DNA of 64,000 nt from NCBI RefSeq assembly GCF_009883635.2, contig NZ_CP026115.2, positions 2,976,001 through 3,040,000 of the forward strand. Reading direction: 5' to 3'. The DNA is from Pseudomonas putida (GTDB taxonomy: Bacteria; Pseudomonadota; Gammaproteobacteria; Pseudomonadales; Pseudomonadaceae). The notes below the pieces were generated by a model. That model was not told where the DNA came from. It searched no databases and saw nothing but the letters and a program-made list of their open reading frames with translations. The first letter of the stretch is position 1; the number at the start of each line of letters is the position of its first letter. This document shows positions 1 to 64,000 of this stretch, one piece after another. The position numbers and the translations under genes were made by a program.

Positions 1-6
1 GCATCG

Positions 7-450
7 ATGAAACGTCCCCGCTTGCGAGCGGTTGAGCCTCGATCAGGCTCCCGTCTAGAGCTTACCTTTACCAATGGTCAACACTTCATCCTGGATATGA
101 GCGAGGCGCTCAAGGCGTATCCGGGGCTGGCGCCACTGGCCAAGCGAAAAGCGTTCGATGGGGTGGTTTTGGGTGACGGTGGATGGTCAGTGGAGTGGCC
201 GGAGCTGGATATTCAGATCGGTGCCGACACCCTCTTGCTGGATGCGCTCGCGCAAACTGCTCCTGATGAGAACACCCGGGTATTCATTCGCTGGCGCCTA
301 CGGCATCGGATGACGCTCGACCAGGCTGCCGAAGCGCTGGGCGTGAGTGCACGTAGCATCAGCCGCTACAGTAGTGGTCGGGAAGCGGTGCCACGTACTT
401 TGGCGCTCGCTTGTTTGGGTTGGGAAATGTTGGAACAGCGAGCGGCCTGA
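7..450 (+). CDS. DUF2442 / helix-turn-helix protein
   Basis: The 147-residue product has an N-terminal DUF2442-like half (about residues 5-80, with the typical pattern of a basic beta strand, an FTNGQ turn and a WPELDIQIGADTLL-like end). Its C-terminal helix-turn-helix (about 95-140) carries MTLDQAAEALGVSARSISRY, which resembles XRE-type DNA-binding helices. DUF2442 proteins often accompany toxin-like or mobile genes, and the combination with an HTH suggests a small regulator or antitoxin-like protein. The partner gene, if any, would lie before the window. The ATG is only 6 bp from the window edge, so a longer N-terminus cannot be excluded. The function is not known. Confidence 0.7.
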   Translation: MKRPRLRAVEPRSGSRLELTFTNGQHFILDMSEALKAYPGLAPLAKRKAFDGVVLGDGGWSVEWPELDIQIGADTLLLDALAQTAPDENTRVFIRWRLRHRMTLDQAAEALGVSARSISRYSSGREAVPRTLALACLGWEMLEQRAA

Positions 451-492
451 TTGGGTGTGCTGGGTCAGTTCAAGGTGTAGGCTTTAGTCAAG

Positions 493-543
493 ATTGCCGG
501 GGCCGCGTTGCGGCCCTTCGCGATACAAGGCCGCTCACAGGGA
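493..543. repeat. REP-like palindromic element, single copy
   Basis: A GC-rich palindromic stretch contains ggggccgcgttgcggccc followed by the ttcgcgatacaaggccgctc type tail. The same tail family recurs in the pair at 57131-57240, so this is a P. putida-type extragenic palindrome in the gap after the DUF2442 gene. Confidence 0.55.
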
Positions 544-573
544 CTGCACGGACTCACGTGGGACAGTTGAAAT

Positions 574-603
574 AGAAAAGCCGCCCATTGAGGCGGCTTT
601 TCT
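574..603. terminator. Rho-independent terminator, symmetric
   Basis: A perfect 12-bp stem (agaaaagccgcc / ggcggcttttct) closes a 6-nt loop. T-rich and A-rich flanks lie on both sides, so it can work for the rightward DUF2442 gene and for the leftward gene ending at 615. Confidence 0.8.
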
Positions 604-614
604 CGGCCGGTTGA

Positions 615-1055
615 TTATCCAAGTGCACGCCACCACCACCGCTGAAATCTTCCTGGGTCAGCGTAAATCCTTCCCCCAGCTACGCGCACGTAGCAGCCGC
701 CTCGGCCGCGGGCCTTCTGCTCATATGCGAGCCTGATTGTCATGTCCAGATCAAGCTGAAGAACCAGCTCAGATCGTGCATCGACGCGCTTCGGCATTTC
801 TTCATTCAATCCCAGATCCTCAGCCCACCTGGTAAGGCTGCCATCCGCTTCAACCAGGCCCACGGCAGTGATCTCAATTGCATGTGGACTCAAGTTGCTG
901 ATCACCACTGTGCTGTCCCGAGGGTCATTTCCCAGCCGCACCTTCACGACTGTCCGGCCCCTCCATAGCGCCCAGACTGACAGCAAAAGCCCGGCATACG
1001 CCGGAATTCGGGCACCCCAGTCAGCGCCCTCGAACAGCTTCGTCAGCCACTCCAT
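615..1055 (-). CDS. Hypothetical membrane-anchored protein
   Basis: This 146-residue protein has one probable membrane segment near the N-terminus (about residues 18-32, AYAGLLLSVWALW), then a soluble beta-rich domain with a basic C-terminus ending in a tryptophan cluster (RWWWRALG). I do not recognise the family. It lies 58 bp downstream of the small gene ending at 1114, on the same strand, so the two are likely cotranscribed from the LexA-box promoter near 1380. A signal-anchor topology with a cytoplasmic or periplasmic C-terminal domain is an inference. Such small membrane proteins are common in prophage remnants and genomic islands, which fits the neighbourhood. Confidence 0.6.
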   Translation of the reverse strand: MEWLTKLFEGADWGARIPAYAGLLLSVWALWRGRTVVKVRLGNDPRDSTVVISNLSPHAIEITAVGLVEADGSLTRWAEDLGLNEEMPKRVDARSELVLQLDLDMTIRLAYEQKARGRGGCYVRVAGGRIYADPGRFQRWWWRALG

Positions 1056-1113
1056 TCATTCTCTCCTGAATACTGGCCGCCTCTTCCGGGGTGATCAGAT
1101 TGCCTATCGTTCC

Positions 1114-1359
1114 CTAAGTGCCGACGCTGTGCCGGGGCCTTTGGCCTTCAAAATAGCCCCGATTCTGCTGCTGATGTAGCGATCGCAAATTGGCTGTCAG
1201 GCCTGCGTTGATTTCCACCAGCTTCTCAATGTTGCGCTTTGCCTTCATCAGGTCCTGGCGCAACTCATCATTCTCGTTGCAGAGCATGTTGCACTGATGT
1301 TCGAGCAGTTCCAGGTGCGAAGGCATGCCCAGCTCAAAGCCACTGTCATCGATGTCCAT
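1114..1359 (-). CDS. Hypothetical small coiled-coil protein, LexA-box promoter
   Basis: An 81-residue protein with a central heptad-rich helix (about residues 12-60: ELLEHQCNMLCNENDELRQDL and onward) and a basic tail. I chose ATG 1359 because GAGG lies 8 nt upstream. Longer readings from ATG 1404 or GTG 1422 lack a ribosome site and would translate through the promoter/LexA-box region. The gene heads a likely two-gene unit with the membrane protein at 615-1055. The function is unknown. Coiled coil plus a downstream membrane protein behind an SOS-type operator suggests a phage- or damage-linked role, but this is inference. Confidence 0.6.
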   Translation of the reverse strand: MDIDDSGFELGMPSHLELLEHQCNMLCNENDELRQDLMKAKRNIEKLVEINAGLTANLRSLHQQQNRGYFEGQRPRHSVGT

Positions 1360-1373
1360 AGGACCAACCTCAA

Positions 1374-1393
1374 TACTGGTTATCGATACAGTA
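1374..1393 (-). promoter_or_regulatory. LexA-like SOS box with overlapping -10
   Basis: The near-palindrome contains CTGGTTATCGATACAG (1376-1391). This fits the gamma-proteobacterial LexA form CTGT-N8-ACAG with one mismatch. Read leftward, TGATACTGT supplies an extended -10 overlapping the box, and the ribosome site of the 1359 start lies just downstream. Binding of LexA would therefore block this promoter. Confidence 0.55.
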
Positions 1394-1628
1394 TCAGTCT
1401 TCATGGAGCCGAGCGAGGACACCCGACGACATGGCTGACCAACTCAGCCTGGACCCCGGCGCGCGCCCTCGTCCCCCCGCCACGCCTGCGGGCTAAACGT
1501 GTCGGGATTTCTGCACTTCTGCAAAGCGCTCCAGCAAGCTGCCCATAAGCCTGCGCCGGCTACGAACCTCTTGAAGGAACCCTGCGAATCCCTGCGCGAC
1601 GGGGGCATATCGGGCCAGGGCCACGGGG

Positions 1629-1656
1629 TTGCAAAACGCTCGACAAAAGGTATGGC
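1629..1656 (+). promoter_or_regulatory. Candidate promoter of the Gp49-like toxin gene
   Basis: TTGCAA (1629-1634) and TATGGC (1651-1656) are 16 bp apart, upstream of the TTG start at 1716. It is a moderate match to sigma70. Confidence 0.35.
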
Positions 1657-1715
1657 ACAATGATGGTGCTCACCCAGAGTGGGCGCCCCATTTGGCCACA
1701 GAGAGAGACGCCTAT

Positions 1716-2063
1716 TTGAGAAAATTTGCTTTTGTAAGTGCTGCAGCTGAGCGTGAGTACAAGGATCTGCCCGAGGACGTCCAAGACGAATTCGGCAAGG
1801 ATCTCCGGCGCATTCAGTATGGACAAGATCCCGAGCTGGATATCAAACCGTTGACGACGGTAGGAGCGGGAGCAATCGAACTCATCATCAACGGCAGCCC
1901 GGCGTTCCGGTGCGTTTACGTAGCGAAATACGCTGACATGGTCGTTGTGCTGCATTCGTTCGTGAAAACCACGAACGGAACCGATCGCCACGCGATGCAG
2001 GTCGCTGACGATCGGATGAAGGAGTTCAAGCAAGAACTCAGGAGCATGGGCTACAAGGTTTAG
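1716..2063 (+). CDS. Phage-derived Gp49-like / HigB-type toxin
   Basis: A 115-residue protein of the RelE/HigB superfamily, Gp49-like branch (PF05973-type). It opens with a strand-helix block (KFAFVSAAAEREYKDLPEDV). A core follows (RIQYGQDPELDIKPL, then the ELIINGSPAFRCVYVAKYAD strands), then VVVLHSFVKTTNGTD. The VLHSFVKK-like strand and the following basic helix are typical of this family. Members are ribosome-dependent mRNA interferases. I chose TTG 1716 because AGAGAG lies just upstream; the longer reading from 1629 would start inside the likely promoter. It converges tail to tail with the HTH gene, with stop codons overlapping by 4 bp, unlike the usual higBA order. Confidence 0.7.
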   Translation: MRKFAFVSAAAEREYKDLPEDVQDEFGKDLRRIQYGQDPELDIKPLTTVGAGAIELIINGSPAFRCVYVAKYADMVVVLHSFVKTTNGTDRHAMQVADDRMKEFKQELRSMGYKV

Positions 2064-2383
2064 CAGCTCTGCGCTTGAGAGATGACGATTTGAGGTGGTG
2101 ACCCAGCATCGTTTGTGGGGAGCGTGAGGCAGGTTCGGAATCCGAGCTTATCGAGCATGTCCATCATGGCGTCCAGCGTGAATTTCTCGATCTTGCCATT
2201 AGCGAGTTCGGATACGCGGGACTGGGTCACATTCAACCTAGCAGCGGCCTCATTCTGTTTGAGGCCCATTTTTTTGATGCAGTCGGTGATGAAGATGGAG
2301 AGGTCCATCTTTAAAGCCATTTTGCTGGCCGTTTCCTCGTCATGTGTAACGTGGAATGGGCTGTCGTGGAATTGAAGCGCCAT
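2060..2383 (-). CDS. XRE-family antitoxin-like regulator
   Basis: The 107-residue protein contains a clear XRE helix-turn-helix at about residues 39-80 (GLKQNEAAARLNVTQSRVSEL, then NGKIEKFTLDAMMDML), the arrangement seen in HigA-type (HTH_37) antitoxins. ATG 2383 is preceded by AGGAGG at good spacing. A perfect 17-bp inverted repeat lies 32 bp upstream and is the probable autoregulatory operator. The gene faces the Gp49-like toxin gene, so it is the likely antidote, although it is transcribed separately. The extra N-terminal 25 residues before the HTH region may be the toxin-binding part (inference). Confidence 0.75.
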   Translation of the reverse strand: MALQFHDSPFHVTHDEETASKMALKMDLSIFITDCIKKMGLKQNEAAARLNVTQSRVSELANGKIEKFTLDAMMDMLDKLGFRTCLTLPTNDAGSPPQIVISQAQSC

Positions 2384-2414
2384 TGAATGGCCTCCTCAAA
2401 GAAATATCTAAAAT

Positions 2415-2431
2415 TTACGATAAAATCGTAA
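2415..2431 (-). promoter_or_regulatory. Operator palindrome of the XRE gene
   Basis: TTACGAT-AAA-ATCGTAA is a perfect inverted repeat in an AT-rich promoter region, 32 bp before the ATG at 2383. Its position is typical of autoregulated antitoxin operators. Confidence 0.6.
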
Positions 2432-3007
2432 TCCACAAGCAACCACAAGTCAAAAGGTTTCGGCTCAGCGCCTACACAACCTCCCTCGCAGCTACCCCAT
2501 TCCCTCAAACCTCCTTCGTGCATCAGCACACCACCGCCGGCAATCCTCCCCCTATTTCAGAAGGTCACCTCGGAAAAAGGTAAGTTTTTTCCTTGGGGTG
2601 TCTTCGCGCCCCCGAAGCCCCGTCGTTCCTGGGTTTCGTAGCTAACTTTGGATGGTTAGGAATGGTTAGGATTGAGGTTAGGAATTCTCAAGTGCCTGAT
2701 TATAAAGGGATTTTGTTTTGAGAAACTGACTATAGATAAAGGTAAGGAAATTACTATTACTTAACCAAAATCTAACTTTTAGAGGTCTTCTGGAGGCCAG
2801 AAACGGAGAGGGATACAGCCTGTTCGCATGAAACCTAACCGACCTAACCTTTTTCCGATGGGTCAACATCAAACGGCGGTCGCCCCTAGGGGGAGGCTGG
2901 TCGAGGGTGATACGCAGATCTGCGCTTGTGCACGCCTCTTGTTACGTCGGTTGTTACGCGCACTGCCGAAACGACATGAAGAAACGCACGTAACACCTTG
3001 ATAAATA
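2432..3007. other. Gene-poor AT-rich stretch beside the tRNA-Thr 3' end
   Basis: I see no convincing gene here. It contains GGTTAGG heptamers: three direct (2654, 2664, 2676) and two inverted (starting 2834, 2843). It abuts the 3' end of a tRNA gene, a classic integration site. The heptamers could be integrase arm-type sites of a lost or neighbouring island. Confidence 0.4.
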
Positions 3008-3083
<76 letters not shown>

Positions 3084-3094
3084 AATGGGGCGTC

Positions 3095-3122
3095 ATTATA
3101 ACGATCGGTTGGCGCCTGTAAA
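3095..3122 (-). promoter_or_regulatory. tRNA-Thr promoter
   Basis: On the minus strand TTTACA (3122-3117) and a perfect TATAAT (3100-3095) are 16 bp apart, 11 bp before the tRNA 5' end. Confidence 0.7.
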
Positions 3123-3180
3123 CCACTTCCTTGCGAAAGCGTGAAAATAGCCTAAGTCACCGGCCTAAAAGGATATTTTC

Positions 3181-3429
3181 TTACCAGCCGCGGTGGATGG
3201 TGTTGACGCTCGGCTCGCTCTTGCCGGGGTTGAAAAACAGCTTGTCGTTGTCGCAGCCACGCTTGCGGCACGGGCTTTCCACGCGCAGGGGCAGGCCGTT
3301 GTCGCCGCCCAGTTGCATGCCGGGGGTGTTCCAGTCCAGGTTGCTGGCGGGGTGCGGGGCAGGGCTGTTGCTGCAGGCGCCCACGGTCAGGGTGAAGGCC
3401 AGCAGGGCAAGGGATTTGGCTTGGGTCAC
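3181..3429 (-). CDS. Small lipoprotein
   Basis: This 82-residue protein starts at GTG 3429. It has a type II signal peptide: a hydrophobic stretch SLALLAFTLTVGAC ends in the lipobox VGA-C at residue 19. The mature part is short and charged (NLDWNTPGMQLGGDNGLPL, then ESPCRKRGCDNDKLFFNPG) with a Cys pair that may form a disulfide. I do not know its function; similar small lipoproteins are widespread in Pseudomonas. A REP and a structured RNA lie upstream, and tRNA-Thr lies downstream on the same strand. A reading from ATG 3630 is longer but puts the signal peptide in the middle of the protein, so it is unlikely. Confidence 0.65.
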   Translation of the reverse strand: MTQAKSLALLAFTLTVGACSNSPAPHPASNLDWNTPGMQLGGDNGLPLRVESPCRKRGCDNDKLFFNPGKSEPSVNTIHRGW

Positions 3430-3547
3430 GATGGTGTAGTCCGTTAGTCCATTGTCGGTTCTGGCGCAACGCCAGACGGTCGCAGGGCTGGCGGGCAGCG
3501 TGCGACGTGACTTTTTAATGTTTTGGGGGGCGGATGATACACCGTCG

Positions 3548-3580
3548 GGCCTCTTCGCGGGTGAACCCGCTTCCACAGGG
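3548..3580. repeat. REP element, single
   Basis: A P. putida-type palindrome: ctcttcgcgggtgaacccgc followed by ttccacaggg, in the gap between the lipoprotein gene and the structured RNA. Confidence 0.7.
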
Positions 3581-3694
3581 ATCGTGGTGATTTTGTGAGG
3601 GAATTCTGAACTTGAGACTAAATGCTTCAAGGTTGAGGTATTTGGGAATTATCCTACGCGCGCTCCTGAACTATCGCTGTTGGCGGACAAGTGC

Positions 3695-3880
3695 CTTGGG
3701 GATAACGTTTCCCGGTCGTTTCGGCGACCGGGTGTGAGAACCCGAGGCGAATAAGCGGTAGCCCTTCATGGCGGCCGTACGTGGGCAGACTTCGGTCTGG
3801 CCGAGCTTCCTTATTCCCTCGGTTTCTCACCCCCCGTACGGCTGCCACCCTAATCCGTGAGAAAGATTCGGATGGCGCCT
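3695..3880 (+). ncRNA. Structured leader RNA upstream of the DUF6124/DUF3077 genes
   Basis: Four paired elements can be read directly. There is an 8-bp stem hairpin at 3711-3732 and a cagac-TTCG-gtctg hairpin at 3786-3799 with a classic cUUCGg tetraloop. A 14-nt segment (3734-3747) pairs with 3817-3830 with one mismatch. A 12-nt segment (3770-3781) pairs with 3835-3846 with one G-U. The last two helices cross in order, so they would form a pseudoknot or two alternative folds. A smaller hairpin (TCCG/CGGA) follows before the ribosome site of the gene at 3908. It is most likely a cis-acting leader, though an independent RNA is possible. Confidence 0.6.
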
Positions 3881-3907
3881 CCCTTCTATGGAATAAGGAG
3901 TTTTGCC

Positions 3908-4180
3908 ATGAAAAAGATCGTCCCTGATCCGCCCCATCTGTTAATCCAAACCCCATACTTCTCCGTCCACAGTGACATCTCCCCCGAAGACGCCGTCACC
4001 CATGGCGCCGAGCTCATCCGCGGCGTCGCCGAAACCATCGATGAACACTGCCGCCATCACGCTGGCGAACCTGGCTTGAACACGCTGACCAACGCCGCCT
4101 TTGCGGCCGAATCGGCATTGATCCTGTTCCACCATGCGGTGGCGAGCATGCGCGATGAAGAGGGGCAGACGCATGAGTGA
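3908..4180 (+). CDS. DUF6124 family protein
   Basis: A 90-residue protein beginning MKKIVPDPPHLL, a start characteristic of a Pseudomonas-specific small protein family (DUF6124, related to DUF3077). An amphipathic helix-rich body follows (AVTHGAELIRGVAETIDEH, then LTNAAFAAESALILFHHAV). AAGGAG precedes the ATG at good spacing, so the longer upstream reading is not needed. The stop overlaps the start of the next gene by 8 bp, which implies translational coupling. The gene follows the structured RNA leader. The function is unknown; no catalytic motif is visible, and the helical composition suggests a small protein-binding protein. Confidence 0.7.
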   Translation: MKKIVPDPPHLLIQTPYFSVHSDISPEDAVTHGAELIRGVAETIDEHCRHHAGEPGLNTLTNAAFAAESALILFHHAVASMRDEEGQTHE

Positions 4181-4445
4181 TACCGCAAATACACTCGTCA
4201 CGGCGGGTGTAGAGACCTTCCTGGAAGCAGGAAACCCGACAGTGGATCTGCTACGGGTGCAGCCGGGTATCCCGATCGACCACGCCTACGAGCATGTGTC
4301 GGTGTTGCTCGGCTATATCAAACACCTAGTGCGCGAGGGGGATATGGAGGATGACCATAAGCTTTTGGGCGCTGCGGATTATCTGCTGGCCCTGGCCAAA
4401 GCGTTGATGAACGATATCGAGATTGCCAAGAACAAGGTGCATTGA
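4173..4445 (+). CDS. DUF3077 family protein
   Basis: A 90-residue, helix-rich protein with the DUF3077-type core (GIPIDHAYEHVSVLLGYIKH, then LLGAADYLLALAKALMNDIE). It is the same length as the gene before it and overlaps it by 8 bp (ATGAGTGA), so the pair is cotranscribed and probably coexpressed as partners. The two proteins look like distant paralogues: in both, a His-containing helix pair occupies the C-terminal half. The function is unknown. The gene track from 4134 is an out-of-context extension; ATG 4173 is the natural start. Confidence 0.7.
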   Translation: MSDTANTLVTAGVETFLEAGNPTVDLLRVQPGIPIDHAYEHVSVLLGYIKHLVREGDMEDDHKLLGAADYLLALAKALMNDIEIAKNKVH

Positions 4446-4701
4446 TTCGAGGGCCCTTCCTCGGTCGCGCCCGCTTCCACAGGGGGCCCATTGCCTAATC
4501 GAATTTTTGTTTATGCACAAGAGGCATTGCCGCCTTGCGCGAAAGGCATGCCGCTTCTGCGTACCGCCGGTCTTTGCGCAAACGCCTGTTTTTACTGGGC
4601 TTGACGCCCATGCTGGAATAAGCCAACCGCTTGAAATAGCGCTTGGCTCCATCCAGTCATCAAAAGCTTGTTCACAGACTTATCCACAGGTTGTGCTGGG
4701 G

Positions 4702-5907
4702 CTAACGGTCACGTTCGGCGAGTAGCAAGAGGTTGCGTGGGGTGAGCGGATAGTCGCAGAAAGTGCCCAGGCGAACGTTGTAGCCCTGTTCTTCGAGGAA
4801 CAGGGCGCGATCGAGCACCAGCCACAGCTCCAACGGGCGGCGGAACAGGTTGCGCAGGCGCTCGAGGTTGCGTACCTCGGCCAGGCGCTGCCAGCCAGCG
4901 GCCTCCAGCGCGGCCCAGTCCGGGTTGCCACTCAGCTCGACCTGGCGCAGGTGGGCCAGCTCACGGCAGTACTGCTCGAAAGACTTGTCCAGCCAGGCGA
5001 TCGGCAGGGAAGGGGTGGACAGGTATTCATCGCACTGGCGCTGTTCGCGCTGCAGCAGGTCGAAGCCCAGACGGCGGGCCATGGAGCAGTCGCGTTGATG
5101 CCGCACGCGGGCGCTGGCGGTGACCGCTTCGTTCAGAGGCAGGCCGAGGTCGATCATGTTCAGCCGCAGCGGGGAGTGCTGTGCGACTGTGGATAACGCC
5201 TGATAGTGCTCGCCGGGGATGCGGTTGTAGCAGCAAGGGGCCACGGCCAGGTGGCGGCAGCCTTGCTGGCTGGCCTGGCGCAGCAGGTGCACGTGCAGTT
5301 CGCCGCAGGCGTGCAGGGCGACCACGCTTTTCTCGTGGTTCAGGTGCTGGGTGCTGCCGGCAGCCATCACATCCTGGTGGACGTGGGTTGCGGGCAGGTG
5401 ATGGTGATCGCTCAGAGCCTGACCGGCGGCGACCAGCTCAGGGTTGTACTCCAGGCAGGTCAGCTGCTGGCCGGGTTGCAGCAGGCGCCGGCCGAGGTGG
5501 CCTTTGCCGGAGCACCAGTCAAGCCAGTGGCGGGTGTGTTCGCGAAAGCCCAGTCGGCGGCTGAAGGCTTCGATCTGCTGCCATTTGCGGCCGGGAACGG
5601 CGACGTCGAGGCGGTGGCCGGCGGTGGGCAGGCCGGTGTCGGGGAGCTCACCGAGGGCTGACAGTTGCTGGGCTTGCGCCGCCAGTTGCGGGAACGGGGC
5701 GGGCAGGCCTTTGGGGTCGATATCGGCTTCGGCATCGGCCAGGGTGCACTGGCGCAGGTGGGCGGCGAGTTCGGGGTATTCGGTTTCCCAGTCCAGGCGC
5801 AGGGCGGTGAAAGGCCGGGGTTTCCACAGCGGTTGGTGCTTGGTCAGGAACTGGTCGAGGGCCTGGAAGCGGTCACTGAGTTGGTGGCTGTGGAGGAAAG
5901 AAGCCAT
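4702..5907 (-). CDS. SAM-dependent methyltransferase (Methyltransf_32 type)
   Basis: This 401-residue cytoplasmic protein has a Rossmann methyltransferase core. The SAM-binding motif WLDWCSGKGHLG is at 128-139, the acidic LEYNP strand end at about 152-156, HACG at 199-202, and the APCCYN motif at 223-228. The SGKGxLG and PCCYN signatures match the family that includes eukaryotic METTL25/RRNAD1- and GSTCD-like proteins (PF13679). The substrate is unknown. The N-terminal 120 residues and the C-terminal helical region lie outside the core. It is a single gene: a REP pair separates it from the transporter genes upstream on the same strand. Confidence 0.75.
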   Translation of the reverse strand: MASFLHSHQLSDRFQALDQFLTKHQPLWKPRPFTALRLDWETEYPELAAHLRQCTLADAEADIDPKGLPAPFPQLAAQAQQLSALGELPDTGLPTAGHRLDVAVPGRKWQQIEAFSRRLGFREHTRHWLDWCSGKGHLGRRLLQPGQQLTCLEYNPELVAAGQALSDHHHLPATHVHQDVMAAGSTQHLNHEKSVVALHACGELHVHLLRQASQQGCRHLAVAPCCYNRIPGEHYQALSTVAQHSPLRLNMIDLGLPLNEAVTASARVRHQRDCSMARRLGFDLLQREQRQCDEYLSTPSLPIAWLDKSFEQYCRELAHLRQVELSGNPDWAALEAAGWQRLAEVRNLERLRNLFRRPLELWLVLDRALFLEEQGYNVRLGTFCDYPLTPRNLLLLAERDR

Positions 5908-5937
5908 GGCTGGTTCTGCAATGTGGGATATCTTTGA

Positions 5938-6014
5938 GGGCCCTTTCGCGGGACAAGCCCGCTCCTACAGGTGCCGCGCAGGCCTTGTAGGAGCGGGTTT
6001 ACCCGCGAACACGG
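5938..6014. repeat. REP pair (BIME)
   Basis: Two P. putida-type REP copies face each other (ttcgcgggacaagcccgctc and gagcgggtttacccgcgaa) about 15 bp apart, between the transporter operon end and the methyltransferase gene. Confidence 0.8.
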
Positions 6015-6023
6015 CAGTGGGGG

Positions 6024-6713
6024 TTAGCGGCCCTGGCAAGCGTCCACGCGCAACCAGCGCTCCAGCAGCTTGAAGCCTTGCACCAGCACGAACGAGATCA
6101 CCAGGTAGAACACCCCGGCGGCGAAGAATATCTCCACCGGCAGGTAGGTCCGGGCAATGATGGTACGGGCCATGCCGGTCAGCTCCAGCAGGGTCACGGT
6201 ACTGGCCAGGGCACTGGCCTTGAGCATCAGGATCACTTCGTTGCTGTAGGCCGGCAGGCCGATGCGCGCGGCACGTGGCAGCATGATGTAGAACAGCGTC
6301 TTGCCCCGCGACATGCCCAGCGCCCGCGCCGCCTCGATCTCGCCCTTGGGGATCGACTGCAGCGCACCGCGCAGGATCTCGGCGATGTAGGCGGCAGTGT
6401 GCAGGGTCATGGTCAGCACCGTGCACCAGAACGGATCGCGAAGGTACGGCCACAGCGAGCTGGAACGTACCGCATCGAACTGCGCCAGGCCGTAATACAC
6501 CAGGAACAGCTGCACCAGCAGTGGCGTGCCACGGAAGAAGAAGATGTAGCTGAACGGCACGGCGCGCACGTACCAGTGGCGCGAGGAGCGGGCGATACCC
6601 AGCGGGATGGCCAGGATCAACCCGGCAACCACGGCGATGGCCACCAGCTCCAGGGTCAGGGTCGCACCCTGGGCAAGGCGTGGCAGCCACTTGAAGATGA
6701 CTTCCCAATTCAT
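6024..6713 (-). CDS. Polar amino-acid ABC transporter permease (HisM/AotM type)
   Basis: A 229-residue inner-membrane permease of the His/Glu/Gln/Arg/opine family with about five membrane segments. The EAA loop that contacts the ATPase is clear (EIEAARALGMSRGKTLFYIM, about residues 124-143). The N-terminal signature TLELVAIAVVAGLILAIPLG is typical of HisM/AotM subunits. I chose ATG 6713 (MNWEVIFKWL); the reading from 6731 adds residues that are not typical. It is the last gene of the ATPase-binding protein-permease-permease operon, and its start lies 1 bp from the preceding permease stop. By family, the substrate is probably a basic amino acid such as arginine, ornithine or histidine; the exact one cannot be read. 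Confidence 0.85.
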   Translation of the reverse strand: MNWEVIFKWLPRLAQGATLTLELVAIAVVAGLILAIPLGIARSSRHWYVRAVPFSYIFFFRGTPLLVQLFLVYYGLAQFDAVRSSSLWPYLRDPFWCTVLTMTLHTAAYIAEILRGALQSIPKGEIEAARALGMSRGKTLFYIMLPRAARIGLPAYSNEVILMLKASALASTVTLLELTGMARTIIARTYLPVEIFFAAGVFYLVISFVLVQGFKLLERWLRVDACQGR

Positions 6714-6714
6714 T

Positions 6715-7407
6715 TTATTCGGCCCTCGCAAAGCCGCGAGCGGCGCGTTTTTCCATGAAGTGCATGCCGGTCATGGCGATGATGGTCAGGCTCAGGTAGA
6801 TGCAGGCAGCGACCATGTAGAAGGTGAACGGCTCCTTGGTCACGGTCACGCCGATCTGCGCATGGCGCATGATTTCTTCCAGGCCGATCACCGACACCAG
6901 CGCGGTGTCCTTCATCAGGATCATGAACAGGTTGCCCAGGCCCGGCAGGGCGATGCGCCACATCTGCGGCAGGATGATCCGCGACAGGATGCGGCCCTGG
7001 GACAGGCCCAGTGCCAGGCCGGCTTCGCGGTGGCCCTTGGGGATCGCCAGGATCGCACCACGGAACACTTCCGTGGCGTAGGCGCCGAAGCACAGGCCCA
7101 GGGCGATGACACCCGCGGCGAAGGCGCTCAGCTCAAGGCCAGGCATGTTCAGGGCTTCGCCGAGGCTGTTCATCAGCCCGACGGTGCCGAAGTAGATAAG
7201 CAGGACCCAAAGCAGCTCGGGCACGCCGCGCACCAGGGTCGAGTAGAAGCCGCCAAGCCATTGCAGCGGCTTGATCGTGGAAGTCTTGGCCAGGGCGCCG
7301 AGCAGGCCCAGGACCAGCCCCAGCAGCAGGGCGCAGAGCGCCAGTTTTACGGTCATCAGGGTGCCGGCCATCATGGCCGGACCGAATCCGTGCAGGTCGA
7401 TATTCAT
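6715..7407 (-). CDS. Polar amino-acid ABC transporter permease (HisQ/AotQ type)
   Basis: This 230-residue integral membrane subunit has a HisQ-like N-terminus (GFGPAMMAGTLMTVKLALCA). The EAA motif for ATPase contact (GHREAGLALGLSQGRILSRI) is at about residues 128-147. It pairs with the adjacent HisM-type permease to form the heterodimeric channel. Its start lies 54 bp after the binding-protein stop. The stop is followed almost at once by the ATG of the next permease, so the two subunits are translationally close. Confidence 0.85.
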   Translation of the reverse strand: MNIDLHGFGPAMMAGTLMTVKLALCALLLGLVLGLLGALAKTSTIKPLQWLGGFYSTLVRGVPELLWVLLIYFGTVGLMNSLGEALNMPGLELSAFAAGVIALGLCFGAYATEVFRGAILAIPKGHREAGLALGLSQGRILSRIILPQMWRIALPGLGNLFMILMKDTALVSVIGLEEIMRHAQIGVTVTKEPFTFYMVAACIYLSLTIIAMTGMHFMEKRAARGFARAE

Positions 7408-7461
7408 GGGCAGGTCATTCTAGGGACTTGCGCGCCGCAGGGGCGCGCAGGTCAGGGCGGA

Positions 7462-8214
7462 TCATTCGATGCTGAATGGGAAGTACTTGTCGTTGATCTT
7501 CTTGTACGTACCGTCAGCCTTGATTTCTGCCAGGGCTTTGTTCAGATCGTCGCGCAGCTTGGTATCACCCTTGCGCACGGCAATGCCGATCTTGTCGCTG
7601 TCCATCACCGGCTCACCCTTGAACTCGTAGTTCATGCCGTCCTTGCTTTTCAGCCACTCGTACTGCACGTACTTGTCGGCAAGGATGCCATCGATACGAC
7701 CGGAAACCAGGTCGAGGTAGGCGTTTTCCTGCGTGTCATAGAGCTTGACGTTGACATCCGGGAAGTTGTCTTCAAGGTAAGTGCCTGCCAGCGTGGCGCG
7801 CTGGGTGCCGATGGTCTTGCCCTTGAGCGAAGCCTTGTCGGTCTTGAAGTCGACATTCTTCGGCGCGATGAACTGCAGCTTGTTGGAGTAGTAGGGGTCG
7901 GTGAAGTCGACGGCCTGCTTGCGCTCGTCGGTGATCGACAGCGACGACACCAGGAAGTCGAACTTCTTGGCGTTCAGGGCCGGGATGATACCGTCCCAGT
8001 CGGAGGTGACCACCGAGCACTCGACTTTCATCTTGGCGCACAGGGCGTCGCCGATGTCCTTGTCGAAGCCGACGACGTTACCGCTGGCATCCTTGTTGTT
8101 GAATGGTGGGTAGGCGGCTTCGATACCCATGCGCAGTTTTTCCGCGGCCATGGCGTTTGCCGACATCACCAGGGTGGCAGCGGCTGCCAGGAGGAACTTC
8201 TTGTAAGTGTGCAT
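7462..8214 (-). CDS. Amino-acid ABC transporter periplasmic binding protein
   Basis: A 250-residue member of the cluster 3 solute-binding family (SBP_bac_3). A cleavable Sec signal peptide ends at about AMA-A (residues 1-23). The mature protein starts EKLRMGIEAAYPPFNNKD, the usual N-terminus of LAO/His/Arg-type binding proteins, and has the conserved GFDKDIGDALCAKM segment. ATG 8214 is preceded by GGAG, so the longer reading from 8256 is rejected. It is expressed with the ATPase gene upstream (11-bp gap) and the two permeases downstream. The similarity pattern resembles AotJ/ArgT, so basic amino acids are the likely substrate (inference). Confidence 0.88.
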   Translation of the reverse strand: MHTYKKFLLAAAATLVMSANAMAAEKLRMGIEAAYPPFNNKDASGNVVGFDKDIGDALCAKMKVECSVVTSDWDGIIPALNAKKFDFLVSSLSITDERKQAVDFTDPYYSNKLQFIAPKNVDFKTDKASLKGKTIGTQRATLAGTYLEDNFPDVNVKLYDTQENAYLDLVSGRIDGILADKYVQYEWLKSKDGMNYEFKGEPVMDSDKIGIAVRKGDTKLRDDLNKALAEIKADGTYKKINDKYFPFSIE

Positions 8215-8225
8215 GTATTGCTCCG

Positions 8226-8999
8226 TTAGCGGTGGCTGGACATGAATTGCTTGCAACGCGCCGAGGTCGGGTTCTCGAAGACCTGCTGCGGCGATCCTTG
8301 CTCTTCAACCAGGCCCTGGTGCAGGAAAACCACTTCACTGGACACCTGGCGGGCAAAGTTCATCTCGTGCGTCACCAGCAGCATGGTACGGCCTTCTTCG
8401 GCCAGTGCGCGGATAACGTTAAGCACTTCCTGGACCATTTCCGGATCGAGCGCCGAGGTCGGCTCGTCGAACAGGATGACCTTGGGCTTCATGGCCAGGG
8501 TGCGGGCGATGGCAGCACGCTGTTGCTGGCCACCGGAAAGCTGGGCGGGGTAGCTGTGGCGCTTGTCGTAGATGCCGACCTTGTTCAGCAGCGCTTCGGC
8601 GGCTTGGATGGCCTCGGCCTTGCTTTGGCCAAGCACGCGGCGTGGCGCCTCGATGATGTTGTCGAGGATCGACATGTGCGGCCACAGGTTGAAGTTCTGG
8701 AAGACGAAGCCGATCTCGCTGCGCAGGCGGTTGATCTGGCGGTTGTCGGCGGCGATCAGGTCGCCGTTTTTGGCGGCCTTGAGCTTGAGGCTTTCGCCAG
8801 CAACGAGGATTTCGCCCTGGTGGGGGTTTTCCAGCAGGTTGATGCAGCGCAGCAGAGTGGACTTGCCGGAGCCGGACGACCCCAGGATGGAGATCACGTC
8901 ACCGTCGCGCGCGGTCAGCGAAATGCCCTTGAGAATTTCCTGCTCGCCGTAGCGTTTGTGCAGATTGCGGATTTCCAGCGCGGGCGTGGCCTGGGCCAT
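8226..8999 (-). CDS. Amino-acid ABC transporter ATP-binding protein
   Basis: A 257-residue ATPase of the HisP/GlnQ/AotP family. Walker [10 protein letters not shown] is at 40-48, the signature LSGGQQQR at about 155-162, Walker [13 protein letters not shown] at about 175-186, and the switch His in LLVTHEM further on. It is the first gene of the four-gene operon (ATPase, binding protein, permease Q, permease M). Having the ATPase first is the P. putida order rather than that of P. aeruginosa aot. It drives import by the two permeases that follow. Confidence 0.9.
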
Positions 9000-9290
9000 G
9001 TGCGGTCCTCATGTGATCGGGTGCGTTCCCAGCTGTTGGCGGCCTTCCTGGCGAGCGCCACGCTAGCATAGCGGCAATATGACGGCCAACAGGGTCGCAG
9101 GGGGCTCAAGGCGTTGCCGGGGCAGTTTGTCGCATCGTTGCAGTGCAACGTCGCGCAGATGTCCGCAAAGGGTCTCGCCCAGCTCCATAGCCTTGATGAA
9201 AAAAGGCGCGATGGTGCCAGTTTTGACCGGCACTGGGAAGCTGTTTTAGACCATTCGCGGGCCATTTGCTGATCTGTGCCGCTACTGTGG
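9000..9290. other. Intergenic control region upstream of the ABC operon
   Basis: No gene is visible. This is the divergent spacer between the leftward transporter operon and the rightward gabP leader. I could not assign a confident promoter. Confidence 0.3.
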
Positions 9291-9640
9291 GTGCGACTAC
9301 GACCTGTTGATTCGAGGGCTGAAGGTTGTACCTGAGGGTTGCGCTTTTATGCCTTGCGCCGGTGCAAAGGTGTTACCGAGGAGCACCTTTGGTGCGTTTG
9401 TAAGTGAGTATTTCCGTAATCCGGACCTGGCATGTGGATTTGGCGACCTTTCGGTCAAAGGTTGGCCGAATGCCCTGCAACCCGCGCCATTAAACGGTCG
9501 CGGTATCCATCTGACGAATGCATTTAGCACATGGCTCGCTTATTGCCAGTAGGAAACCGCCGACTGCAGCGACGCCTAGGCCAACCCTAGGTGCGCTCTG
9601 TTCCCGCAGTCGGAGTGGTCCACTCCTTACAAAGGTAGTT
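9291..9640 (+). promoter_or_regulatory. Hairpin-rich leader of gabP
   Basis: Three features stand out. An 8-bp hairpin caaaggtg/cacctttg is at 9365-9391. An outer stem ccgactgc/gcagtcgg (9560-9567 with 9606-9613) encloses the cctagg-ccaac-cctagg hairpin (9576-9591). A 15-bp perfect palindrome, ggagtgg-t-ccactcc (9612-9626), lies just before the gabP ribosome site. No open reading frame there is convincing. The stacked structures suggest RNA-level or protein-operator control of gabP. Confidence 0.4.
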
Positions 9641-9643
9641 TTA

Positions 9644-11029
9644 ATGAGCGGTAACAATTCCAATGACCTCGCTCAGGGGCTCAAACAACGGCATGTCACC
9701 ATGCTGTCCATTGCTGGCGTTATCGGCGCCGGTCTGTTCGTGGGTTCCGGCCACGCTATCGCAGCGGCCGGCCCGGCCGTGCTGCTGGCCTATGCCGCCG
9801 CAGGTACCTTGGTCGTACTAGTAATGCGCATGCTCGGCGAAATGGCGATCGCCTCGCCGGATACCGGTTCGTTCTCTACCTACGCCGACCGCGCCATTGG
9901 CCGCTGGGCTGGCTTCACCATTGGCTGGTTGTATTGGTGGTTCTGGGTACTGGTCATCCCGCTTGAGGCCAATGCCGCTGCAGCCATTCTCCACGCCTGG
10001 TTCCCGTCCGTGGACCTGTGGGCCTTCTCTCTTCTTATTACCCTGGCGCTGACCCTGACCAACCTGTGCAGCGTCAAGAACTACGGTGAGTTCGAGTTCT
10101 GGTTCGCCTTGCTCAAGGTGCTGGCGATCATCGGCTTCATCGTCGTCGGCTGCATCGCCATGTTCGGCTTCGTGCCAAGCAGCCAGGTGAGCGGCGCATC
10201 ACACCTGTTCGATACCCAAGGCTTCATGCCTAACGGCCTGGGCGCAGTGCTGGCGGCCATGCTGACCACCATGTTCTCGTTCATGGGGACCGAAATCGTC
10301 ACCATCGCGGCTGCCGAATCGAAAGACCCAGGCAAGCAGATCAGCCGTGCCACCAACTCGGTGATCTGGCGTATCTGCCTGTTCTACCTGGTGTCGATCT
10401 TCCTGGTCGTGGCCCTGGTGCCGTGGAACGACCCGGCGCTGGCCGAAGTCGGTTCCTACCAGACCGTGCTGAGCCGCATCGGTGTGCCGAACGCCAAGCT
10501 GATCGTCGACATCGTCGTACTGGTCGCCGTGACCAGCTGCCTGAACTCGGCGCTGTACACTTCGTCGCGCATGCTGTTCTCGCTGAGCAAGCGTGGCGAC
10601 GCCCCGGCAATCGCCCAGCGCACCACCAAGGCGGCTACCCCGCATGTGGCCGTACTGCTGTCGACCGCTGCCGCGTTCCTCTGCGTGTTCGCCAACTACG
10701 TGGCCCCGGCCCAGGTGTTCGAGTTCCTGCTGGCCAGCTCCGGCGCCATCGCGTTGCTGGTGTACCTGGTGATTGCCGTGTCGCAGCTGCGCATGCGCAG
10801 CCAGCGTGAGGCACGTGGCGAGAAGATCGCCTTCAAGATGTGGCTGTTCCCGGGCCTGACCTGGGCGACAATCGCCTTCATCGTTGCCGTGCTGGCGGTT
10901 ATGGCGCTGCGTGAGGATCACCGTGCCGAGATCATCGCGACTGCGCTGCTGAGCATTGGCCTGGTGGCGGCTGGCTTGCTGGTGCATCGCAAGCGTGAAG
11001 CTGCCGGGCGGGTGGCGCTGGATAACTGA
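9644..11029 (+). CDS. gabP: GABA/amino-acid permease (APC family, GabP-like)
   Basis: The 461-residue protein has 12 predicted membrane segments. The APC family signature at the N-terminus (LKQRHVTMLSIAGVIGAGLF, then VGSGHAI) is that of GabP/AroP-type permeases, which import 4-aminobutyrate or related amino acids by proton symport. ATG 9644 follows AAAGG; the 42-residue upstream extension would overlap the leader hairpins and is not credible. It is monocistronic, with a strong terminator after the stop. Specificity for GABA rests on resemblance and neighbourhood memory, so a related permease (proline, aromatic) is possible. Confidence 0.82.
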   Translation: MSGNNSNDLAQGLKQRHVTMLSIAGVIGAGLFVGSGHAIAAAGPAVLLAYAAAGTLVVLVMRMLGEMAIASPDTGSFSTYADRAIGRWAGFTIGWLYWWFWVLVIPLEANAAAAILHAWFPSVDLWAFSLLITLALTLTNLCSVKNYGEFEFWFALLKVLAIIGFIVVGCIAMFGFVPSSQVSGASHLFDTQGFMPNGLGAVLAAMLTTMFSFMGTEIVTIAAAESKDPGKQISRATNSVIWRICLFYLVSIFLVVALVPWNDPALAEVGSYQTVLSRIGVPNAKLIVDIVVLVAVTSCLNSALYTSSRMLFSLSKRGDAPAIAQRTTKAATPHVAVLLSTAAAFLCVFANYVAPAQVFEFLLASSGAIALLVYLVIAVSQLRMRSQREARGEKIAFKMWLFPGLTWATIAFIVAVLAVMALREDHRAEIIATALLSIGLVAAGLLVHRKREAAGRVALDN

Positions 11030-11049
11030 TCCGCGCTTTCTGAAATGAA

Positions 11050-11087
11050 GAAAGGCCGCATCCTCAGCAGGGTGCGGCCTTTTTTGT
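11050..11087 (+). terminator. gabP terminator
   Basis: The stem aaaggccgcatc/ggtgcggccttt has a short loop and is followed by a run of seven T. Confidence 0.85.
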
Positions 11088-11089
11088 TG

Positions 11090-11200
11090 CCTGTTCCGGC
11101 CCATTCGCGGGGCAAGCCCGCTCCTACAGGTACAGCGCATGCCCCAGGCTTGAGGTGATCCTGTAGGAGCGGGCTTGCCCCGCGAATGGGCCGGAACAGG
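11090..11200. repeat. REP pair with perfect 41-bp arms
   Basis: 11090-11130 and 11160-11200 are exact reverse complements of 41 bp, containing the REP core gcggggcaagcccgc. The 29-bp spacer is unrelated. This is a BIME at the convergent gabP / 11214 gene junction. Confidence 0.9.
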
Positions 11201-11213
11201 TTACCAAGCCCGA

Positions 11214-11657
11214 TCAGCCAAACTGCTTCTGCTGTTGCTGCTGCTTGGCCACCAGCTCGGAAGCGGCGATATAGGCTTCCTGGAACTCATCGCTCTCCAG
11301 CCAGGCCATGGTGGTGTCTTCGTCAGCGCCGTCGAGCCAGGTGCGGTAGGCGTTGAATACCAGCACGATGTAGTCGGTGGCGTGCTCTTCCTTGTGGCCC
11401 TTGAGTACCAAGGCCAGCAGTGGGTCGACCAGGAACACCGAGATCATCGCCACCAGGCTGGTTTCCTGGGCGGCCTTCATCTTGTCGAACAGCTCTTTGT
11501 AGCTGTCGGTCTCCATGGCCTTGTTGAACACCTGCTCGATGCTCGCGCTGTCACCGGCGCTGGCCTTGACCGCCTGGCCGCTGCGCACCATGCGGTTCTG
11601 CTTGGCTTTGCTGGCGGCGCGCTTGGCGCGTTTCTGTTGCTTGGTAGGGGTGGCCAT
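11214..11657 (-). CDS. Hypothetical protein with basic N-terminus and poly-Gln tail
   Basis: A 147-residue soluble protein. The first 30 residues are strongly basic (PTKQQKRAKRAASKAKQNRM), a helical domain follows (IEQVFNKAMETDSYKELF, then AMISVFLVDPLLALVL), and the end is glutamine-rich (KQQQQQKQFG). I know of no family with an assigned role; homologues sit beside ppk2 in P. putida. It is downstream of ppk2 on the same strand with a 60-bp gap, so it may be cotranscribed. A nucleic-acid- or polyphosphate-binding role for the basic tail would be speculation. Confidence 0.7.
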   Translation of the reverse strand: MATPTKQQKRAKRAASKAKQNRMVRSGQAVKASAGDSASIEQVFNKAMETDSYKELFDKMKAAQETSLVAMISVFLVDPLLALVLKGHKEEHATDYIVLVFNAYRTWLDGADEDTTMAWLESDEFQEAYIAASELVAKQQQQQKQFG

Positions 11658-11717
11658 GGGGTGAATCCTTGGGGTGTTCGGAAATTGCGCGTATTGAAGC
11701 GCAGCGGCCCGGGCGAT

Positions 11718-12707
11718 TCAACTGGCGGGCGCTGTCGGCTCGTCCTCCTCGAACCCGCGCGATGCCCGGCCGACCAGCAGCTCATCCGGCGCATGCGCCA
11801 CCCGGTGGTCCTTGCCCGGGTAGTCCAGCGAATGCAGGAAGTGCCGGATGCAGTTGATCCGCGCACGCTTCTTGTCGTCCGACTTGATCACCGTCCATGG
11901 CGCATCGGCGGTATCGGTATGGAAGAACATGGCTTCCTTGGCTGCGGTGTAGTCCTCCCACTTGTCCAGCGACTTGATGTCGATGGGCGACAGCTTCCAG
12001 TGCTTGAGCGGGTCGTCCCGGCGCGAGATGAAGCGGCGCAGTTGTTCTTCGCGGTTTACCGAGAACCAGTACTTGAACAGCAGGATGCCGCTGTTGCATA
12101 GCATCCGCTCCAGGTCCGGCGTCTGGCGCATGAACTCCAGATACTGCAGCGGCGAGCAGAACTCCATCACCTTCTCGACACCGGCGCGGTTGTACCAGGA
12201 GCGGTCGAAGAAGACCATTTCCCCCGCCGTGGGCAGGTGCTGGGTGTAGCGCTGGAAATACCACTGCCCCAACTCCTGCTCGGAAGGCTTCTCCAGTGCG
12301 ACAATGCGTGCGCCCCGCGGGTTGAGGTGCTCCATGAAGCGCTTGATCGTGCCACCCTTGCCCGCCGCGTCACGCCCCTCGAACAGGATCACCACACGCT
12401 GGCCGGTTTCCTTGACCCAGCTTTGTACCTTCAGCAGTTCGATCTGCAGTGCGTGCTTGGCCTTTTCGTAATCCTGGCGGCGCAGGCGGGTGCGGTACGG
12501 GTAGCTGGCCGGCAGGCGCGCCGAGGTGCTGTCCTCGTTGCTGCCCTTCGGTGCGCTGGCCACTTCCAGTGCGGCCGGGGCTTGGCTGACCTGGGTGATG
12601 GTGGGCTCGGGTTTGCGCTGGCGAGGGCGGCGCGTGCGTGGAGTGGCCGGGGCGCGAGTAGAGGATTCGTCGGGGGCGGGGAGCAGGAGGGTGGCTTCTT
12701 CGCTCAT
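11718..12707 (-). CDS. ppk2: Polyphosphate kinase 2 family protein
   Basis: A 329-residue cytoplasmic kinase that transfers phosphate between polyphosphate and nucleoside diphosphates. The PPK2 hallmarks are present: Walker A GRDAAGKGGT at 111-120, the lid region with LEKPSEQELGQWYFQRY, and Walker B/lid FFDRSWYNRAGVE at about 166-178. The first 65 residues are a Pro/Arg-rich, probably disordered extension that is not part of the fold. ATG 12707 has AAGGA upstream. It is a single-domain (class I-type) PPK2; whether it prefers ADP or GDP cannot be read from sequence alone. Confidence 0.9.
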   Translation of the reverse strand: MSEEATLLLPAPDESSTRAPATPRTRRPRQRKPEPTITQVSQAPAALEVASAPKGSNEDSTSARLPASYPYRTRLRRQDYEKAKHALQIELLKVQSWVKETGQRVVILFEGRDAAGKGGTIKRFMEHLNPRGARIVALEKPSEQELGQWYFQRYTQHLPTAGEMVFFDRSWYNRAGVEKVMEFCSPLQYLEFMRQTPDLERMLCNSGILLFKYWFSVNREEQLRRFISRRDDPLKHWKLSPIDIKSLDKWEDYTAAKEAMFFHTDTADAPWTVIKSDDKKRARINCIRHFLHSLDYPGKDHRVAHAPDELLVGRASRGFEEDEPTAPAS

Positions 12708-12844
12708 GGAGGTCCTTGCGAGGTGGGGTCGAATGTCCAATTCTGATTGTGAGTTTGGGTATGGGAGAAGTTGTTGATGCTGATCAATGCCGGTGGGCGG
12801 AGGATGTGGCGCTGCGCATTCAAATAGTTTGAAACACGTCCAGA

Positions 12845-12873
12845 TTGATGTAGTGTGAACCACGGTTTACATT
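12845..12873 (+). promoter_or_regulatory. Promoter and operator of the RelE/HTH pair
   Basis: TTGATG (12845-12850) and TACATT (12868-12873) are 17 bp apart. Between them lies the near-perfect palindrome TGTGAACC-AC-GGTTTACA (12854-12871). The predicted start of transcription falls at or within 1-2 nt of the ATG at 12880, which has no ribosome site. Confidence 0.5.
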
Positions 12874-12879
12874 TTTCCC

Positions 12880-13170
12880 ATGCGCACACTATTACAAACC
12901 GACAGCTATAGAAGGTGGTTCGCCGCGTTGCGGGATGCTCGTGCACAGGCTCGTATCAATGTGCGCTTGCGGCGGGTCGAGCTTGGAGTGACTGGGGACT
13001 GTAGGCCGGTAGGTGAAGGAGTGTCCGAGCTGCGGATCGATTACGGTCCGGGCTATCGGGTGTATTTCGTTCAGCGAGGCTACGAGGTGATCATCCTTCT
13101 GGCGGGTGGCGACAAGTCCACTCAGGCCAGGGATATCAGATCAGCCCTCAAGCTGGCACGCGAGCTATAG
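12880..13170 (+). CDS. RelE/ParE-superfamily addiction-module toxin
   Basis: This 96-residue protein matches the 'addiction module killer protein' family (TIGR02683, HigB-like). It has YRRWFAALRDARAQARINVR at the N-terminus, VGEGVSELRIDYGPGYRVYF in the centre and VIILLAGGDKSTQARDI at the C-terminus, with the basic/aromatic pattern of ribosome-dependent mRNA interferases. It lies 9 bp before its HTH partner in the usual toxin-first order of this family. No Shine-Dalgarno sequence precedes the ATG; a leaderless transcript is possible. Confidence 0.85.
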   Translation: MRTLLQTDSYRRWFAALRDARAQARINVRLRRVELGVTGDCRPVGEGVSELRIDYGPGYRVYFVQRGYEVIILLAGGDKSTQARDIRSALKLAREL

Positions 13171-13179
13171 GAGGCCGCC

Positions 13180-13485
13180 ATGACTGATACCAAACTGACC
13201 AAGTGGGATGCCGCAGATCACCTCAAGACAGAGGAAGACATGGCTCTGTACCTTGAGGCCTGCCTTGAAGAAAACGATCCGGTGCTGCTTGCTGCTGCCT
13301 TGGGCGATATTGCGCGTGCTCGTGGCATGGCGCAACTGGCGCGTGATACGGGCCTGACTCGCGAAGGGCTATACAAAGCCTTGTCGGCGGAGGGTAACCC
13401 TAGCCTGGCGACCATCATGAAAGTGATGGCGGCACTCGGCCTGAGGCTACATGCCGAGGTGGTATCTCCGCGAACTGCGGGGTAG
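13180..13485 (+). CDS. Addiction-module antidote, HTH protein
   Basis: A 101-residue antitoxin of the TIGR02684 type. The N-terminal part TKWDAADHLKTEEDMALYLE is characteristic. It is followed by an XRE-like helix-turn-helix (GMAQLARDTGLTREGLYKAL, about 44-63) and the NPSLATIMKVMAALGLRL helix. It should bind the toxin and repress the operator at 12854-12871. AGGAGG precedes the ATG. Confidence 0.87.
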   Translation: MTDTKLTKWDAADHLKTEEDMALYLEACLEENDPVLLAAALGDIARARGMAQLARDTGLTREGLYKALSAEGNPSLATIMKVMAALGLRLHAEVVSPRTAG

Positions 13486-13551
13486 GGCTTGGTATGGGGT
13501 GGCAGCTGCAGATGCTGAGCAGCCCGAGATGCAAAAATTCAAGGCAACAAA

Positions 13552-13572
13552 AAACCCGCACTAGGCGGGTTT
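13552..13572 (-). terminator. tRNA-Phe terminator
   Basis: The aaacccgc/gcgggttt stem has a 5-nt loop. Read leftward it is followed by a T-run, 47 bp after the tRNA 3' end. It may also stop the rightward antitoxin transcript. Confidence 0.7.
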
Positions 13573-13618
13573 CTTGTTGTCGCTTCGGGTAACTTTGCAA
13601 CCACCAGAAGCTTGAAGG

Positions 13619-13694
13619 TGGTGCCCAGAGACGGAGTCGAACCGCCGACACGAGGATTTTCAATCCTCTGCTCTACCGACTGAGCTATCTGGGC
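13619..13694 (-). tRNA. tRNA-Phe(GAA)
   Basis: The 76-nt cloverleaf has a GCCCAGA acceptor end, the anticodon arm GAGGA-TTGAAAA-TCCTC (anticodon GAA), a GGTTCGACTCC T-arm and an encoded CCA. Confidence 0.95.
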
Positions 13695-13704
13695 GACGAG
13701 GTGA

Positions 13705-13733
13705 ATTAAATAGATTTTCTGACGGCCCGTCAA
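13705..13733 (-). promoter_or_regulatory. tRNA-Phe promoter
   Basis: On the minus strand TTGACG (13733-13728) and TTTAAT (13710-13705) are 17 bp apart, just upstream of the tRNA. Confidence 0.65.
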
Positions 13734-13784
13734 CGACTTTTTGAAAAAATTTTAAATTAATTCCGTCGCTTACGTTTCATGGGG

Positions 13785-14057
13785 TCATTCGGAGGGTGGA
13801 ACGTAGCCTTCCGCCTGGGCGTATTCCTCGCCGGCGAAGAACTTGTCCATCTCGCCCTGGAGGAACTTGCGGTCCTCGCCGTTCATCATGTTCAGGCGCT
13901 TTTCGTTGATCAGCATGGTCTGGTGTTTCTTCCAGTCTTCCCAGGCTTTCTCCGAGATGTGTTCGAAGATGTCCTGGCCCTTGGCGCCGGGGTAGGGTGG
14001 GCGGTCCAGGCCTGGGAGTTCTTCTTTGTACTTGCGGCACATCACGGTGCGGGTCAT
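13785..14057 (-). CDS. yggX: Probable Fe(2+)-trafficking protein YggX
   Basis: A 90-residue protein with the YggX N-terminus [20 protein letters not shown], including the single conserved Cys7, and the [20 protein letters not shown] helix. YggX proteins protect Fe-S enzymes from oxidative damage and contribute to iron handling. Its ATG overlaps the mutY stop by 4 bp (ATGA). The same yggX-mutY linkage occurs across gamma-proteobacteria and is functionally sensible, because MutY is an Fe-S enzyme. Confidence 0.95.
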
Positions 14058-15121
14058 TGGGCTTCTCCTGCAATGAGTTCGTCGGCCGCGCGTTTGAGCA
14101 GCTTCTTGACCGGGGCGGCGAGGCCCAGGCGCGGCGGGGTGGCGAGGTTATACCAGAGCCAGTCGGCCTCGGCCACGTGCTGGCCGACCGGGTCGACGCG
14201 TACCAGCCAGGGCTCGATCGCCAGCTGGAAGTGGCTGAAGGTGTGGGTCAGGCCGTCCAGTGCGCGGCTCTCGGTCAGGCGCAGGCCGTGCTGGTAGGCG
14301 AGGTCGTCGAGCTGGGCGATGTCGTCGAGCTCCGGCAGGCTCCACAGGCCACCCCAAAGGCCGCTGGATGGCCGGCGGTAAAGCAGGATGGCGCCTTCGT
14401 GGTTGGCCAGCAGCGGCATCAGCGTGCGCCGTTGTGGCAGCGCCTTGCGTGGCTTGGGCTCGGGGTAGCGGGTTTCTTCGCCGTGCAGGTGCGCCTCGCA
14501 GCCGCGCTGCAGCGGGCAGATCAGGCAGCTGGGCTTGCTGCGCGTGCACAGCGTCGCGCCCATGTCCATCATCGCCTGGGTGTAGTGGTTGGCGCGCTGC
14601 TGCGGGGTGAAGCGCTCGGCCGTGGCCCACAGCTGGTTGGCCACCTTGGGCTCGCCGGGGTAGCCGGCCTGGGCGGTGTAGCGGGCCAGCACGCGCTTGA
14701 CGTTGCCATCGAGAATCGGCGCGCGGATGCCCATGCTGATGCTGGCGATGGCGCCTGCGGTCGAGCGGCCGATGCCGGGCAGTTCGGTGAGCTGCTCGAC
14801 GCTGCGTGGGAATTCGCCGCCATGCTGTTCGACGACGATCTTCGCCGCCTTCTGCAGGTTGCGGGCGCGGGTGTAGTAGCCAAGGCCGGTCCACAGGTGC
14901 AGCACTTCGTCCTCCGGCGCTGCAGCCAGGGCCTGCACGGTCGGCAGGGCCTGCATGAAGCGGTCGAAGTAGTTCAGCACGGTGCTGACCTGGGTCTGCT
15001 GCAGCATGATTTCCGACACCCATACCCGGTATGGGTTGATGCCCTGTTGCCAGGGCAGGTCGTGGCGACCGTGCTGGTCGTACCAATCTAGCACGGCGCT
15101 GGAGAACTGCGTGGGGGTCAT
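14054..15121 (-). CDS. mutY: Adenine DNA glycosylase MutY
   Basis: The 355-residue base-excision enzyme removes adenine mispaired with 8-oxoguanine. The catalytic Glu37 lies in [11 protein letters not shown], the helix-hairpin-helix is [12 protein letters not shown] (114-125), and the catalytic Asp is D138. The 4Fe-4S ligands are C192, C199, C202 and C208 (Cx6Cx2Cx5C). The C-terminal NUDIX-like domain that recognises 8-oxoG starts near residue 230. It overlaps asmA by 4 bp upstream and yggX by 4 bp downstream, so all three form one operon. Confidence 0.96.
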
Positions 15122-17355
15122 CGCTTGAACAGCCCCTTGAGCGCGTCTTTCAGTTCTGGGCTCACTTTGTCTCCGAGTTTTTCATCGATCTTGTCTTTCA
15201 GGCGGTTGCCGGCCAGCTTGGCCGCGACCTTGCCCAGGCCGTCCTGGTCCAGGCGGCAGGCCTTGGCACCGAGTTCCAGCGGGCCACGGCAGCGCAGCGG
15301 CACTTCCACGCCCACGAAGCGTTCGTTGACCTGGCAGGCCGGGTCGGGCATAGCGCGCTGGTCACCTTCGACGATCACGCCGATGTTGTAGTCCATGCCC
15401 AGCACGCGCAGGTCGAGGTCGCCATGGCCATTGACGGTCAGGCCCGGGATACGTGCCTTGAGGTCCGGGTTGCTGGCCACGCCATTGCGAATCACCAGGC
15501 TGCCGCGCAGTTCTTCGAACGGGGTGTCCTTGCCGCGCGGCTCACCGCTCAGGGTCTTGCGGTTGAGGGTGGCGATGGCCTGGCAGAGTTGCTGTTCAAG
15601 GTTGGCGTTGACCAGCACGCCGTCATTGATGGCGAAGTTTGCGCTGCCATTGAGGGTATCGACCAGTGCCTTCTGGCTGTTACCGGTGGCGGTCAGATCA
15701 CTGGTCAGGGTCAGCAGGCCTTTGACCGGTGGCGTCTGCTCCTTGCCTTCGACCTTGATGAAGTGCTCGACCGGTACCCGGTTGATCTTGGTGTTGATAC
15801 CGAGCTGCGGCACGGCAGGGCGTACGTCGAGGTTGCCCTTGGCTTCGAAAGTGCCGTTGTAGAGGCCGCCACGCAGGGCCTGCAAGGTCAGGAGGCCGCC
15901 TTGGCCGGTGGCCTGCAGCTGGGCGTCGCTGATCGGCAGCTTGTCCAGGGTAAGCGAGCCGAAGGCCAGGTCGGCCTGCAGGTCGAGTGCGCGCAGGCGG
16001 TCGACCGGCAGCAGCTTGTCATCACTCCAGGCCACCTGGGTCGGGGCGTTGGGCAATGGCGAGCTACCAGCAGCGGCCACGGCGGTGGACTCCTGTTGCT
16101 GGACCTCGGCCTGGCGTGCGGCAGTGGCACCCTTGGCCTCTTCGCTCTTGGCCGGCATGTAGCGATCGGCGTCGAACTTGTCGCCTTTGAGCTGCAGGCG
16201 CAGGGCCTGCTTGGCGAAGTCCTCAATGGCCACACGGCCGGTGAAGGTGCTGTCGTCCAGTTTCACGGCCAGGTCGGCCAAGGTCAGGCTGGTTGGCGTG
16301 CCTTGCAGGCGGGTCACCAGCTCCAGCTTGCCGAATGCGGCGGGGTCTGTGGTGACCGGCAGCGGGTGGCCGATGCCGTCGAGGAAGGTGCGCAGGTTGA
16401 ACTGGGCGATGGACAGGCCGCCACTCAGTTGCGGGGTCTTATCCAGTTCACGCACGTTCAGCTCGCCGAGGGCACGCAGCTGGTTGGCCGAGACCTTCAG
16501 GCTGTTCCACGAGGCCACGTTGGCACCCATGTCGACCAGCAACTGGCCCTGGGCGCCAAAGGTGACGGTCTTGCCGCCGGTAGGTTCGCCCGAGGTTTCG
16601 CCGGTCAGGCGCAGGTCTTCGAAGTTGTAGCGCTTGAGCTTGCGGTCGAAGCGCAGTTCGCCAGCCAGCTCGGTGCGGGCCTTGATGGCCGGCTGGCTGG
16701 CGCTGAGGAAGGCACTGGCCTTGAGGGCGATGTTGGTGCCTTCGTGGACCGGGCCGGTGCTCAGCTGGATGCTTTCGGCGCTGTAGCTCTGGCCGCTCTT
16801 GGCATCGGTGTAGTAGACCCGGGCGTTGTTCACGGTGAGGCTGTCGATGTCGAGCTTCACCGCACGTTCGTTGCTGCTTTCGACAGGTTTGGCGGGCTGC
16901 TCGGCAGGCGCCTGGGCGGGGGCATTGGCAGTGCCATCGGTTGCAGCCGGCAGCGGTTTGCCGATGTCTTCCCAGTTGCCGTGGCCGTTTTCGTCACGCG
17001 CCAGGGTCAGGTTGAGGCCTTCGACGCGAACATCGCTCATCTGCACTTCGCGGCGCAGCAATGGCAGCACGCGCACGGAGAGACCGAGCATCTGCAGGTC
17101 GGCGAACGGCTCCTTGGGTTTGGTCAGGGTGGCGATGCTGGCTTCGTGCAGCTCCAGGCCCAGCCAGGGGAACAGGCTCCAGCCGATGTCGCCGTTGAGG
17201 GTCAGCTCGACGTGGGCCTTGTCGCGCGCCAACTGGCGGATCTCGTCTTTGTAGTCGTTGGGATCGAAGAGGTGGGTCAGGGCGAAGCCCAGCGCCACGA
17301 TGATCAGCAGCAACCCGAGAAGCCCAAGTCCCAGGATTTTGCCGAACGCTTTCAT
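15118..17355 (-). CDS. AsmA family protein
   Basis: A 745-residue envelope protein. One N-terminal membrane anchor (LGLLGLLLIIVALGFALTHL, about residues 10-29) is followed by the AsmA domain with FDPNDYKDEIRQLARDKAHV. A long beta-rich periplasmic region with a low-complexity linker (about 135-165, Ala/Pro-rich) follows, and then the C-terminal AsmA_2-like part with FAINDGVLVNANLEQQLC. AsmA-like proteins are linked to phospholipid movement between membranes. It is the first gene of the asmA-mutY-yggX operon. Confidence 0.88.
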   Translation of the reverse strand: MKAFGKILGLGLLGLLLIIVALGFALTHLFDPNDYKDEIRQLARDKAHVELTLNGDIGWSLFPWLGLELHEASIATLTKPKEPFADLQMLGLSVRVLPLLRREVQMSDVRVEGLNLTLARDENGHGNWEDIGKPLPAATDGTANAPAQAPAEQPAKPVESSNERAVKLDIDSLTVNNARVYYTDAKSGQSYSAESIQLSTGPVHEGTNIALKASAFLSASQPAIKARTELAGELRFDRKLKRYNFEDLRLTGETSGEPTGGKTVTFGAQGQLLVDMGANVASWNSLKVSANQLRALGELNVRELDKTPQLSGGLSIAQFNLRTFLDGIGHPLPVTTDPAAFGKLELVTRLQGTPTSLTLADLAVKLDDSTFTGRVAIEDFAKQALRLQLKGDKFDADRYMPAKSEEAKGATAARQAEVQQQESTAVAAAGSSPLPNAPTQVAWSDDKLLPVDRLRALDLQADLAFGSLTLDKLPISDAQLQATGQGGLLTLQALRGGLYNGTFEAKGNLDVRPAVPQLGINTKINRVPVEHFIKVEGKEQTPPVKGLLTLTSDLTATGNSQKALVDTLNGSANFAINDGVLVNANLEQQLCQAIATLNRKTLSGEPRGKDTPFEELRGSLVIRNGVASNPDLKARIPGLTVNGHGDLDLRVLGMDYNIGVIVEGDQRAMPDPACQVNERFVGVEVPLRCRGPLELGAKACRLDQDGLGKVAAKLAGNRLKDKIDEKLGDKVSPELKDALKGLFKR

Positions 17356-17722
17356 GGGCGAGTCCTTGTAGTCCGTAGAGTGAATTCCGAACGGCTGAGT
17401 ATAGCGCCGCAGGGGTGGGCCCTGCGTATTCGACTAGCGATGCAGGACATTTCCGATGTTTGCGGGATTCGACAGTTGTGGTCTAGGCAGTTCCTTCGAC
17501 GCTGGATTTAGCAGAAATACCGATTCAGCCAGGCGAAAAATAACGATATCAGATTGCTTTCATGTCATCTGCGAACTGGTACCCTTGTGCCGCTTTGCGG
17601 AGCGGCCGCGACCCATTGTCGCGGAGCGTTACCCAGGGAAAAGGCCAGTTCGCCCTGCGTGCGAGTACAAGAGCCCGGGATGCAATCCGCCAGCACTGTC
17701 TACCTACAAAAGGATCGAATCC
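17356..17722. other. Divergent intergenic region asmA / MFS
   Basis: No gene is visible. It contains a hairpin ccgcgac-ccatt-gtcgcgg near 17605-17623 in the leader of the MFS gene. The reading-frame extension of the MFS ORF into this region has poor composition and no start signal. Confidence 0.35.
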
Positions 17723-19384
17723 ATGAGCAGTACCATCACGGCAGGGGGGCTGGCCAGCGCGCCAAGCTTCCTGTCGAAGGAGCGCATCATCGCCCGCCCG
17801 GGCTTCAACCGCTGGCTGGTCCCGCCAGCCGCCCTGGCCATCCACCTGTGCATCGGCATGGCCTATGGCTTCTCGGTGTTCTGGTTGCCACTGTCGCAAG
17901 CCATCGGCATCACCGCGCCGGTTGCCTGTTCGGCCGACATGGGCTTCATCGCCCGTATGTTCAGCGCCGAATGCGACTGGCCGATCTCGATGCTGAGCTG
18001 GATCTACACCCTGTTCTTCGTCTTCCTTGGCTGCTCGGCCGCAGTACTTGGCGGCTGGCTGGAACACGCCGGCCCGCGCAAGGCGGGCCTGGTTTCGGCG
18101 CTGTGCTGGTGTGGCGGCATGCTGATCTCGGCGATCGGCGTGAAGACCCACCAGCTGTGGCTGATGTGGCTGGGTTCCGGTGTGATTGGCGGTATCGGCC
18201 TGGGCCTGGGCTATATTTCGCCGGTCTCTACCCTGATCAAGTGGTTCCCGGACAAGCGCGGCATGGCCACCGGCATGGCGATCATGGGCTTCGGTGGTGG
18301 CGCCATGGTTGGCGCACCGCTGGCTACGGCGCTGATGGGCCACTTCGGTAACGAGCATGAGGTGGGTGTGTGGCAGAGCTTCGTCGCCATGGCCGCGATC
18401 TACTTCGTGTTCATGACCGCCGGCGCCCTGGCTTACCGCGTACCGCCGACCGGCTGGAAACCTGAAGGCTGGACTGCCCCGGTGAAAAATGCCGGCAATG
18501 GCATGGTCACCGACCGTCACGTGCACGTCAGCGTCGCCTGGAAAACCCCGCAGTTCGCCTTGGTATGGCTGGTGCTGTGCCTGAACGTCTCGGCCGGTAT
18601 CGGCATCCTCGGCATGGCGTCGCCGCTGCTGCAGGAAGTGTTCGCTGGCAAGCTGCTGGGTAACGAGCTGACTTTCAGTGAGCTGAATGCCGCACAATTG
18701 GCGCAGATCGCCGCCATTGCTGCCGGCTTCACCGGCCTGCTGAGCCTGTTCAACATCGGTGGACGCTTCTTCTGGGCGTCGTTCTCCGACTACATCGGCC
18801 GCAAGAACACCTACTTCGCCTTCTTCGCCCTGGGCGTCGGCCTCTACAGCCTGGTGCCGAACATGGGCCACCTGGGCAACGTGGCGCTGTTCGTGGCGGC
18901 GTTCTGCATCATCCTGTCGATGTACGGCGGTGGCTTCTCCACCGTGCCGGCCTACCTGGCCGACCTGTTCGGCACGCAGATGGTCGGTGCCATCCACGGT
19001 CGCCTGCTGACCGCCTGGGCCGCAGCCGGCGTACTGGGCCCGGTGCTGATCACCTACCTGCGCGAGTACCAGCTGGCGTCGGGCGTGGAGCGTGCGGCAG
19101 CGTACGACATGACCCTGTACATCCTCGCCGGCCTGCTGGTGCTGGGCTTTATCTGCAACCTGCTGATCCGCCCGGTCGCCGACAAGTACTTCATGACCGA
19201 TGCCGAGCTGGCTGCCGAGCGTGCGCTGAGCCACGACAAAGGTGCTGACGGTGCGCGTTCGCTGGAGTGGCACGCCGCGCCGGGTAGCCTGCCGCTGGTG
19301 CTGCTGGCTTGGGCTGTGGTGGTGATTCCGCTGGCCTGGGGTGTGTGGATTACCCTGCAGAAGACCGCTGTACTGTTCCATTGA
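17723..19384 (+). CDS. MFS transporter, oxalate/formate antiporter (OFA) type
   Basis: The 553-residue protein has about 12 membrane segments. The OFA-type N-terminus is FNRWLVPPAALAIHLCIGMA, then YGFSVFWLPLSQ. The central SPVSTLIKWFPDKRGMATGM motif is diagnostic of OxlT/YhjX-like carriers, and NIGGRFFWASFSDYIGRK is the MFS loop 8-9 motif. An insert with two Cys residues (VACSADMGFIARMFSAECDW) follows the first helix. The C-terminal 50 residues after the last canonical helix add another hydrophobic segment. The substrate is unknown (a small mono- or dicarboxylate is likely). I chose ATG 17723 because it precedes the conserved N-terminus; only a weak GGA is present upstream. Confidence 0.8.
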   Translation: MSSTITAGGLASAPSFLSKERIIARPGFNRWLVPPAALAIHLCIGMAYGFSVFWLPLSQAIGITAPVACSADMGFIARMFSAECDWPISMLSWIYTLFFVFLGCSAAVLGGWLEHAGPRKAGLVSALCWCGGMLISAIGVKTHQLWLMWLGSGVIGGIGLGLGYISPVSTLIKWFPDKRGMATGMAIMGFGGGAMVGAPLATALMGHFGNEHEVGVWQSFVAMAAIYFVFMTAGALAYRVPPTGWKPEGWTAPVKNAGNGMVTDRHVHVSVAWKTPQFALVWLVLCLNVSAGIGILGMASPLLQEVFAGKLLGNELTFSELNAAQLAQIAAIAAGFTGLLSLFNIGGRFFWASFSDYIGRKNTYFAFFALGVGLYSLVPNMGHLGNVALFVAAFCIILSMYGGGFSTVPAYLADLFGTQMVGAIHGRLLTAWAAAGVLGPVLITYLREYQLASGVERAAAYDMTLYILAGLLVLGFICNLLIRPVADKYFMTDAELAAERALSHDKGADGARSLEWHAAPGSLPLVLLAWAVVVIPLAWGVWITLQKTAVLFH

Positions 19385-19487
19385 TGTAGCCGTCTGGGGG
19401 TTGCCTTGCAGCCCCCATGACCTGCTTGTATAGACCTGTAGGGCCGTCCGGCCCCGCAAATCCTTGCCATGCCATATGTCATCCGCG

Positions 19488-19517
19488 TTTCAAGCGGGCG
19501 CGTTCTGGGCCTATAAT
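19488..19517 (+). promoter_or_regulatory. his operon promoter
   Basis: A perfect TATAAT is at 19512-19517 with TTTCAA 18 bp upstream. The hisB ATG is 38 bp downstream of the -10. Confidence 0.6.
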
Positions 19518-19554
19518 GGAGCCCTTTTCGCCCAATGATTTTGCGGAGCTGGTG

Positions 19555-20148
19555 ATGGTCGAACGTAAGGCTTCCGTCGAGCGCAATACCCTGGAAACCC
19601 AGGTCAAGTGCTCGATCAACCTCGATGGCAGTGGCAAGGCCCGATTCGATATCGGTGTGCCTTTCCTTGAACACATGCTGGACCAGATCGCCCGTCATGG
19701 GCTGATCGATCTGGATATCGAGTGCAAGGGTGACCTGCATATCGACGATCACCATACCGTCGAAGACGTCGGTATCACCCTGGGCATGGCATTCGCCCAG
19801 GCCATCGGCGACAAGAAAGGCATCTTCCGCTACGGCCACGCCTATGTGCCGCTGGACGAAGCCCTGTCGCGCGTGGTCATCGACTTCTCCGGCCGCCCAG
19901 GCCTGCAGATGCATGTGCCCTACACCCGCGCCAGCGTTGGCGGCTTCGATGTCGACCTGTTCCAGGAATTCTTCCAGGGCTTCGTCAACCACGCCCTGGT
20001 GACCCTGCACATCGACAACCTGCGTGGCCACAACACCCACCACCAGATCGAAACCGTGTTCAAGGCTTTCGGCCGCGCCCTGCGCATGGCCGTGACCCTC
20101 GACGAGCGCATGGCCGGGCAGATGCCGTCGACCAAAGGGTGCCTGTAA
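19555..20148 (+). CDS. hisB: Imidazoleglycerol-phosphate dehydratase HisB
   Basis: A 197-residue manganese enzyme, the dehydration step of histidine synthesis. The metal-binding motifs are present: [12 protein letters not shown] (residues about 42-53), [11 protein letters not shown] (about 65-75) and the C-terminal [12 protein letters not shown]. It is the monofunctional form, without the phosphatase domain of the E. coli protein. ATG 19555 follows a GGAG. The stop is directly joined to the hisH ATG. Confidence 0.97.
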
Positions 20149-20787
20149 ATGCAGACGGTAGCCGTAATCGACTATGGCATGGGCAACCTGCACTCGGTGG
20201 CCAAGGCGCTCGAGCACGTCGGCGCCGGCAAGGTGCTGGTCACCAGCGACGCCGCAGTGATCCGCGAGGCTGACCGCGTGGTGTTCCCGGGTGTGGGCGC
20301 GATTCGCGACTGCATGGCCGAAATCCGCCGCCTGGGCTTCGACAGCCTGGTCCGCGAAGTGAGCCAGGACCGCCCGTTCCTCGGCATCTGCGTCGGCATG
20401 CAAGCGCTGCTGGACCATAGCGAGGAGAACGACGGTGTCGACTGCATCGGCCTGTTCCCTGGCCAGGTGCGCTTCTTTGGCAAAGACCTGAAAGAAGACG
20501 GCGAGCACCTGAAGGTGCCGCACATGGGCTGGAACGAAGTCAGCCAGACCATCGACCACCCGCTATGGCACGACATTTCCGACCGTGCGCGCTTCTATTT
20601 CGTGCACAGCTACTACATCAATGCCGGCAAACCGGGCCAGGTAGTCGGCCGTGGCCACTATGGCGTCGACTTCGCTGCCGCGCTGGCCGATGGCTCGCGC
20701 TTTGCCGTGCAGTTCCACCCGGAGAAGAGCCATACCCATGGCCTGCAGCTGTTGCAGAACTTCGTCGCCTGGGACGGGCGCTGGTAA
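20149..20787 (+). CDS. hisH: Imidazole glycerol phosphate synthase subunit HisH
   Basis: The 212-residue glutaminase subunit supplies ammonia to HisF. The class I amidotransferase triad is visible: nucleophile C81 in [10 protein letters not shown], and the His and Glu of QFHPEKSH near residue 195. PGVGA at 47-51 forms part of the oxyanion strand. It starts immediately after hisB and ends directly at the next gene's ATG, so translation is coupled. Confidence 0.97.
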
Positions 20788-21048
20788 ATGAGCCGTTCGA
20801 AGACCAAGGCCCCGGTCATCACCCTGGCCCCCGAAGAGGAACGCGAGGCGCTCGACACGCTCAAGCGCTTCCTGGAAGACCGCTTCGAGCTGCAGCTCGG
20901 GTCGTTCGAGGTGGCCGAGGTCCTCGAGCTGTTCAGCAAAGAAATTGCACCCCATTACTACAACAGGGCGATTGCCGATGTTCAGCTGCACCTCAAGGAG
21001 CGGTTCGAGAGCATCGAAAGCGATCTGTGGGCACTCGAAAAGCCCTGA
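20788..21048 (+). CDS. DUF2164 family protein within the his operon
   Basis: An 86-residue helical protein (ITLAPEEEREALDTLKRFLE, then SFEVAEVLELFSKEIAPHYY, NRAIADVQLHL) that matches DUF2164. It begins at the nucleotide after the hisH stop, 27 bp before hisA. It has no known role in histidine synthesis. The position is conserved in pseudomonads, which suggests a shared expression need rather than a catalytic step (inference). Confidence 0.85.
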   Translation: MSRSKTKAPVITLAPEEEREALDTLKRFLEDRFELQLGSFEVAEVLELFSKEIAPHYYNRAIADVQLHLKERFESIESDLWALEKP

Positions 21049-21075
21049 ACCCCCAAGAACAGACAGGTTCCCAAG

Positions 21076-21813
21076 ATGCTGATTATCCCCGCTATCGATC
21101 TGAAGGACGGTGCCTGCGTGCGCCTGCGCCAGGGCCGCATGGAAGACTCCACGGTATTCTCCGACGACCCGGTGAGCATGGCCGCCAAGTGGGTCGAGGG
21201 TGGCTGCCGCCGCCTGCACCTGGTCGACCTCAACGGCGCCTTCGAAGGCCAGCCGGTCAACGGTGAAGTGGTCACCGCCATCGCCAAGCGCTACCCGAAC
21301 CTGCCGATCCAGATCGGCGGCGGCATCCGCTCGCTGGAAACCATCGAGCACTACGTCAAGGCTGGCGTCAGCTACGTGATCATCGGCACCAAGGCGGTCA
21401 AGCAGCCTGAGTTCGTAGCCGAAGCGTGCAAGGCGTTTCCGGGCAAGGTCATTGTTGGCCTGGATGCCAAAGACGGCTTCGTCGCCACCGACGGCTGGGC
21501 GGAAGTGAGCTCGGTGCAGGTCATCGACCTGGCCAAGCGTTTCGAGGCCGATGGCGTTTCGGCGATCGTCTACACCGACATCGCCAAGGACGGCATGATG
21601 CAGGGCTGCAACGTGCCCTTCACCAAAGCCCTGGCTGAAGCCACGCGCATCCCGGTAATCGCCTCGGGCGGCATCCACAACCTGGGCGACATCAAGGCCC
21701 TGCTGGACGCCAAGGCCCCGGGCATCATCGGCGCCATCACCGGCCGTGCCATCTACGAAGGCACCCTCGATGTCGCCGAGGCCCAGGCCTTCTGCGACAA
21801 CTACCAAGGCTGA
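21076..21813 (+). CDS. hisA: ProFAR isomerase HisA
   Basis: The 245-residue (beta/alpha)8 barrel performs the Amadori rearrangement of ProFAR. The two catalytic aspartates are in AIDLKDG (D8) and GLDAKDG (about D130). The phosphate-binding loops GGGIRS and SGGIHN are intact. It lies 10 bp before hisF. Confidence 0.97.
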
Positions 21814-21823
21814 GGACTGAACC

Positions 21824-22594
21824 ATGGCACTGGCCAAGCGCATCATCCCTTGCCTGGACGTGGACAACGGCCGGGTGGTCAAGGGCGTCAAGTTCGAGAA
21901 CATCCGTGATGCCGGCGACCCGGTGGAAATCGCCCGTCGCTACAACGAGCAGGGTGCCGATGAAATCACTTTCCTCGACATCACGGCCAGCGTCGATGGC
22001 CGCGACACCACGCTGCATACCGTCGAGCGCATGGCCAGCCAGGTGTTCATCCCGCTGACCGTGGGCGGTGGCGTGCGCACCGTGCAGGACATCCGCAACC
22101 TGCTCAACGCCGGTGCCGACAAGGTTTCGATCAACACTGCCGCGGTGTTCAACCCGGAGTTCGTCGGCGAGGCGGCGGACCGTTTCGGTTCGCAGTGCAT
22201 CGTCGTCGCCATCGACGCCAAGAAGGTGTCCGGGCCGGGCGAAGAACCGCGCTGGGAGATCTTCACCCACGGCGGGCGCAAGCCGACCGGGCTGGATGCC
22301 GTCGAATGGGCGAAGAAGATGGAAGGCCTGGGTGCCGGCGAGATCCTGCTGACCAGCATGGACCAGGACGGCATGAAGAACGGCTTCGACCTGGGTGTGA
22401 CCCGCGCCATCAGCGATGCGCTGGGGATTCCGGTGATCGCTTCGGGTGGTGTGGGTAACCTGCAGCACCTGGCCGACGGGATTCTGGAAGGGCATGCCAG
22501 CGCGGTGCTGGCGGCCAGCATCTTCCACTTTGGCGAGTACACGGTGCCTGAGGCCAAGGCCTACATGGCTTCGCGCGGCATCGTAGTTCGCTGA
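21824..22594 (+). CDS. hisF: Imidazole glycerol phosphate synthase subunit HisF
   Basis: The 256-residue cyclase barrel partners HisH. The catalytic Asp11 is in [13 protein letters not shown] and the second Asp in AIDAKK (about 130). The phosphate sites are VGGGVR and SGGVGN. It is the last gene of hisBH-DUF2164-hisAF and is followed by a REP pair. Confidence 0.97.
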
Positions 22595-22620
22595 GACATT
22601 GATTGGGGCTGCTGTGCAGC

Positions 22621-22693
22621 CCATTCGCGGGACAAGCCCGCTCCCACAAGGTCAACCGATAACCCTGTGGGAGCGGGCTTGTCCCGCGAATGG
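22621..22693. repeat. REP pair (BIME)
   Basis: Perfect 28-bp arms (22621-22648 and 22666-22693) around a 17-bp spacer lie between the convergent hisF and cbcV genes. Confidence 0.88.
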
Positions 22694-22716
22694 GCCGCAC
22701 CGCGGCCCCAATTGCA

Positions 22717-23895
22717 TCACCCGTGATTCTTGCCGAGCAAGGCGTGGTAAAGCTCGGTATCCCCAAGAATCCCCACCACCTTGTCATTCTCCTGCAGCAC
22801 CAGCTTGTTCCCGGTCTGGTAGCGAATCTGCAGCGCCTCACGCATGCCAATGTCAGCATGCACCAGCGTCGGCTTGCGCCCCAGCCCTTCCACGGCCTGC
22901 CCCGGCACCCAGTTCTGCATGTCCAGCCCGTTCTGCCCCTGGCGTGCACGCTTGATCGAATTCCCTTCACCCAGGTCCAGCCACGAATCGCCACCCGGGT
23001 CCAGGCACACCGAGCCGTTGACCCGTTTGCAGTTGTCCAGGCTGCGCATCAGGCTGCGGCCGCACAGCACGTTCAGCGGGTTGGTGTGGGCGACGAAGGT
23101 ACGCACGTACTCGTCGGCCGGGTTCAGCACGATCTCTTCCGGCTTGCTGTACTGGATGATCCGCCCGTCCTTCATGATGGCGATGCGGCTGCCCAGCTTC
23201 AGGGCCTCGTCGAGGTCGTGGCTGACAAACACGATGGTCTTGCTCAGCTTGGCCTGCAGCCCCAGCAACTCGTCTTGCAGGCCTTGGCGGATCAGCGGGT
23301 CGAGGGCCGAGAACGGTTCGTCCATCAGCAAGATGTCGGCATCCATCGCCAGCGCCCGGGCCAGGCCCACCCGCTGCTGCATGCCGCCGGAGAGTTCGTC
23401 CGGCTTCTTGTTGCGCCACTGGGTCAGGCCAACCAGTTCGAGCTTCTCGTCGACCAGCTTGCGCCGTTCCTTTTCCGGGCGGCCCTGCATCTCAAGGCCG
23501 AAGCTGATGTTCTCGCGCACCGTCAGCCATGGCATCAGGGCGAACTTCTGGAACACCATGGCGATGCGCTTGGTGCGCATCATCTTCAGTTCTGCCGGGG
23601 TGCAGTGGGCAATGTCGATGTGCTTGCCTTCATGCTCGACGAACAGCTTGCCGCGGCTCACGGTGTTGAGTCCGTTGATGCAGCGCAGCAGGCTCGACTT
23701 GCCCGAGCCGGACAGGCCCATCAGCACGCAGATCTCGCCTTTGTTGATATCCAGGTTGGCCTTTTCCACACCGACCACCAGGCCGGTCTGCTTGAGGATC
23801 TGTTCGCGGGTCTGGCCCTTGTCCAGCAGCGCCAGTGCTTCGCGCGGCTTGTTGGAGAAGATGACGTCGACGTCTTCGAATCGAATGATGCTCAT
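22717..23895 (-). CDS. cbcV: Choline/betaine ABC transporter ATPase
   Basis: A 392-residue ProV-type ATPase. It has Walker A GLSGSGKSS (about 59-67), signature LSGGMQQR (about 163-170) and Walker B ILLMDEPFSALD (about 182-193). The C-terminal region of about 100 residues has CBS-like features (MREALQIRYQTGNKLVLQEN, then DKVVGILGD), as in osmoregulated quaternary-amine transporters. The gene overlaps the permease gene by 4 bp (ATGA). In Pseudomonas the CbcWV core serves several binding proteins (CbcX choline, CaiX carnitine, BetX betaine). Confidence 0.9.
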   Translation of the reverse strand: MSIIRFEDVDVIFSNKPREALALLDKGQTREQILKQTGLVVGVEKANLDINKGEICVLMGLSGSGKSSLLRCINGLNTVSRGKLFVEHEGKHIDIAHCTPAELKMMRTKRIAMVFQKFALMPWLTVRENISFGLEMQGRPEKERRKLVDEKLELVGLTQWRNKKPDELSGGMQQRVGLARALAMDADILLMDEPFSALDPLIRQGLQDELLGLQAKLSKTIVFVSHDLDEALKLGSRIAIMKDGRIIQYSKPEEIVLNPADEYVRTFVAHTNPLNVLCGRSLMRSLDNCKRVNGSVCLDPGGDSWLDLGEGNSIKRARQGQNGLDMQNWVPGQAVEGLGRKPTLVHADIGMREALQIRYQTGNKLVLQENDKVVGILGDTELYHALLGKNHG

Positions 23896-24737
23896 GCCTC
23901 ACCCCTTACCGGCAGTTCCGGTTGCTTGCAGATACGGTCGAGCATGATCGCCAGCAGCACGATCGCCAGGCCTGCTTCGAAGCCCAGGGAGATATCAGCG
24001 GTGTTCAGTGCGTTGACCACGGGTTTACCCAGGCCATCGGCGCCCACCAGGGCGGCAATCACCACCATCGACAGCGACAGCATGATGCACTGGGTGACGC
24101 CGGCGGCGATGCTCGGCATCGCGTGCGGCAGTTCGATGCGGGTGAGCAGCTGGCGGCGCGAGCAGCCAAACGCCTTGCCGGCGTCCATCAGCTCTTGCGG
24201 CACGTCGCAGATACCCAGGTAGGTCAGGCGGATTGGCGCGGCGATGGCGAACACCACCGTCGAAATCAGCCCCGGCACCACGCCCAGGCCGAACAGGGTC
24301 AGGGTCGGGATCAGGTAGACGAAGGTCGGCACGGTCTGCATCAGGTCGAGCACCGGGCGCATGGCGGTATAGAACATCGGCTTGTGCGCGGCGACGATGC
24401 CCAGCGGCACGCCGATGGCCACGCAGACCACGGTGGCGAAGGTCACCTGGGCCAAGGTCTCCATGGTTTCCTGCCAGTACCCCAGGTTGAGGATCAGCAG
24501 GAAGGAGAGGGCGACGAATGCGGTAAGCGCCCACTTGCGCTGGATGAAGTGCGCCAGGGCGGCGAACAGGGCGATGAGCACGAACGGGTTGAAGAAGGTC
24601 AGGGTACTGGTGACGCCATGGATCATGAACTCCAGGCCACGGGCAATGGCGTCGAAGTAGTTCGCGCCATTCTGGGTCAGCCATTCGACGAACGACGCGA
24701 TGTACTGACCCAAGGGTATTTTCTGATCGATAAGCAT
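23892..24737 (-). CDS. cbcW: Choline/betaine ABC transporter permease
   Basis: The 281-residue ProW-type permease has about six membrane segments (for example FFNPFVLIALFAALAHFI and LTAFVALSFLLILNL). The permease-ATPase contact loop is near MDAGKAFGCSRRQLLTRIEL. It lies between cbcX upstream (84-bp gap) and cbcV downstream (4-bp overlap). Confidence 0.9.
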   Translation of the reverse strand: MLIDQKIPLGQYIASFVEWLTQNGANYFDAIARGLEFMIHGVTSTLTFFNPFVLIALFAALAHFIQRKWALTAFVALSFLLILNLGYWQETMETLAQVTFATVVCVAIGVPLGIVAAHKPMFYTAMRPVLDLMQTVPTFVYLIPTLTLFGLGVVPGLISTVVFAIAAPIRLTYLGICDVPQELMDAGKAFGCSRRQLLTRIELPHAMPSIAAGVTQCIMLSLSMVVIAALVGADGLGKPVVNALNTADISLGFEAGLAIVLLAIMLDRICKQPELPVRGEA

Positions 24738-24821
24738 GATAGCGAGCTTCCACCTGCAAAGATTGAAATCAGTCCGGGGCGGGCACGGTCCCGCCCCGAG
24801 GTAGCGCTACGACGTATTGCG

Positions 24822-25769
24822 TTATTGAGCGAGCTTGGCCTTGGCCGCCTCAAGGCCGGGTTTGCCATCCACGGTGGTGACGCCCGCCAGCCAGGTATCC
24901 AGCTTGCCGGGGTTGTCCTTGAGCCACTTCTTGGCGGCCGCCTCGGGCTTCATCTTGTCGTCCAGGACATAGCCCATCATGGTGCTTTCATCCTTGAGCT
25001 CGAACGACAGGTTCTTCAGGAGCTGGCCGACGTTGCTGCATTCCTGCACATAGTCCTTGCGGGTGTTGGTCAGCACGGTGGCCTTGCCGAAATCGGGGCC
25101 GAAGAATTCATCCCCACCGGTAAGGTACTGCATCTTGAAGCGGGTGTTCATCGGGTGCGGTTCCCAGCCCAGGAACACCACCGCCTCGTCACGCTTCTGC
25201 GCACGATCGACCTGCGACAGCATGCCGGCCTCGCTCGACTGCACGATCTTGAAACCGGCGTCCTTCAGGCCGAAGGCGTTCTTGTCGATCATGCTCTGGA
25301 TGGTGCGGTTGCCATCGTTACCAGGCTCGATGCCGTAGATCTTGCCGTCCAGTTCCTTCTTGAACTTGGGAATGTCGCTGAAATCCTTGAGCCCCTTGTC
25401 ATACAGCGCCTGGGGGACGGCAAGGGTGTATTTGGCGTTTTCCAGATTGGCGCGCACGGTATCCACAGTGCCGGCGTCGCGGTACTGCTTGATGTCGTTC
25501 TCCATGGTCGGCATCCAGTTGCCGAGAAACACGTCCAGGTCCTTGCCGGTGGCCAGCGACTTGTAGGTCACCGGTACCGAGATCATGGTGGTGTGGGTCT
25601 TGTAACCCAGTGCTTCGAGCACAACGCTGGTGGTTGCCGTGGTCACGGTGATATCGGTCCAGCCGACATCGGAGAAGCGTACCGTCTGGCACTGCTCGGG
25701 CTCGGCGGCCTGGGCCAGCAGAGGCGCGGACAGCATCGCAACCAGCAACAGCGAGGGTGAACCTTTCAT
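24822..25769 (-). CDS. cbcX: Choline-binding protein of the CbcXWV transporter
   Basis: A 315-residue periplasmic binding protein of the OpuAC type. The signal peptide is SLLLVAMLSAPLLAQA-A (residues 1-20). The mature protein begins EPEQCQTVRFSDVGWTDI, with the conserved aromatic FSDVGWTD and FLGNWMPTM box-forming residues that hold a trimethylammonium group. Start ATG 25769 precedes a typical signal peptide; the 12 residues from 25805 are not needed. Two 18-bp direct repeats 21 bp apart upstream (25923-25961) are likely GbdR sites. Confidence 0.9.
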   Translation of the reverse strand: MKGSPSLLLVAMLSAPLLAQAAEPEQCQTVRFSDVGWTDITVTTATTSVVLEALGYKTHTTMISVPVTYKSLATGKDLDVFLGNWMPTMENDIKQYRDAGTVDTVRANLENAKYTLAVPQALYDKGLKDFSDIPKFKKELDGKIYGIEPGNDGNRTIQSMIDKNAFGLKDAGFKIVQSSEAGMLSQVDRAQKRDEAVVFLGWEPHPMNTRFKMQYLTGGDEFFGPDFGKATVLTNTRKDYVQECSNVGQLLKNLSFELKDESTMMGYVLDDKMKPEAAAKKWLKDNPGKLDTWLAGVTTVDGKPGLEAAKAKLAQ

Positions 25770-25922
25770 GGATGGACTCCTGTGATTTTGTCTTCGGGTT
25801 CGCATGGGTCGCCGGGCTTTCTCAGGGTCCGGTCGACCAGGCCTGCAGAGGGCAGGTTGCGTGGCCGTGCTTTACGAGTCGCTTTCGATAATCCTCCAGC
25901 GCCGGGCAATCGCCTACTGGTG

Positions 25923-25961
25923 GGGTCGTAACCAGTACGGAACGGGTCGCATCCAGTACGG
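25923..25961 (-). promoter_or_regulatory. 21-bp-spaced direct repeats upstream of cbcX (candidate GbdR sites)
   Basis: The two copies gggtcgtaaccagtacgg (25923-25940) and gggtcgcatccagtacgg (25944-25961) are 16/18 identical and exactly two helical turns apart, the spacing preferred by AraC-family activators. The gap 25770-26211 holds no convincing gene. Confidence 0.5.
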
Positions 25962-26211
25962 GCGATGTCGTTTATGAGTTTTTCCACCCCTGCAGCCGCA
26001 TTTTTGCGTCACCAGGCCGCTCGAAAGCGGCGCACAGGTGGCCGAAAAGGCTGCGGCGCTGCTGGACAAAAGTACGTCGGTTGCAGACGGCGAGGGGGTA
26101 GGCAAAAGCCCGATGATGCTGGCATTCGTGGCGGCTCGCAGCTTCAGCCTAGCAGTTGCCCCGCCCTGCGCATGGCGCGCAGAGACAAGCCCAGCAAGAG
26201 GTGAAGCGACA

Positions 26212-27588
26212 ATGGCCATCAGCGTGTTCGACCTGTTCAAGATCGGTGTCGGGCCCTCCAGCTCCCACACCGTCGGCCCCATGCGTGCTGGCGCCTTGTT
26301 CGTCCAGGGCCTGCGTGAGCGCGGCGAGCTGGAACAGGTGCAAAGGATCGAAGTGCGGCTGTACGGTTCGCTGTCGGCCACCGGCATCGGCCACGGCACC
26401 GACAACGCCACCATCATGGGCCTGATGGGCGAATGGCCGGACGCCATCGACCCGACCCAGATCGTCCCGCGCATCGCCGACCTGCGCGAAACCAACACCT
26501 TGAAGCTGGATAACCGCCTGCCCATCGAGTTCGTCTGGGCCCGCGACATGCTGCTGCTGGACGAGAACCTGCCGTACCATCCCAACGCCATGACCTTGAT
26601 CGCCGAAGGCGCCCAGGGCGAGCTGCACCGCGACACCTACTACTCGGTCGGTGGCGGCTTCGTGGTCGACGCCGCCCAGGCCGCCAGTGGCGTGCTGGAT
26701 GCCGACCAGACGGTGCTGCCGTACGATTTCAACAGCGCCGCCGAGCTGCTGCGCCTGTGCAAGCAAAACGACCTCAGCGTGTCGCAATTGATGATGGCCA
26801 ACGAGAAGGTCTGGCGCAGCGAGGAAGAGATCCGCGCCGGCCTGCACAAGCTCTGGGAAGCCATGCAGGAATGCGTCAACAACGGCCTGAAATACGAAGG
26901 TACATTGCCCGGCGGGCTCAACGTGCGCCGTCGCGCCGCCAAGCTGCACCGCAGCCTGCAGGAGATCGGCAAACCCAACGTGATCGGCTCGACCATGAGC
27001 GCCATGGAATGGGTCAACCTGTTCGCCCTGGCGGTCAACGAAGAAAACGCCGCTGGCGGGCGCATGGTTACCGCGCCCACCAACGGCGCGGCCGGCATCA
27101 TCCCAGCGGTGCTGCACTACTACATGCGCTTCAGCGATGCCGTGAATGAGTCCAGCGTGGTCGACTACTTCCTCGCCGCCGCCGCCGTGGGCATCCTGTG
27201 CAAGAAGAACGCGTCGATTTCCGGTGCCGAAGTCGGTTGCCAGGGTGAGGTCGGCTCGGCCTGCGCCATGGCCGCTGCAGGCCTTGCCGAAGTCCTCGGG
27301 GCGACCCCGCCTCAGGTGGAGAACGCCGCCGAGATCGCCTTGGAACACAACCTCGGCCTGACCTGCGACCCGGTCGGCGGCCTGGTACAGGTGCCGTGCA
27401 TCGAGCGCAACGCGATTGCTGCGGTGAAGGCGATCAATGCCGTGCAGATGTCCCTGCGCGGCGATGGCGAGCACTTCATCTCCCTCGACCAGGTGATCCG
27501 CACCATGCGCGACACCGGGGCCGACATGCATGACAAATATAAAGAGACCTCGCGCGGTGGCCTGGCGGTCAGCGCCATTGAATGCTGA
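26212..27588 (+). CDS. sdaB: L-serine ammonia-lyase (iron-sulfur dependent)
   Basis: The 458-residue single-chain serine dehydratase converts L-serine to pyruvate and ammonia. The beta domain starts [20 protein letters not shown], the signature of this family. The 4Fe-4S cysteines are in [20 protein letters not shown] and [17 protein letters not shown]. It lies between the betaine transporter and gbdR. It can remove serine made from betaine-derived glycine and one-carbon units, consistent with the homologous arrangement in P. aeruginosa. The longer reading from 26038 lacks support; ATG 26212 follows AAGCGACA. Confidence 0.93.
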
Positions 27589-27616
27589 TGCGCCGATAAC
27601 GCGCTGGCCCGCCTAC

Positions 27617-27640
27617 AACGCCCCGTTTCGGGGCGTTTGT
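27617..27640 (+). terminator. sdaB terminator
   Basis: aacgcccc/ggggcgtt stem (8 bp) with a 5-nt loop, followed by ttgtgttt. Confidence 0.8.
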
Positions 27641-27865
27641 GTTTATACCGATCGTCGGATGTCGCTATCAGTGCGGGCATTGTCGGTGACACTCAAGAGT
27701 GTCGTTTCTGGGCAACTTACACTGCACGTGTCACCAAATTGCTCAGCCGTTACACGCAAGGCGCTAGCACGGCGGTTTGCGAAGAGCCAGCCAACTCGAC
27801 CGAAGTTCCTGATTTGCCGAACGAAGGCGTCGTTTTCAGGATTTTTTGGATGGCCGTTCAATTTC

Positions 27866-27881
27866 AGGCACGGCCTTTGCG
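27866..27881 (+). promoter_or_regulatory. Sigma54 promoter of gbdR
   Basis: AGGCACGGCCTTTGCG has GG and GC elements exactly 10 bp apart and agrees with YTGGCACG-N4-TTGC apart from one base. It ends 101 bp before the gbdR ATG. Sigma54 dependence of gbdR, through NtrC and CbrB, has been described in P. aeruginosa. The rest of 27640-27981 contains no gene. Confidence 0.6.
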
Positions 27882-27981
27882 TTGAGATTGGCAACAAGCC
27901 CCTGCACACGAATCCGGGGCCATAACAAGAAATCAGTGCCCGCCTGAGGCACACCCTGCATTTGTGTGAGGAGAAATCGCG

Positions 27982-29088
27982 ATGACGTCGTACACCTCCG
28001 GGAACCCAACCCAGAACCGCACAGCACCCCAGTCCATCGGGTTTCTTCTTTTGGACAATTTCACCCTGATTTCCCTGGCGTCGGCCGTCGAGCCGCTGCG
28101 CATGGCCAACCAGCTATCCGGCCGCGAGCTGTACCGCTGGCACACGCTGACCGTCGATGGTGGCCAGGTATGGGCCAGCGACGGCCTGCAGATCACCCCC
28201 GATGCCGCCATGCACAACGCACCGCAGATCGACACCGTGATCGTCTGCGGCGGTGTCGGCATCCAGCGCACTGTTACCCGTGAGCATGTCACTTGGCTGC
28301 AGGCCCAGGCGCGCCAGTCGCGCCGCCTCGGTGCAGTGTGCACCGGCAGCTGGGCTCTGGCCTGTGCCGGTCTGCTCGATGGTTTCGATTGCAGCGTGCA
28401 CTGGGAATGCCTGGCAGCCATGCAGGAGGCCTTCCCGCGGGTCAACATGAGCACCCGCCTGTTCACCCTCGACCGCAACCGCTTCACCAGCTCCGGCGGC
28501 ACCGCGCCGCTGGACATGATGCTGCACCTGATCAGCCGCGATCATGGCCGCGAGCTGTCGGCGGCGATTTCCGAGATGTTCGTCTACGAGCGCATCCGCA
28601 ACGAACAGGATCACCAGCGTGTGCCGCTCAAGCACATGCTCGGCACCAACCAGCCGAAGCTGCAGGAAATCGTCGCGCTGATGGAGGCCAACCTCGAAGA
28701 GCCGATCGATCTCGACGAACTGGCCGTGTACGTGTCGGTGTCGCGCCGGCAGCTCGAACGGCTGTTCCAGAAGTACCTGCATTGCTCGCCGTCGCGCTAC
28801 TACCTGAAGCTACGCCTGATCCGCGCACGGCAGCTGCTCAAGCAGACGCCGATGTCGATCATCGAAGTGGCCTCGGTGTGCGGCTTCGTCTCCACGCCGC
28901 ACTTCTCCAAGTGCTACCGCGAGTACTTCGGCATTCCGCCGCGTGACGAGCGCGTCGGCTCCAATACTGCGCAGCAGGTGGCGATGATGCCGATCCCACA
29001 GGCCATGACCCTGTCGCCGCACAGCGGGCCGATGGCGGCCCTGAGCCAGGCGCGCAACGAGTCGACGTTTGCCAGCGTAAGGCTCTGA
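27982..29088 (+). CDS. gbdR: AraC/DJ-1-type activator GbdR
   Basis: A 368-residue regulator with an N-terminal DJ-1/PfpI-like sensor domain (about 18-200, including GAVCTGSWALACAGLL) and a C-terminal AraC DNA-binding domain. The two helix-turn-helices are LDELAVYVSVSRRQLERLF and IIEVASVCGFVSTPHFSKCY. In Pseudomonas, GbdR senses glycine betaine and dimethylglycine and activates the gbc, dgc, sox and cbc genes. Start ATG 27982 follows GAGGAG. The long C-terminal tail after PRDER is typical of this protein. Confidence 0.93.
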   Translation: MTSYTSGNPTQNRTAPQSIGFLLLDNFTLISLASAVEPLRMANQLSGRELYRWHTLTVDGGQVWASDGLQITPDAAMHNAPQIDTVIVCGGVGIQRTVTREHVTWLQAQARQSRRLGAVCTGSWALACAGLLDGFDCSVHWECLAAMQEAFPRVNMSTRLFTLDRNRFTSSGGTAPLDMMLHLISRDHGRELSAAISEMFVYERIRNEQDHQRVPLKHMLGTNQPKLQEIVALMEANLEEPIDLDELAVYVSVSRRQLERLFQKYLHCSPSRYYLKLRLIRARQLLKQTPMSIIEVASVCGFVSTPHFSKCYREYFGIPPRDERVGSNTAQQVAMMPIPQAMTLSPHSGPMAALSQARNESTFASVRL

Positions 29089-29103
29089 CTCGGCGTCGCT
29101 TGC

Positions 29104-29160
29104 TTCGCGGGGCAAGCCCGCTCCCACACGATCCCTGTGGGAGCGGGCTTGTCCCGCGAA
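29104..29160. repeat. REP pair (BIME)
   Basis: Perfect 25-bp arms around the core gcggggcaagcccgc/gcgggcttgtcccgc (one G-T pair) with a 7-bp spacer, between gbdR and the ECF sigma gene. Confidence 0.85.
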
Positions 29161-29193
29161 TAGGCCAGCACAGGCAACACAAACCCAACTGTT

Positions 29194-29210
29194 GATAATG
29201 ATTCTCGACT
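29194..29210 (+). promoter_or_regulatory. Fur box ahead of the ECF sigma gene
   Basis: GATAATGATTCTCGACT matches the first half and centre of GATAATGATWATCATTATC. It lies 45 bp upstream of the start codon, which implies iron-repressed expression of the signalling genes. Confidence 0.6.
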
Positions 29211-29254
29211 ACAGGTAACATCGCCGCCCCCGAAACACTCTGGCATACCACCCC

Positions 29255-29755
29255 GTGGCGGACGACAAACTCCAGCTCTACCTGGCCCATCGGGCGGCAT
29301 TGCTCGACTATGCCGCGCCGATCGTCGGCTGCCGCGCGCGTGCCGAGGATGTGGTGCAGGAAGCCTGGCTGCGTTTCAGCCGCCAGCAGGACGATGCCGA
29401 CATCCGCCACCCCGCCAGCTACCTGTATCGCATCGTGCGCAACCTGGCCCTCGACCAGACCCGCCGCAGTGCCACCGAAAAGGCCCAGCCTGGCGGCGAC
29501 GAGATCCTCGCCGAGTTGCCGTCCAGCAGTGCTTCGCCCGAACAGGCGGTCACCCAGCAAAACGAACTCAGCGCCATCAGCCGCGCGCTCGAGGAACTGC
29601 CCCTGCGCACCCGTGTGGCCTTCGAGATGCACCGCCTGGGCGGGCATACCCTGCAAGAAGTGGCCAGCCATTTGAACGTTTCGGTCAGCCTGGTACACCA
29701 GTTGGTGCGCGACGCCCTCAGCCACTGCATGGCGCGGCTGGAGGATGACTTGTGA
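29255..29755 (+). CDS. FecI-like ECF sigma factor
   Basis: The 166-residue sigma factor has sigma2 (LDYAAPIVGCRARAEDVVQE, about residues 17-36, followed by AWLRFSRQQ) and sigma4 (LRTRVAFEMHRLGGHTLQEV, about 120-139) domains of the iron-starvation type. The start is GTG with no clear ribosome site. The fecR gene follows 97 bp later, and a signalling TonB receptor lies in the same region. These fit a cell-surface signalling unit in which the occupied receptor releases the sigma factor to transcribe the receptor operon. Confidence 0.88.
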   Translation: MADDKLQLYLAHRAALLDYAAPIVGCRARAEDVVQEAWLRFSRQQDDADIRHPASYLYRIVRNLALDQTRRSATEKAQPGGDEILAELPSSSASPEQAVTQQNELSAISRALEELPLRTRVAFEMHRLGGHTLQEVASHLNVSVSLVHQLVRDALSHCMARLEDDL

Positions 29756-29852
29756 AAAAACACCAGGCTGCCGCGTCTTTTGCTGAACGGGGCGACTCTG
29801 TGCGACCCTTCGCGGCCTTCGCACCTTCGAGCCCCCAGGAGCCTTGCCCGAC

Positions 29853-30806
29853 ATGACGTCAGCAGACCTCATCACCCGTCGCCGCGAGCAGGCCCTGGAC
29901 TGGCTGCTGCGCTTGCAGCAAACACCGCACGACGCACAGCTGCGCGGTGAGTTCGAGCAGTGGTGCGCGAGCGACGCGGCCAACACCGAGGCCTATCGCA
30001 AGGCCGAGCGGGTCTGGCAGCTCACTGGGCAGCTGGCGCCGACCACTACCGAGCAATGGCCCAAGGCGCCGGTGGTGCAACTACCGGCGCGGCGGCGTCG
30101 CTGGTGGCTGGGCGCTGCTGTTGCTGCCTGCCTGCTGATCGCCGTCGCACCCTCCTTGAGCCTGCGTCTGCAGGCCGACTACCGCACCGCCCAGGGCGAA
30201 ACTCGCGATATCACCCTGGCCGACGGCAGCGTGGTGCAGATGGACAGCGACACAGCCATCGCCGTTGACTATTCCGGCGATCATCGCGACGTGAAACTGC
30301 TCACGGGCCAAGCGTTCTTCGAGGTCAAGCCCGACAAGGCCAAGCCGTTCCATGTGCGGGCCGATGCGATCAAGGTGGCGGTGACCGGCACCGCCTTCAA
30401 CGTCGCGCTGCGGCCGGGCAGGGCGGGGGTAGATGTGCAGCATGGCTCGGTGCGGGTAGAGGATGTTGTTGATGGGCATGTGCTCTCGGATGCCCTCACG
30501 ACTGGTGAGCGCTTGCTTTATGTCGAGGGCATCGTACAGGTGAAAACCTTCGTGCCTTCGCAGGCAGCGGCTTGGCGTCAGGGGCAGTTGATTGCCGATG
30601 ACCAGCGGGTTGCCGAACTTGTGCAGGAGCTGGCGCAATACCTGCCGGGCCAGGTGGTGCTGCGCGATGAGGCGCTGGGCAACAAGCGCGTCACCGGGGT
30701 TTATGACCTGCGCAAGCCTGAGGCAGCCTTGCGCGCGGTGATCCGGCCGCATGGTGGAGAAGTGCGCAGTTATGGGCCTTGGCTGCTTGTGCTGAGCAAG
30801 CCTTGA
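29853..30806 (+). CDS. FecR-like anti-sigma / signal transducer
   Basis: A 317-residue inner-membrane protein. The cytoplasmic N-terminus with the DUF4880-like motif QALDWLLRLQQ, then EFEQWCASDAANTEAYRKAE, binds the sigma factor. One membrane span (WWLGAAVAACLLIAVAPSL, about 85-103) follows. The periplasmic FecR domain has ADGSVVQMDSDTAIAV and ITGTAFNV-like VTGTAFNVALRPG. The C-terminal part (YLPGQVVLRDE) should contact the STN domain of the receptor. ATG 29853 has AGGAG 11 nt upstream; the TTG at 29844 is too close to it. Confidence 0.9.
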   Translation: MTSADLITRRREQALDWLLRLQQTPHDAQLRGEFEQWCASDAANTEAYRKAERVWQLTGQLAPTTTEQWPKAPVVQLPARRRRWWLGAAVAACLLIAVAPSLSLRLQADYRTAQGETRDITLADGSVVQMDSDTAIAVDYSGDHRDVKLLTGQAFFEVKPDKAKPFHVRADAIKVAVTGTAFNVALRPGRAGVDVQHGSVRVEDVVDGHVLSDALTTGERLLYVEGIVQVKTFVPSQAAAWRQGQLIADDQRVAELVQELAQYLPGQVVLRDEALGNKRVTGVYDLRKPEAALRAVIRPHGGEVRSYGPWLLVLSKP

Positions 30807-30843
30807 GATCAGCGGGGGCCCGTGTGTTCGCCGTGAGATTTTA

Positions 30844-31088
30844 GCGCCTGTGAGATCGAGCGCCGCCCGCGCGGCGCATCGCGAGCTGGCGCTCGCTTCT
30901 ACGTTTATTTACGGCCAGTAACACCTGTGACAGGCGCGCGCGACCGCTTTGTTTGCTCGACGCGATATCGAGAAATGCATCAAGGCGTTCGCGCGCAAAT
31001 CCCCCAGGAATAATTGGCCCGAAACAACGTAGGAGCGAGCGCCAGCTCGCGATGCGCCGCGCGGGCGGCGCTCGATCTCCCAAGCGCC
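30844..31088. repeat. Long-armed inverted repeat (REP-like family 2)
   Basis: The arms 30844-30905 and 31026-31088 are near-perfect reverse complements of about 62 bp. The core is gatcgagcgccgcccgcgcg, and the arm ends in gtaggagcgagcgc. About 120 bp of unrelated sequence separates them. The family differs from the classic REPs and shares its gagcgagc core with the pair at 51295-51390. The spacer codes for nothing convincing. Confidence 0.75.
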
Positions 31089-31202
31089 AGAGCACTCATG
31101 ACGGGCACCTCTAAAACCCAACACGATCCCCCAAAAAAATAATTTCACAATTTCCTGAAAATTCCTCGCACTGCCCCGTCTTCTCCCCCGCGCGCAACAA
31201 CT

Positions 31203-31219
31203 GATATCGATTCGTATTC
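31203..31219 (+). promoter_or_regulatory. Possible Fur box ahead of the TonB receptor
   Basis: GATATCGATTCGTATTC has partial agreement with the Fur hexamers and lies 41 bp upstream of the receptor start. It is a weak match. Confidence 0.35.
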
Positions 31220-31259
31220 AATTTTGCTGCCCGGCGACTGTCCGGGGCGGGGATGTGGG

Positions 31260-34100
31260 ATGACTCAAACAACAAGCCGGAAGCCGCGCAGTGCGCGGGG
31301 TTGGTCGTTGCGCCTGAAATCTGTGGCGGGGGCCGGGGTGCTCGGCATGTGCAGTGTGCTGGCGATGCTGCCTGCGTCTGCCGAAGAAGCGACCCAGCCA
31401 GGTTCGGAGCTGGCCCAGGTCCACGCGTTCGACATTCCGGCACAGAAACTGGCCATCGCCCTGATCACCTTCGGCCAGCAAAGCGGCCTGCAGGTGTCGG
31501 TCGACCCGGACCTGCTCGAAGGCCAGCAGTCCACCGTCGTCAGCGGCCATCTGAGCAGCGAGGCTGCGCTGGCTCAGCTGTTGCTGGGCACCGGCATCAC
31601 CTGGGACTACGAATACGGCACCCTGATGTTTCGCCTGCTGCAGGCCGACAACGGTGCCATCGAACTGCACAACACGGTGATCCTCGGCGACACCGAAGAG
31701 AACAGCTACATGGGCGCCAAGGTCATTGACCGCAAGGCGATCCAGGCCTTCCCCGGTGCCAACGGCGATATCACCACCCTGCTGCAGATGCACCCCAGCG
31801 TGCAGTTCAGCACCGAGCAGAAAAGCTCCAACACACCAGGCGAAATCGACCCTGCCGACATCAGCATCAACGGCGCCAAGTTCTACCAGAACAACTTCAT
31901 GATCGATGGCATCTCGATCAACAACGACCTCGACCCCGGCGCCCATGGCTACAACGAAACCCGCCAGTTCGACTCGGCGCCCAGCCGTTCGCACGGTATC
32001 GCCCTGGACGCCGACCTGCTCGAGGAGATCAAGGTCTACGATAGCAACGTGCCGGTCGAGTACGGTGGCTTCAATGGCGGTGTGGTCGATGCCATCACCC
32101 GTCGCCCCAGCCACGACCTGCATGGCAAGCTGTCCTACGCCATGACCCGCTCGGAATGGACGAGCTACCACATCACCCGCGAAAACAAGGAAACCTTCGA
32201 CACTTCGTCGAACGAGAAGAACCAGCCCGAGTTCACCAAGACCACCTTGCGCGGCACCCTCGAAGGGCACTTCACCGACGATTTCGGCGCCTTGTTCAAC
32301 TTCTCGCAGAAGCGCTCGTACCTGCCGCTGCGCACCTATGCGAATGGCTACAACAGCCCTGACAACGACAACGAACAGGAGCAGACCCGAGCACTGGACA
32401 ACTTCCTGCTCAAGACCTACTGGAACGTCAACGATCGCCTGACCCTGGACACTTCGATCGTCTACGCCCCGCAAGAAAACACCTACTACCGCGAGGACTA
32501 CCGCGACTCCGGCTACACCAACATCAACGGTGGCTGGCAGGGCTCGTTCAAGGCCATCTACGAGGGCGACAACGCACGCTGGACGCAGCAACTGGCGGTG
32601 GGCAACCTGTATGCCTCGCGCGACTCCGACCGCAACCAGGAGATCAAGTGGTACTGGTCCGACAGCAAGGACTGGGGCAACCCTGACGACAGCAACGCGC
32701 GCAGTGCCGAAGGCGGGTTCGGCAGCCTGTACCAGACCCAGCGCAGCATCGACTACAAGCTCAAGGCCGACTGGCAGACCTTCAGCGTCGGCGCGGCTGC
32801 CCACAGCCTGACCACCGGCCTGGAGCTGGGTTATCAGCGGGCAAGCTGGGAACGTGAGGATGACGCCCTGTCGATCACCACCTTGAAGCGTGACAACGGC
32901 GTGTGCAGCGGCAGCGACCCCTGGTGCTCGAACGGCCTGTTGCTCAACGGCAATAACCGCCAGTGGGGCTCGGCGATGATGGTCTACGGGGCTGGCAAGA
33001 TCGACATGACGCAGAAGAAGTACGCGCTGTTCGTCCAGGACGAAATCGGCTACGGCAACCTCACACTGCGCCCCGGCTTGCGATTCGAGGGCGACGACTA
33101 CATGGAGAAGAAAAGCCTGGCGCCACGCTTTGCCGGCGATTACGACTTCTTTGGCGACCGCAGCACGGTACTGGTGTTCGGTGCCAACCGCTATTACGGC
33201 CGCAACCTGTTCAAGTATCGCCTGGCCGACGGCCGCCAGCAGTTCACCTCGCGCTATACCCGCGCCACGCAGACCAGCGATTGGGTCCTGTCCAGCCAGA
33301 ACAAGAACATGAGCAAGTTCTCCAGCATGGACATCCCCTATGACGATGAATTGATGCTGGGGCTCAACCAGCGCTGGTTCGACACCGAGTTCCAGCTCAA
33401 GTACGTCAACCGTAAGGGCCATGACCAGATCTACCGTACCCGGCCTTACTACAACCTGGATGCCAAGGATATTCCCGAAGGCTACAGCAAGGACTACTAC
33501 GCCTACCTCAACGCCGGCACCAGCGAGACCGAAAATATCAGCCTGACCGTCACGCCGATGCAGCCCCTGCGCTTCAGGGGTACCAGTACCAGCGTGCAGC
33601 TGGCCCTGGACTGGTCGCGGACCAAAAGTGGCTACGGCGCGACCTACGAGGCCGGCCTGGATGGCGACGAGCTGGCCGGCAACGATGTGGTGCTCGACGG
33701 CAAGCGCATTCCCTACAACGAACTGCCGGGCAGTGATTACAACCGGCCATGGACCGCGCGGCTGACCACCATCACCGACATCCCCCAGTGGAACCTGTCG
33801 ATCAGCAACTTCCTTCGCTACCGCGGTGCGTACGACCAGGTCGTCAACCTGGATGAGGACATCGAGGTCGACGGCGAGGTGCTCAGCCGCTACGAAACCG
33901 TGGCCACGCCGGCGGCCCCGACCTGGGACATGAAGCTGGCCTGGGACATCCCCACCGGCAAGGACCAGGCGTTCTTCGTCAACGTCGATATCACCAACGT
34001 TACCGACAAGGTCAACAAGATCACCAGCCGCGAGTCGGTGAGCCTGGTGAGCTACGAAGTCGGCCGCCAGTACTGGCTGGAAGTCGGCTACCGCTTCTGA
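31260..34100 (+). CDS. TonB-dependent receptor with STN signalling domain (FusA/YddB-like)
   Basis: A 946-residue outer-membrane receptor. A twin-basic signal region with hydrophobic core SVAGAGVLGMCSVLAMLPAS ends at about residue 39. An STN domain follows (about 52-130: HAFDIPAQKLAIALITFGQQ, then SGLQVSVDPDLL). The plug then has SIDGAKF-like ISINGAKFYQNNFMIDGISI, and the long barrel ends in a terminal YRF. The STN domain marks it as a transducer for the FecI/FecR pair upstream. The M16 protease and ABC exporter genes follow directly, the arrangement of protease-associated protein import (Pectobacterium FusA, E. coli YddB). The substrate is probably a small protein such as a ferredoxin-like or haem protein; this is inference. 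ATG 31260 is preceded by GGGG/GGATG; the 31224 reading adds an atypical Cys-rich lead. Confidence 0.85.
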   Translation: MTQTTSRKPRSARGWSLRLKSVAGAGVLGMCSVLAMLPASAEEATQPGSELAQVHAFDIPAQKLAIALITFGQQSGLQVSVDPDLLEGQQSTVVSGHLSSEAALAQLLLGTGITWDYEYGTLMFRLLQADNGAIELHNTVILGDTEENSYMGAKVIDRKAIQAFPGANGDITTLLQMHPSVQFSTEQKSSNTPGEIDPADISINGAKFYQNNFMIDGISINNDLDPGAHGYNETRQFDSAPSRSHGIALDADLLEEIKVYDSNVPVEYGGFNGGVVDAITRRPSHDLHGKLSYAMTRSEWTSYHITRENKETFDTSSNEKNQPEFTKTTLRGTLEGHFTDDFGALFNFSQKRSYLPLRTYANGYNSPDNDNEQEQTRALDNFLLKTYWNVNDRLTLDTSIVYAPQENTYYREDYRDSGYTNINGGWQGSFKAIYEGDNARWTQQLAVGNLYASRDSDRNQEIKWYWSDSKDWGNPDDSNARSAEGGFGSLYQTQRSIDYKLKADWQTFSVGAAAHSLTTGLELGYQRASWEREDDALSITTLKRDNGVCSGSDPWCSNGLLLNGNNRQWGSAMMVYGAGKIDMTQKKYALFVQDEIGYGNLTLRPGLRFEGDDYMEKKSLAPRFAGDYDFFGDRSTVLVFGANRYYGRNLFKYRLADGRQQFTSRYTRATQTSDWVLSSQNKNMSKFSSMDIPYDDELMLGLNQRWFDTEFQLKYVNRKGHDQIYRTRPYYNLDAKDIPEGYSKDYYAYLNAGTSETENISLTVTPMQPLRFRGTSTSVQLALDWSRTKSGYGATYEAGLDGDELAGNDVVLDGKRIPYNELPGSDYNRPWTARLTTITDIPQWNLSISNFLRYRGAYDQVVNLDEDIEVDGEVLSRYETVATPAAPTWDMKLAWDIPTGKDQAFFVNVDITNVTDKVNKITSRESVSLVSYEVGRQYWLEVGYRF

Positions 34101-34127
34101 CCCCATAACAAAACCGTGGATAACCTG

Positions 34128-36911
34128 ATGAACAAGCTCATCGCGGGCCTGCTCGGCCCGATGCTGCTCGGCGCTTGCGCCACAGTGACCGAACCCGACG
34201 CGCCACTGCCCTGGGATGCCCAGGTGGTGCATGGCCAATTGGCCAATGGCCTGGCCTATCGCCTGGTACGGGAAACCTCGCAACCCGGTCGCCTGGACCT
34301 GCGCCTGACGGTCAAGGCCGGTTCTGTGGACGAGGCCGACGACCAGGTCGGCGTGGCCCACCTGGTAGAACACCTGGCCTTCCATGGCCGCGCTGGCGGC
34401 GAACAGAACGTGCGCCAGCGCATGACTGACCTGGGCTGGGTCCAGGGCCGCCACTTCAACGCGGTGACCAACTACGAGCGCACCCAGTACCTGATCGGCC
34501 CGCCCGCTGGCGTGCGCCAGGCCCCGCAGGCATTGCAGGCGCTGGCCGATCTGGCTTTCGCTCGCGACTACAACGCCCAGGACCTGGAGCGTGAGCGGCC
34601 GATCGTGATCGAGGAATGGCGCGGCGGGCTGGGTGTGGCGCAGCGCATGAACGAGCAGCGCACGGCGTCGCAAAGGGTCGGCTCGCGGTACCCTGAGCAC
34701 CGCACCATCGGCAACGAAGGCGCCATTCGTGCGGCCACCCTGCAAAACCTGCAGGCCTTCCAGAACCGCTGGTACCTGCCCAACAACATGGTGCTGTCGG
34801 CAGTCGGCGACTTTGATCCCCAAGTCCTGCTGGTGCAGATCGAGCAGGCGTTCGGCGCGGCCAGGCCCGGAAGCGTTCCGAGCCGCGAGCAGCGCGAACT
34901 GCCACTGGACAAAAAGCTGAAGGTGTTTCGCCTGCAGGACTCGCAGTCAGGCAGCAACCAGGTGGCGATGCTGTTTCGTTCCCATGAGCCGGACAGCCGC
35001 GGCACTACCCGCGCTGCACTGCGCGAGCGGCTGATCGACCGCATGACGCTCGCCGCGATGCTCGACAGCCTGCGCCGCCAACCGCTGCAAGCGGGGGTGC
35101 GCAGCCTGATCGTGCAGAAGACCCTGATCGGTGCACACTCCACCGTGCTCGGCATCGCCGCAGGTGTCGAGGGCCAGGCCCACGACCAGGCCTTGGAGCA
35201 ATTGCTGACCGAGGTCGAGCGCCTGCGCCAGCACGGTTTCAGCGGAACGGACCTGCAACATGAGCGCGAACATATTCGTGCACTGGGCGACAAGACCTTG
35301 GCCAATCAGGCGTCGCGAACGTTCGAGCAATGGGTGGAGCAACTCAACAATGCCGCCGTGCAGGGGAATGCCGTCACCGAGCGGCATGCTACCGCTGCAC
35401 GCTATCTGGATGTGCTGGGCAGCATTACACGCGATGACCTCAACGACCGCCTGCGACGTTGGCTCGCCAGCCCAGACCGGGTATTGCAACTGAGTGCGGC
35501 GGGCAGCGCCACGGTTGCCCTGCCGAGCGTTGCCCAGGTCGAGGCACATCAGGCGAAGCTGGCGGCAACTGCACTGCCGGCGCCGGTGCAGGTGGCAGCC
35601 GCAACCCCATCGGCACCGCGCCTGGAAATGCCGGCCGCGCCACCTGCGGCAGCTATCGTCGAGCGCAAAGCCTTCCCTGAGCAACACGTGGAACACTGGC
35701 ACCTTGGCAACGGTGATCGCCTGGTCTGGCTCAAGCGTAATGGCCCGGAAGGCAAGTGGCTGCTGCAGGCCGAATCGTCCGCTGGCTACCACCTTGCCGG
35801 CACCCCGGCCTGGCGTCTGCAGATGGCCGCGCAACTGGCCATGCACAGCGGCCTGCCCGGGATGGATCAGCAGGCCCTGGCAACCTGGCGCCAGGAGCAG
35901 CGCGCCACGCTCGGCTTCGACCAGCAGCCCCAGCGCCTGCAACTCAACCTTGGCGCAGCACCGGAGCAACTGCCGGCGTTGATGCAGAGCTATCGGGTAA
36001 GCCAATTGGCCAGCATCGACCCGGAAGTGTTCAGCACCACGCGCGATGTCTTGCTGCAACGCCTGCGCAGCCGTCCGGATGACGTACGCGGGCTGCAGGA
36101 CAGCCGTCAGCGTGTGCTCAAGTACGGCGTAGACCACTGGCGGTCACCGGATATCGACGCGCTCGAACAATTGACCGCCGAACAGCTGAGTGCCGACTGG
36201 AAGCGCTTGGCTGGTGCGCCAGTGACCTATTACCTGATGGCGGAGGCGACGCCGGAATCGCTGGAGAAATTGGTCGGTGAACTGCTCGCGACCATCCCGC
36301 GCACAGCGCCGTTGGCCAGCCAACAGGCTTTACAACTGCCCGGCCGGCGTCGTGATGACCTGGCGATCGCGCTGGAACCGCGTGCCGTCCTGCAAGCCAG
36401 CAGCTATCAGCCCCAGGCCTGGAGCCCGGAAGCGGCGGCACGGGTAGCGGTGCTGCGCGATCTGGCCAACCAGCGGCTGAAAGCCCAGCTGCGCGGCGAG
36501 GCTGCCGGCGTGTATCGCTTGCGGTTCGAAAGCGAACTGAATGCCGACACCCAGCGCATTGAGAGCAGCTTGAGTTTCACCTGTGACCCGGCGCGGGTCG
36601 ACGAACTGTGGGCCCTGGCCCAGCAGACGTTGGCCGAGCTTCATCCGGATGCCCAATGGCTGCGTAATGAGCGCGCCGAGTTCCAGCGCCAGGAGAGCAA
36701 ACGCCGCGAAGACCCGCAAACCCAGTTCAAGCGCCTGATCCTGAGTGACCGCCGCTGGCACGACCCGCGCTACTTGCAGACTCAGGCGCAACTGCCTGAA
36801 GCCTTGAACCTGCCAGCGCTACAACAGCAAGCGAAACAGCTGTTCCCTCGTGCTAACCAGGTGCAACTGCGCGTGCTGCCGTCGCCAGCGGCGCTGGAGC
36901 AGGCGCTGTGA
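34128..36911 (+). CDS. Lipoprotein M16 zinc protease (FusC/PqqL-like)
   Basis: This 927-residue two-lobe insulinase-type protease has a lipobox LGA-C at residue 17 after the short signal LIAGLLGPMLL, so it is a periplasm-facing lipoprotein. The inverted zinc motif HLVEH is at 78-82, and the third ligand Glu lies in PIVIEEW about 80 residues later. Four M16 modules are expected from the length. Two are obvious; the second half (from about residue 500) lacks the HxxEH motif, as in FusC and PqqL. ATG 34128 gives the best signal peptide, though GTG 34116 is also open. It lies 27 bp after the receptor gene and ends 4 bp inside the ABC gene. Confidence 0.85.
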   Translation: MNKLIAGLLGPMLLGACATVTEPDAPLPWDAQVVHGQLANGLAYRLVRETSQPGRLDLRLTVKAGSVDEADDQVGVAHLVEHLAFHGRAGGEQNVRQRMTDLGWVQGRHFNAVTNYERTQYLIGPPAGVRQAPQALQALADLAFARDYNAQDLERERPIVIEEWRGGLGVAQRMNEQRTASQRVGSRYPEHRTIGNEGAIRAATLQNLQAFQNRWYLPNNMVLSAVGDFDPQVLLVQIEQAFGAARPGSVPSREQRELPLDKKLKVFRLQDSQSGSNQVAMLFRSHEPDSRGTTRAALRERLIDRMTLAAMLDSLRRQPLQAGVRSLIVQKTLIGAHSTVLGIAAGVEGQAHDQALEQLLTEVERLRQHGFSGTDLQHEREHIRALGDKTLANQASRTFEQWVEQLNNAAVQGNAVTERHATAARYLDVLGSITRDDLNDRLRRWLASPDRVLQLSAAGSATVALPSVAQVEAHQAKLAATALPAPVQVAAATPSAPRLEMPAAPPAAAIVERKAFPEQHVEHWHLGNGDRLVWLKRNGPEGKWLLQAESSAGYHLAGTPAWRLQMAAQLAMHSGLPGMDQQALATWRQEQRATLGFDQQPQRLQLNLGAAPEQLPALMQSYRVSQLASIDPEVFSTTRDVLLQRLRSRPDDVRGLQDSRQRVLKYGVDHWRSPDIDALEQLTAEQLSADWKRLAGAPVTYYLMAEATPESLEKLVGELLATIPRTAPLASQQALQLPGRRRDDLAIALEPRAVLQASSYQPQAWSPEAAARVAVLRDLANQRLKAQLRGEAAGVYRLRFESELNADTQRIESSLSFTCDPARVDELWALAQQTLAELHPDAQWLRNERAEFQRQESKRREDPQTQFKRLILSDRRWHDPRYLQTQAQLPEALNLPALQQQAKQLFPRANQVQLRVLPSPAALEQAL

Positions 36912-38566
36912 AAACCCTGCGAACGTTCTATCGCCTGAGCCGCCCGTTCTGGACCAGCCGCCAGCAATGGCCAGCCTGGCTGATGCTGGCAGCGGTGATC
37001 GGCCTGGGGCTGCTGGTGGTGCAGATCAATGTGCTGATCAACAGCTGGAGCAAGACCTTCTACGACACCCTGGCCGCGTTCGATACGGCGGGGCTGTACG
37101 GTTTGGTCGGCGAGTACGCGTTGTACCTGGGCAGCTATGTGCTGATCATCGTGGCCATGGACTACATCCGCAAAGGCCTGGAGCTGCGCTGGCGCCAGGC
37201 GATGACCGGGCGCCTGACCGATGCCTGGCTGGCGGACCAGGCCTTCTACCGTCTGGGGCTGGCCGGTGAGCCGGACAACCCCGACCAGCGCATCGCCCAG
37301 GACATCGACCTGATGGTCGGCCTGAGCATCGAGCTGGTGGCCTCCCTGGTGATCAACCTGGCGCAGGTTGGCGCGTTCATGCTGATCCTGTGGAATCTGT
37401 CGGGTGTGCAGACCTTCAGCCTGTTCGACGAGACCTTCACGGTGCATGGTTACCTGGTGTGGATCGTGCTCGCCTACACCCTGGCCGGCAGCCTGCTGAC
37501 ACACCTGATCGGCAAGCCGCTGCATGCGCTGAACTACGAGCGTGAGCATCGCGAGGCCGATTTTCGCGCGAGCCTGCTGCGCAAGCGCGACCATGCCGAG
37601 CAGATCGCGCTGTACCGGGGCGAGGCCGTCGAGCGTGAGCATCTGGCCACGCGCTTTCGCGCCATCGCCGACAACTGGCGGCAACTGATGGGGCGCGAGC
37701 GCAACCTCAGCCTGTTCACCGTCTCCTACGAACGGTTGAGCCTGATCATCCCGGTGTTCGCCGCCTTGCCAGCGTTCATGGCCAAGACCATCACCCTGGG
37801 TGGGCTGATGCAGATCCGCAGTGCCTTCAACGCCGTGCACGGCTCGCTCAGCTGGTTCATCAAGCTCTATCACAAGCTGGTGCGCTGGAGTGCGGCATTG
37901 CAGCGGCTGGAGCAGTTTGAGCAGGCGATTGCCGAGAGCCGTCAGCAGGTGCTTGCGGCGCCACAGGGGCAATGCTTGTGCACTCAAGGGCTGACGCTGT
38001 GCAAGCCCGATGGTGGTGTGCTGCTGGAAACACTCGACCTGCGCGTCGGCCAGGGCGAATGGGTGCGCCTTGGCGGACGCAGCGGGCTGGGCAAGTCGAC
38101 CTTGCTGCGGACCTTGCAGGGGCTGTGGCCTTATTGCCTGGGCGAGTGGCAGTTGCCGCCGGGGCGCAGTTTGCTGTTGCCGCAGAAGCCTTACCTGCCG
38201 CGCATGAGTTTGCGTGGGTTGTTGGCTTATCCACAGGTTGAGGTTGTGGATGATCGGCTGTTGCTGGAAGCATTGTCCCAAGTCGGGCTCAGTGGCCGGC
38301 TGGATGATGAGCAGGAATGGGAACGGGTGTTTTCAGGTGGCGAACAGCAGCGGCTGAGCCTTGCGCGGGCACTGGTGTATCGGCCGGATACCTTGTATCT
38401 GGATGAGGCTACCAGTCAGCTCGATATGGAGAGTGCGCGAGCGTTGCTTGAGATGCTCAGGCGGGAATTGCCGGGGTGTACGGTGGTGGGGGTGACTCAT
38501 CAGGAGGGGTTGGCAGGGTTGTTTGACCGGACCTTTGAGCTGGAGAAATTGGCCGAGCCGGCGTAG
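36908..38566 (+). CDS. SbmA/YddA-type fused ABC transporter (FusD-like)
   Basis: A 552-residue protein with an N-terminal membrane domain of the SbmA/BacA fold (residues 1-330, with INVLINSWSKTFYDTLAAFD near the start and REHREADFRASLLRKRDHAE in the cytoplasmic loop) fused to an ATPase. Walker A GRSGLGKST is at about 390, FSGGEQQRLS at about 474, and LYLDEATSQLD at about 495. This is the YddA/FusD form rather than an ATPase-less SbmA. It starts with GTG overlapping the protease stop. It probably moves peptides released by the M16 protease from the periplasm to the cytoplasm (family knowledge plus context). Confidence 0.88.
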   Translation: MKTLRTFYRLSRPFWTSRQQWPAWLMLAAVIGLGLLVVQINVLINSWSKTFYDTLAAFDTAGLYGLVGEYALYLGSYVLIIVAMDYIRKGLELRWRQAMTGRLTDAWLADQAFYRLGLAGEPDNPDQRIAQDIDLMVGLSIELVASLVINLAQVGAFMLILWNLSGVQTFSLFDETFTVHGYLVWIVLAYTLAGSLLTHLIGKPLHALNYEREHREADFRASLLRKRDHAEQIALYRGEAVEREHLATRFRAIADNWRQLMGRERNLSLFTVSYERLSLIIPVFAALPAFMAKTITLGGLMQIRSAFNAVHGSLSWFIKLYHKLVRWSAALQRLEQFEQAIAESRQQVLAAPQGQCLCTQGLTLCKPDGGVLLETLDLRVGQGEWVRLGGRSGLGKSTLLRTLQGLWPYCLGEWQLPPGRSLLLPQKPYLPRMSLRGLLAYPQVEVVDDRLLLEALSQVGLSGRLDDEQEWERVFSGGEQQRLSLARALVYRPDTLYLDEATSQLDMESARALLEMLRRELPGCTVVGVTHQEGLAGLFDRTFELEKLAEPA

Positions 38567-38581
38567 GTCAGTGCCGGCCTC

Positions 38582-38663
38582 TTCGCGGGGCAAGCCCGCT
38601 CCCACAGGGAAATCACCAGCTCTGAGTGATGAGTAACTTGTGGGAGCGGGCTTGCCCCGCGAA
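38582..38663. repeat. REP pair (BIME)
   Basis: Two opposed P. putida REP copies (38582-38605 and 38640-38663) lie between the convergent ABC gene and the small gene ending at 38683. Confidence 0.85.
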
Positions 38664-38682
38664 AGGGCCGGAACAGGCGAAA

Positions 38683-38940
38683 TCAGGCGCGGCGGCTGAA
38701 CTGGGCCAGCGCCGGCAACAGCTGCTTGTCGATGGCCTGGCGCACCGCTGGCAAGATGGTCGCACTACCGGTGTACATCTGTTCGACCATGCCCTTGAGC
38801 GCCCGTGCATTGGGCTCGGTCAGCCCGCGCACCACCGCCTCGCAGGCCTGCTCGGCACTGGCCCCTGCAGGAATGTCGAACCCGCGTGCGCGCAGGTGGC
38901 CTGCCAGGTCGTCCTGGTCTATCAAATCCGCATGCATCAT
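38683..38940 (-). CDS. Hypothetical small protein
   Basis: An 85-residue acidic-to-neutral protein with two ATGs at the start (MMHADLIDQDDLAGHLRARG). It has no known motif; the C-terminal half is helical (ATILPAVRQAIDKQLLPALA). The composition suggests a soluble helical protein of the kind found near stress genes. The sRNA candidate at 39056-39206 is divergently arranged upstream. I do not recognise the family. Confidence 0.6.
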   Translation of the reverse strand: MMHADLIDQDDLAGHLRARGFDIPAGASAEQACEAVVRGLTEPNARALKGMVEQMYTGSATILPAVRQAIDKQLLPALAQFSRRA

Positions 38941-39055
38941 GGCTGTTGTCCCTTTTATCGCGAAGAGAGTGCTGCTGTGATTTACGACCGATTCTGTGTC
39001 TGCAGCGACACGCCCGCAAGGGCAGAATGTCGCAATGGCTGGTTTGGCTAAGAAC

Positions 39056-39206
39056 AGGTCGCTCCCGGCTAATTGCAGGTGCCGGGAAGCCAGCAGACTG
39101 CACCCATTCACGGTCCTCGAGGGTTTGGTCACCCTCACACATGCACAGTGGATGTTGCTCGCTCTTGGCCCCGGATGCTCACGGCTTTCCGGGGTTATTT
39201 TTTGTC
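39056..39206 (+). ncRNA. Small RNA candidate, possibly RgsA/P16-like
   Basis: Three stem-loops are visible: tcccggc/gccggga (39063-39087), gagggt/accctc (39121-39138), and a final CCCCGGA/TCCGGGG hairpin (39171-39196) followed by TTATTTTTT, a clear rightward terminator. No protein gene lies between it and the preceding REP. CTAAGA upstream (about 39047) could be a sigma-S-type -10. The resemblance to the Pseudomonas RgsA (P16) sRNA is from memory and uncertain. Confidence 0.5.
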
Positions 39207-39286
39207 TGGTAACTGGTATTTCTGTCAGTTGTGAAGGTCTTTTGCGTCGCTGCTTAATGGGATGAACTTTCCATTGGAGCAGGATC

Positions 39287-40882
39287 ATGCAGAATTTAGT
39301 GAGATTTCTGGTACTTTCGAGCTTGGGGCTATTGACGGCTTGCAACTCTACTGTAGTTTCTAACGCCCCCCCCTCGAACCAGGCCGTGAAGCTATTCGAG
39401 GTACTTGATAGCAAAAAACTTTCGGCACTAAAGGTAAATCCGGAAGTGGCACCCTATCTGAACACGCTGATCAACGACCGGGCTAACGTAGAGGTCCTTC
39501 CGATCCTTATCACCACTTCGCTGGTGTCGCCAGACACCCAAGCAATGACCATACCGTTGAGCGAAAAAGAAACCGTTACGTTCCAGTTGCGAGGGGCCGA
39601 GCCGCCGGCACCGGATATGGTGGGGTGGGTGGGCGATGTGGCACCGGATCGAAGACAGCGCTTCACGTTGCGTTCGGAAATGGATTTCGACCCCTTGAAA
39701 TGGATCTCCCTTGTTCGTGAAGGCGAAAAAGTGGTGGGCAACATACATGTTGATGGCCGGTTGTATCGCTTGGACTACGTGGGTGATGGAAAGCACGTTC
39801 TGATAAAAGTTGATGAGTCTAAGTTGCCACCGGAGGCTGAACCGTTACTCGGGCCCGACTCAGGCAGAAAAGACCCCGCCGTTGGCAAGCAGCCGCAGTC
39901 GGCACATAGCACCATCCGTGTATTGCTCGTGTCCACCCTGCAGTCCAGAGCAGCGAATCCTAACTATCGGATGCCCTTTGCCCAAGCGCTGCAAGATGCC
40001 AATCTCTACATGAAGAACAGTAATGTGGCGATCACTTATGAGCTTGCAGGCTTTTACGATGCTGATTATGACGAAACAGGAAGGGCTTACTTCGATCAAC
40101 TTAATGATATGCGCTTGGCGAAACCGTTTGGGCCTGACCTTCTCAGGGTGCGGGATGCCTTGCGTGCGGATCTGGTTTCAATGTATTCAACGGCCAGAGA
40201 ATACTGTGGCCAGGCATGGTTAAATGCATCCAAGGCTCAAGGGCATTCAGTGGTTTCATGTTTTGGAAGTTTGGCTCACGAGCTGGGACATAATATTGGG
40301 GCGGATCATAACTGGCATGAGGGCGACCCGGTTCGCAATCCGCCTTATATGTACGGCTATCGCTATCAAGCAGGGACTCCACGCTTTAGCACGCAGATGT
40401 CCTATGCATGTAACCCGGCATGTCCACGGATACCCTATCATTCCAACCCTGATGTGACTTATGAGGGTATTCCTGTTGGAACGCGAGAGCATCATGATGT
40501 CGCGCGACGGTTCAACGATCGCAGGGAAGTAGTTGCGAATTTCTACCCCAATTCTCTAAGCGTGGCGCTCAGTAACTCAATGAGGACATGTGAGTTTGAA
40601 CATGATGTTGGCGGGAGTAGTGCTGTTGCAGATAAGTGTGATTTCTTTGCGGATAAGCAAATTGGTATTGTTACGGTCGTGGATGTTCCGGAAGGTGTAA
40701 GTTTTGCAATAAGTGAGGGTGGCAAAAAATGGCGGAGTTATCGGGCAAAGACATTCTTGCCTTCACTGCTGGTAACACCCTTAAAAGCTGATCCTGCGCA
40801 CTATCCTAACGTAGAGATAATAGAAGGTGGTGAGGCCATGACCGGCCATGTCACTACTGTCTCTAGTTCTTTTGGTGAATGA
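39287..40882 (+). CDS. Lipoprotein zinc metalloprotease (metzincin, M12-like)
   Basis: The 531-residue secreted lipoprotein has a lipobox LTA-C at residue 19 after FLVLSSLGLLTA. The extended zinc motif HELGHNIGADHN (about residues 332-343, HExxHxxGxxH) and the downstream Met-turn TQMSYAC (about 370) place it among the metzincins, near the reprolysin/M12 type. The first half (about 35-200) is a beta-rich prodomain or substrate-binding region. Its base composition is visibly poorer in GC than its neighbours, especially in the last third, so it may have been acquired. It is monocistronic. The target is unknown. Confidence 0.75.
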   Translation: MQNLVRFLVLSSLGLLTACNSTVVSNAPPSNQAVKLFEVLDSKKLSALKVNPEVAPYLNTLINDRANVEVLPILITTSLVSPDTQAMTIPLSEKETVTFQLRGAEPPAPDMVGWVGDVAPDRRQRFTLRSEMDFDPLKWISLVREGEKVVGNIHVDGRLYRLDYVGDGKHVLIKVDESKLPPEAEPLLGPDSGRKDPAVGKQPQSAHSTIRVLLVSTLQSRAANPNYRMPFAQALQDANLYMKNSNVAITYELAGFYDADYDETGRAYFDQLNDMRLAKPFGPDLLRVRDALRADLVSMYSTAREYCGQAWLNASKAQGHSVVSCFGSLAHELGHNIGADHNWHEGDPVRNPPYMYGYRYQAGTPRFSTQMSYACNPACPRIPYHSNPDVTYEGIPVGTREHHDVARRFNDRREVVANFYPNSLSVALSNSMRTCEFEHDVGGSSAVADKCDFFADKQIGIVTVVDVPEGVSFAISEGGKKWRSYRAKTFLPSLLVTPLKADPAHYPNVEIIEGGEAMTGHVTTVSSSFGE

Positions 40883-40913
40883 AACTTGGTCTTTTCTGTT
40901 AAGACAAGCTAAC

Positions 40914-40935
40914 TGCGGGCCAAGAATGGCCCGCA
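40914..40935. terminator. Bidirectional hairpin between convergent genes
   Basis: The tgcgggcca/tggcccgca 9-bp stem has an AGAA loop. It lacks a strong T-run but lies just where both transcripts should end. Confidence 0.5.
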
Positions 40936-40939
40936 CTTA

Positions 40940-41416
40940 CTACTTCTTGATGGTCAAGCCAATCACGCGCTGGACATAGACTGGAGCCCTTAAGTCGTGC
41001 TGGCTATGCGTTAACTGCTGCAGTCGTTCGGTATGCGAGTCTGTAAACGGGGCAGCTTTTGGCCCAATTAAGTCTACGTGTAGCAGCAATTGTTCGCTTG
41101 CCGCCAGCACTTCATCGAACCCGGCCCGGTGCAGGCTGTGATAGACGTGCAGGCGTTTGCGATCGAAGCCGATGATCTGCGTCTGCACCCACACCTCAGT
41201 ACCCAGCTTCACCTCGTGCAGGTAGTTGATGTGCGCTTCCAGGGTGAACAGCGAGTTGCCGCTCTGCCCTCGGTTGTCGGCATCCAGTCCGATGCGCTCC
41301 ATCAGCGCATCGGTGGCGTAGCTGAAGATCAGCAGGTAATAGGCATCGCGCAGATGCCCGTTGTAGTCGACCCAGTCCTCCTGGACTGGGGTGCGGTAAG
41401 TGATCAGTGCGGGCAT
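40940..41416 (-). CDS. cdhB: Carnitine-catabolism thioesterase (4HBT fold)
   Basis: A 158-residue hot-dog thioesterase with VDYNGHLRDAYYLLIFSYAT near the N-terminus, whose DYNGHL resembles the catalytic Asp-containing DxxGHVNN motif. It is the last gene of caiX-cdhC-cdhA-cdhB and fits the betainyl-CoA thioesterase step that yields glycine betaine. It lies 10 bp after the dehydrogenase gene. Confidence 0.85.
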   Translation of the reverse strand: MPALITYRTPVQEDWVDYNGHLRDAYYLLIFSYATDALMERIGLDADNRGQSGNSLFTLEAHINYLHEVKLGTEVWVQTQIIGFDRKRLHVYHSLHRAGFDEVLAASEQLLLHVDLIGPKAAPFTDSHTERLQQLTHSQHDLRAPVYVQRVIGLTIKK

Positions 41417-41426
41417 CGTCTGCTCC

Positions 41427-42392
41427 TCAGTCGCTAAAGGCCATGCCGTGGCTCGCCTTGCTGGTCTTCACCGCTTCCAGCACGGCCAGCAGCGTGTCAT
41501 CGCGATAGCGCTCCAGCGCGGCGATACTGTGGTCACCCAGTTGTTCCGACGTGCCTTCGACCACATCGTCGATCAGCTTGTCGGTCAGCTCCGGTGCCGG
41601 CAGGTAGGTCCAGGGCAGCTTCAGCGCCGGGCCGAACTGGGCCATGAAATGGCGCATGCCGGCATCACCACCGGCCAGGGTGTAGGTGAGGAAGGTGCCC
41701 ATGAACGACCAGCGCAGGCCGGCGCCGAAACGGATCGCGTCGTCGATCTCACCGGTGCTGGCCACGCCATCGTTGACCAGGTGCAGGGCCTCGCGCCACA
41801 GCGCTTCGAGCAGGCGGTCGGCGATGAAGCCGGGCACTTCCTTGCGAACATGCAGCGGGCGCATGCCGAGGGCGGTATAGATGGTCTTGGCGGCTTCGAT
41901 GGCCTCTGGGGCCGTGCGATTACCGCCGACGATCTCCACCAGTGGCAGCAGGTACACCGGGTTGAACGGGTGGCCGACCACGCAGCGCTCGGGGTGGGTG
42001 GCCGACTCGTAGAACTCGCTGGGCAGCAGGCCCGAGGTGCTGGAACCGATGATTGCGTCGGGCTTGGCGGCGGCGCTGATCTTCGCGTGCAGGTCGAGTT
42101 TGAGGTCCAGGCGCTCGGGTGCGCTTTCCTGGATGAAGTCGGCGTCGCGCACGCATTCCTCGATGGTCGCCACGAAGCGCAGGCGGTCTTGCGCGGCACC
42201 TGGCGCCAGGCCTTGCTTCTCCAGGGCCGGCCAGGCATTGGCGATACGCTTGCGCAGGGCCTGCTCGGCACCGGGCGCCGGGTCCCAGGCGACCACGTCC
42301 AGGCCATGGGCCAGGGCGCGCGCGACCCAGCCACTGCCGATCACGCCGCTACCCAGGGCGGCGAAGGTCTTGATCTCGGTGATGAAGGGCAT
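41427..42392 (-). CDS. cdhA: L-carnitine dehydrogenase
   Basis: A 321-residue NAD-dependent enzyme of the 3-hydroxyacyl-CoA dehydrogenase superfamily that oxidises carnitine to 3-dehydrocarnitine. The Rossmann motif GSGVIGSGW is at 14-22 and the catalytic region has [20 protein letters not shown] (about 138-157). It lies between the cleavage enzyme and thioesterase genes in the carnitine operon. Confidence 0.92.
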
Positions 42393-42411
42393 ATCGGTCT
42401 CCTGAGGGGGA

Positions 42412-43296
42412 TCAGCGGCGCTTGAGGTTCATTTTTTCCCGGCCTTCTGCCGGGCTGAGCACGCGGCCACCCATGCGGGTGATGATTTCGGCGGCGCGTT
42501 CCACCAGCTGGCCATTGCTGGCCAGCACGCCACGGTCCAGGTACAGGTTGTCTTCCAGGCCCACTCGCACGTTGCCGCCAAGCAGCACGGCCTGCGCGGC
42601 CATTGGCATCTGCATGCGGCCGATGCCGAAGCCGGCCCAGGTGACGTTGGCCGGCAGGTTGTCGACCATGGCCTTCATGGTGGTGGTATCAGCCGGCGCA
42701 CCCCACGGGATGCCCAGGCACAGCTGGAACAGCGGGTCTTCGAGCAGACCTTCTTTCATCATCTGCTTGGCGAACCACAGGTGGCCGGTGTCGAAAATCT
42801 CCAGCTCGGCTTTCACGCCCAGCTCGGTGATGCGCTTGGCGCCGGCGCGCAGTTGCGCCGGCGTGGAAACATAGATGGCGTTGCCGTCACCGAAGTTGAG
42901 GGTGCCGCAGTCGAGGGTGCAGATTTCCGGCAGCAGGGCTTCGACGTGGGCCAGGCGCTCCAGCGGGCCGATCAGGTCGGTGCCGGGGCCGAATTCCATC
43001 GGCGATTCACCCGGGCCGATTTCCAGGTCGCCGCCCATGCCGGCGGTGAGGTTGACGATGACGTCGACGTCAGCCTCGCGGATGCGCTCCATGACTTCGC
43101 GGTACAGCGCCACGTCGCGGCTGAAACGGCCGGTCTGTGGGTCGCGGACGTGGCAGTGGACCACGGTGGCGCCGGCCTTGGCGGCTTCCACGGCGGATTC
43201 GGCGATCTGTTTCGGGGTGACCGGGACCAGGTGGCTCTTGGCGACCGTGTCGCCAGCGCCAGTGAGGGCGCAGGTGATGATAACGTCGTGGTTCAT
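42412..43296 (-). CDS. cdhC: 3-dehydrocarnitine cleavage enzyme (BKACE family)
   Basis: The 294-residue zinc-dependent beta-keto acid cleavage enzyme condenses 3-dehydrocarnitine with acetyl-CoA to yield betainyl-CoA and acetoacetate. The metal ligands are in VVHCHVRD (about 46-53), and the downstream His/Glu segment is typical of the family ([11 protein letters not shown]). ATG 43296 gives the family start [15 protein letters not shown]; the reading from 43377 runs through REP sequence. Confidence 0.9.
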
Positions 43297-43325
43297 GGCT
43301 TTGTTCCTTGTGTTGTCTGTGCTGG

Positions 43326-43418
43326 CCCTTTCGCGGGGCAAGCCCGCTCCTACAGGGGACCGTGGAGGCCCTGGCATGCGTGTAACCTGTAGGAGCGGGC
43401 TTGTCCCGCGAAGAGGCC
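43326..43418. repeat. REP pair inside the carnitine operon
   Basis: Two opposed REP copies (about 43326-43356 and 43386-43418) lie between caiX and cdhC. They could modulate the mRNA ratio of the binding protein to the enzymes. Confidence 0.85.
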
Positions 43419-43421
43419 GGA

Positions 43422-44366
43422 TCAGTTGGCAGTGAGCTTGAGGTTGCCCGCCGCAGGCTTGCCATCGAAGGTGGTCACACCCTCAAGCCAGCGGGCTTTG
43501 TCGTCGGGGTGGTCCTTGAGCCACTGGCGGGCCGATTCCAGCGCGTCCTTATGGTCGAGCAGCGGCTGCATCATGCGGCTCTCGTCCTCGGCGCTGAAGT
43601 TCAGGTTGGCCAGCAGGCGGTGGGCGTTGGGGCAGCGTTCGGCGTAGTCCGGTGCGGTCACCGTCCACACCGTGGCACGGCCTTCGTCCGGGCCCAGGGC
43701 GTCCTGGCTGTCGCCCAGGTAGGCCATGTCGATGTTCACGTTCATCGGGTGCGGCGCCCAGCCGAAGAACACTACGGCTTCCTTGCGCCGTACGGCGCGG
43801 TCGACAGCGGCGAGCATGCCGGCCTCGCTGGACTCGACCAGCTGGAACTTGCCCAGGTCGAACTGGTTCTTGGTGATCATCGCCTTGATCTGGGTGTTGG
43901 CGCCGGAGCCGGGCTCGATGCCGTAGATCTTGCCGCCCAGTTCCTTCTCGAACTTGTGGATGTCGGCGAAGGTCTTCAGGCCCTTGTCATACAGGTACTT
44001 CGGCACGGCAAGGGTGGCGCGGGCGTCTTCCAGGCTGGGTTTTTCGAGAACCTTGACCTGGTTGGCGTCGACGAACGGGGTGATGGTCTGGGTCATGATC
44101 GGGTTCCAGTAACCCAGGAACATGTCCAGGCGCTTGTCGCGGATACCGGCGAAGATGATCTGCTGCGAGGCGCTGGTCTGCTTGGTCTGGTAACCCAGGC
44201 CGTCGAGCAGCACCTGGGCCATGGCGCTGGTGGCGATGACGTCGGTCCAGTTGACCACGCCCAGGCGCACGTTCTTGCAAACTGCCGGCTCGGCGGCGAA
44301 AAGCGGGGTGGAAGCGATGCTGCTCAGGGCAAGGGTCAACAGGCTGCGGCGGATCAAGCTGTGCAT
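43422..44366 (-). CDS. caiX: Carnitine-binding protein CaiX
   Basis: A 314-residue OpuAC-type binding protein, paralogous to CbcX. The signal peptide is [18 protein letters not shown], and the mature start [18 protein letters not shown] is followed by the [13 protein letters not shown] segment. The WNP and NWTD aromatic positions match those that cradle trimethylammonium groups. Its location beside cdhR and the carnitine enzymes identifies carnitine as the ligand. It is expected to use the CbcWV permease core at 22717-24737. ATG 44366 is chosen; the reading from 44660 runs through the promoter. Confidence 0.92.
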
Positions 44367-44463
44367 GGTGGCTCTCCATCGGCAGTGCATATTGTTATTG
44401 AGGGCGGCCTCTGCGGGCCGTGTGGATAAGCTACGCTGGCGGCAGGGTGGGAAATCGCACCCT

Positions 44464-44492
44464 GGCGACCAAGATTTGCACGGAGGCGACCA
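44464..44492. promoter_or_regulatory. GGCGACCA direct repeats, 21 bp apart (candidate CdhR site)
   Basis: Exact 8-mers lie at 44464-44471 and 44485-44492 in the caiX-cdhR divergent spacer. Two-turn spacing suits an AraC-type dimer. The reverse complement TGGTCGCC shares its core with sites at cbcX and gbcAB. Confidence 0.5.
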
Positions 44493-44513
44493 CCTGTTGT
44501 CGTGGAGCATGCA

Positions 44514-45476
44514 ATGCCGCAACTGATTCATTTCCTGTTGTTGCCGGGGTTCTCGGCAATGGGCTTTATCAGCGCACTGGAGCCACTGCGCGTGGCTAAC
44601 CGTTTCAAGGGGCCGTCGTATCGCTGGCGCGTGCTCAGCCTGGATGGCGGGGCGGTGCAAGCGAGCAATGGCATGTCGGTGAATGCCGATGGCGCCTTAG
44701 GGGAGGGCGAGCCGGGAGGTGTGTTGCTGATCGTCGCCGGCTTCGAGCCGCTGGCCTGTTATGGGCCGAAGTTGCAACAGGCGCTGCGCCGGCTCGACCA
44801 TGATGGGGTAATCCTTGGCGGTATCGACACTGGCCCGGTGGTGCTGGCTGAAGCCGGCTTGCTCGACGGTTACCGCGCCACCTTGCACTGGGAAGCGTTG
44901 GACGCGTTCAAGGAGCGCTATCCACGCCTGCAGGTGACCCAGGAGCTGTTCGAGATCGACCGCCGGCGCATCACCTGTGCCGGTGGCACTGCATCGATCG
45001 ACCTGATGCTCGACCTGATCGGACAGGCCCATGGCAGCGAGCTGGCGGTGCAGGTGTCAGAACAGTTCGTGCTCGGCCGCATCCGGCCCCGCCAGGACCA
45101 CCAGCGGATGCAAATTGCCTCACGCTATGGCATCAGCAACCGAAAGCTGGTGCAGGTGATCGGTGAAATGGAAAAACATATCGAGCCGCCGCTGAGCACA
45201 TTGGAGCTGGCTGCCAGAGCCATGATCACCAGACGTCAACTGGAGCGTCTGTTTCGCTTGTACCTGAATGACACACCAAGTGGCTTTTATCTCGGCCTGC
45301 GCTTGGACAAGGCACGTCAGTTGCTATGCCAAACGCAGATGAGCATCACGCAGGTCAGCGTGGCGTGCGGTTTCGAGCTGCCGTCGTATTTCACTCGCCG
45401 ATACAAACTGCGCTTTGGCCGCTGCCCGCGCGAAGAACGTCAGGCACTCAAGCCACAGGCGCCAGATCAGAACTGA
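44514..45476 (+). CDS. cdhR: Carnitine-responsive AraC/DJ-1-type activator CdhR
   Basis: A 320-residue paralogue of GbdR with a DJ-1/PfpI-like domain (residues 1-190) and a C-terminal AraC domain (LELAARAMITRRQLERLFRL, then QVSVACGFELPSYFTRRYKL). The position equivalent to the DJ-1 nucleophile is D (GGIDTGPVVLA), not Cys. It is divergent to caiX and likely autoregulatory. ATG 44514 has TGGAG 6 nt upstream. Confidence 0.92.
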   Translation: MPQLIHFLLLPGFSAMGFISALEPLRVANRFKGPSYRWRVLSLDGGAVQASNGMSVNADGALGEGEPGGVLLIVAGFEPLACYGPKLQQALRRLDHDGVILGGIDTGPVVLAEAGLLDGYRATLHWEALDAFKERYPRLQVTQELFEIDRRRITCAGGTASIDLMLDLIGQAHGSELAVQVSEQFVLGRIRPRQDHQRMQIASRYGISNRKLVQVIGEMEKHIEPPLSTLELAARAMITRRQLERLFRLYLNDTPSGFYLGLRLDKARQLLCQTQMSITQVSVACGFELPSYFTRRYKLRFGRCPREERQALKPQAPDQN

Positions 45477-46018
45477 TCAAGGTTGGAAAACGCCTGCAGT
45501 CGGCTTTCGAGCTGTGCACGCCGTGCCTCGAATGCCTGGGTATCGAGTTTCACGCCCAGGTGATTCAGTTGCAGGGCCAGGCGCGTGCGAGGGGCATCCG
45601 GGTCGGTCGCAGACCACAGGTGCAACACAATTGCCACGGGCTCGCCGTCGTCATCCACATCGAACGCGATGCTCATATGTGAGCTGGCCGATGTGCTGCG
45701 CAGTAGGGCGAGGTCTGGCTGTTTCAAGCCATGGAGTATGTCGCTGGCAACCCGTTTGAACCTGAGGTTTGGCTGCTGAGGTGGCGCAATCCAGCCAGAG
45801 AAGACGTCTTCAAACACAGCGTCCGTAGGCGTGCAGGTGATGTTTTTTGTTGTCCGTTCAAACAGCCTGGCGCCGTAATCTTCCAGGGTGAGCAGAAAGC
45901 GACTGAACCAGCGCTGGCCATCTTGCTGGCGGTCATGAGCCCCGTTGGCCTCCAATTGCGCCAGGCGCAAGCAGGCATGCAGGTCTTCGTAACGCTGGGC
46001 GGCAGGTTTCGCGGGCAT
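45467..46018 (-). CDS. Hypothetical protein
   Basis: A 183-residue protein without recognisable domains: an alpha-helical N-terminal half (RYEDLHACLRLAQLE, WFSRFLLTLEDYG) and a beta-rich C-terminus (SIAFDVDDDGEPVAIVLHLW). It lies 65 bp downstream of the 46084-46800 gene on the same strand, so the two may be cotranscribed. It overlaps the end of cdhR by 10 bp tail to tail. Confidence 0.6.
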   Translation of the reverse strand: MPAKPAAQRYEDLHACLRLAQLEANGAHDRQQDGQRWFSRFLLTLEDYGARLFERTTKNITCTPTDAVFEDVFSGWIAPPQQPNLRFKRVASDILHGLKQPDLALLRSTSASSHMSIAFDVDDDGEPVAIVLHLWSATDPDAPRTRLALQLNHLGVKLDTQAFEARRAQLESRLQAFSNLDQF

Positions 46019-46083
46019 ATTGCGGGCCCTCGGCTTATGCGCAAGAACGGAACCTGGCGCTGTACGACAGCGCCAGACCCAGG

Positions 46084-46800
46084 TCAGATGTCGAGTGCCA
46101 GGATGTCGAAGGCTTGACTGGCCAGCTTCAACCTGACGGCTTCACGCATGGCTTCGAAGTGGCGAACACTGAAGGAGCCTTGTTGCGAGGCGCGATAGAC
46201 GCGAGTGTTCGACTTGTCGATGATGCGGCCAGCGGAACCTGCTGCCTTTTCCGCTTTGTCGTAGCTCAGCTGAACGCTGGTCATGTGCATGATCGGCAGC
46301 CCTTGCGGCGACATCTCGCAGGCGGAAATCTGCACAGTGCTGGATTTGCCCGAAACGCTCACGCTGCTTTCTTCAAGCAGTTGCTGAGCCTTTGGCGTTT
46401 TCACGATCACTTCGAAAGAGCGTTTCACACAGCGGCTCAAGCGATGGCTGCGGCCGATCTGGACGGTAACGATCTCAGGCGCCAGGGTTGCCAGTGTGTG
46501 GGTGTCCTTGTCGAGGGCTTCCTCAACATGGGCGGCGCCGGTCAGTGTCCAGCCGAACTTGCCCAGGCCGTCGTTGTAGTAGTTGTACCACTCGCGCTGC
46601 TGGGTTTCCTTGTCGAACTTCTTGTTGGACGACAGGTTCATCAGGCGCATGCCATCGAGCACGTCTTCCGCAACGCTGGCTGGTACATCCGGGGCGAAGA
46701 TGCAGACGGTGTTGGCGACCATGACGGCGCGCTCTTCGCCTTCTTTCTTCAGGGCAGCGATCGCGCTGTCCATGTCGGTTTTGCTGATGTTGGAGGTCAT
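46084..46800 (-). CDS. Hypothetical protein
   Basis: A 238-residue protein, rich in Ser/Thr and Lys, with no signal peptide or membrane segment and no catalytic motif that I recognise. It has NLSSNKKFDKETQQREWYNY in the middle and repeated short beta strands. It is followed by the gene at 45467-46018. The pair is not part of the carnitine pathway; a secreted or structural role is possible but unsupported. Confidence 0.6.
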   Translation of the reverse strand: MTSNISKTDMDSAIAALKKEGEERAVMVANTVCIFAPDVPASVAEDVLDGMRLMNLSSNKKFDKETQQREWYNYYNDGLGKFGWTLTGAAHVEEALDKDTHTLATLAPEIVTVQIGRSHRLSRCVKRSFEVIVKTPKAQQLLEESSVSVSGKSSTVQISACEMSPQGLPIMHMTSVQLSYDKAEKAAGSAGRIIDKSNTRVYRASQQGSFSVRHFEAMREAVRLKLASQAFDILALDI

Positions 46801-46914
46801 ATCTTGGATTCCGATTCAGTACATTCCAGCGCCTCGGCGAGGCGCCTGGGATGCACTGTGGTTCGGATAATCCACGGAGATAAGCTGAAAGCTCTTCCCG
46901 CTCAGCGGATACTT

Positions 46915-47316
46915 CTACTGCTGGCCAATGGACTGCAAATACTCCGAGCGGTCATCACTGCGCTGTGCCACGCAGGTATCCCAAGCCGCCTGGAATGCCT
47001 TGCTGCCAGGTTTCTCGGCATAGGTCTCGACCTTGCAATCGGCATCACGCAGCTGCGTCCACAACTTCTCGGCAGCCTCCATGCGCCCGACCAGGGCAGT
47101 GGCCTTGTCGCCCTCATCGGCATACTGGTCGCGAATGCGCTGAATCAGGTCGTCATACGCCGATTTCAGCTCGCGCTCGGCGGTCTGCTTGTTGAATGCC
47201 GCGCAAGCGAAGGTCTGCTGGTCGCTCTCGACGTTGTCGCACGGGGTGCTTTCTTCCTCGCCGGCGTGGGCGCCCGAAACGACAGCCAGCAGTACCAGCC
47301 ATGCCATTGATTTCAT
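46915..47316 (-). CDS. LprI-family (DUF1311) periplasmic protein
   Basis: A 133-residue secreted protein. The signal peptide AWLVLLAVVSGAHA is cleaved near residue 18. A DUF1311 domain follows, with C-x10-C spaced cysteines (CDNVESDQQTFAC) and a helical region (LKSAYDDLIQRI, then LWTQLRDADCKVETYAEKPG). DUF1311 proteins inhibit lysozymes (LprI in mycobacteria) or occur in envelope stress. ATG 47316 follows GAGGAG. Confidence 0.8.
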   Translation of the reverse strand: MKSMAWLVLLAVVSGAHAGEEESTPCDNVESDQQTFACAAFNKQTAERELKSAYDDLIQRIRDQYADEGDKATALVGRMEAAEKLWTQLRDADCKVETYAEKPGSKAFQAAWDTCVAQRSDDRSEYLQSIGQQ

Positions 47317-47601
47317 CCGTTTTCTCCTCAACAAGGCTGACGAATCGGCTGGATTCTCGCTCAGCTGCAGAGAAGACGATAGCTCTCTGACGAAATGTTC
47401 ATAAAACGCTCGGAAATGTCGTTATCGAGACTGTCTCTCATCCCCAAGCGGCGTGCCAGAGGCCGCGGTGTCGTGCATTGACGCTTTCGGCAAACCCCCT
47501 GTCGTTTTTGCATCGGGGCGCCTTTGGGCACAGGCATATGCTGGCCCCAAAGCGCCGGCAGAAGATTCGGCGCGGCCCAAATCAACAAAGGGGACAGCCT
47601 G

Positions 47602-48579
<978 letters not shown>

Positions 48580-48655
48580 GCCGCTCTCCAAGCCTGATAG
48601 CCCCTGCCAGCAACGCCGGGGCACCCACATAAAAATTTTATGGAGTTGAGTTTCC

Positions 48656-49186
48656 ATGGCCAAGATCGCCCCGCAATTGCCAATCGAAGTCGACAGCGAG
48701 ACCGGTGTCTGGACCAGCGACGCCCTGCCGATGCTGTATGTGCCGCGCCATTTCTTCGTCAACAACCACATTGGCATCGAGGAAGTGCTGGGCGCCGACG
48801 CCTATGCCGAGATCCTCTACAAGGCCGGCTACAAGTCCGCGTGGCACTGGTGCGAGAAGGAAGCCGAATGCCATGGCCTGGAGGGCGTGGCGGTGTTCGA
48901 GCACTACATGAAGCGCCTGAGCCAGCGTGGCTGGGGCCTGTTCGAGATCCAGGACATCGACCTGGATAAAGGCACCTGCAGCGTCAAGCTCAAACACTCC
49001 GCGTTCGTGTACGTCTATGGCAAGTGCGGGCGCAAGGTCGACTACATGTTCACCGGCTGGTTCGCCGGCGCCATGGACCAGATTCTCGCTGCCCGCGGCA
49101 GCAAGATCCGCACCGTGGCCGAACAGGTCTACGGCGGGTCGGAAGAAGGCCACGAAGATGGCCTGTTCGTTACAAAGCCGTTGTAA
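48656..49186 (+). CDS. DUF5943 domain protein of the dgc locus
   Basis: A 176-residue protein with a V4R/DUF5943-like fold: KSAWHWCEKEAECHGLEGVA in the middle, and KHSAFVYVYGKCGRKVDYMF followed by TGWFAGAMDQILAARG in the C-terminal half. Three Cys residues could bind metal. It lies 15 bp before dgcA and is always next to it in Pseudomonas, so a role in dimethylglycine demethylation (assembly, electron transfer or folate use) is likely but unknown. Confidence 0.8.
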   Translation: MAKIAPQLPIEVDSETGVWTSDALPMLYVPRHFFVNNHIGIEEVLGADAYAEILYKAGYKSAWHWCEKEAECHGLEGVAVFEHYMKRLSQRGWGLFEIQDIDLDKGTCSVKLKHSAFVYVYGKCGRKVDYMFTGWFAGAMDQILAARGSKIRTVAEQVYGGSEEGHEDGLFVTKPL

Positions 49187-49201
49187 GCCGGAGATAGCGT
49201 C

Positions 49202-51262
49202 ATGGCATTCGAAGCAATGTTCCAGCCGATCCAGATCGGCAAACTGACCATCCGCAACCGTGTACTCAGCACCGCGCACGCCGAGGTCTACGCCACTGAC
49301 GGCGGCATGACCACCGAGCGCTACGTGAAGTACTACGAAGAGAAGGCCAAGGGCGGTATCGGCCTGGCGATCTGCGGCGGCTCGTCTGTCGTGGCTATCG
49401 ACAGCCCGCAGGAGTGGTGGGCCTCGGTCAACCTGTCGACCGACCGCATCATCCCGCACTTCCAGAACCTCGCTGACGCCATGCACAAGCATGGCGCCAA
49501 GATCATGATCCAGATTACCCACATGGGCCGTCGCTCGCGTTGGGACGGCTTCAACTGGCCGACCCTGATGTCGCCGTCGGGCATCCGTGAACCGGTGCAC
49601 CGCGCCACCTGCAAGACCATCGAGGTGGAAGAGATCTGGCGCGTGATCGGCAACTACGCGCAGGCTGCGCGGCGTGCCAAGGAGGGCGGCCTGGACGGCG
49701 TCGAGCTGTCGGCCGTGCACCAGCACATGATCGACCAGTTCTGGAGCCCTCGGGTCAACAAGCGCACCGATGAATGGGGCGGCACCTTCGAAGGCCGCAT
49801 GAAGTTCGGCATGGAAGTGCTCAAGGCCGTGCGCGCCGAAGTCGGCGACGATTTCTGCGTCGGCATGCGCATCTGCGGTGACGAGTTCCACCCCGATGGC
49901 CTCAGCCACGAGGACATGAAGCAGATTGCCGCGTACTACGACGCCACCGGCATGCTCGACTTCATCGGTGTGGTCGGCTCGGGCTGCGACACCCACAACA
50001 CCCTGGCCAACGTCATTCCCAACATGAGCTACCCGCCGGAGCCGTTCCTGCACCTGGCGGCGGGCATCAAGGAAGTGGTCAAGGTCCCGGTGCTGCACGC
50101 GCAGAACATCAAGGACCCGAACCAGGCCACGCGTATTCTGGAAGGCGGCTACGTGGACATGGTCGGCATGACCCGTGCGCACATGGCCGACCCGCACCTG
50201 ATCGCCAAGATCAAGATGGGCCAGATCGACCAGATCAAGCAGTGTGTCGGTGCCAACTACTGCATCGACCGCCAGTACCAGGGCCTGGATGTGCTGTGCA
50301 TCCAGAACGCCGCGACCTCCCGTGAATACATGGGCGTGCCGCATATCATCGAGAAGACCACCGGCGTCAAGCGCAAGGTGGTGGTGGTCGGCGCAGGCCC
50401 GGCCGGCATGGAAGCGGCCCGCGTGGCGGCCGAGCGCGGCCACGACGTGACCCTGTTCGAGAAGAAGGACCAGATCGGCGGGCAGATCACCATCGCCGCC
50501 AAGGCACCTCAGCGTGACCAGATTGCCGGTATCACCCGTTGGTACCAACTGGAGCTGGCGCGCCTGAAGGTCGACCTGCGCCTGGGCACTGCGGCCGATG
50601 TGGCCACCATCCAGGACCTGCGCCCGGACGTCATCGTGCTGGCGGTGGGTGGCCATTCGTTCCTTGAGCAGAACGAGCACTGGGGCGCCGCCGAAGGGCT
50701 GGTGGTCAGCAGCTGGGACGTGCTCGACGGCAAGGTCGCGCCGGGCAAGAACGTGCTGGTGTACGACACCATCTGCGAGTTCACCGGCATGTCGGTGGCT
50801 GACTTCATCGCCGACAAGGGCAGCCAGGTCGAGATCGTCACCGACGACATCAAGCCAGGCGTGGCCATGGGCGGTACCACCTTCCCGACCTACTACCGCA
50901 GCATGTACCCCAAAGAAGTGATCATGACCGGCGACATGATGCTGGAAAAGGTCTACCGCGAAGGCGACAAGCTGGTGGCGGTGCTGGAGAACGAATACAC
51001 CGGCGCCAAGGAAGAACGCGTGGTCGACCAAGTGGTGGTGGAAAACGGTGTGCGTCCGGACGAGCAGCTGTATTACGCGCTGAAGGAAGGTTCGCGCAAC
51101 AAGGGCCAGATCGATGTGGAGGCGCTGTTCGCCATCAAGCCACAGCCGATCCTCAGCCAGCCGGGCGAAGGTTACCTGCTGTACCGCATCGGCGACTGCG
51201 TGGCCCAGCGCAACGTGCATGCGGCGATCTACGACGCCTTGCGCCTGTGCAAGGACTTCTGA
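49202..51262 (+). CDS. dgcA: Dimethylglycine demethylase subunit DgcA
   Basis: A 686-residue enzyme of the trimethylamine-dehydrogenase type. An N-terminal Old Yellow Enzyme flavin barrel (about 1-340) is followed by a cysteine motif (C348, C354, C366) and a C-terminal NAD/FAD-like pair of domains (VVVVGAGPAGMEAARVAAER, about 393). It removes a methyl group from dimethylglycine with DgcB and its ETF. The position that holds the second 4Fe-4S cysteine in trimethylamine dehydrogenase is Ala351 here. A REP-like pair separates it from dgcB. Confidence 0.93.
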   Translation: MAFEAMFQPIQIGKLTIRNRVLSTAHAEVYATDGGMTTERYVKYYEEKAKGGIGLAICGGSSVVAIDSPQEWWASVNLSTDRIIPHFQNLADAMHKHGAKIMIQITHMGRRSRWDGFNWPTLMSPSGIREPVHRATCKTIEVEEIWRVIGNYAQAARRAKEGGLDGVELSAVHQHMIDQFWSPRVNKRTDEWGGTFEGRMKFGMEVLKAVRAEVGDDFCVGMRICGDEFHPDGLSHEDMKQIAAYYDATGMLDFIGVVGSGCDTHNTLANVIPNMSYPPEPFLHLAAGIKEVVKVPVLHAQNIKDPNQATRILEGGYVDMVGMTRAHMADPHLIAKIKMGQIDQIKQCVGANYCIDRQYQGLDVLCIQNAATSREYMGVPHIIEKTTGVKRKVVVVGAGPAGMEAARVAAERGHDVTLFEKKDQIGGQITIAAKAPQRDQIAGITRWYQLELARLKVDLRLGTAADVATIQDLRPDVIVLAVGGHSFLEQNEHWGAAEGLVVSSWDVLDGKVAPGKNVLVYDTICEFTGMSVADFIADKGSQVEIVTDDIKPGVAMGGTTFPTYYRSMYPKEVIMTGDMMLEKVYREGDKLVAVLENEYTGAKEERVVDQVVVENGVRPDEQLYYALKEGSRNKGQIDVEALFAIKPQPILSQPGEGYLLYRIGDCVAQRNVHAAIYDALRLCKDF

Positions 51263-51267
51263 TCGCA

Positions 51268-51390
51268 CCGCCTCTCTAGAGGCGGGACTGGCCCCCCTGT
51301 AGGAGCGAGCGTAGCTCGCGATGGCGTCAGCCTTGGCACCCGGGTTGTCTGATCGGGCGCTATCGCGAGCTTCGCTCGCTCCTACAGGGG
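51268..51390. repeat. Hairpin and family-2 inverted repeat between dgcA and dgcB
   Basis: An 18-bp hairpin ccgcctct-ct-agaggcgg (51268-51285) is followed by an inverted pair (51295-51325 and 51358-51390). The arm carries gtaggagcgagcgtagctcg and shares its gagcgagc core with the element at 30844-31088. Confidence 0.75.
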
Positions 51391-51443
51391 TCCGCGCCGC
51401 ACTTGAGAGTGGCGCAAGAATCCAGCTGTTGTGGGAGCCTCCC

Positions 51444-53396
51444 ATGTTGAACACCCTTCTACCCATCCTGCTGTTCGCTGCCCTTGGCCTGGCAGTGCTC
51501 GGCGCCCTGCGCCGGGTGCGCATGTGGCGGCGTGGCCGGCCGTCCAAGGTTGACCTGATCGGCGGCCTGCTGGCCATGCCGAGGCGCTACCTGGTCGACC
51601 TGCACCACGTGGTCGAGCGCGACAAATACATGTCCAAGACCCACGTAGCCACTGCGGGCGGCTTCGTGCTGTCGGCCGCGCTGGCTATCCTGGTGCACGG
51701 CTTTGGCCTGCAGAGCAAGATCCTCGGCTACGCGCTGCTGGTGGCTACGGTAATCATGTTCACCGGCGCCATCTTCGTCTTCAAGCGCCGCCTGAACCCG
51801 CCCTCGCGCCTGTCCAAGGGCCCGTGGATGCGCCTGCCGAAAAGCCTTCTGGTGTTCGCTGCCAGCTTCTTCATCGCCACCTTGCCAGTCGCTGGCATCC
51901 TGCCGGCCAACACTGGAGGTTGGGTCATGGTCGGCATTCTCGGCCTGGGTGTGCTGTGGGGCGTGTCGGAGCTGTTCTTCGGCATGACCTGGGGCGGCCC
52001 GATGAAACATGCCTTCGCCGGTGCCCTGCACCTGGCCTGGCACCGCCGCGCCGAGCGCTTCGGCGGCGGCCGCTCCACTGGCCTCAAGCCGCTGGACCTG
52101 GAGGACCGGAGCGCGCCGCTGGGCGTGGAAAAGCCAGTGGACTTCACCTGGAACCAGCTGCTCGGCTTCGACGCCTGCGTGCAGTGCGGCAAGTGTGAAG
52201 CCATGTGCCCGGCATTCGCCGCCGGCCAGCCACTGAACCCGAAAAAACTCATCCAGGACATGGTCATCGGCCTGGCCGGTGGCAGCGATGCCAACTTTGC
52301 CGGTAGCCCGTACCCAGGCAAGCCGATCGGCGAGCACAGCGGCAACCCGCACCAGCCGATCGTCAACGGCCTGGTCGATGCCGAGACGCTGTGGTCGTGC
52401 ACCACCTGCCGAGCCTGCGTCGAGGAATGCCCGATGATGATCGAGCACGTCGATGCCATCGTCGACATGCGCCGCCACCTCACCCTGGAAAAGGGCGCGA
52501 CCCCGAACAAGGGCGCCGAGGTGCTGGAAAACCTGATCGCCACCGACAACCCTGGCGGCTTCGCCCCAGGCGGGCGGATGAACTGGGCAGCCGACCTCAA
52601 CCTGCAACTGCTCTCGGAGGTGAAAGCCACCGAGGTGCTGTTCTGGGTAGGTGACGGTGCCTTCGACATGCGCAACCAGCGCACCCTGCGTTCGTTCGTC
52701 AAGGTGCTCAAGGCGTCGGGCGTGGACTTTGCCGTGCTCGGCCTGGAAGAGCGCGACAGCGGTGACGTGGCGCGCCGCCTGGGCGATGAAGCGACCTTCC
52801 AGCAACTGGCCAAACGCAACATCCAGACCCTGGCCAAGTACAAGTTCCAGCGCATCGTCACCTGCGACCCGCACAGCTTCCATGTGTTGAAGAACGAATA
52901 CGGCGCGCTGGGCGGCGACTACCAGGTGCAGCACCACAGCACGTATATCGCCGAACTGATCGCGGCCAAGAAGTTGAACCTCGGCCAGCACAAGGGCGGC
53001 AGCGTCACCTACCACGACCCGTGCTACCTGGGCCGCTACAACGGTGAGTACGAAGCCCCGCGTGAAGTGCTCAAGGCGCTGGGTATCGAAGTGCGCGAAA
53101 TGGAGCGCTCGGGCTTCCGTTCCCGTTGCTGCGGCGGTGGCGGTGGTGCGCCGATCACCGACATCCCTGGCAAGCAGCGGATCCCGGACATGCGCATGGA
53201 CGACATCCGCGAGACCAAGGCCGAGCTGGTGGCCGTGGGTTGCCCGCAGTGCACCGCAATGCTCGAGGGTGTGGTCGAACCGCGCCCACAGATCAAGGAC
53301 CTCGCCGAGCTGGTGGCCGATGTGCTGATCGAAGAGGAAACGCCTGCGGCCCCAAAGTCGCCAACGGTTAAACGCGAAACTGCGGAGGTGCATTGA
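51444..53396 (+). CDS. dgcB: Dimethylglycine demethylase Fe-S subunit DgcB
   Basis: A 650-residue membrane-bound iron-sulfur protein of the heterodisulfide-reductase-like type. An N-terminal membrane region has about four segments (LLPILLFAALGLAVLGAL and following). Two 4Fe-4S motifs follow, CVQCGKCEAMCP and CTTCRACVEECP (about 240 and 322). Two CCG-type domains have HDPCYLGRYN and CCGGGGG. It passes electrons from DgcA toward the quinone pool or the ETF. GGAG precedes ATG 51444. Confidence 0.93.
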   Translation: MLNTLLPILLFAALGLAVLGALRRVRMWRRGRPSKVDLIGGLLAMPRRYLVDLHHVVERDKYMSKTHVATAGGFVLSAALAILVHGFGLQSKILGYALLVATVIMFTGAIFVFKRRLNPPSRLSKGPWMRLPKSLLVFAASFFIATLPVAGILPANTGGWVMVGILGLGVLWGVSELFFGMTWGGPMKHAFAGALHLAWHRRAERFGGGRSTGLKPLDLEDRSAPLGVEKPVDFTWNQLLGFDACVQCGKCEAMCPAFAAGQPLNPKKLIQDMVIGLAGGSDANFAGSPYPGKPIGEHSGNPHQPIVNGLVDAETLWSCTTCRACVEECPMMIEHVDAIVDMRRHLTLEKGATPNKGAEVLENLIATDNPGGFAPGGRMNWAADLNLQLLSEVKATEVLFWVGDGAFDMRNQRTLRSFVKVLKASGVDFAVLGLEERDSGDVARRLGDEATFQQLAKRNIQTLAKYKFQRIVTCDPHSFHVLKNEYGALGGDYQVQHHSTYIAELIAAKKLNLGQHKGGSVTYHDPCYLGRYNGEYEAPREVLKALGIEVREMERSGFRSRCCGGGGGAPITDIPGKQRIPDMRMDDIRETKAELVAVGCPQCTAMLEGVVEPRPQIKDLAELVADVLIEEETPAAPKSPTVKRETAEVH

Positions 53397-54628
53397 TGAG
53401 CGACATCATCCGCCGCGATCCACGCGCCGAGTGGATCGCCCGTAACCGTCTGCATCCGCTGCATGCGGCGATGCAGACGCAACAGACCCGCTGGATGGGG
53501 CCTAACGGCCTGATCCGCAAGAACCCCCATGCCATCGCCGCAGGTTTCATCGGCCCGGCAGGCCTCAAGCGCATCGACCGCAGCGGTGCCCAGCAGGGCA
53601 CCGGTGTCGGCGGGCGGCGTACGGCGGCAGCCGAAGTGCAGCTGCCGCTGCATCAGGTACCGGCGCCGGCGTTCTACATTGCCGTGGTGCCGGACATGGT
53701 GGGCGGCCGCCTGAGCAGCCACGACCGCGACCTGCTGGGCCTGGCCCACAGCCTGGCTGGCAGCGACGGCGCAGTGCTGGCGGTGGTGTTCGGTGAACAC
53801 AAGGAAAGCAACTTTTCCACAGCCGGTGTCGACCGCCTGCTGGTGCTTGAAGGTGAGGAATTCGAAGGTTATGCACCGGAGCAACTGGTCCAGGGCCTGC
53901 GCGCTGTGGATAACCAGTTCGCCCCGCGCCACTGGCTGCTGCCCGACAGCCGTACCGGCGGCGGCGAGCTGGGGCGGCGCCTTGGCGCATCGCTTGGCGA
54001 GCGCCCGGCGACGCGAGTCTGGCAGATCAAGGACGGCCAGTGCATCGGCCGTGCCGGTGCTGGCCAGCAAGACCTGCAGCGCGCCGTACCACGTCTGATC
54101 CTGGGCGCGGCGGAGTGTGCCGAGCCGGTCAGCGAAACCCGACACGAAGCGCTGCCAGTGGAGTTGTCCACAAGCGTGGTGCGCAGCCTGTCGCGCATCG
54201 AGGACCTGGGCTCGGTGGCCGTCGACCCGGCGACCATCGCGATGGCCGAGGCCGAATTCATCGTCTCCGGCGGCAACGGCGTCAAGGACTGGGACCTGTA
54301 CCACAAGGCCACTGCTGCCCTCGGCGCCACTGAAGGCGCGTCGCGGGTGGCGGTGGACGATGGCTTCATGCCGCGCAACCGCCAGGTGGGTGCTACCGGT
54401 ACCTGGGTTACCGCACGGGTCTACGTGGCTGTGGGTATCTCGGGCGCGATCCAGCACCTGCAGGGCATTGGCGCCTGCGACAAGGTGGTGGCGATCAACA
54501 TGGACCCGGGCTGCGACATGATCAAACGGGCTGACCTGTCGGTGATTGGCGACAGTTCGGCGATTCTTCAGGCACTGATCGAGGCTGTGGACAACTTCCG
54601 CAGCGGCGGCCAGCGCGACGCGGCATAA
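53396..54628 (+). CDS. etfA: Electron transfer flavoprotein alpha subunit
   Basis: The 410-residue ETF alpha, longer than usual because of an N-terminal extension of about 90 residues (IIRRDPRAEWIARNRLHPLH and onward). The C-terminal FAD domain has VGATGTWVTARVYVAVGISG and INMDPGCDMIKRADLSVIGD. It is dedicated to the dgc system: its ATG overlaps the dgcB stop by 1 bp, and the beta subunit follows 10 bp later. Confidence 0.92.
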   Translation: MSDIIRRDPRAEWIARNRLHPLHAAMQTQQTRWMGPNGLIRKNPHAIAAGFIGPAGLKRIDRSGAQQGTGVGGRRTAAAEVQLPLHQVPAPAFYIAVVPDMVGGRLSSHDRDLLGLAHSLAGSDGAVLAVVFGEHKESNFSTAGVDRLLVLEGEEFEGYAPEQLVQGLRAVDNQFAPRHWLLPDSRTGGGELGRRLGASLGERPATRVWQIKDGQCIGRAGAGQQDLQRAVPRLILGAAECAEPVSETRHEALPVELSTSVVRSLSRIEDLGSVAVDPATIAMAEAEFIVSGGNGVKDWDLYHKATAALGATEGASRVAVDDGFMPRNRQVGATGTWVTARVYVAVGISGAIQHLQGIGACDKVVAINMDPGCDMIKRADLSVIGDSSAILQALIEAVDNFRSGGQRDAA

Positions 54629-54638
54629 GGGCACGAGC

Positions 54639-55409
54639 ATGAGTACGAAAGTGATCAGCCTGGTTTCCATCGGTGCCCACCCCAGCTCCGGCCGCGCCCG
54701 CCGCGCCGAGCAAGATGCCCGCGCCGTGGAACTGGGTTTGCAGCTGGCGGGGGATAACTTGCAAGTGGTGCATGCCGGCGACCCACGTGAAGAAGCGCTG
54801 CGCGCTTACCTGGGCATGGGCCTGGACCATCTGGACGTCTTGGAGCAGCCGGTCGGCGCCGATGTGCTGGGTGTGCTGGGTGAGTACCTGCGTGATGCCG
54901 ACGCCCAGCTGGTGCTGACCGGCAGCCAGGCTGAAACCGGTGAGGGGTCGGGCATGCTGCCGTTCCTGCTGGCCGAGAAGCTCGGCTGGCCGTTGGTGGT
55001 GGGGCTCGCTGAAGTAGAGTCGATCGAGAACGGTACTGCCCAAGTGTTGCAAGCGCTGCCACGCGGCCAGCGGCGCCGTCTGAAAGTGCGCTTGCCGTTG
55101 TTGGCAACTGTGGACAACGCTGCACCCAAGCCGCGGCAGAGCGCGTTCGGCCCGGCACGCCGGGGTGTGCTGGCGGCGCGCAATGTGGTGATCGTCGAGG
55201 ATGAACTGCTGGTCGAAGCCGAGTTGCAGCCAGCACGGCCACGGCCCAAGCGGCTCAAGGTCATCAAGGCCAAGAGTGGCGCGGACCGGATGAAGGCAGC
55301 TACCGCCAAGGCCAGTGGTGGTGGCGGCAAGGTGCTGAAGGATGTTTCTCCACAGGAGGGCGCCGAGGCGATCCTCAAGCTGCTGATAGAGGAGGGTGTC
55401 CTGCGCTGA
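54639..55409 (+). CDS. etfB: Electron transfer flavoprotein beta subunit
   Basis: The 256-residue ETF beta pairs with the alpha subunit. The N-terminal nucleotide-binding half has QLVLTGSQAETGEGSGMLPF, and the C-terminus has the usual alanine/lysine-rich linker before LKDVSPQEGAEAILKLLIEE. It ends the dgcAB-etfAB run; the IS110 element begins 25 bp beyond the stop. Confidence 0.92.
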   Translation: MSTKVISLVSIGAHPSSGRARRAEQDARAVELGLQLAGDNLQVVHAGDPREEALRAYLGMGLDHLDVLEQPVGADVLGVLGEYLRDADAQLVLTGSQAETGEGSGMLPFLLAEKLGWPLVVGLAEVESIENGTAQVLQALPRGQRRRLKVRLPLLATVDNAAPKPRQSAFGPARRGVLAARNVVIVEDELLVEAELQPARPRPKRLKVIKAKSGADRMKAATAKASGGGGKVLKDVSPQEGAEAILKLLIEEGVLR

Positions 55410-55517
55410 GCCTGGCTGCGCTGTTTTGTAGGAGTCCACCCGCCGCTAGGCGCCGCGCTGTCGCGCAGCAAACTGGTATGCGCATGGCCTGCATTGAGCG
55501 CTGAGGCATGAAATGGA

Positions 55518-55562
55518 CAAAGCAAAAGGCGGCTGCCCGTAGGGCAGCCGCCTTTTGCTTTG
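55518..55562. terminator. Perfect 21-bp hairpin in the IS left end
   Basis: A perfectly paired 21-bp stem with a GTA loop. The arm begins caaagcaaaaggcggctgcc. T-rich and A-rich flanks make it a bidirectional terminator, probably insulating the element from read-through of the etf operon. Confidence 0.8.
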
Positions 55563-55569
55563 TTAGGAT

Positions 55570-55745
55570 CTAAGGGCGCGGGACAGAGGCCGTAACCCGC
55601 ATTGGTGTCATCAGCACCCGCGTAGGAGAGTGGCCCGCACGGCATCGGCGTGGAGTCCATGTAGGCACCACCGTCAGGTGATGACCACGTATGAGAGAGT
55701 GAACCTTTCGCCGCCGTGTGCCCCGCGCGCCCATTATCCTGCGAG
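55570..55745 (+). ncRNA. Candidate bridge RNA of the IS110 element
   Basis: IS110 elements encode a bridge RNA in the non-coding left end that pairs with target and donor. The region carries gtaggag (55622-55628), identical to the left half of the target, and ggagtcca (55652-55659), identical to the left junction (55431-55438). TGATGA (55678) resembles the right element end. It starts after the terminator hairpin and ends before the transposase ATG. The exact ends and fold are not established. Confidence 0.45.
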
Positions 55746-55753
55746 GAATACTC

Positions 55754-57085
55754 ATGGCGCGCAAGCAGGCCAAGCAACGTTTTCAACTTGTTCATCCACA
55801 TTGTGCTGGCATTGACATCGGTAGCCGCGAGCATTGGGTTGCAGCCAGTAAGGATCATGAGCCCATCGTGCGCAGCTTCGCCACGTTCACGCACGACCTC
55901 AACCAGTTGGCCGACTGGCTTTCTGAAATGGGAGTCGAGGTCGTTGCTATGGAGGCAACCGGGGTCTACTGGATTCCCTTGTTTGAACTCCTTGATGCCC
56001 GCGGCTTCAATGTTTACCTGGTTAACTCGCGGTCCACCCGGCAGATTTCCGGGCGCAAATCGGATGTGCTCGACTGTCAGTGGATTTGGCAGTTGATGAG
56101 CCATGGATTGCTCCGAGGAGCATTCCGCCCATCTGAATCGATTTGCACCTTGCGTGCGCTGGTTCGCCAACGGGCCAATAAAGTCCGCGATCAGGCGCAA
56201 GCATTGAATCGTATTCAGAAAGCGCTCACTCAGATGAACATCCAACTTGCCAATGTCATCAGTGACATCTCTGGGGTCACGGGAATGAGGATTCTGCGAG
56301 CGATCATTGACGGCGAACGCGATCCACAGATACTGGCAGGGATGATTGATCGTCGCATCAAGGCAACTCCAGAAACTGTTGCTCGCAGTCTGCACGGCAA
56401 CTGGCGCTTGGAACATCTCCATGCACTAGCGCAGGAGGTGGAGGCTTACGACTTTCTGGAACAGCAAATCGCTGATAACGATGAGGCGATTAGCGGTGTT
56501 CTAGCACTACTGCCTGTGCGACAAGAGAAGCCACAGCCATCGCGCAAAGTGCTGCGCAGCCCACACCGATCTGCTGCTGCTCAGACCGCATTGCATCAAG
56601 CCGTCTGGAAAGTGATGGGCGTTGATTTAACCGCCATTCCCACGATCGGCGTGGATACCGCGTTGGTCATTGCGAGTGAGATCGGCCCAGATCTCAGCCG
56701 CTTTCCTAGTTCACAGCACTTCTGTTCCTGGCTGGGTTTGGCACCGCCCACTCGCATCTCCGGCGGCCGACAGCTATCGGGATCAGGCCCTAAAGTAATC
56801 AATCGTGCTGCGCAGGCACTGAAGCAGGCCGCGTCCAACGCCAGAAACGACAAGAGTTTTATCGGTACCAGTCATCGCGCCCGTCTTTCGCGAATGGACA
56901 CGAGCTGTGCGATCAAGGCCACAGCGCATCAGGTTGCACGGTTGATATATGCGATGGTGACCAGAGGCCAAGCCTACGCAGAGAAAGGCATTGAAGAATT
57001 TGAAGAGCGAAGCAAGGGCAGGCAGCTCCGGGCCTTGCTGCGCAAGGCCCGGAAACTGGGTCTGGAACTGGTAGAGGCCGCTTGA
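55754..57085 (+). CDS. IS110-family DEDD transposase
   Basis: A 443-residue recombinase. The N-terminal RuvC-like DEDD domain has GIDIGSREHW (first Asp), VVAMEATGVYW (Glu) and RKSDVLDCQW (Asp pair). The C-terminal Tnp domain has TIGVDTALVIASEIG, FCSWLGLAPPTRISGGRQLS and the serine in SGSGPKVINR. Start ATG 55754 follows GAGGAA; the 12-residue upstream extension is weaker. The gene is intact and its base composition is less GC-rich than its surroundings. It resembles the P. putida elements that target REPs. Confidence 0.93.
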   Translation: MARKQAKQRFQLVHPHCAGIDIGSREHWVAASKDHEPIVRSFATFTHDLNQLADWLSEMGVEVVAMEATGVYWIPLFELLDARGFNVYLVNSRSTRQISGRKSDVLDCQWIWQLMSHGLLRGAFRPSESICTLRALVRQRANKVRDQAQALNRIQKALTQMNIQLANVISDISGVTGMRILRAIIDGERDPQILAGMIDRRIKATPETVARSLHGNWRLEHLHALAQEVEAYDFLEQQIADNDEAISGVLALLPVRQEKPQPSRKVLRSPHRSAAAQTALHQAVWKVMGVDLTAIPTIGVDTALVIASEIGPDLSRFPSSQHFCSWLGLAPPTRISGGRQLSGSGPKVINRAAQALKQAASNARNDKSFIGTSHRARLSRMDTSCAIKATAHQVARLIYAMVTRGQAYAEKGIEEFEERSKGRQLRALLRKARKLGLELVEAA

Positions 57086-57130
57086 TTTTAATGCTTATAA
57101 AACAATGAGTTATTTTATGTTTGATGAGAG

Positions 57131-57240
57131 CGGCCTTGTGTCGCGAAAGGGCTGCGAAGCAGCCCCAGGATATCAGCGCAGTTGCACATATTGCCGGGGC
57201 TGCTTCGCAGCCCTTTCGCGACACAAGGCCGCTCCTACAA
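57131..57240. repeat. REP pair interrupted by the IS
   Basis: Inverted arms (about 57131-57170 and 57199-57240), with ggctgcgaagcagcc-type palindromes and the tail tgtcgcgaaagg, lie around a short spacer. The left arm is cut by the IS110 element. Confidence 0.85.
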
Positions 57241-57246
57241 AAGCGG

Positions 57247-57450
57247 TTACTGCCGAACCACGTTGAACGCCCAGCTCGCCAGCGCTTCGGTTACCGGCTC
57301 GAATGACACCCGCTCCCCCGCCGAAAGTCCCCCATCCCCTGCCGCACAGCGCAACACCAGGTAATCCCAATCTTGCCCCTCGGCGCTGATTACCCCCATG
57401 CCATGGCCGTCATCGAACCATTTCACAGTCCCAGCCAGGCGCCTGTGCAT
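57247..57450 (-). CDS. Divergent cold-shock-domain protein
   Basis: A 67-residue protein that opens like a cold-shock domain (GTVKWFDDGHGMGVI). The RNA-binding motifs are altered: RNP1 KGFGFI is HGMGVI and RNP2 (usually LFVHF) is YLVLRC, so the aromatic stacking residues are lost. ATG 57450 follows AGGAG. Upstream lies a long non-coding region. It is probably expressed, but nucleic-acid binding may be lost or changed. Confidence 0.75.
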   Translation of the reverse strand: MHRRLAGTVKWFDDGHGMGVISAEGQDWDYLVLRCAAGDGGLSAGERVSFEPVTEALASWAFNVVRQ

Positions 57451-58076
57451 AAGTTGCTCCTGAGTAATGCCAAAGTAGTGGCCAATACTGAAGCACAGGT
57501 GGCATTTGGGTGAAACTGGTAAAAATGTCAGTTGCGTCGCCGTTTTGCCCACGGAATCTGTTCGCCACTATGTGGATAAAGTGTTTGCGCTTCGCTGGGG
57601 CCCTTGCCTGGCAATGGCTGCGCGGGAGCGGTCAAAATATGATCAGTGGCACAGATGTTGAAAACAGGCAGCTGCAGAACTGGGGAGGCCAAGTTTCCCA
57701 CAATCACTGTTGGCGGGTTTGTGGATAATCTGTTTGGCAACAGCTGAAGGCCGCGAATTCTGGGTGCTCTAGCGTGGTGTTCAATAAATGATCAAAAGGC
57801 TGCAGTTTCGCGCAGAGCCAGCAATTTCAGGAACTTGTGCTGCTTACCCACAGAGTTTCAGAGATCAAAATGCAACTGCGCACAAAAACTGTTGGCGCTT
57901 CTGTGGACAAGATGTTCGGTATGGGCTGTAAGCCTTTAAATCAGAGGGTTACAGTGTTTTGATCAAATAATGATCGATTGTAGCTTGAGGGTATTGCTGG
58001 AGTGCTTGCACTGCTGCCCGCAAAGGCTGTAGCTAAATCTGTGGGTAACGTGTGAGGAAGCTCTGGATTGTCATGT
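57451..58076. other. Intergenic region with DnaA-box-like repeats
   Basis: No gene is visible in about 620 bp. TGTGGATAA (reverse of TTATCCACA) is at 57571 and 57720, TGTGGACAA at 57902, TTACCCACA at 57844 and TGTGGGTAA at 58040. Parts of the stretch resemble each other (actgttggcg followed by tgtggaYaa at 57708 and about 57890), so it looks like an old imperfect tandem duplication. Several GATC sites are present. Confidence 0.45.
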
Positions 58077-58110
58077 AAAACGCCACGGCGGTTAACCCGG
58101 CCGTGGCGTT
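58077..58110 (-). terminator. gbcA terminator
   Basis: The aacgccacgg/ccgtggcgtt stem (10 bp) is followed leftward by TTTTAC, 19 bp after the gbcA stop. Confidence 0.75.
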
Positions 58111-58128
58111 GTCAGTCCAGCTGCACCG

Positions 58129-59421
58129 TTACTGCGCTTGCACTTCCTTCAGGTAGGGCGCTGGCTCCGCGCCCAGGTTGTTCAGCACCCGCTGGCTGTA
58201 CCAATCAATGAAGTTGACCACGCCAAACTCGTAAGTCTTCGAGTAAGGCCCAGGCTGGTACGCCGTGGAGTTGATCCCACGCTGGTTCTCTTCGGCCAGG
58301 CGACGGTCCTGGTCGTTGGTGGCATCCCACACCTTGCGCATGCGCTCTGGGTCGTAATCCACACCCTCGACGGCATCCTTGTGCACCAGCCACTTGGTGG
58401 TGACCATGGTCTCCTGTGCGCTGATCGGCCATACGGTGAAGACGATGATGTGGTCGCCCATGCAGTGGTTCCACGAGTGTGGCAGGTGCAGGATGCGCAT
58501 CGAGCCCAGGTCTGGGTTCTTGATGCGGCCCATCAGCTTCTGGCAGGCCTGCTTGCCGTCCATGGTCATCGACACGGTGCCCTTGAGCAGCGGCATGCGC
58601 ACGATACGGTTACGCAACCCATGGCTCTTGTGCAGGTACGGGATCTTCTCGGCTTCCCAGGCGGCGGCGGACGCGGCCACGTGGTCCTTGAAGGCCTGGT
58701 CGGCGCGCGGGTCGTTGGTGTCGTCCCACTCCAGCAAGGTCTGCAGGAGTTCCGGGTGCGAGCCGGAGCAGTGGTAGCACTCGCGGTTGTTTTCCAGCAC
58801 CAGCTTCCAGTTAGCCTTTTCCATCAAGGTGGTCTGCACCGCCACCTTGGTGTTCTCCATGTCGTACGGTTCCATGTAATGGTCCAAGGTGGCCAGGAAC
58901 TCGTCGATGGCAGGCGGGTTTTCCGCCAGGCTGATGAAGATGTAGCCGCCGGAAACCTTCACGTGCACAGGCTTCAGGCCATATTCCTTCATGTCGAAGT
59001 CGGCGCCCATTTCGGTGCCCGCGAACAGCAGGCGGCCGTCCAGTTCGTAGGTCCACTGGTGGTAGTGGCAGACCAGCTTGGCCACCTTGCCCTTGTCGCT
59101 CACGCACAGGCGCGAGCCGCGGTGGCGGCAGACGTTATGGAAGGCATGCACCTTACCTTCAGCACCACGCACCACCAGGATCGGGTTCTTGCCGATCTGC
59201 AGGGTGATGTAGTTGCCCTTGGCCGGGATCTCGCAGGTCATGCCGGCGATCAGCCACTCCTTCTGGAAGATCTCCTGCATGTCGATCTGGAACAGACGCT
59301 CGTCGGTGTAGAACGGCTGGGGCAGCGAGTAGGTGCGCTCGCGGGTCTGCAGCATCTCGGCGGTGGCCTTGCGTGCAGGTTCCAGTGGATCGCCCAGGCT
59401 CAGGGTTGCGGTGACGTCCAT
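58129..59421 (-). CDS. gbcA: Glycine betaine monooxygenase oxygenase subunit GbcA
   Basis: A 430-residue Rieske non-haem iron oxygenase. The Rieske motif has CRHRGSRLC and CHYHQW (C-x-H and C-x2-H, about residues 96-119). The mononuclear iron site uses the NRECYHCSGSHPE region (about 211-223) and a later Asp. It removes one methyl group of glycine betaine as formaldehyde to give dimethylglycine, with electrons from GbcB. It is divergent to gbcB. Confidence 0.95.
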   Translation of the reverse strand: MDVTATLSLGDPLEPARKATAEMLQTRERTYSLPQPFYTDERLFQIDMQEIFQKEWLIAGMTCEIPAKGNYITLQIGKNPILVVRGAEGKVHAFHNVCRHRGSRLCVSDKGKVAKLVCHYHQWTYELDGRLLFAGTEMGADFDMKEYGLKPVHVKVSGGYIFISLAENPPAIDEFLATLDHYMEPYDMENTKVAVQTTLMEKANWKLVLENNRECYHCSGSHPELLQTLLEWDDTNDPRADQAFKDHVAASAAAWEAEKIPYLHKSHGLRNRIVRMPLLKGTVSMTMDGKQACQKLMGRIKNPDLGSMRILHLPHSWNHCMGDHIIVFTVWPISAQETMVTTKWLVHKDAVEGVDYDPERMRKVWDATNDQDRRLAEENQRGINSTAYQPGPYSKTYEFGVVNFIDWYSQRVLNNLGAEPAPYLKEVQAQ

Positions 59422-59560
59422 CGTGTATTCCTCGGGGCCGTGCGCGGCCGGAAAAAGGTGGCTAATCGTTGTTGTGGTGCCGCAAGGTCACTGTCTGAAA
59501 AACAGCTGTTTGTTTTGCCGTGGAGTGTGCGTCCGAAGGCGCCGTGAACCGTATCCATGG

Positions 59561-59637
59561 GCGACATGGCCGATTTGAATTACGACGCGCCAGCCCTTGT
59601 AGCGCGGGGCTGGTCGCGATAAGCACGCCGATGTCGC
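59561..59637. promoter_or_regulatory. Candidate GbdR half-sites between gbcA and gbcB
   Basis: GTCGC occurs at 59613-59617 and 59633-59637 (20 bp apart) in one orientation, with CGAC at 59562 and 59583 (21 bp apart) in the other. Both fit two-turn spaced activator sites, one pair for each gene. TGGTCGCG at 59611 shares the core of the cbcX and cdhR repeats. Confidence 0.4.
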
Positions 59638-59716
59638 TGGCAGGAATGTACGCAGCCTTCAGCTTGCGCATTATCCAAGCCATAAAAAGGGCCATAGTCG
59701 GCCGCTGGAGATGAAC

Positions 59717-60817
59717 ATGTCCGATACCTTCCTCAATCCGGTCACCACCCAGACCTGGGCCAACGGCCGCCACATCGTGCGCTGCGTCAAGGTCATCCAG
59801 GAGACCTGGGACGTGCGCACCTTCTGCTTCATGGCCGACCAGCCGATCATGTTTTTCTTCAAGCCCGGGCAGTTCGTCACCCTGGAGCTGGAGATCGAAG
59901 GCAAGCCGGTGATGCGCTCGTACACCATCTCCAGCTCGCCGTCGGTGCCCTACAGCTTCTCGATCACCGTCAAGCGCGTGCCGGGCGGCTTGGTGTCCAA
60001 CTTCCTCCACGACACCATGCACGAAGGCGCCGAGCTGCCGGTGCACGGGCCGGTGGGGCTGTTCAACGCCATCGACTTCCCGGCGGGCAAGGTGCTGTAC
60101 CTGTCCGGTGGCGTGGGTATTACCCCGGTGATGTCGATGGCGCGCTGGTTCTACGACACCAACGCCAACGTCGACATGGTGTTCGTGCACAGCGCGCGCT
60201 CGCCGAAGGACATCATCTACCACCGCGAGCTGGAACAGATGGCTTCGCGCATTCCCAACTTCAGCCTGCACATCATCTGCGAGAAGCATGGGCTAGGTGA
60301 GCCGTGGGCAGGTTATCGTGGCTACCTGAACCAGCGCCTGATGGAACTGATTGCGCCGGACTACATGGAGCGCACGGTGTTCTGCTGCGGCCCGACGCCG
60401 TACATGAGCGCGGTCAAGCGCATGCTCGAAGCGGTCGGCTTCGACATGAAGAACTACCACGAGGAATCGTTCGGCGCGACGCCACCGGAAGCCAAGGCCG
60501 ATGCGGTGGAGCATGCCGAGCAAGCCGCCGATGCGCCGGAACTGGATGTTTCCGACCTCAACCTGGTGGAGTTCATCGGCAGCGAGAAGAGCATCCGCGT
60601 CGCCCCGGGCGAGACCGTGCATGCGGCGGCGGCGAAGGTTGGCCTGATGATCCCGAAAGCCTGCGGCATGGGTATCTGCGGCACCTGCAAGGTGCTCAAG
60701 CTGGGCGGCGAAGTGGAGATGGAGCACAACGGCGGGATTACCGAGGAAGACGAAGCCGAGGGCTACATCCTGTCGTGCTGCAGTGTGCCGAAAGGGGATG
60801 TGCGGATCGATTACTGA
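59717..60817 (+). CDS. gbcB: Glycine betaine monooxygenase reductase GbcB
   Basis: A 366-residue ferredoxin-NAD(P) reductase with a C-terminal 2Fe-2S domain. FAD-binding RSYTISSSPS is at about 70-79 and NAD-binding LYLSGGVGITPVMSMA at about 125-140. The cluster cysteines are in ACGMGICGTCKV with the fourth in the terminal LSCCSV. It transfers electrons to GbcA. ATG 59717 is 6 nt after GGAG, which abuts the earlier ATG 59711. Confidence 0.94.
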   Translation: MSDTFLNPVTTQTWANGRHIVRCVKVIQETWDVRTFCFMADQPIMFFFKPGQFVTLELEIEGKPVMRSYTISSSPSVPYSFSITVKRVPGGLVSNFLHDTMHEGAELPVHGPVGLFNAIDFPAGKVLYLSGGVGITPVMSMARWFYDTNANVDMVFVHSARSPKDIIYHRELEQMASRIPNFSLHIICEKHGLGEPWAGYRGYLNQRLMELIAPDYMERTVFCCGPTPYMSAVKRMLEAVGFDMKNYHEESFGATPPEAKADAVEHAEQAADAPELDVSDLNLVEFIGSEKSIRVAPGETVHAAAAKVGLMIPKACGMGICGTCKVLKLGGEVEMEHNGGITEEDEAEGYILSCCSVPKGDVRIDY

Positions 60818-60826
60818 TCCGAGATT

Positions 60827-60856
60827 GCCGGGGCCGCAAAGCGGCCCCGGCTTTCT
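60827..60856. terminator. gbcB / MCP convergent terminator
   Basis: The gccggggccgc/gcggccccggc stem (11 bp) has an AAA loop and is followed by TTTCT on the + strand. Confidence 0.8.
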
Positions 60857-60860
60857 GAAG

Positions 60861-62486
60861 TCAGGTACGGAAGCGGGCCACCAAACCGTTCAGGTCCACC
60901 GCCAGGCGCGACAGCTCGGCGCTTGCCGCACTGGTCTGATGCGCCCCGGTAGCACTCTGCACCGACAGGTCGTTGATGTTCACCAGGTTGCGGTCCACCT
61001 CCCGCGCCACCTGGGCCTGCTCCTCTGCCGCACTGGCGATCACCAGGTTACGCTCGTTGATCTGCGCCACAGCCCCGGCAATGGTATCCAGCGCCATGCC
61101 CGCACCCTTGGCGATACTCAACGTCGACTCGGCGCGCTCGGTGCTGGTGCGCATCGACTCCACCGCCTGCTCGGTGCCGCCCTGGATGCTGCCGATCATG
61201 CGCTCGATCTCGCTGGTCGACTGCTGGGTACGATGGGCCAGTGCCCGCACTTCATCCGCCACCACGGCAAAGCCACGACCGGCCTCACCGGCACGTGCCG
61301 CTTCGATCGCGGCGTTCAGCGCCAGCAGGTTGGTCTGGTCGGCCAGGCCGCGGATTACGTCGAGCACCTTGCCGATGTCGCGCGACTGCTCGGCCAGGTG
61401 AGTGATCAGCTGGGCGGTGGCCTGCACATCACCGCTCATGCGCTCGATGGCACCCACGGTTTCCATGACCAGGTCACGACCATCGCCGGCCGAGCGGCTG
61501 GCTTCGCTTGAAGCCTCCGAGGTGCTGACCGCATTGCGCGCCACTTCTTCCACGGCGCTGGTCATCTCGGTGACGGCGGTGGCGGCCTGTTCGATTTCGT
61601 TGTTCTGCTGCTGCAGGCCGCGGGCGCTTTCGTCGGTGACGCAGTTCAGCTCTTCGGCCGCCGAGGCCAGCTGGGTGGCGGAACCGGCGATCAGTTGCAG
61701 GGTGTCGCGCAGTTTGTCCTGCATACGGGCCATGGCGCGCTGCAGGCGTGCCGCTTCGTCGGTACCTTCGGCGCGGATGACCTTGGTCAGGTCGCCGTCG
61801 GCCACCTGCTCGGCCGCCTGCAGCGCCTCTTCGATCGGCTTGACGATGCTGCGGGTCAGCAGGAAGGCGCAGAGGAAGGTCAGTACGGTAGCGGCGATCA
61901 ACAGGCCGATCACCAGGGCGAAGGCGGCGGAGTACTGGCTGGCGGCGGTTTCATTGGTGGCGCGGGTCTGGTCGGTGTTGATCTGCACCAAGGTGTCCAT
62001 GACCTTGTTGATCTGCTCGGAGTTGGCCAGCAGATCGCGGTTGAGCAGGTCGCGCAGTTCGTCCAGGCGGTTGGCCTGGCTCAGGCTGCGCATGCGTGAT
62101 TCCAGTTGGCGGTACTGGCTGAGCAGCTGGGTGTACTGGTCGAAGGCGGCCCGCTCGTCGGCAGCGCCGATCATCGGCAGGTAGGCCTGGTGGGCGCGGT
62201 CGATCTGGGCGTTGCGCTGGTCCAGCAGGTTGAGGGTATCGCGCTGGGTTTCCGGCTCGCGGTTGAGCAGCAGGCGATAAGACAGGGTGCGCATGCGCAG
62301 GTTGAGTGCGGTCAGCTCGTCCAGGGTCTTGATGCTGGGCACACTGACATTTTCGATGTCCACGCCGGCCTGGCGGATGTTGCCCATTTGCATGAGCGAG
62401 AAAATACCAAGGCCGAGCATGAGCACGCCGATCAGGGCGAACCCGAGCAACGCGCGCGGGGCGATGTTCATGTTGCGAAGAGACAT
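60861..62486 (-). CDS. Methyl-accepting chemotaxis protein (4HB sensor)
   Basis: A 541-residue transducer. TM1 is near residues 10-32. A four-helix-bundle periplasmic sensor follows, with [22 protein letters not shown]2 is about 190-212 ([20 protein letters not shown]), then the HAMP domain. The signalling tip is [20 protein letters not shown], followed by [20 protein letters not shown]. 4HB receptors sense small acids, amines or amino acids. It is next to betaine genes, so a quaternary-amine ligand is possible but unproved. ATG 62486 starts the typical [11 protein letters not shown]. Confidence 0.9.
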
Positions 62487-62762
62487 GGGGAAGAGTCCAG
62501 GCAAGGAATATGGAGGCGCGGTCCATGCGACGAAATATGACCTGCCTGTCTATCGGTCGTGACTGGCCAGTCTTGAGGCTGACTGACGGAAAATGTGAGC
62601 CAGCTAACTATTTACCTGACCGGCGGTTGATCCATGTCGGAACAAGGGGCCCGATACCCTGTCAATCTGCGGGGCAGAAACCTTAAGAATCCGATATTTA
62701 ATGGCGGGGGCTCACACTTTTCTTTATCGTGTGCGCCCTTTGCAACAACCCGAGATAGACCC

Positions 62763-62993
62763 ATGCTGGAAGCCTCCCTGAATCAAATCGAGCAACTGGT
62801 CAGCGACCTGATGCAGAAAAACGCTCAACTCACCGAGCAGAACACCGTCCTCGGCCAGGAACTGGCCCAGGCCAAGGAAGAAAACGAGACCCTGCAACTG
62901 TCTCTGATGGAGCAGGAAGAGAAAAACGGCAGCACCGCCGCACGTCTGCAGGCTTTGCTTGACCGCGCCAGCGCAGGCGTCGTCGGCGCATGA
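62763..62993 (+). CDS. ZapB-like small coiled-coil protein (TIGR02449-type)
   Basis: This 76-residue protein is almost entirely coiled coil (MLEASLNQIEQLVSDLMQKN, then LAQAKEENETLQLSLMEQEE). It overlaps the next gene (ATGA). In other loci a TIGR02449 gene precedes zapA in the same way, so this pair could be a ZapB-ZapA-like module for FtsZ-ring assembly. Confidence 0.75.
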   Translation: MLEASLNQIEQLVSDLMQKNAQLTEQNTVLGQELAQAKEENETLQLSLMEQEEKNGSTAARLQALLDRASAGVVGA

Positions 62994-63292
62994 GACTGCA
63001 AGCGCAGCCGATCAATGTCGTGTCGATCCTCGGCAGCGACTATTCGATCAAGGCGCCCGAAGGCCAGGAAGAGACCTTGGCCCAGGCAGTGCGGATGCTC
63101 AACACCGCGCTGAACGAAACCAAGCGCCAGTACCCGACCCTGATCGGTGACAAGTTGCTGGTGCTGGCCGCGCTGAATCTGTGTTCCAAGCAGGTTGAAC
63201 TGCAAAAGGAACACCAGCAGACCCTCGAGCGTACCCAGGCGCAGATCGACGCCACGGTGGACGCCATCGTCAAGACCATTGCTGAGTCCTGA
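62990..63292 (+). CDS. ZapA-like cell division protein
   Basis: A 100-residue member of the ZapA family: INVVSILGSDYSIKAPEGQE strands, then a helix with NETKRQYPTLIGDKLLVLAA (compare GADRVAVMAALN in canonical ZapA), ending in a coiled coil. It differs clearly from the usual pseudomonad ZapA encoded near 6S RNA, so it is probably a second, divergent paralogue. Its start overlaps the upstream stop by 4 bp. Confidence 0.75.
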   Translation: MRLQAQPINVVSILGSDYSIKAPEGQEETLAQAVRMLNTALNETKRQYPTLIGDKLLVLAALNLCSKQVELQKEHQQTLERTQAQIDATVDAIVKTIAES

Positions 63293-63399
63293 CACCTCTT
63301 CGGGGTCGCGATGCGGCCCCATTGTTCCAGATCACTGGATTAACTGAATACGCAAGTGTATACACTTCTCGCAAAACAATAATTAGCGGGGAGCGGGGC

Positions 63400-64000
63400 A
63401 TGCGTATCTGGCGTAAGAGCATCCAGTGGCAATTGATTGCGAGCATGGGCGCAGCCCTGCTGGCGAGCATCCTGGTGGTAGTGATCATCTTCACGGTGGC
63501 GCTCAACCGCCTGACCGAGCGTTACCTGCTCGAAACGGCCTTGCCGGCCGGCATCGAAGCCATCCGCAACGACATCGAGCGCATGCTTGGCCAGCCGTTA
63601 GTGGCTGCGGCCGACATTGCCGGTAATACGCTGCTGCGCGATTGGCTCGCGGCTGGCGAAGATCCCGCTCAGACCCCCCAATTCCTGGAATACCTGCAAG
63701 CCGCCAAGCAGCGCAACCATGCGTTCACCGCGCTGTTCGCCTCGACCGAAACCGGCAACTACTACAACGAGAATGGCCTGGACCGCGTTCTCAGTCGCGG
63801 CAACCTCAATGACAAGTGGTTCTACGGTTACATCGACAGCGGCGCCGAACGCCTGGTAAATATCGACATCGACCATGCCACGGGCGAACTGGCGCTGTTC
63901 ATCGATTACCGGGTGGAAAAGGCCGGCAAGCTGGTCGGCGTCGCCGGCATGGGCCTGCGCATGACCGAACTGTCGAAACTGATCCATGACTTCAGCTTCG
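63400..64000 (+). CDS. Methyl-accepting chemotaxis protein, dCache sensor (partial; McpH-like)
   Basis: Only the first 200 residues are in the window; the gene runs off the end. TM1 is LLASILVVVIIFTVALNRL (about 20-38). A large periplasmic sensor of the dCache type follows, with EAIRNDIERMLGQPLVAAAD and TETGNYYNENGL, then DKWFYGYIDSG, the core sensor motifs. The best resemblance I recall is P. putida McpH, a purine receptor. ATG 63400 follows GGGGAG. Confidence 0.75.
   Translation, partial: MRIWRKSIQWQLIASMGAALLASILVVVIIFTVALNRLTERYLLETALPAGIEAIRNDIERMLGQPLVAAADIAGNTLLRDWLAAGEDPAQTPQFLEYLQAAKQRNHAFTALFASTETGNYYNENGLDRVLSRGNLNDKWFYGYIDSGAERLVNIDIDHATGELALFIDYRVEKAGKLVGVAGMGLRMTELSKLIHDFSF

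Follow-up and report, generated by a model that had tools for sequence, protein, structure and literature searches.

Protease-associated TonB import of the FusA/FusC/FusD kind is likely to have been placed under FecI/FecR cell-surface signalling in a five-gene cluster of Pseudomonas putida, with an induction cycle that is set out below. The cluster lies in the 64-kb stretch of DNA that was analysed (the window). At the sequence level, the evidence consists of gene families, intact catalytic residues, linkage and promoter conservation; induction, the protein nature of the substrate and iron as the gain are what we infer. A sigma-wired member of this kind carries its own reporter: only the right ligand should activate the receptor promoter, which allows a direct screen for the substrate. 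If that ligand proves to be a protein, the reach of cell-surface signalling would widen beyond haem and small iron carriers to the recognition of imported foreign proteins.

Organization of the locus

Five consecutive genes on the + strand (29255-38566), behind a Fur-like box, encode FecI, FecR, an STN receptor, a lipoprotein protease of family M16 and an ABC fusion. This order, with an SbmA/YddA-type ABC protein, had been given in a preliminary description of the DNA; all five genes were located and the Pfam families agree (ECF sigma, FecR, STN + Plug receptor, M16, SbmA_BacA + ABC_tran). The features are as follows.

29188..29206, +, Fur-like box 5' of fecI with 13/19 consensus positions; contains TTGATAATGATTCTC
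29255..29755, +, ECF sigma factor of the FecI type, starting at GTG, 166 aa; Pfam Sigma70_r2, r4_2
29753..29779, +, predicted FecI-type promoter TGAAAAA-N14-CGTCTT in the fecI-fecR gap; 1 mismatch from the receptor motif
29844..30806, +, FecR-type anti-sigma factor, 320 aa; Pfam FecR + DUF4880; Gly182-Thr183 (TGTAFN)
31156..31182, +, TGAAAAT-N14-CGTCTT, predicted promoter of the FecI type for the receptor operon; genome motif scan and clade conservation
31202..31220, +, conserved element TGATATCGATTCGTATTCA, weakly Fur-like, just 3' of the predicted receptor promoter; alignment A1
31260..34100, +, TonB receptor of the FusA/YddB family, 946 aa, carrying an STN signalling domain at its N terminus; assigned by sequence, model and fold
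34128..36911, +, M16 protease of the FusC family, 927 aa; catalytic motif HLVEH (residues 78-82), lipobox LGAC
36908..38566, +, YddA/FusD-type fusion of an ABC ATPase with a membrane domain of the SbmA/BacA type, 552 aa; Pfam, best solved relative 6tqe (E 5.8e-80)

The genes had also been described as overlapping or closely spaced. This holds for the M16 and ABC genes, which overlap by 4 nt, and for the receptor and M16 genes, 27 nt apart (to ATG 34128), but not for fecR and the receptor gene, which are separated by 453 nt (to ATG 31260); the fecI-fecR distance is 88 nt. Predicted sigma sites sit in both the fecI-fecR and fecR-receptor gaps. Counted from the internal ATG codons at 31260 and 34128, the receptor and the protease have 946 and 927 aa, the lengths given originally.

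A GbdR gene is found upstream of the cluster. REP-like inverted GC-rich repeats were noticed by eye between fecR and the receptor promoter (30840-31085). Just downstream of the cluster, the ORF at 39287-40882 encodes a Reprolysin-like (M12B) metalloprotease that may have a lipobox; it is not among the ORFs common to at least two of the compared loci.

The genome is a single contig of 6.19 Mb. It has 14 STN matches, 13 of them above the cut-off, and 8 M16_C matches; by coordinates, the two domains are adjacent only at this locus.

Linkage of signalling and import genes among relatives

Relatives of the receptor were found in 15/149 genomes of the genus (the window's own included), and in 13/398, 5/274 and 13/244 genomes of the phylum, class and order samples, which overlap. 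Twelve named loci were added via the protease and three duplicates dropped, giving an annotated set of 51 loci plus the window (52). Named relatives include P. putida W15Oct28 and P. mosselii.

A search for neighbourhoods with an M16 gene and an STN receptor had been proposed in the preliminary description. Among the 52 loci compared, 29 of the 31 with STN have FecI/FecR genes no more than 6 kb from the receptor, versus none of the 21 without STN; many loci are near relatives, so that these counts are not independent trials. With STN called by Pfam, which is weak in L103 and gives no match in L106, the alternative count is 29/32 and 0/20. The two STN loci lacking FecI/FecR inside 6 kb are L042 and L106. 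L042 was rejected as a counter-example, as its FecI and FecR genes are present about 9 kb upstream of the receptor, past an insert with another receptor-like ORF; the L042 receptor itself is an open frame of 950 aa. In L109 (4600-13500), in which the fecI-fecR gap of L042 is seen, about 9 kb with another receptor-like ORF and other ORFs stands between FecR and the FusA-type receptor of this Pseudomonas genome. L100 has a FecI/FecR pair just past 6 kb, directly beside a different STN receptor.

Did the wiring arise once? On the receptor tree the STN/signalling state changes 6 times, and a second tree of 35 receptors gives 5 changes, where the STN-less rows P0169 and P0183 may be truncated predictions. 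An AU test, run on a quick tree in which long branches play a part, rejects the grouping of all STN receptors in a single clade (p 3.5e-70); repeated gain or loss of the wiring is therefore probable. The stricter independent-pair test, with 5 pairs, 4 agreeing and 0 opposing, is not significant (p 0.125). By name, the L050 lineage comprises P. solani, P. carassii and Halomonas llamarensis, beside STN-less receptors of Shewanella, Vibrio, Moritella and Endozoicomonas; the L098 lineage comprises Marinomonas.

Other lineages, with the order TBDR-ABC-M16 or TBDR-M16, also hold the protease and FecI/FecR together, and the block is common to loci with flanks unlike those of the window (L041, L043, L045, L046, L066). 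The signalling circuit is present and M16/ABC genes are absent within 6 kb in L047-L049. From the comparative sequence evidence, which is strong, the coupling of import machinery to signalling is a real, conserved and recurring design.

Might the cassette encode its own ligand? The window was compared with 24 Pseudomonas-type loci (frames of at least 60 aa in the window and at least 70 aa in the loci). The ORFs shared with L041, L043, L045, L046 and L066, which lie in other surroundings, do not go beyond the five genes and the frames that overlap these. A self-encoded, haemophore-like ligand was rejected, since no extra shared ORF of these sizes was found.

Signalling genes and predicted promoters

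A FecI-like sigma factor and a FecR-like regulator adjoin the STN-bearing receptor. FecI matches NCBIfam models of the FecI/PRK type, all below their own cut-offs. The receptor STN scores 26.2 bits in the single-protein Pfam search, below the cut-off of 28.4, and 31.0 bits, above the Pfam cut-off, in the genome-wide search. The STN assignment is supported by matches of the N-terminal region to the signalling regions of FpvA, HasR, FemA and PupB/PupA, and by the AlphaFold model, in which residues 47-127 or so form a folded domain. The C-terminal region of FecR matches 6ovk chain R (E 1.7e-19), which we take to be PupR, in a structure solved with the PupB signalling domain. FecR Gly182-Thr183 aligns where FoxR cuts itself, self-cleavage having been reported at G191-T192 (PMC11637429). 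The Gly-Thr motif is absent from the FecR of L050, L051, L096, L098 and L099.

A predicted FecI-type promoter, conserved in the clade, precedes the receptor gene. The motif TGAAAAT-N14-CGTCTT, 104 bp before the receptor ATG, is the single exact match in the 6.19-Mb genome; with up to 1 mismatch there are 5 genome sites, including 29753-29779, compared with 1 for a reversed control pattern. The core is present in 20/20 loci of the window's clade (window included), against a background of 46 sites in 1,984,700 bases on both strands, true sites included. A looser form occurs in 3/3 sister loci and in 4/6 loci of other lineages, and the promoter columns are invariant in alignment A1 (15 loci). The strict core of the fecR site is found in 15/20 main-clade loci; elsewhere there is a GGAAAA variant in L033 and L044 and a strict site in the L042 gap (seen in L109), and the site is absent from L045 and L046.

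The Fur-like box, with 13/19 consensus positions, is modest when taken alone, because shuffled upstream regions reach at least 13 in 16/580 trials. At least 12 positions are matched in 26 of 29 upstream regions (the window and 28 loci), versus 59/580 shuffles. In relatives, the element at 31202-31220 scores 10-13 of 19 on the Fur consensus.

Protease, ABC protein and receptor

The import trio had been likened to FusA/FusC/FusD and E. coli YddB/PqqL/YddA, and this plan is borne out, by sequence for the trio and by fold for the receptor. The protease has FusC as its best solved relative (E 1.3e-169), and its catalytic residues are intact in 26/26 aligned rows. It carries the lipobox LGAC as export signal, which is absent from the Pectobacterium-type loci L068/L069. 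The SbmA/BacA family, to which the membrane part of the ABC protein belongs, is known for peptide uptake.

Is a plant ferredoxin then the substrate, as in Pectobacterium? The F1 pocket of FusC for the ferredoxin C-terminus includes Y298, M392 and A428 (PMC12731061); the equivalents are L/T/Y in the window protease, and the pocket is kept in L068/L069. The FusB-box of FusA includes Asp53 (PMC13253070), a position held by Asn138 in the window receptor. The absence of a FusB-like TonB nearby, as originally remarked, also stands: the 64-kb window contains no TonB_C match, and the 4 in the genome lie outside it. The changed pocket and the lack of a nearby FusB weaken the case for plant ferredoxin as default substrate, which for these reasons seems unlikely. 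Together, the L/T/Y pocket, Asn138 and a window with no TonB_C match set this protease-associated import system apart from the strictly defined ferredoxin system of Pectobacterium.

Among solved relatives, FusA is closest to the receptor by sequence (E 3e-100), followed by YddB (E 9e-78), and Foldseek with the receptor model ranks FusA 1 and YddB 2. Siderophore receptors are far weaker by sequence, and align structurally over fewer residues with a higher rmsd; the structural alignment rows cover the receptor without its STN part.

Of interest is the variation within the cassette. L026, L027, L035 and L037 are 97-99% identical to the window in FecI and 88-94% in the ABC protein, but only 55-62% in the receptor barrel. 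L030 shows the reverse, with FecI at 86% and M16 at 71%, but the plug at 95% and the barrel at 89%. The receptor thus seems to be an allele swapped within the cassette, as the barrel (and STN) sequences vary while FecI and the ABC protein are near-identical.

Several records stand out. L028 and P0006, named Pantoea sp. Ap-967 and Tr-811, have the cluster or its receptor with some 80% identity to that of Pseudomonas, and the Pantoea names may be wrong. P0160 (Marinomonas pontica) has STN, Plug and M16_C domains listed in one protein, possibly a receptor-protease fusion or a gene-model error. In the draft genome L044, the receptor and M16 genes are each broken into two frames, by decay or sequencing error.

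Proposed mechanism and alternatives

The induction cycle would begin with iron shortage, which would release Fur from fecI. With few receptors in the outer membrane, an external protein would bind one of them, and the STN domain would alter its hold on the C-terminal domain of FecR. General proteases of the cell would then cut FecR, and FecI, freed or activated, would transcribe the receptor-M16-ABC genes from the 31156 promoter and fecR from the 29753 site as feedback. The protein would cross the receptor using one of the cell's ordinary TonB proteins, the membrane-anchored M16 protease would cut it in the periplasm, and the ABC protein would clear the peptides or cofactor. The cluster probably swallows and digests a foreign protein, and that protein is likely to be iron-carrying; we also infer that the imported protein is the inducer. 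The preliminary description had the import itself report the substrate, but binding to the receptor may be what is reported. A more specific proposal, to which we give a little less than an even chance, is that the inducer is an intact external protein, the same one that is imported whole and digested, that the circuit was gained or lost several times in gammaproteobacteria, and that fecR is a FecI target, which would give a self-limiting pulse. With such a signal, the circuit would sense proteins of other organisms directly.

The receptor might instead be the usual siderophore or small-molecule transducer, with the M16 and ABC proteins only processing a peptide-containing ligand or general peptides. 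To our knowledge, all well-characterised FecI/FecR circuits respond to iron-citrate, siderophores or haem. A review of iron-carrier signalling names citrate, siderophores and haem (PMC9249621), and L047-L049 carry the circuit with no M16/ABC genes close by. This explanation is nevertheless improbable in view of the plug-barrel, which is of the FusA/YddB type with siderophore receptors far behind, and of the protease, which is of the FusC/PqqL type and not a general periplasmic one. We think it somewhat less probable still that peptides or small proteins are imported and destroyed here, either as nutrients or as toxins (foreign antimicrobial peptides or bacteriocins, for example), the signal being threat or food and not an iron protein. 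The Fur-like box upstream of fecI argues against this, as does the iron-linked regulation of PqqL, the closest relative (PMC6793856); the SbmA/BacA-like membrane part fits it, and exchange of the barrel between alleles with near-identical fecI and ABC genes is what would be expected of an attacked surface target.

Or are the genes neighbours by chance or history, with signalling that controls the receptor only and the M16-ABC pair an unrelated tail? The gap of some 450 nt ahead of the receptor and the M16/ABC-free signalling genes of L047-L049 would agree with this. The M16 gene, however, starts 27 nt past the receptor and overlaps the ABC gene, the block is kept between different flanks, and other lineages retain the protease and FecI/FecR together, which makes such an accident very improbable.

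Comparison with known systems

The structure 2XEX is presumably elongation factor G. As this is the closest PDB model, the P. plecoglossicida 'FusA' (a 2,148-bp gene, PMC8981516) appears to be a translation factor and was rejected as a precedent; so was the P. fragi 'FUSC' (PMC7921472), a name of the fusaric-acid-resistance family. A 2019 survey names Pseudomonas among the four largest clusters with FusC homologues, links PqqL regulation to iron, and leaves open the substrates of FusA/YddB relatives beyond Pectobacterium (PMC6793856). Its main text mentions no FecR, STN or signalling ('sigma' occurs only in a company name), the gene contexts of its Fig. 2 and S1 Table being outside this scope, and a term search of the signalling review gave no FusA, ferredoxin or M16 (PMC9249621). 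Within these bounds, no account was found of Fus-type import under FecI/FecR cell-surface signalling, in agreement with the initial impression that the combination had not been described.

The Pectobacterium Fus system has a homologous receptor plug-barrel, an M16 protease with the same catalytic residues and a fused ABC transporter. It differs in its TonB-like gene, for which the window has no counterpart, and in the FusB-box and pocket residues. L068/L069 share the receptor-M16-ABC order, but have no STN, FecI/FecR or protease lipobox. E. coli YddB/PqqL/YddA and the wider protease-associated import systems have the same receptor and protease families (PMC6793856).

With Fec, Fox, Pup, Fpv and Has signalling, the window has in common a FecI-like sigma factor, an STN receptor, a predicted FecI-type promoter before the receptor gene, and a FecR with the Gly-Thr motif and a PupR-like C-terminal region. 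Here, however, the barrel is of a protein-import family, and the target operon includes genes for a protease and an ABC protein of the peptide type. The E. coli fecIR genes are not autoregulated (PMC9249621), and the predicted sigma site before fecR would thus be a further difference. In HasR/HasI/HasS, a protein ligand (the haemophore) also takes part in cell-surface signalling, and transport and signalling are separable (PMC9249621). The haemophore, however, remains extracellular and is encoded with its receptor, whereas here the ORFs of the compared sizes that recur in loci with other surroundings are confined to the five genes and to frames that overlap these.
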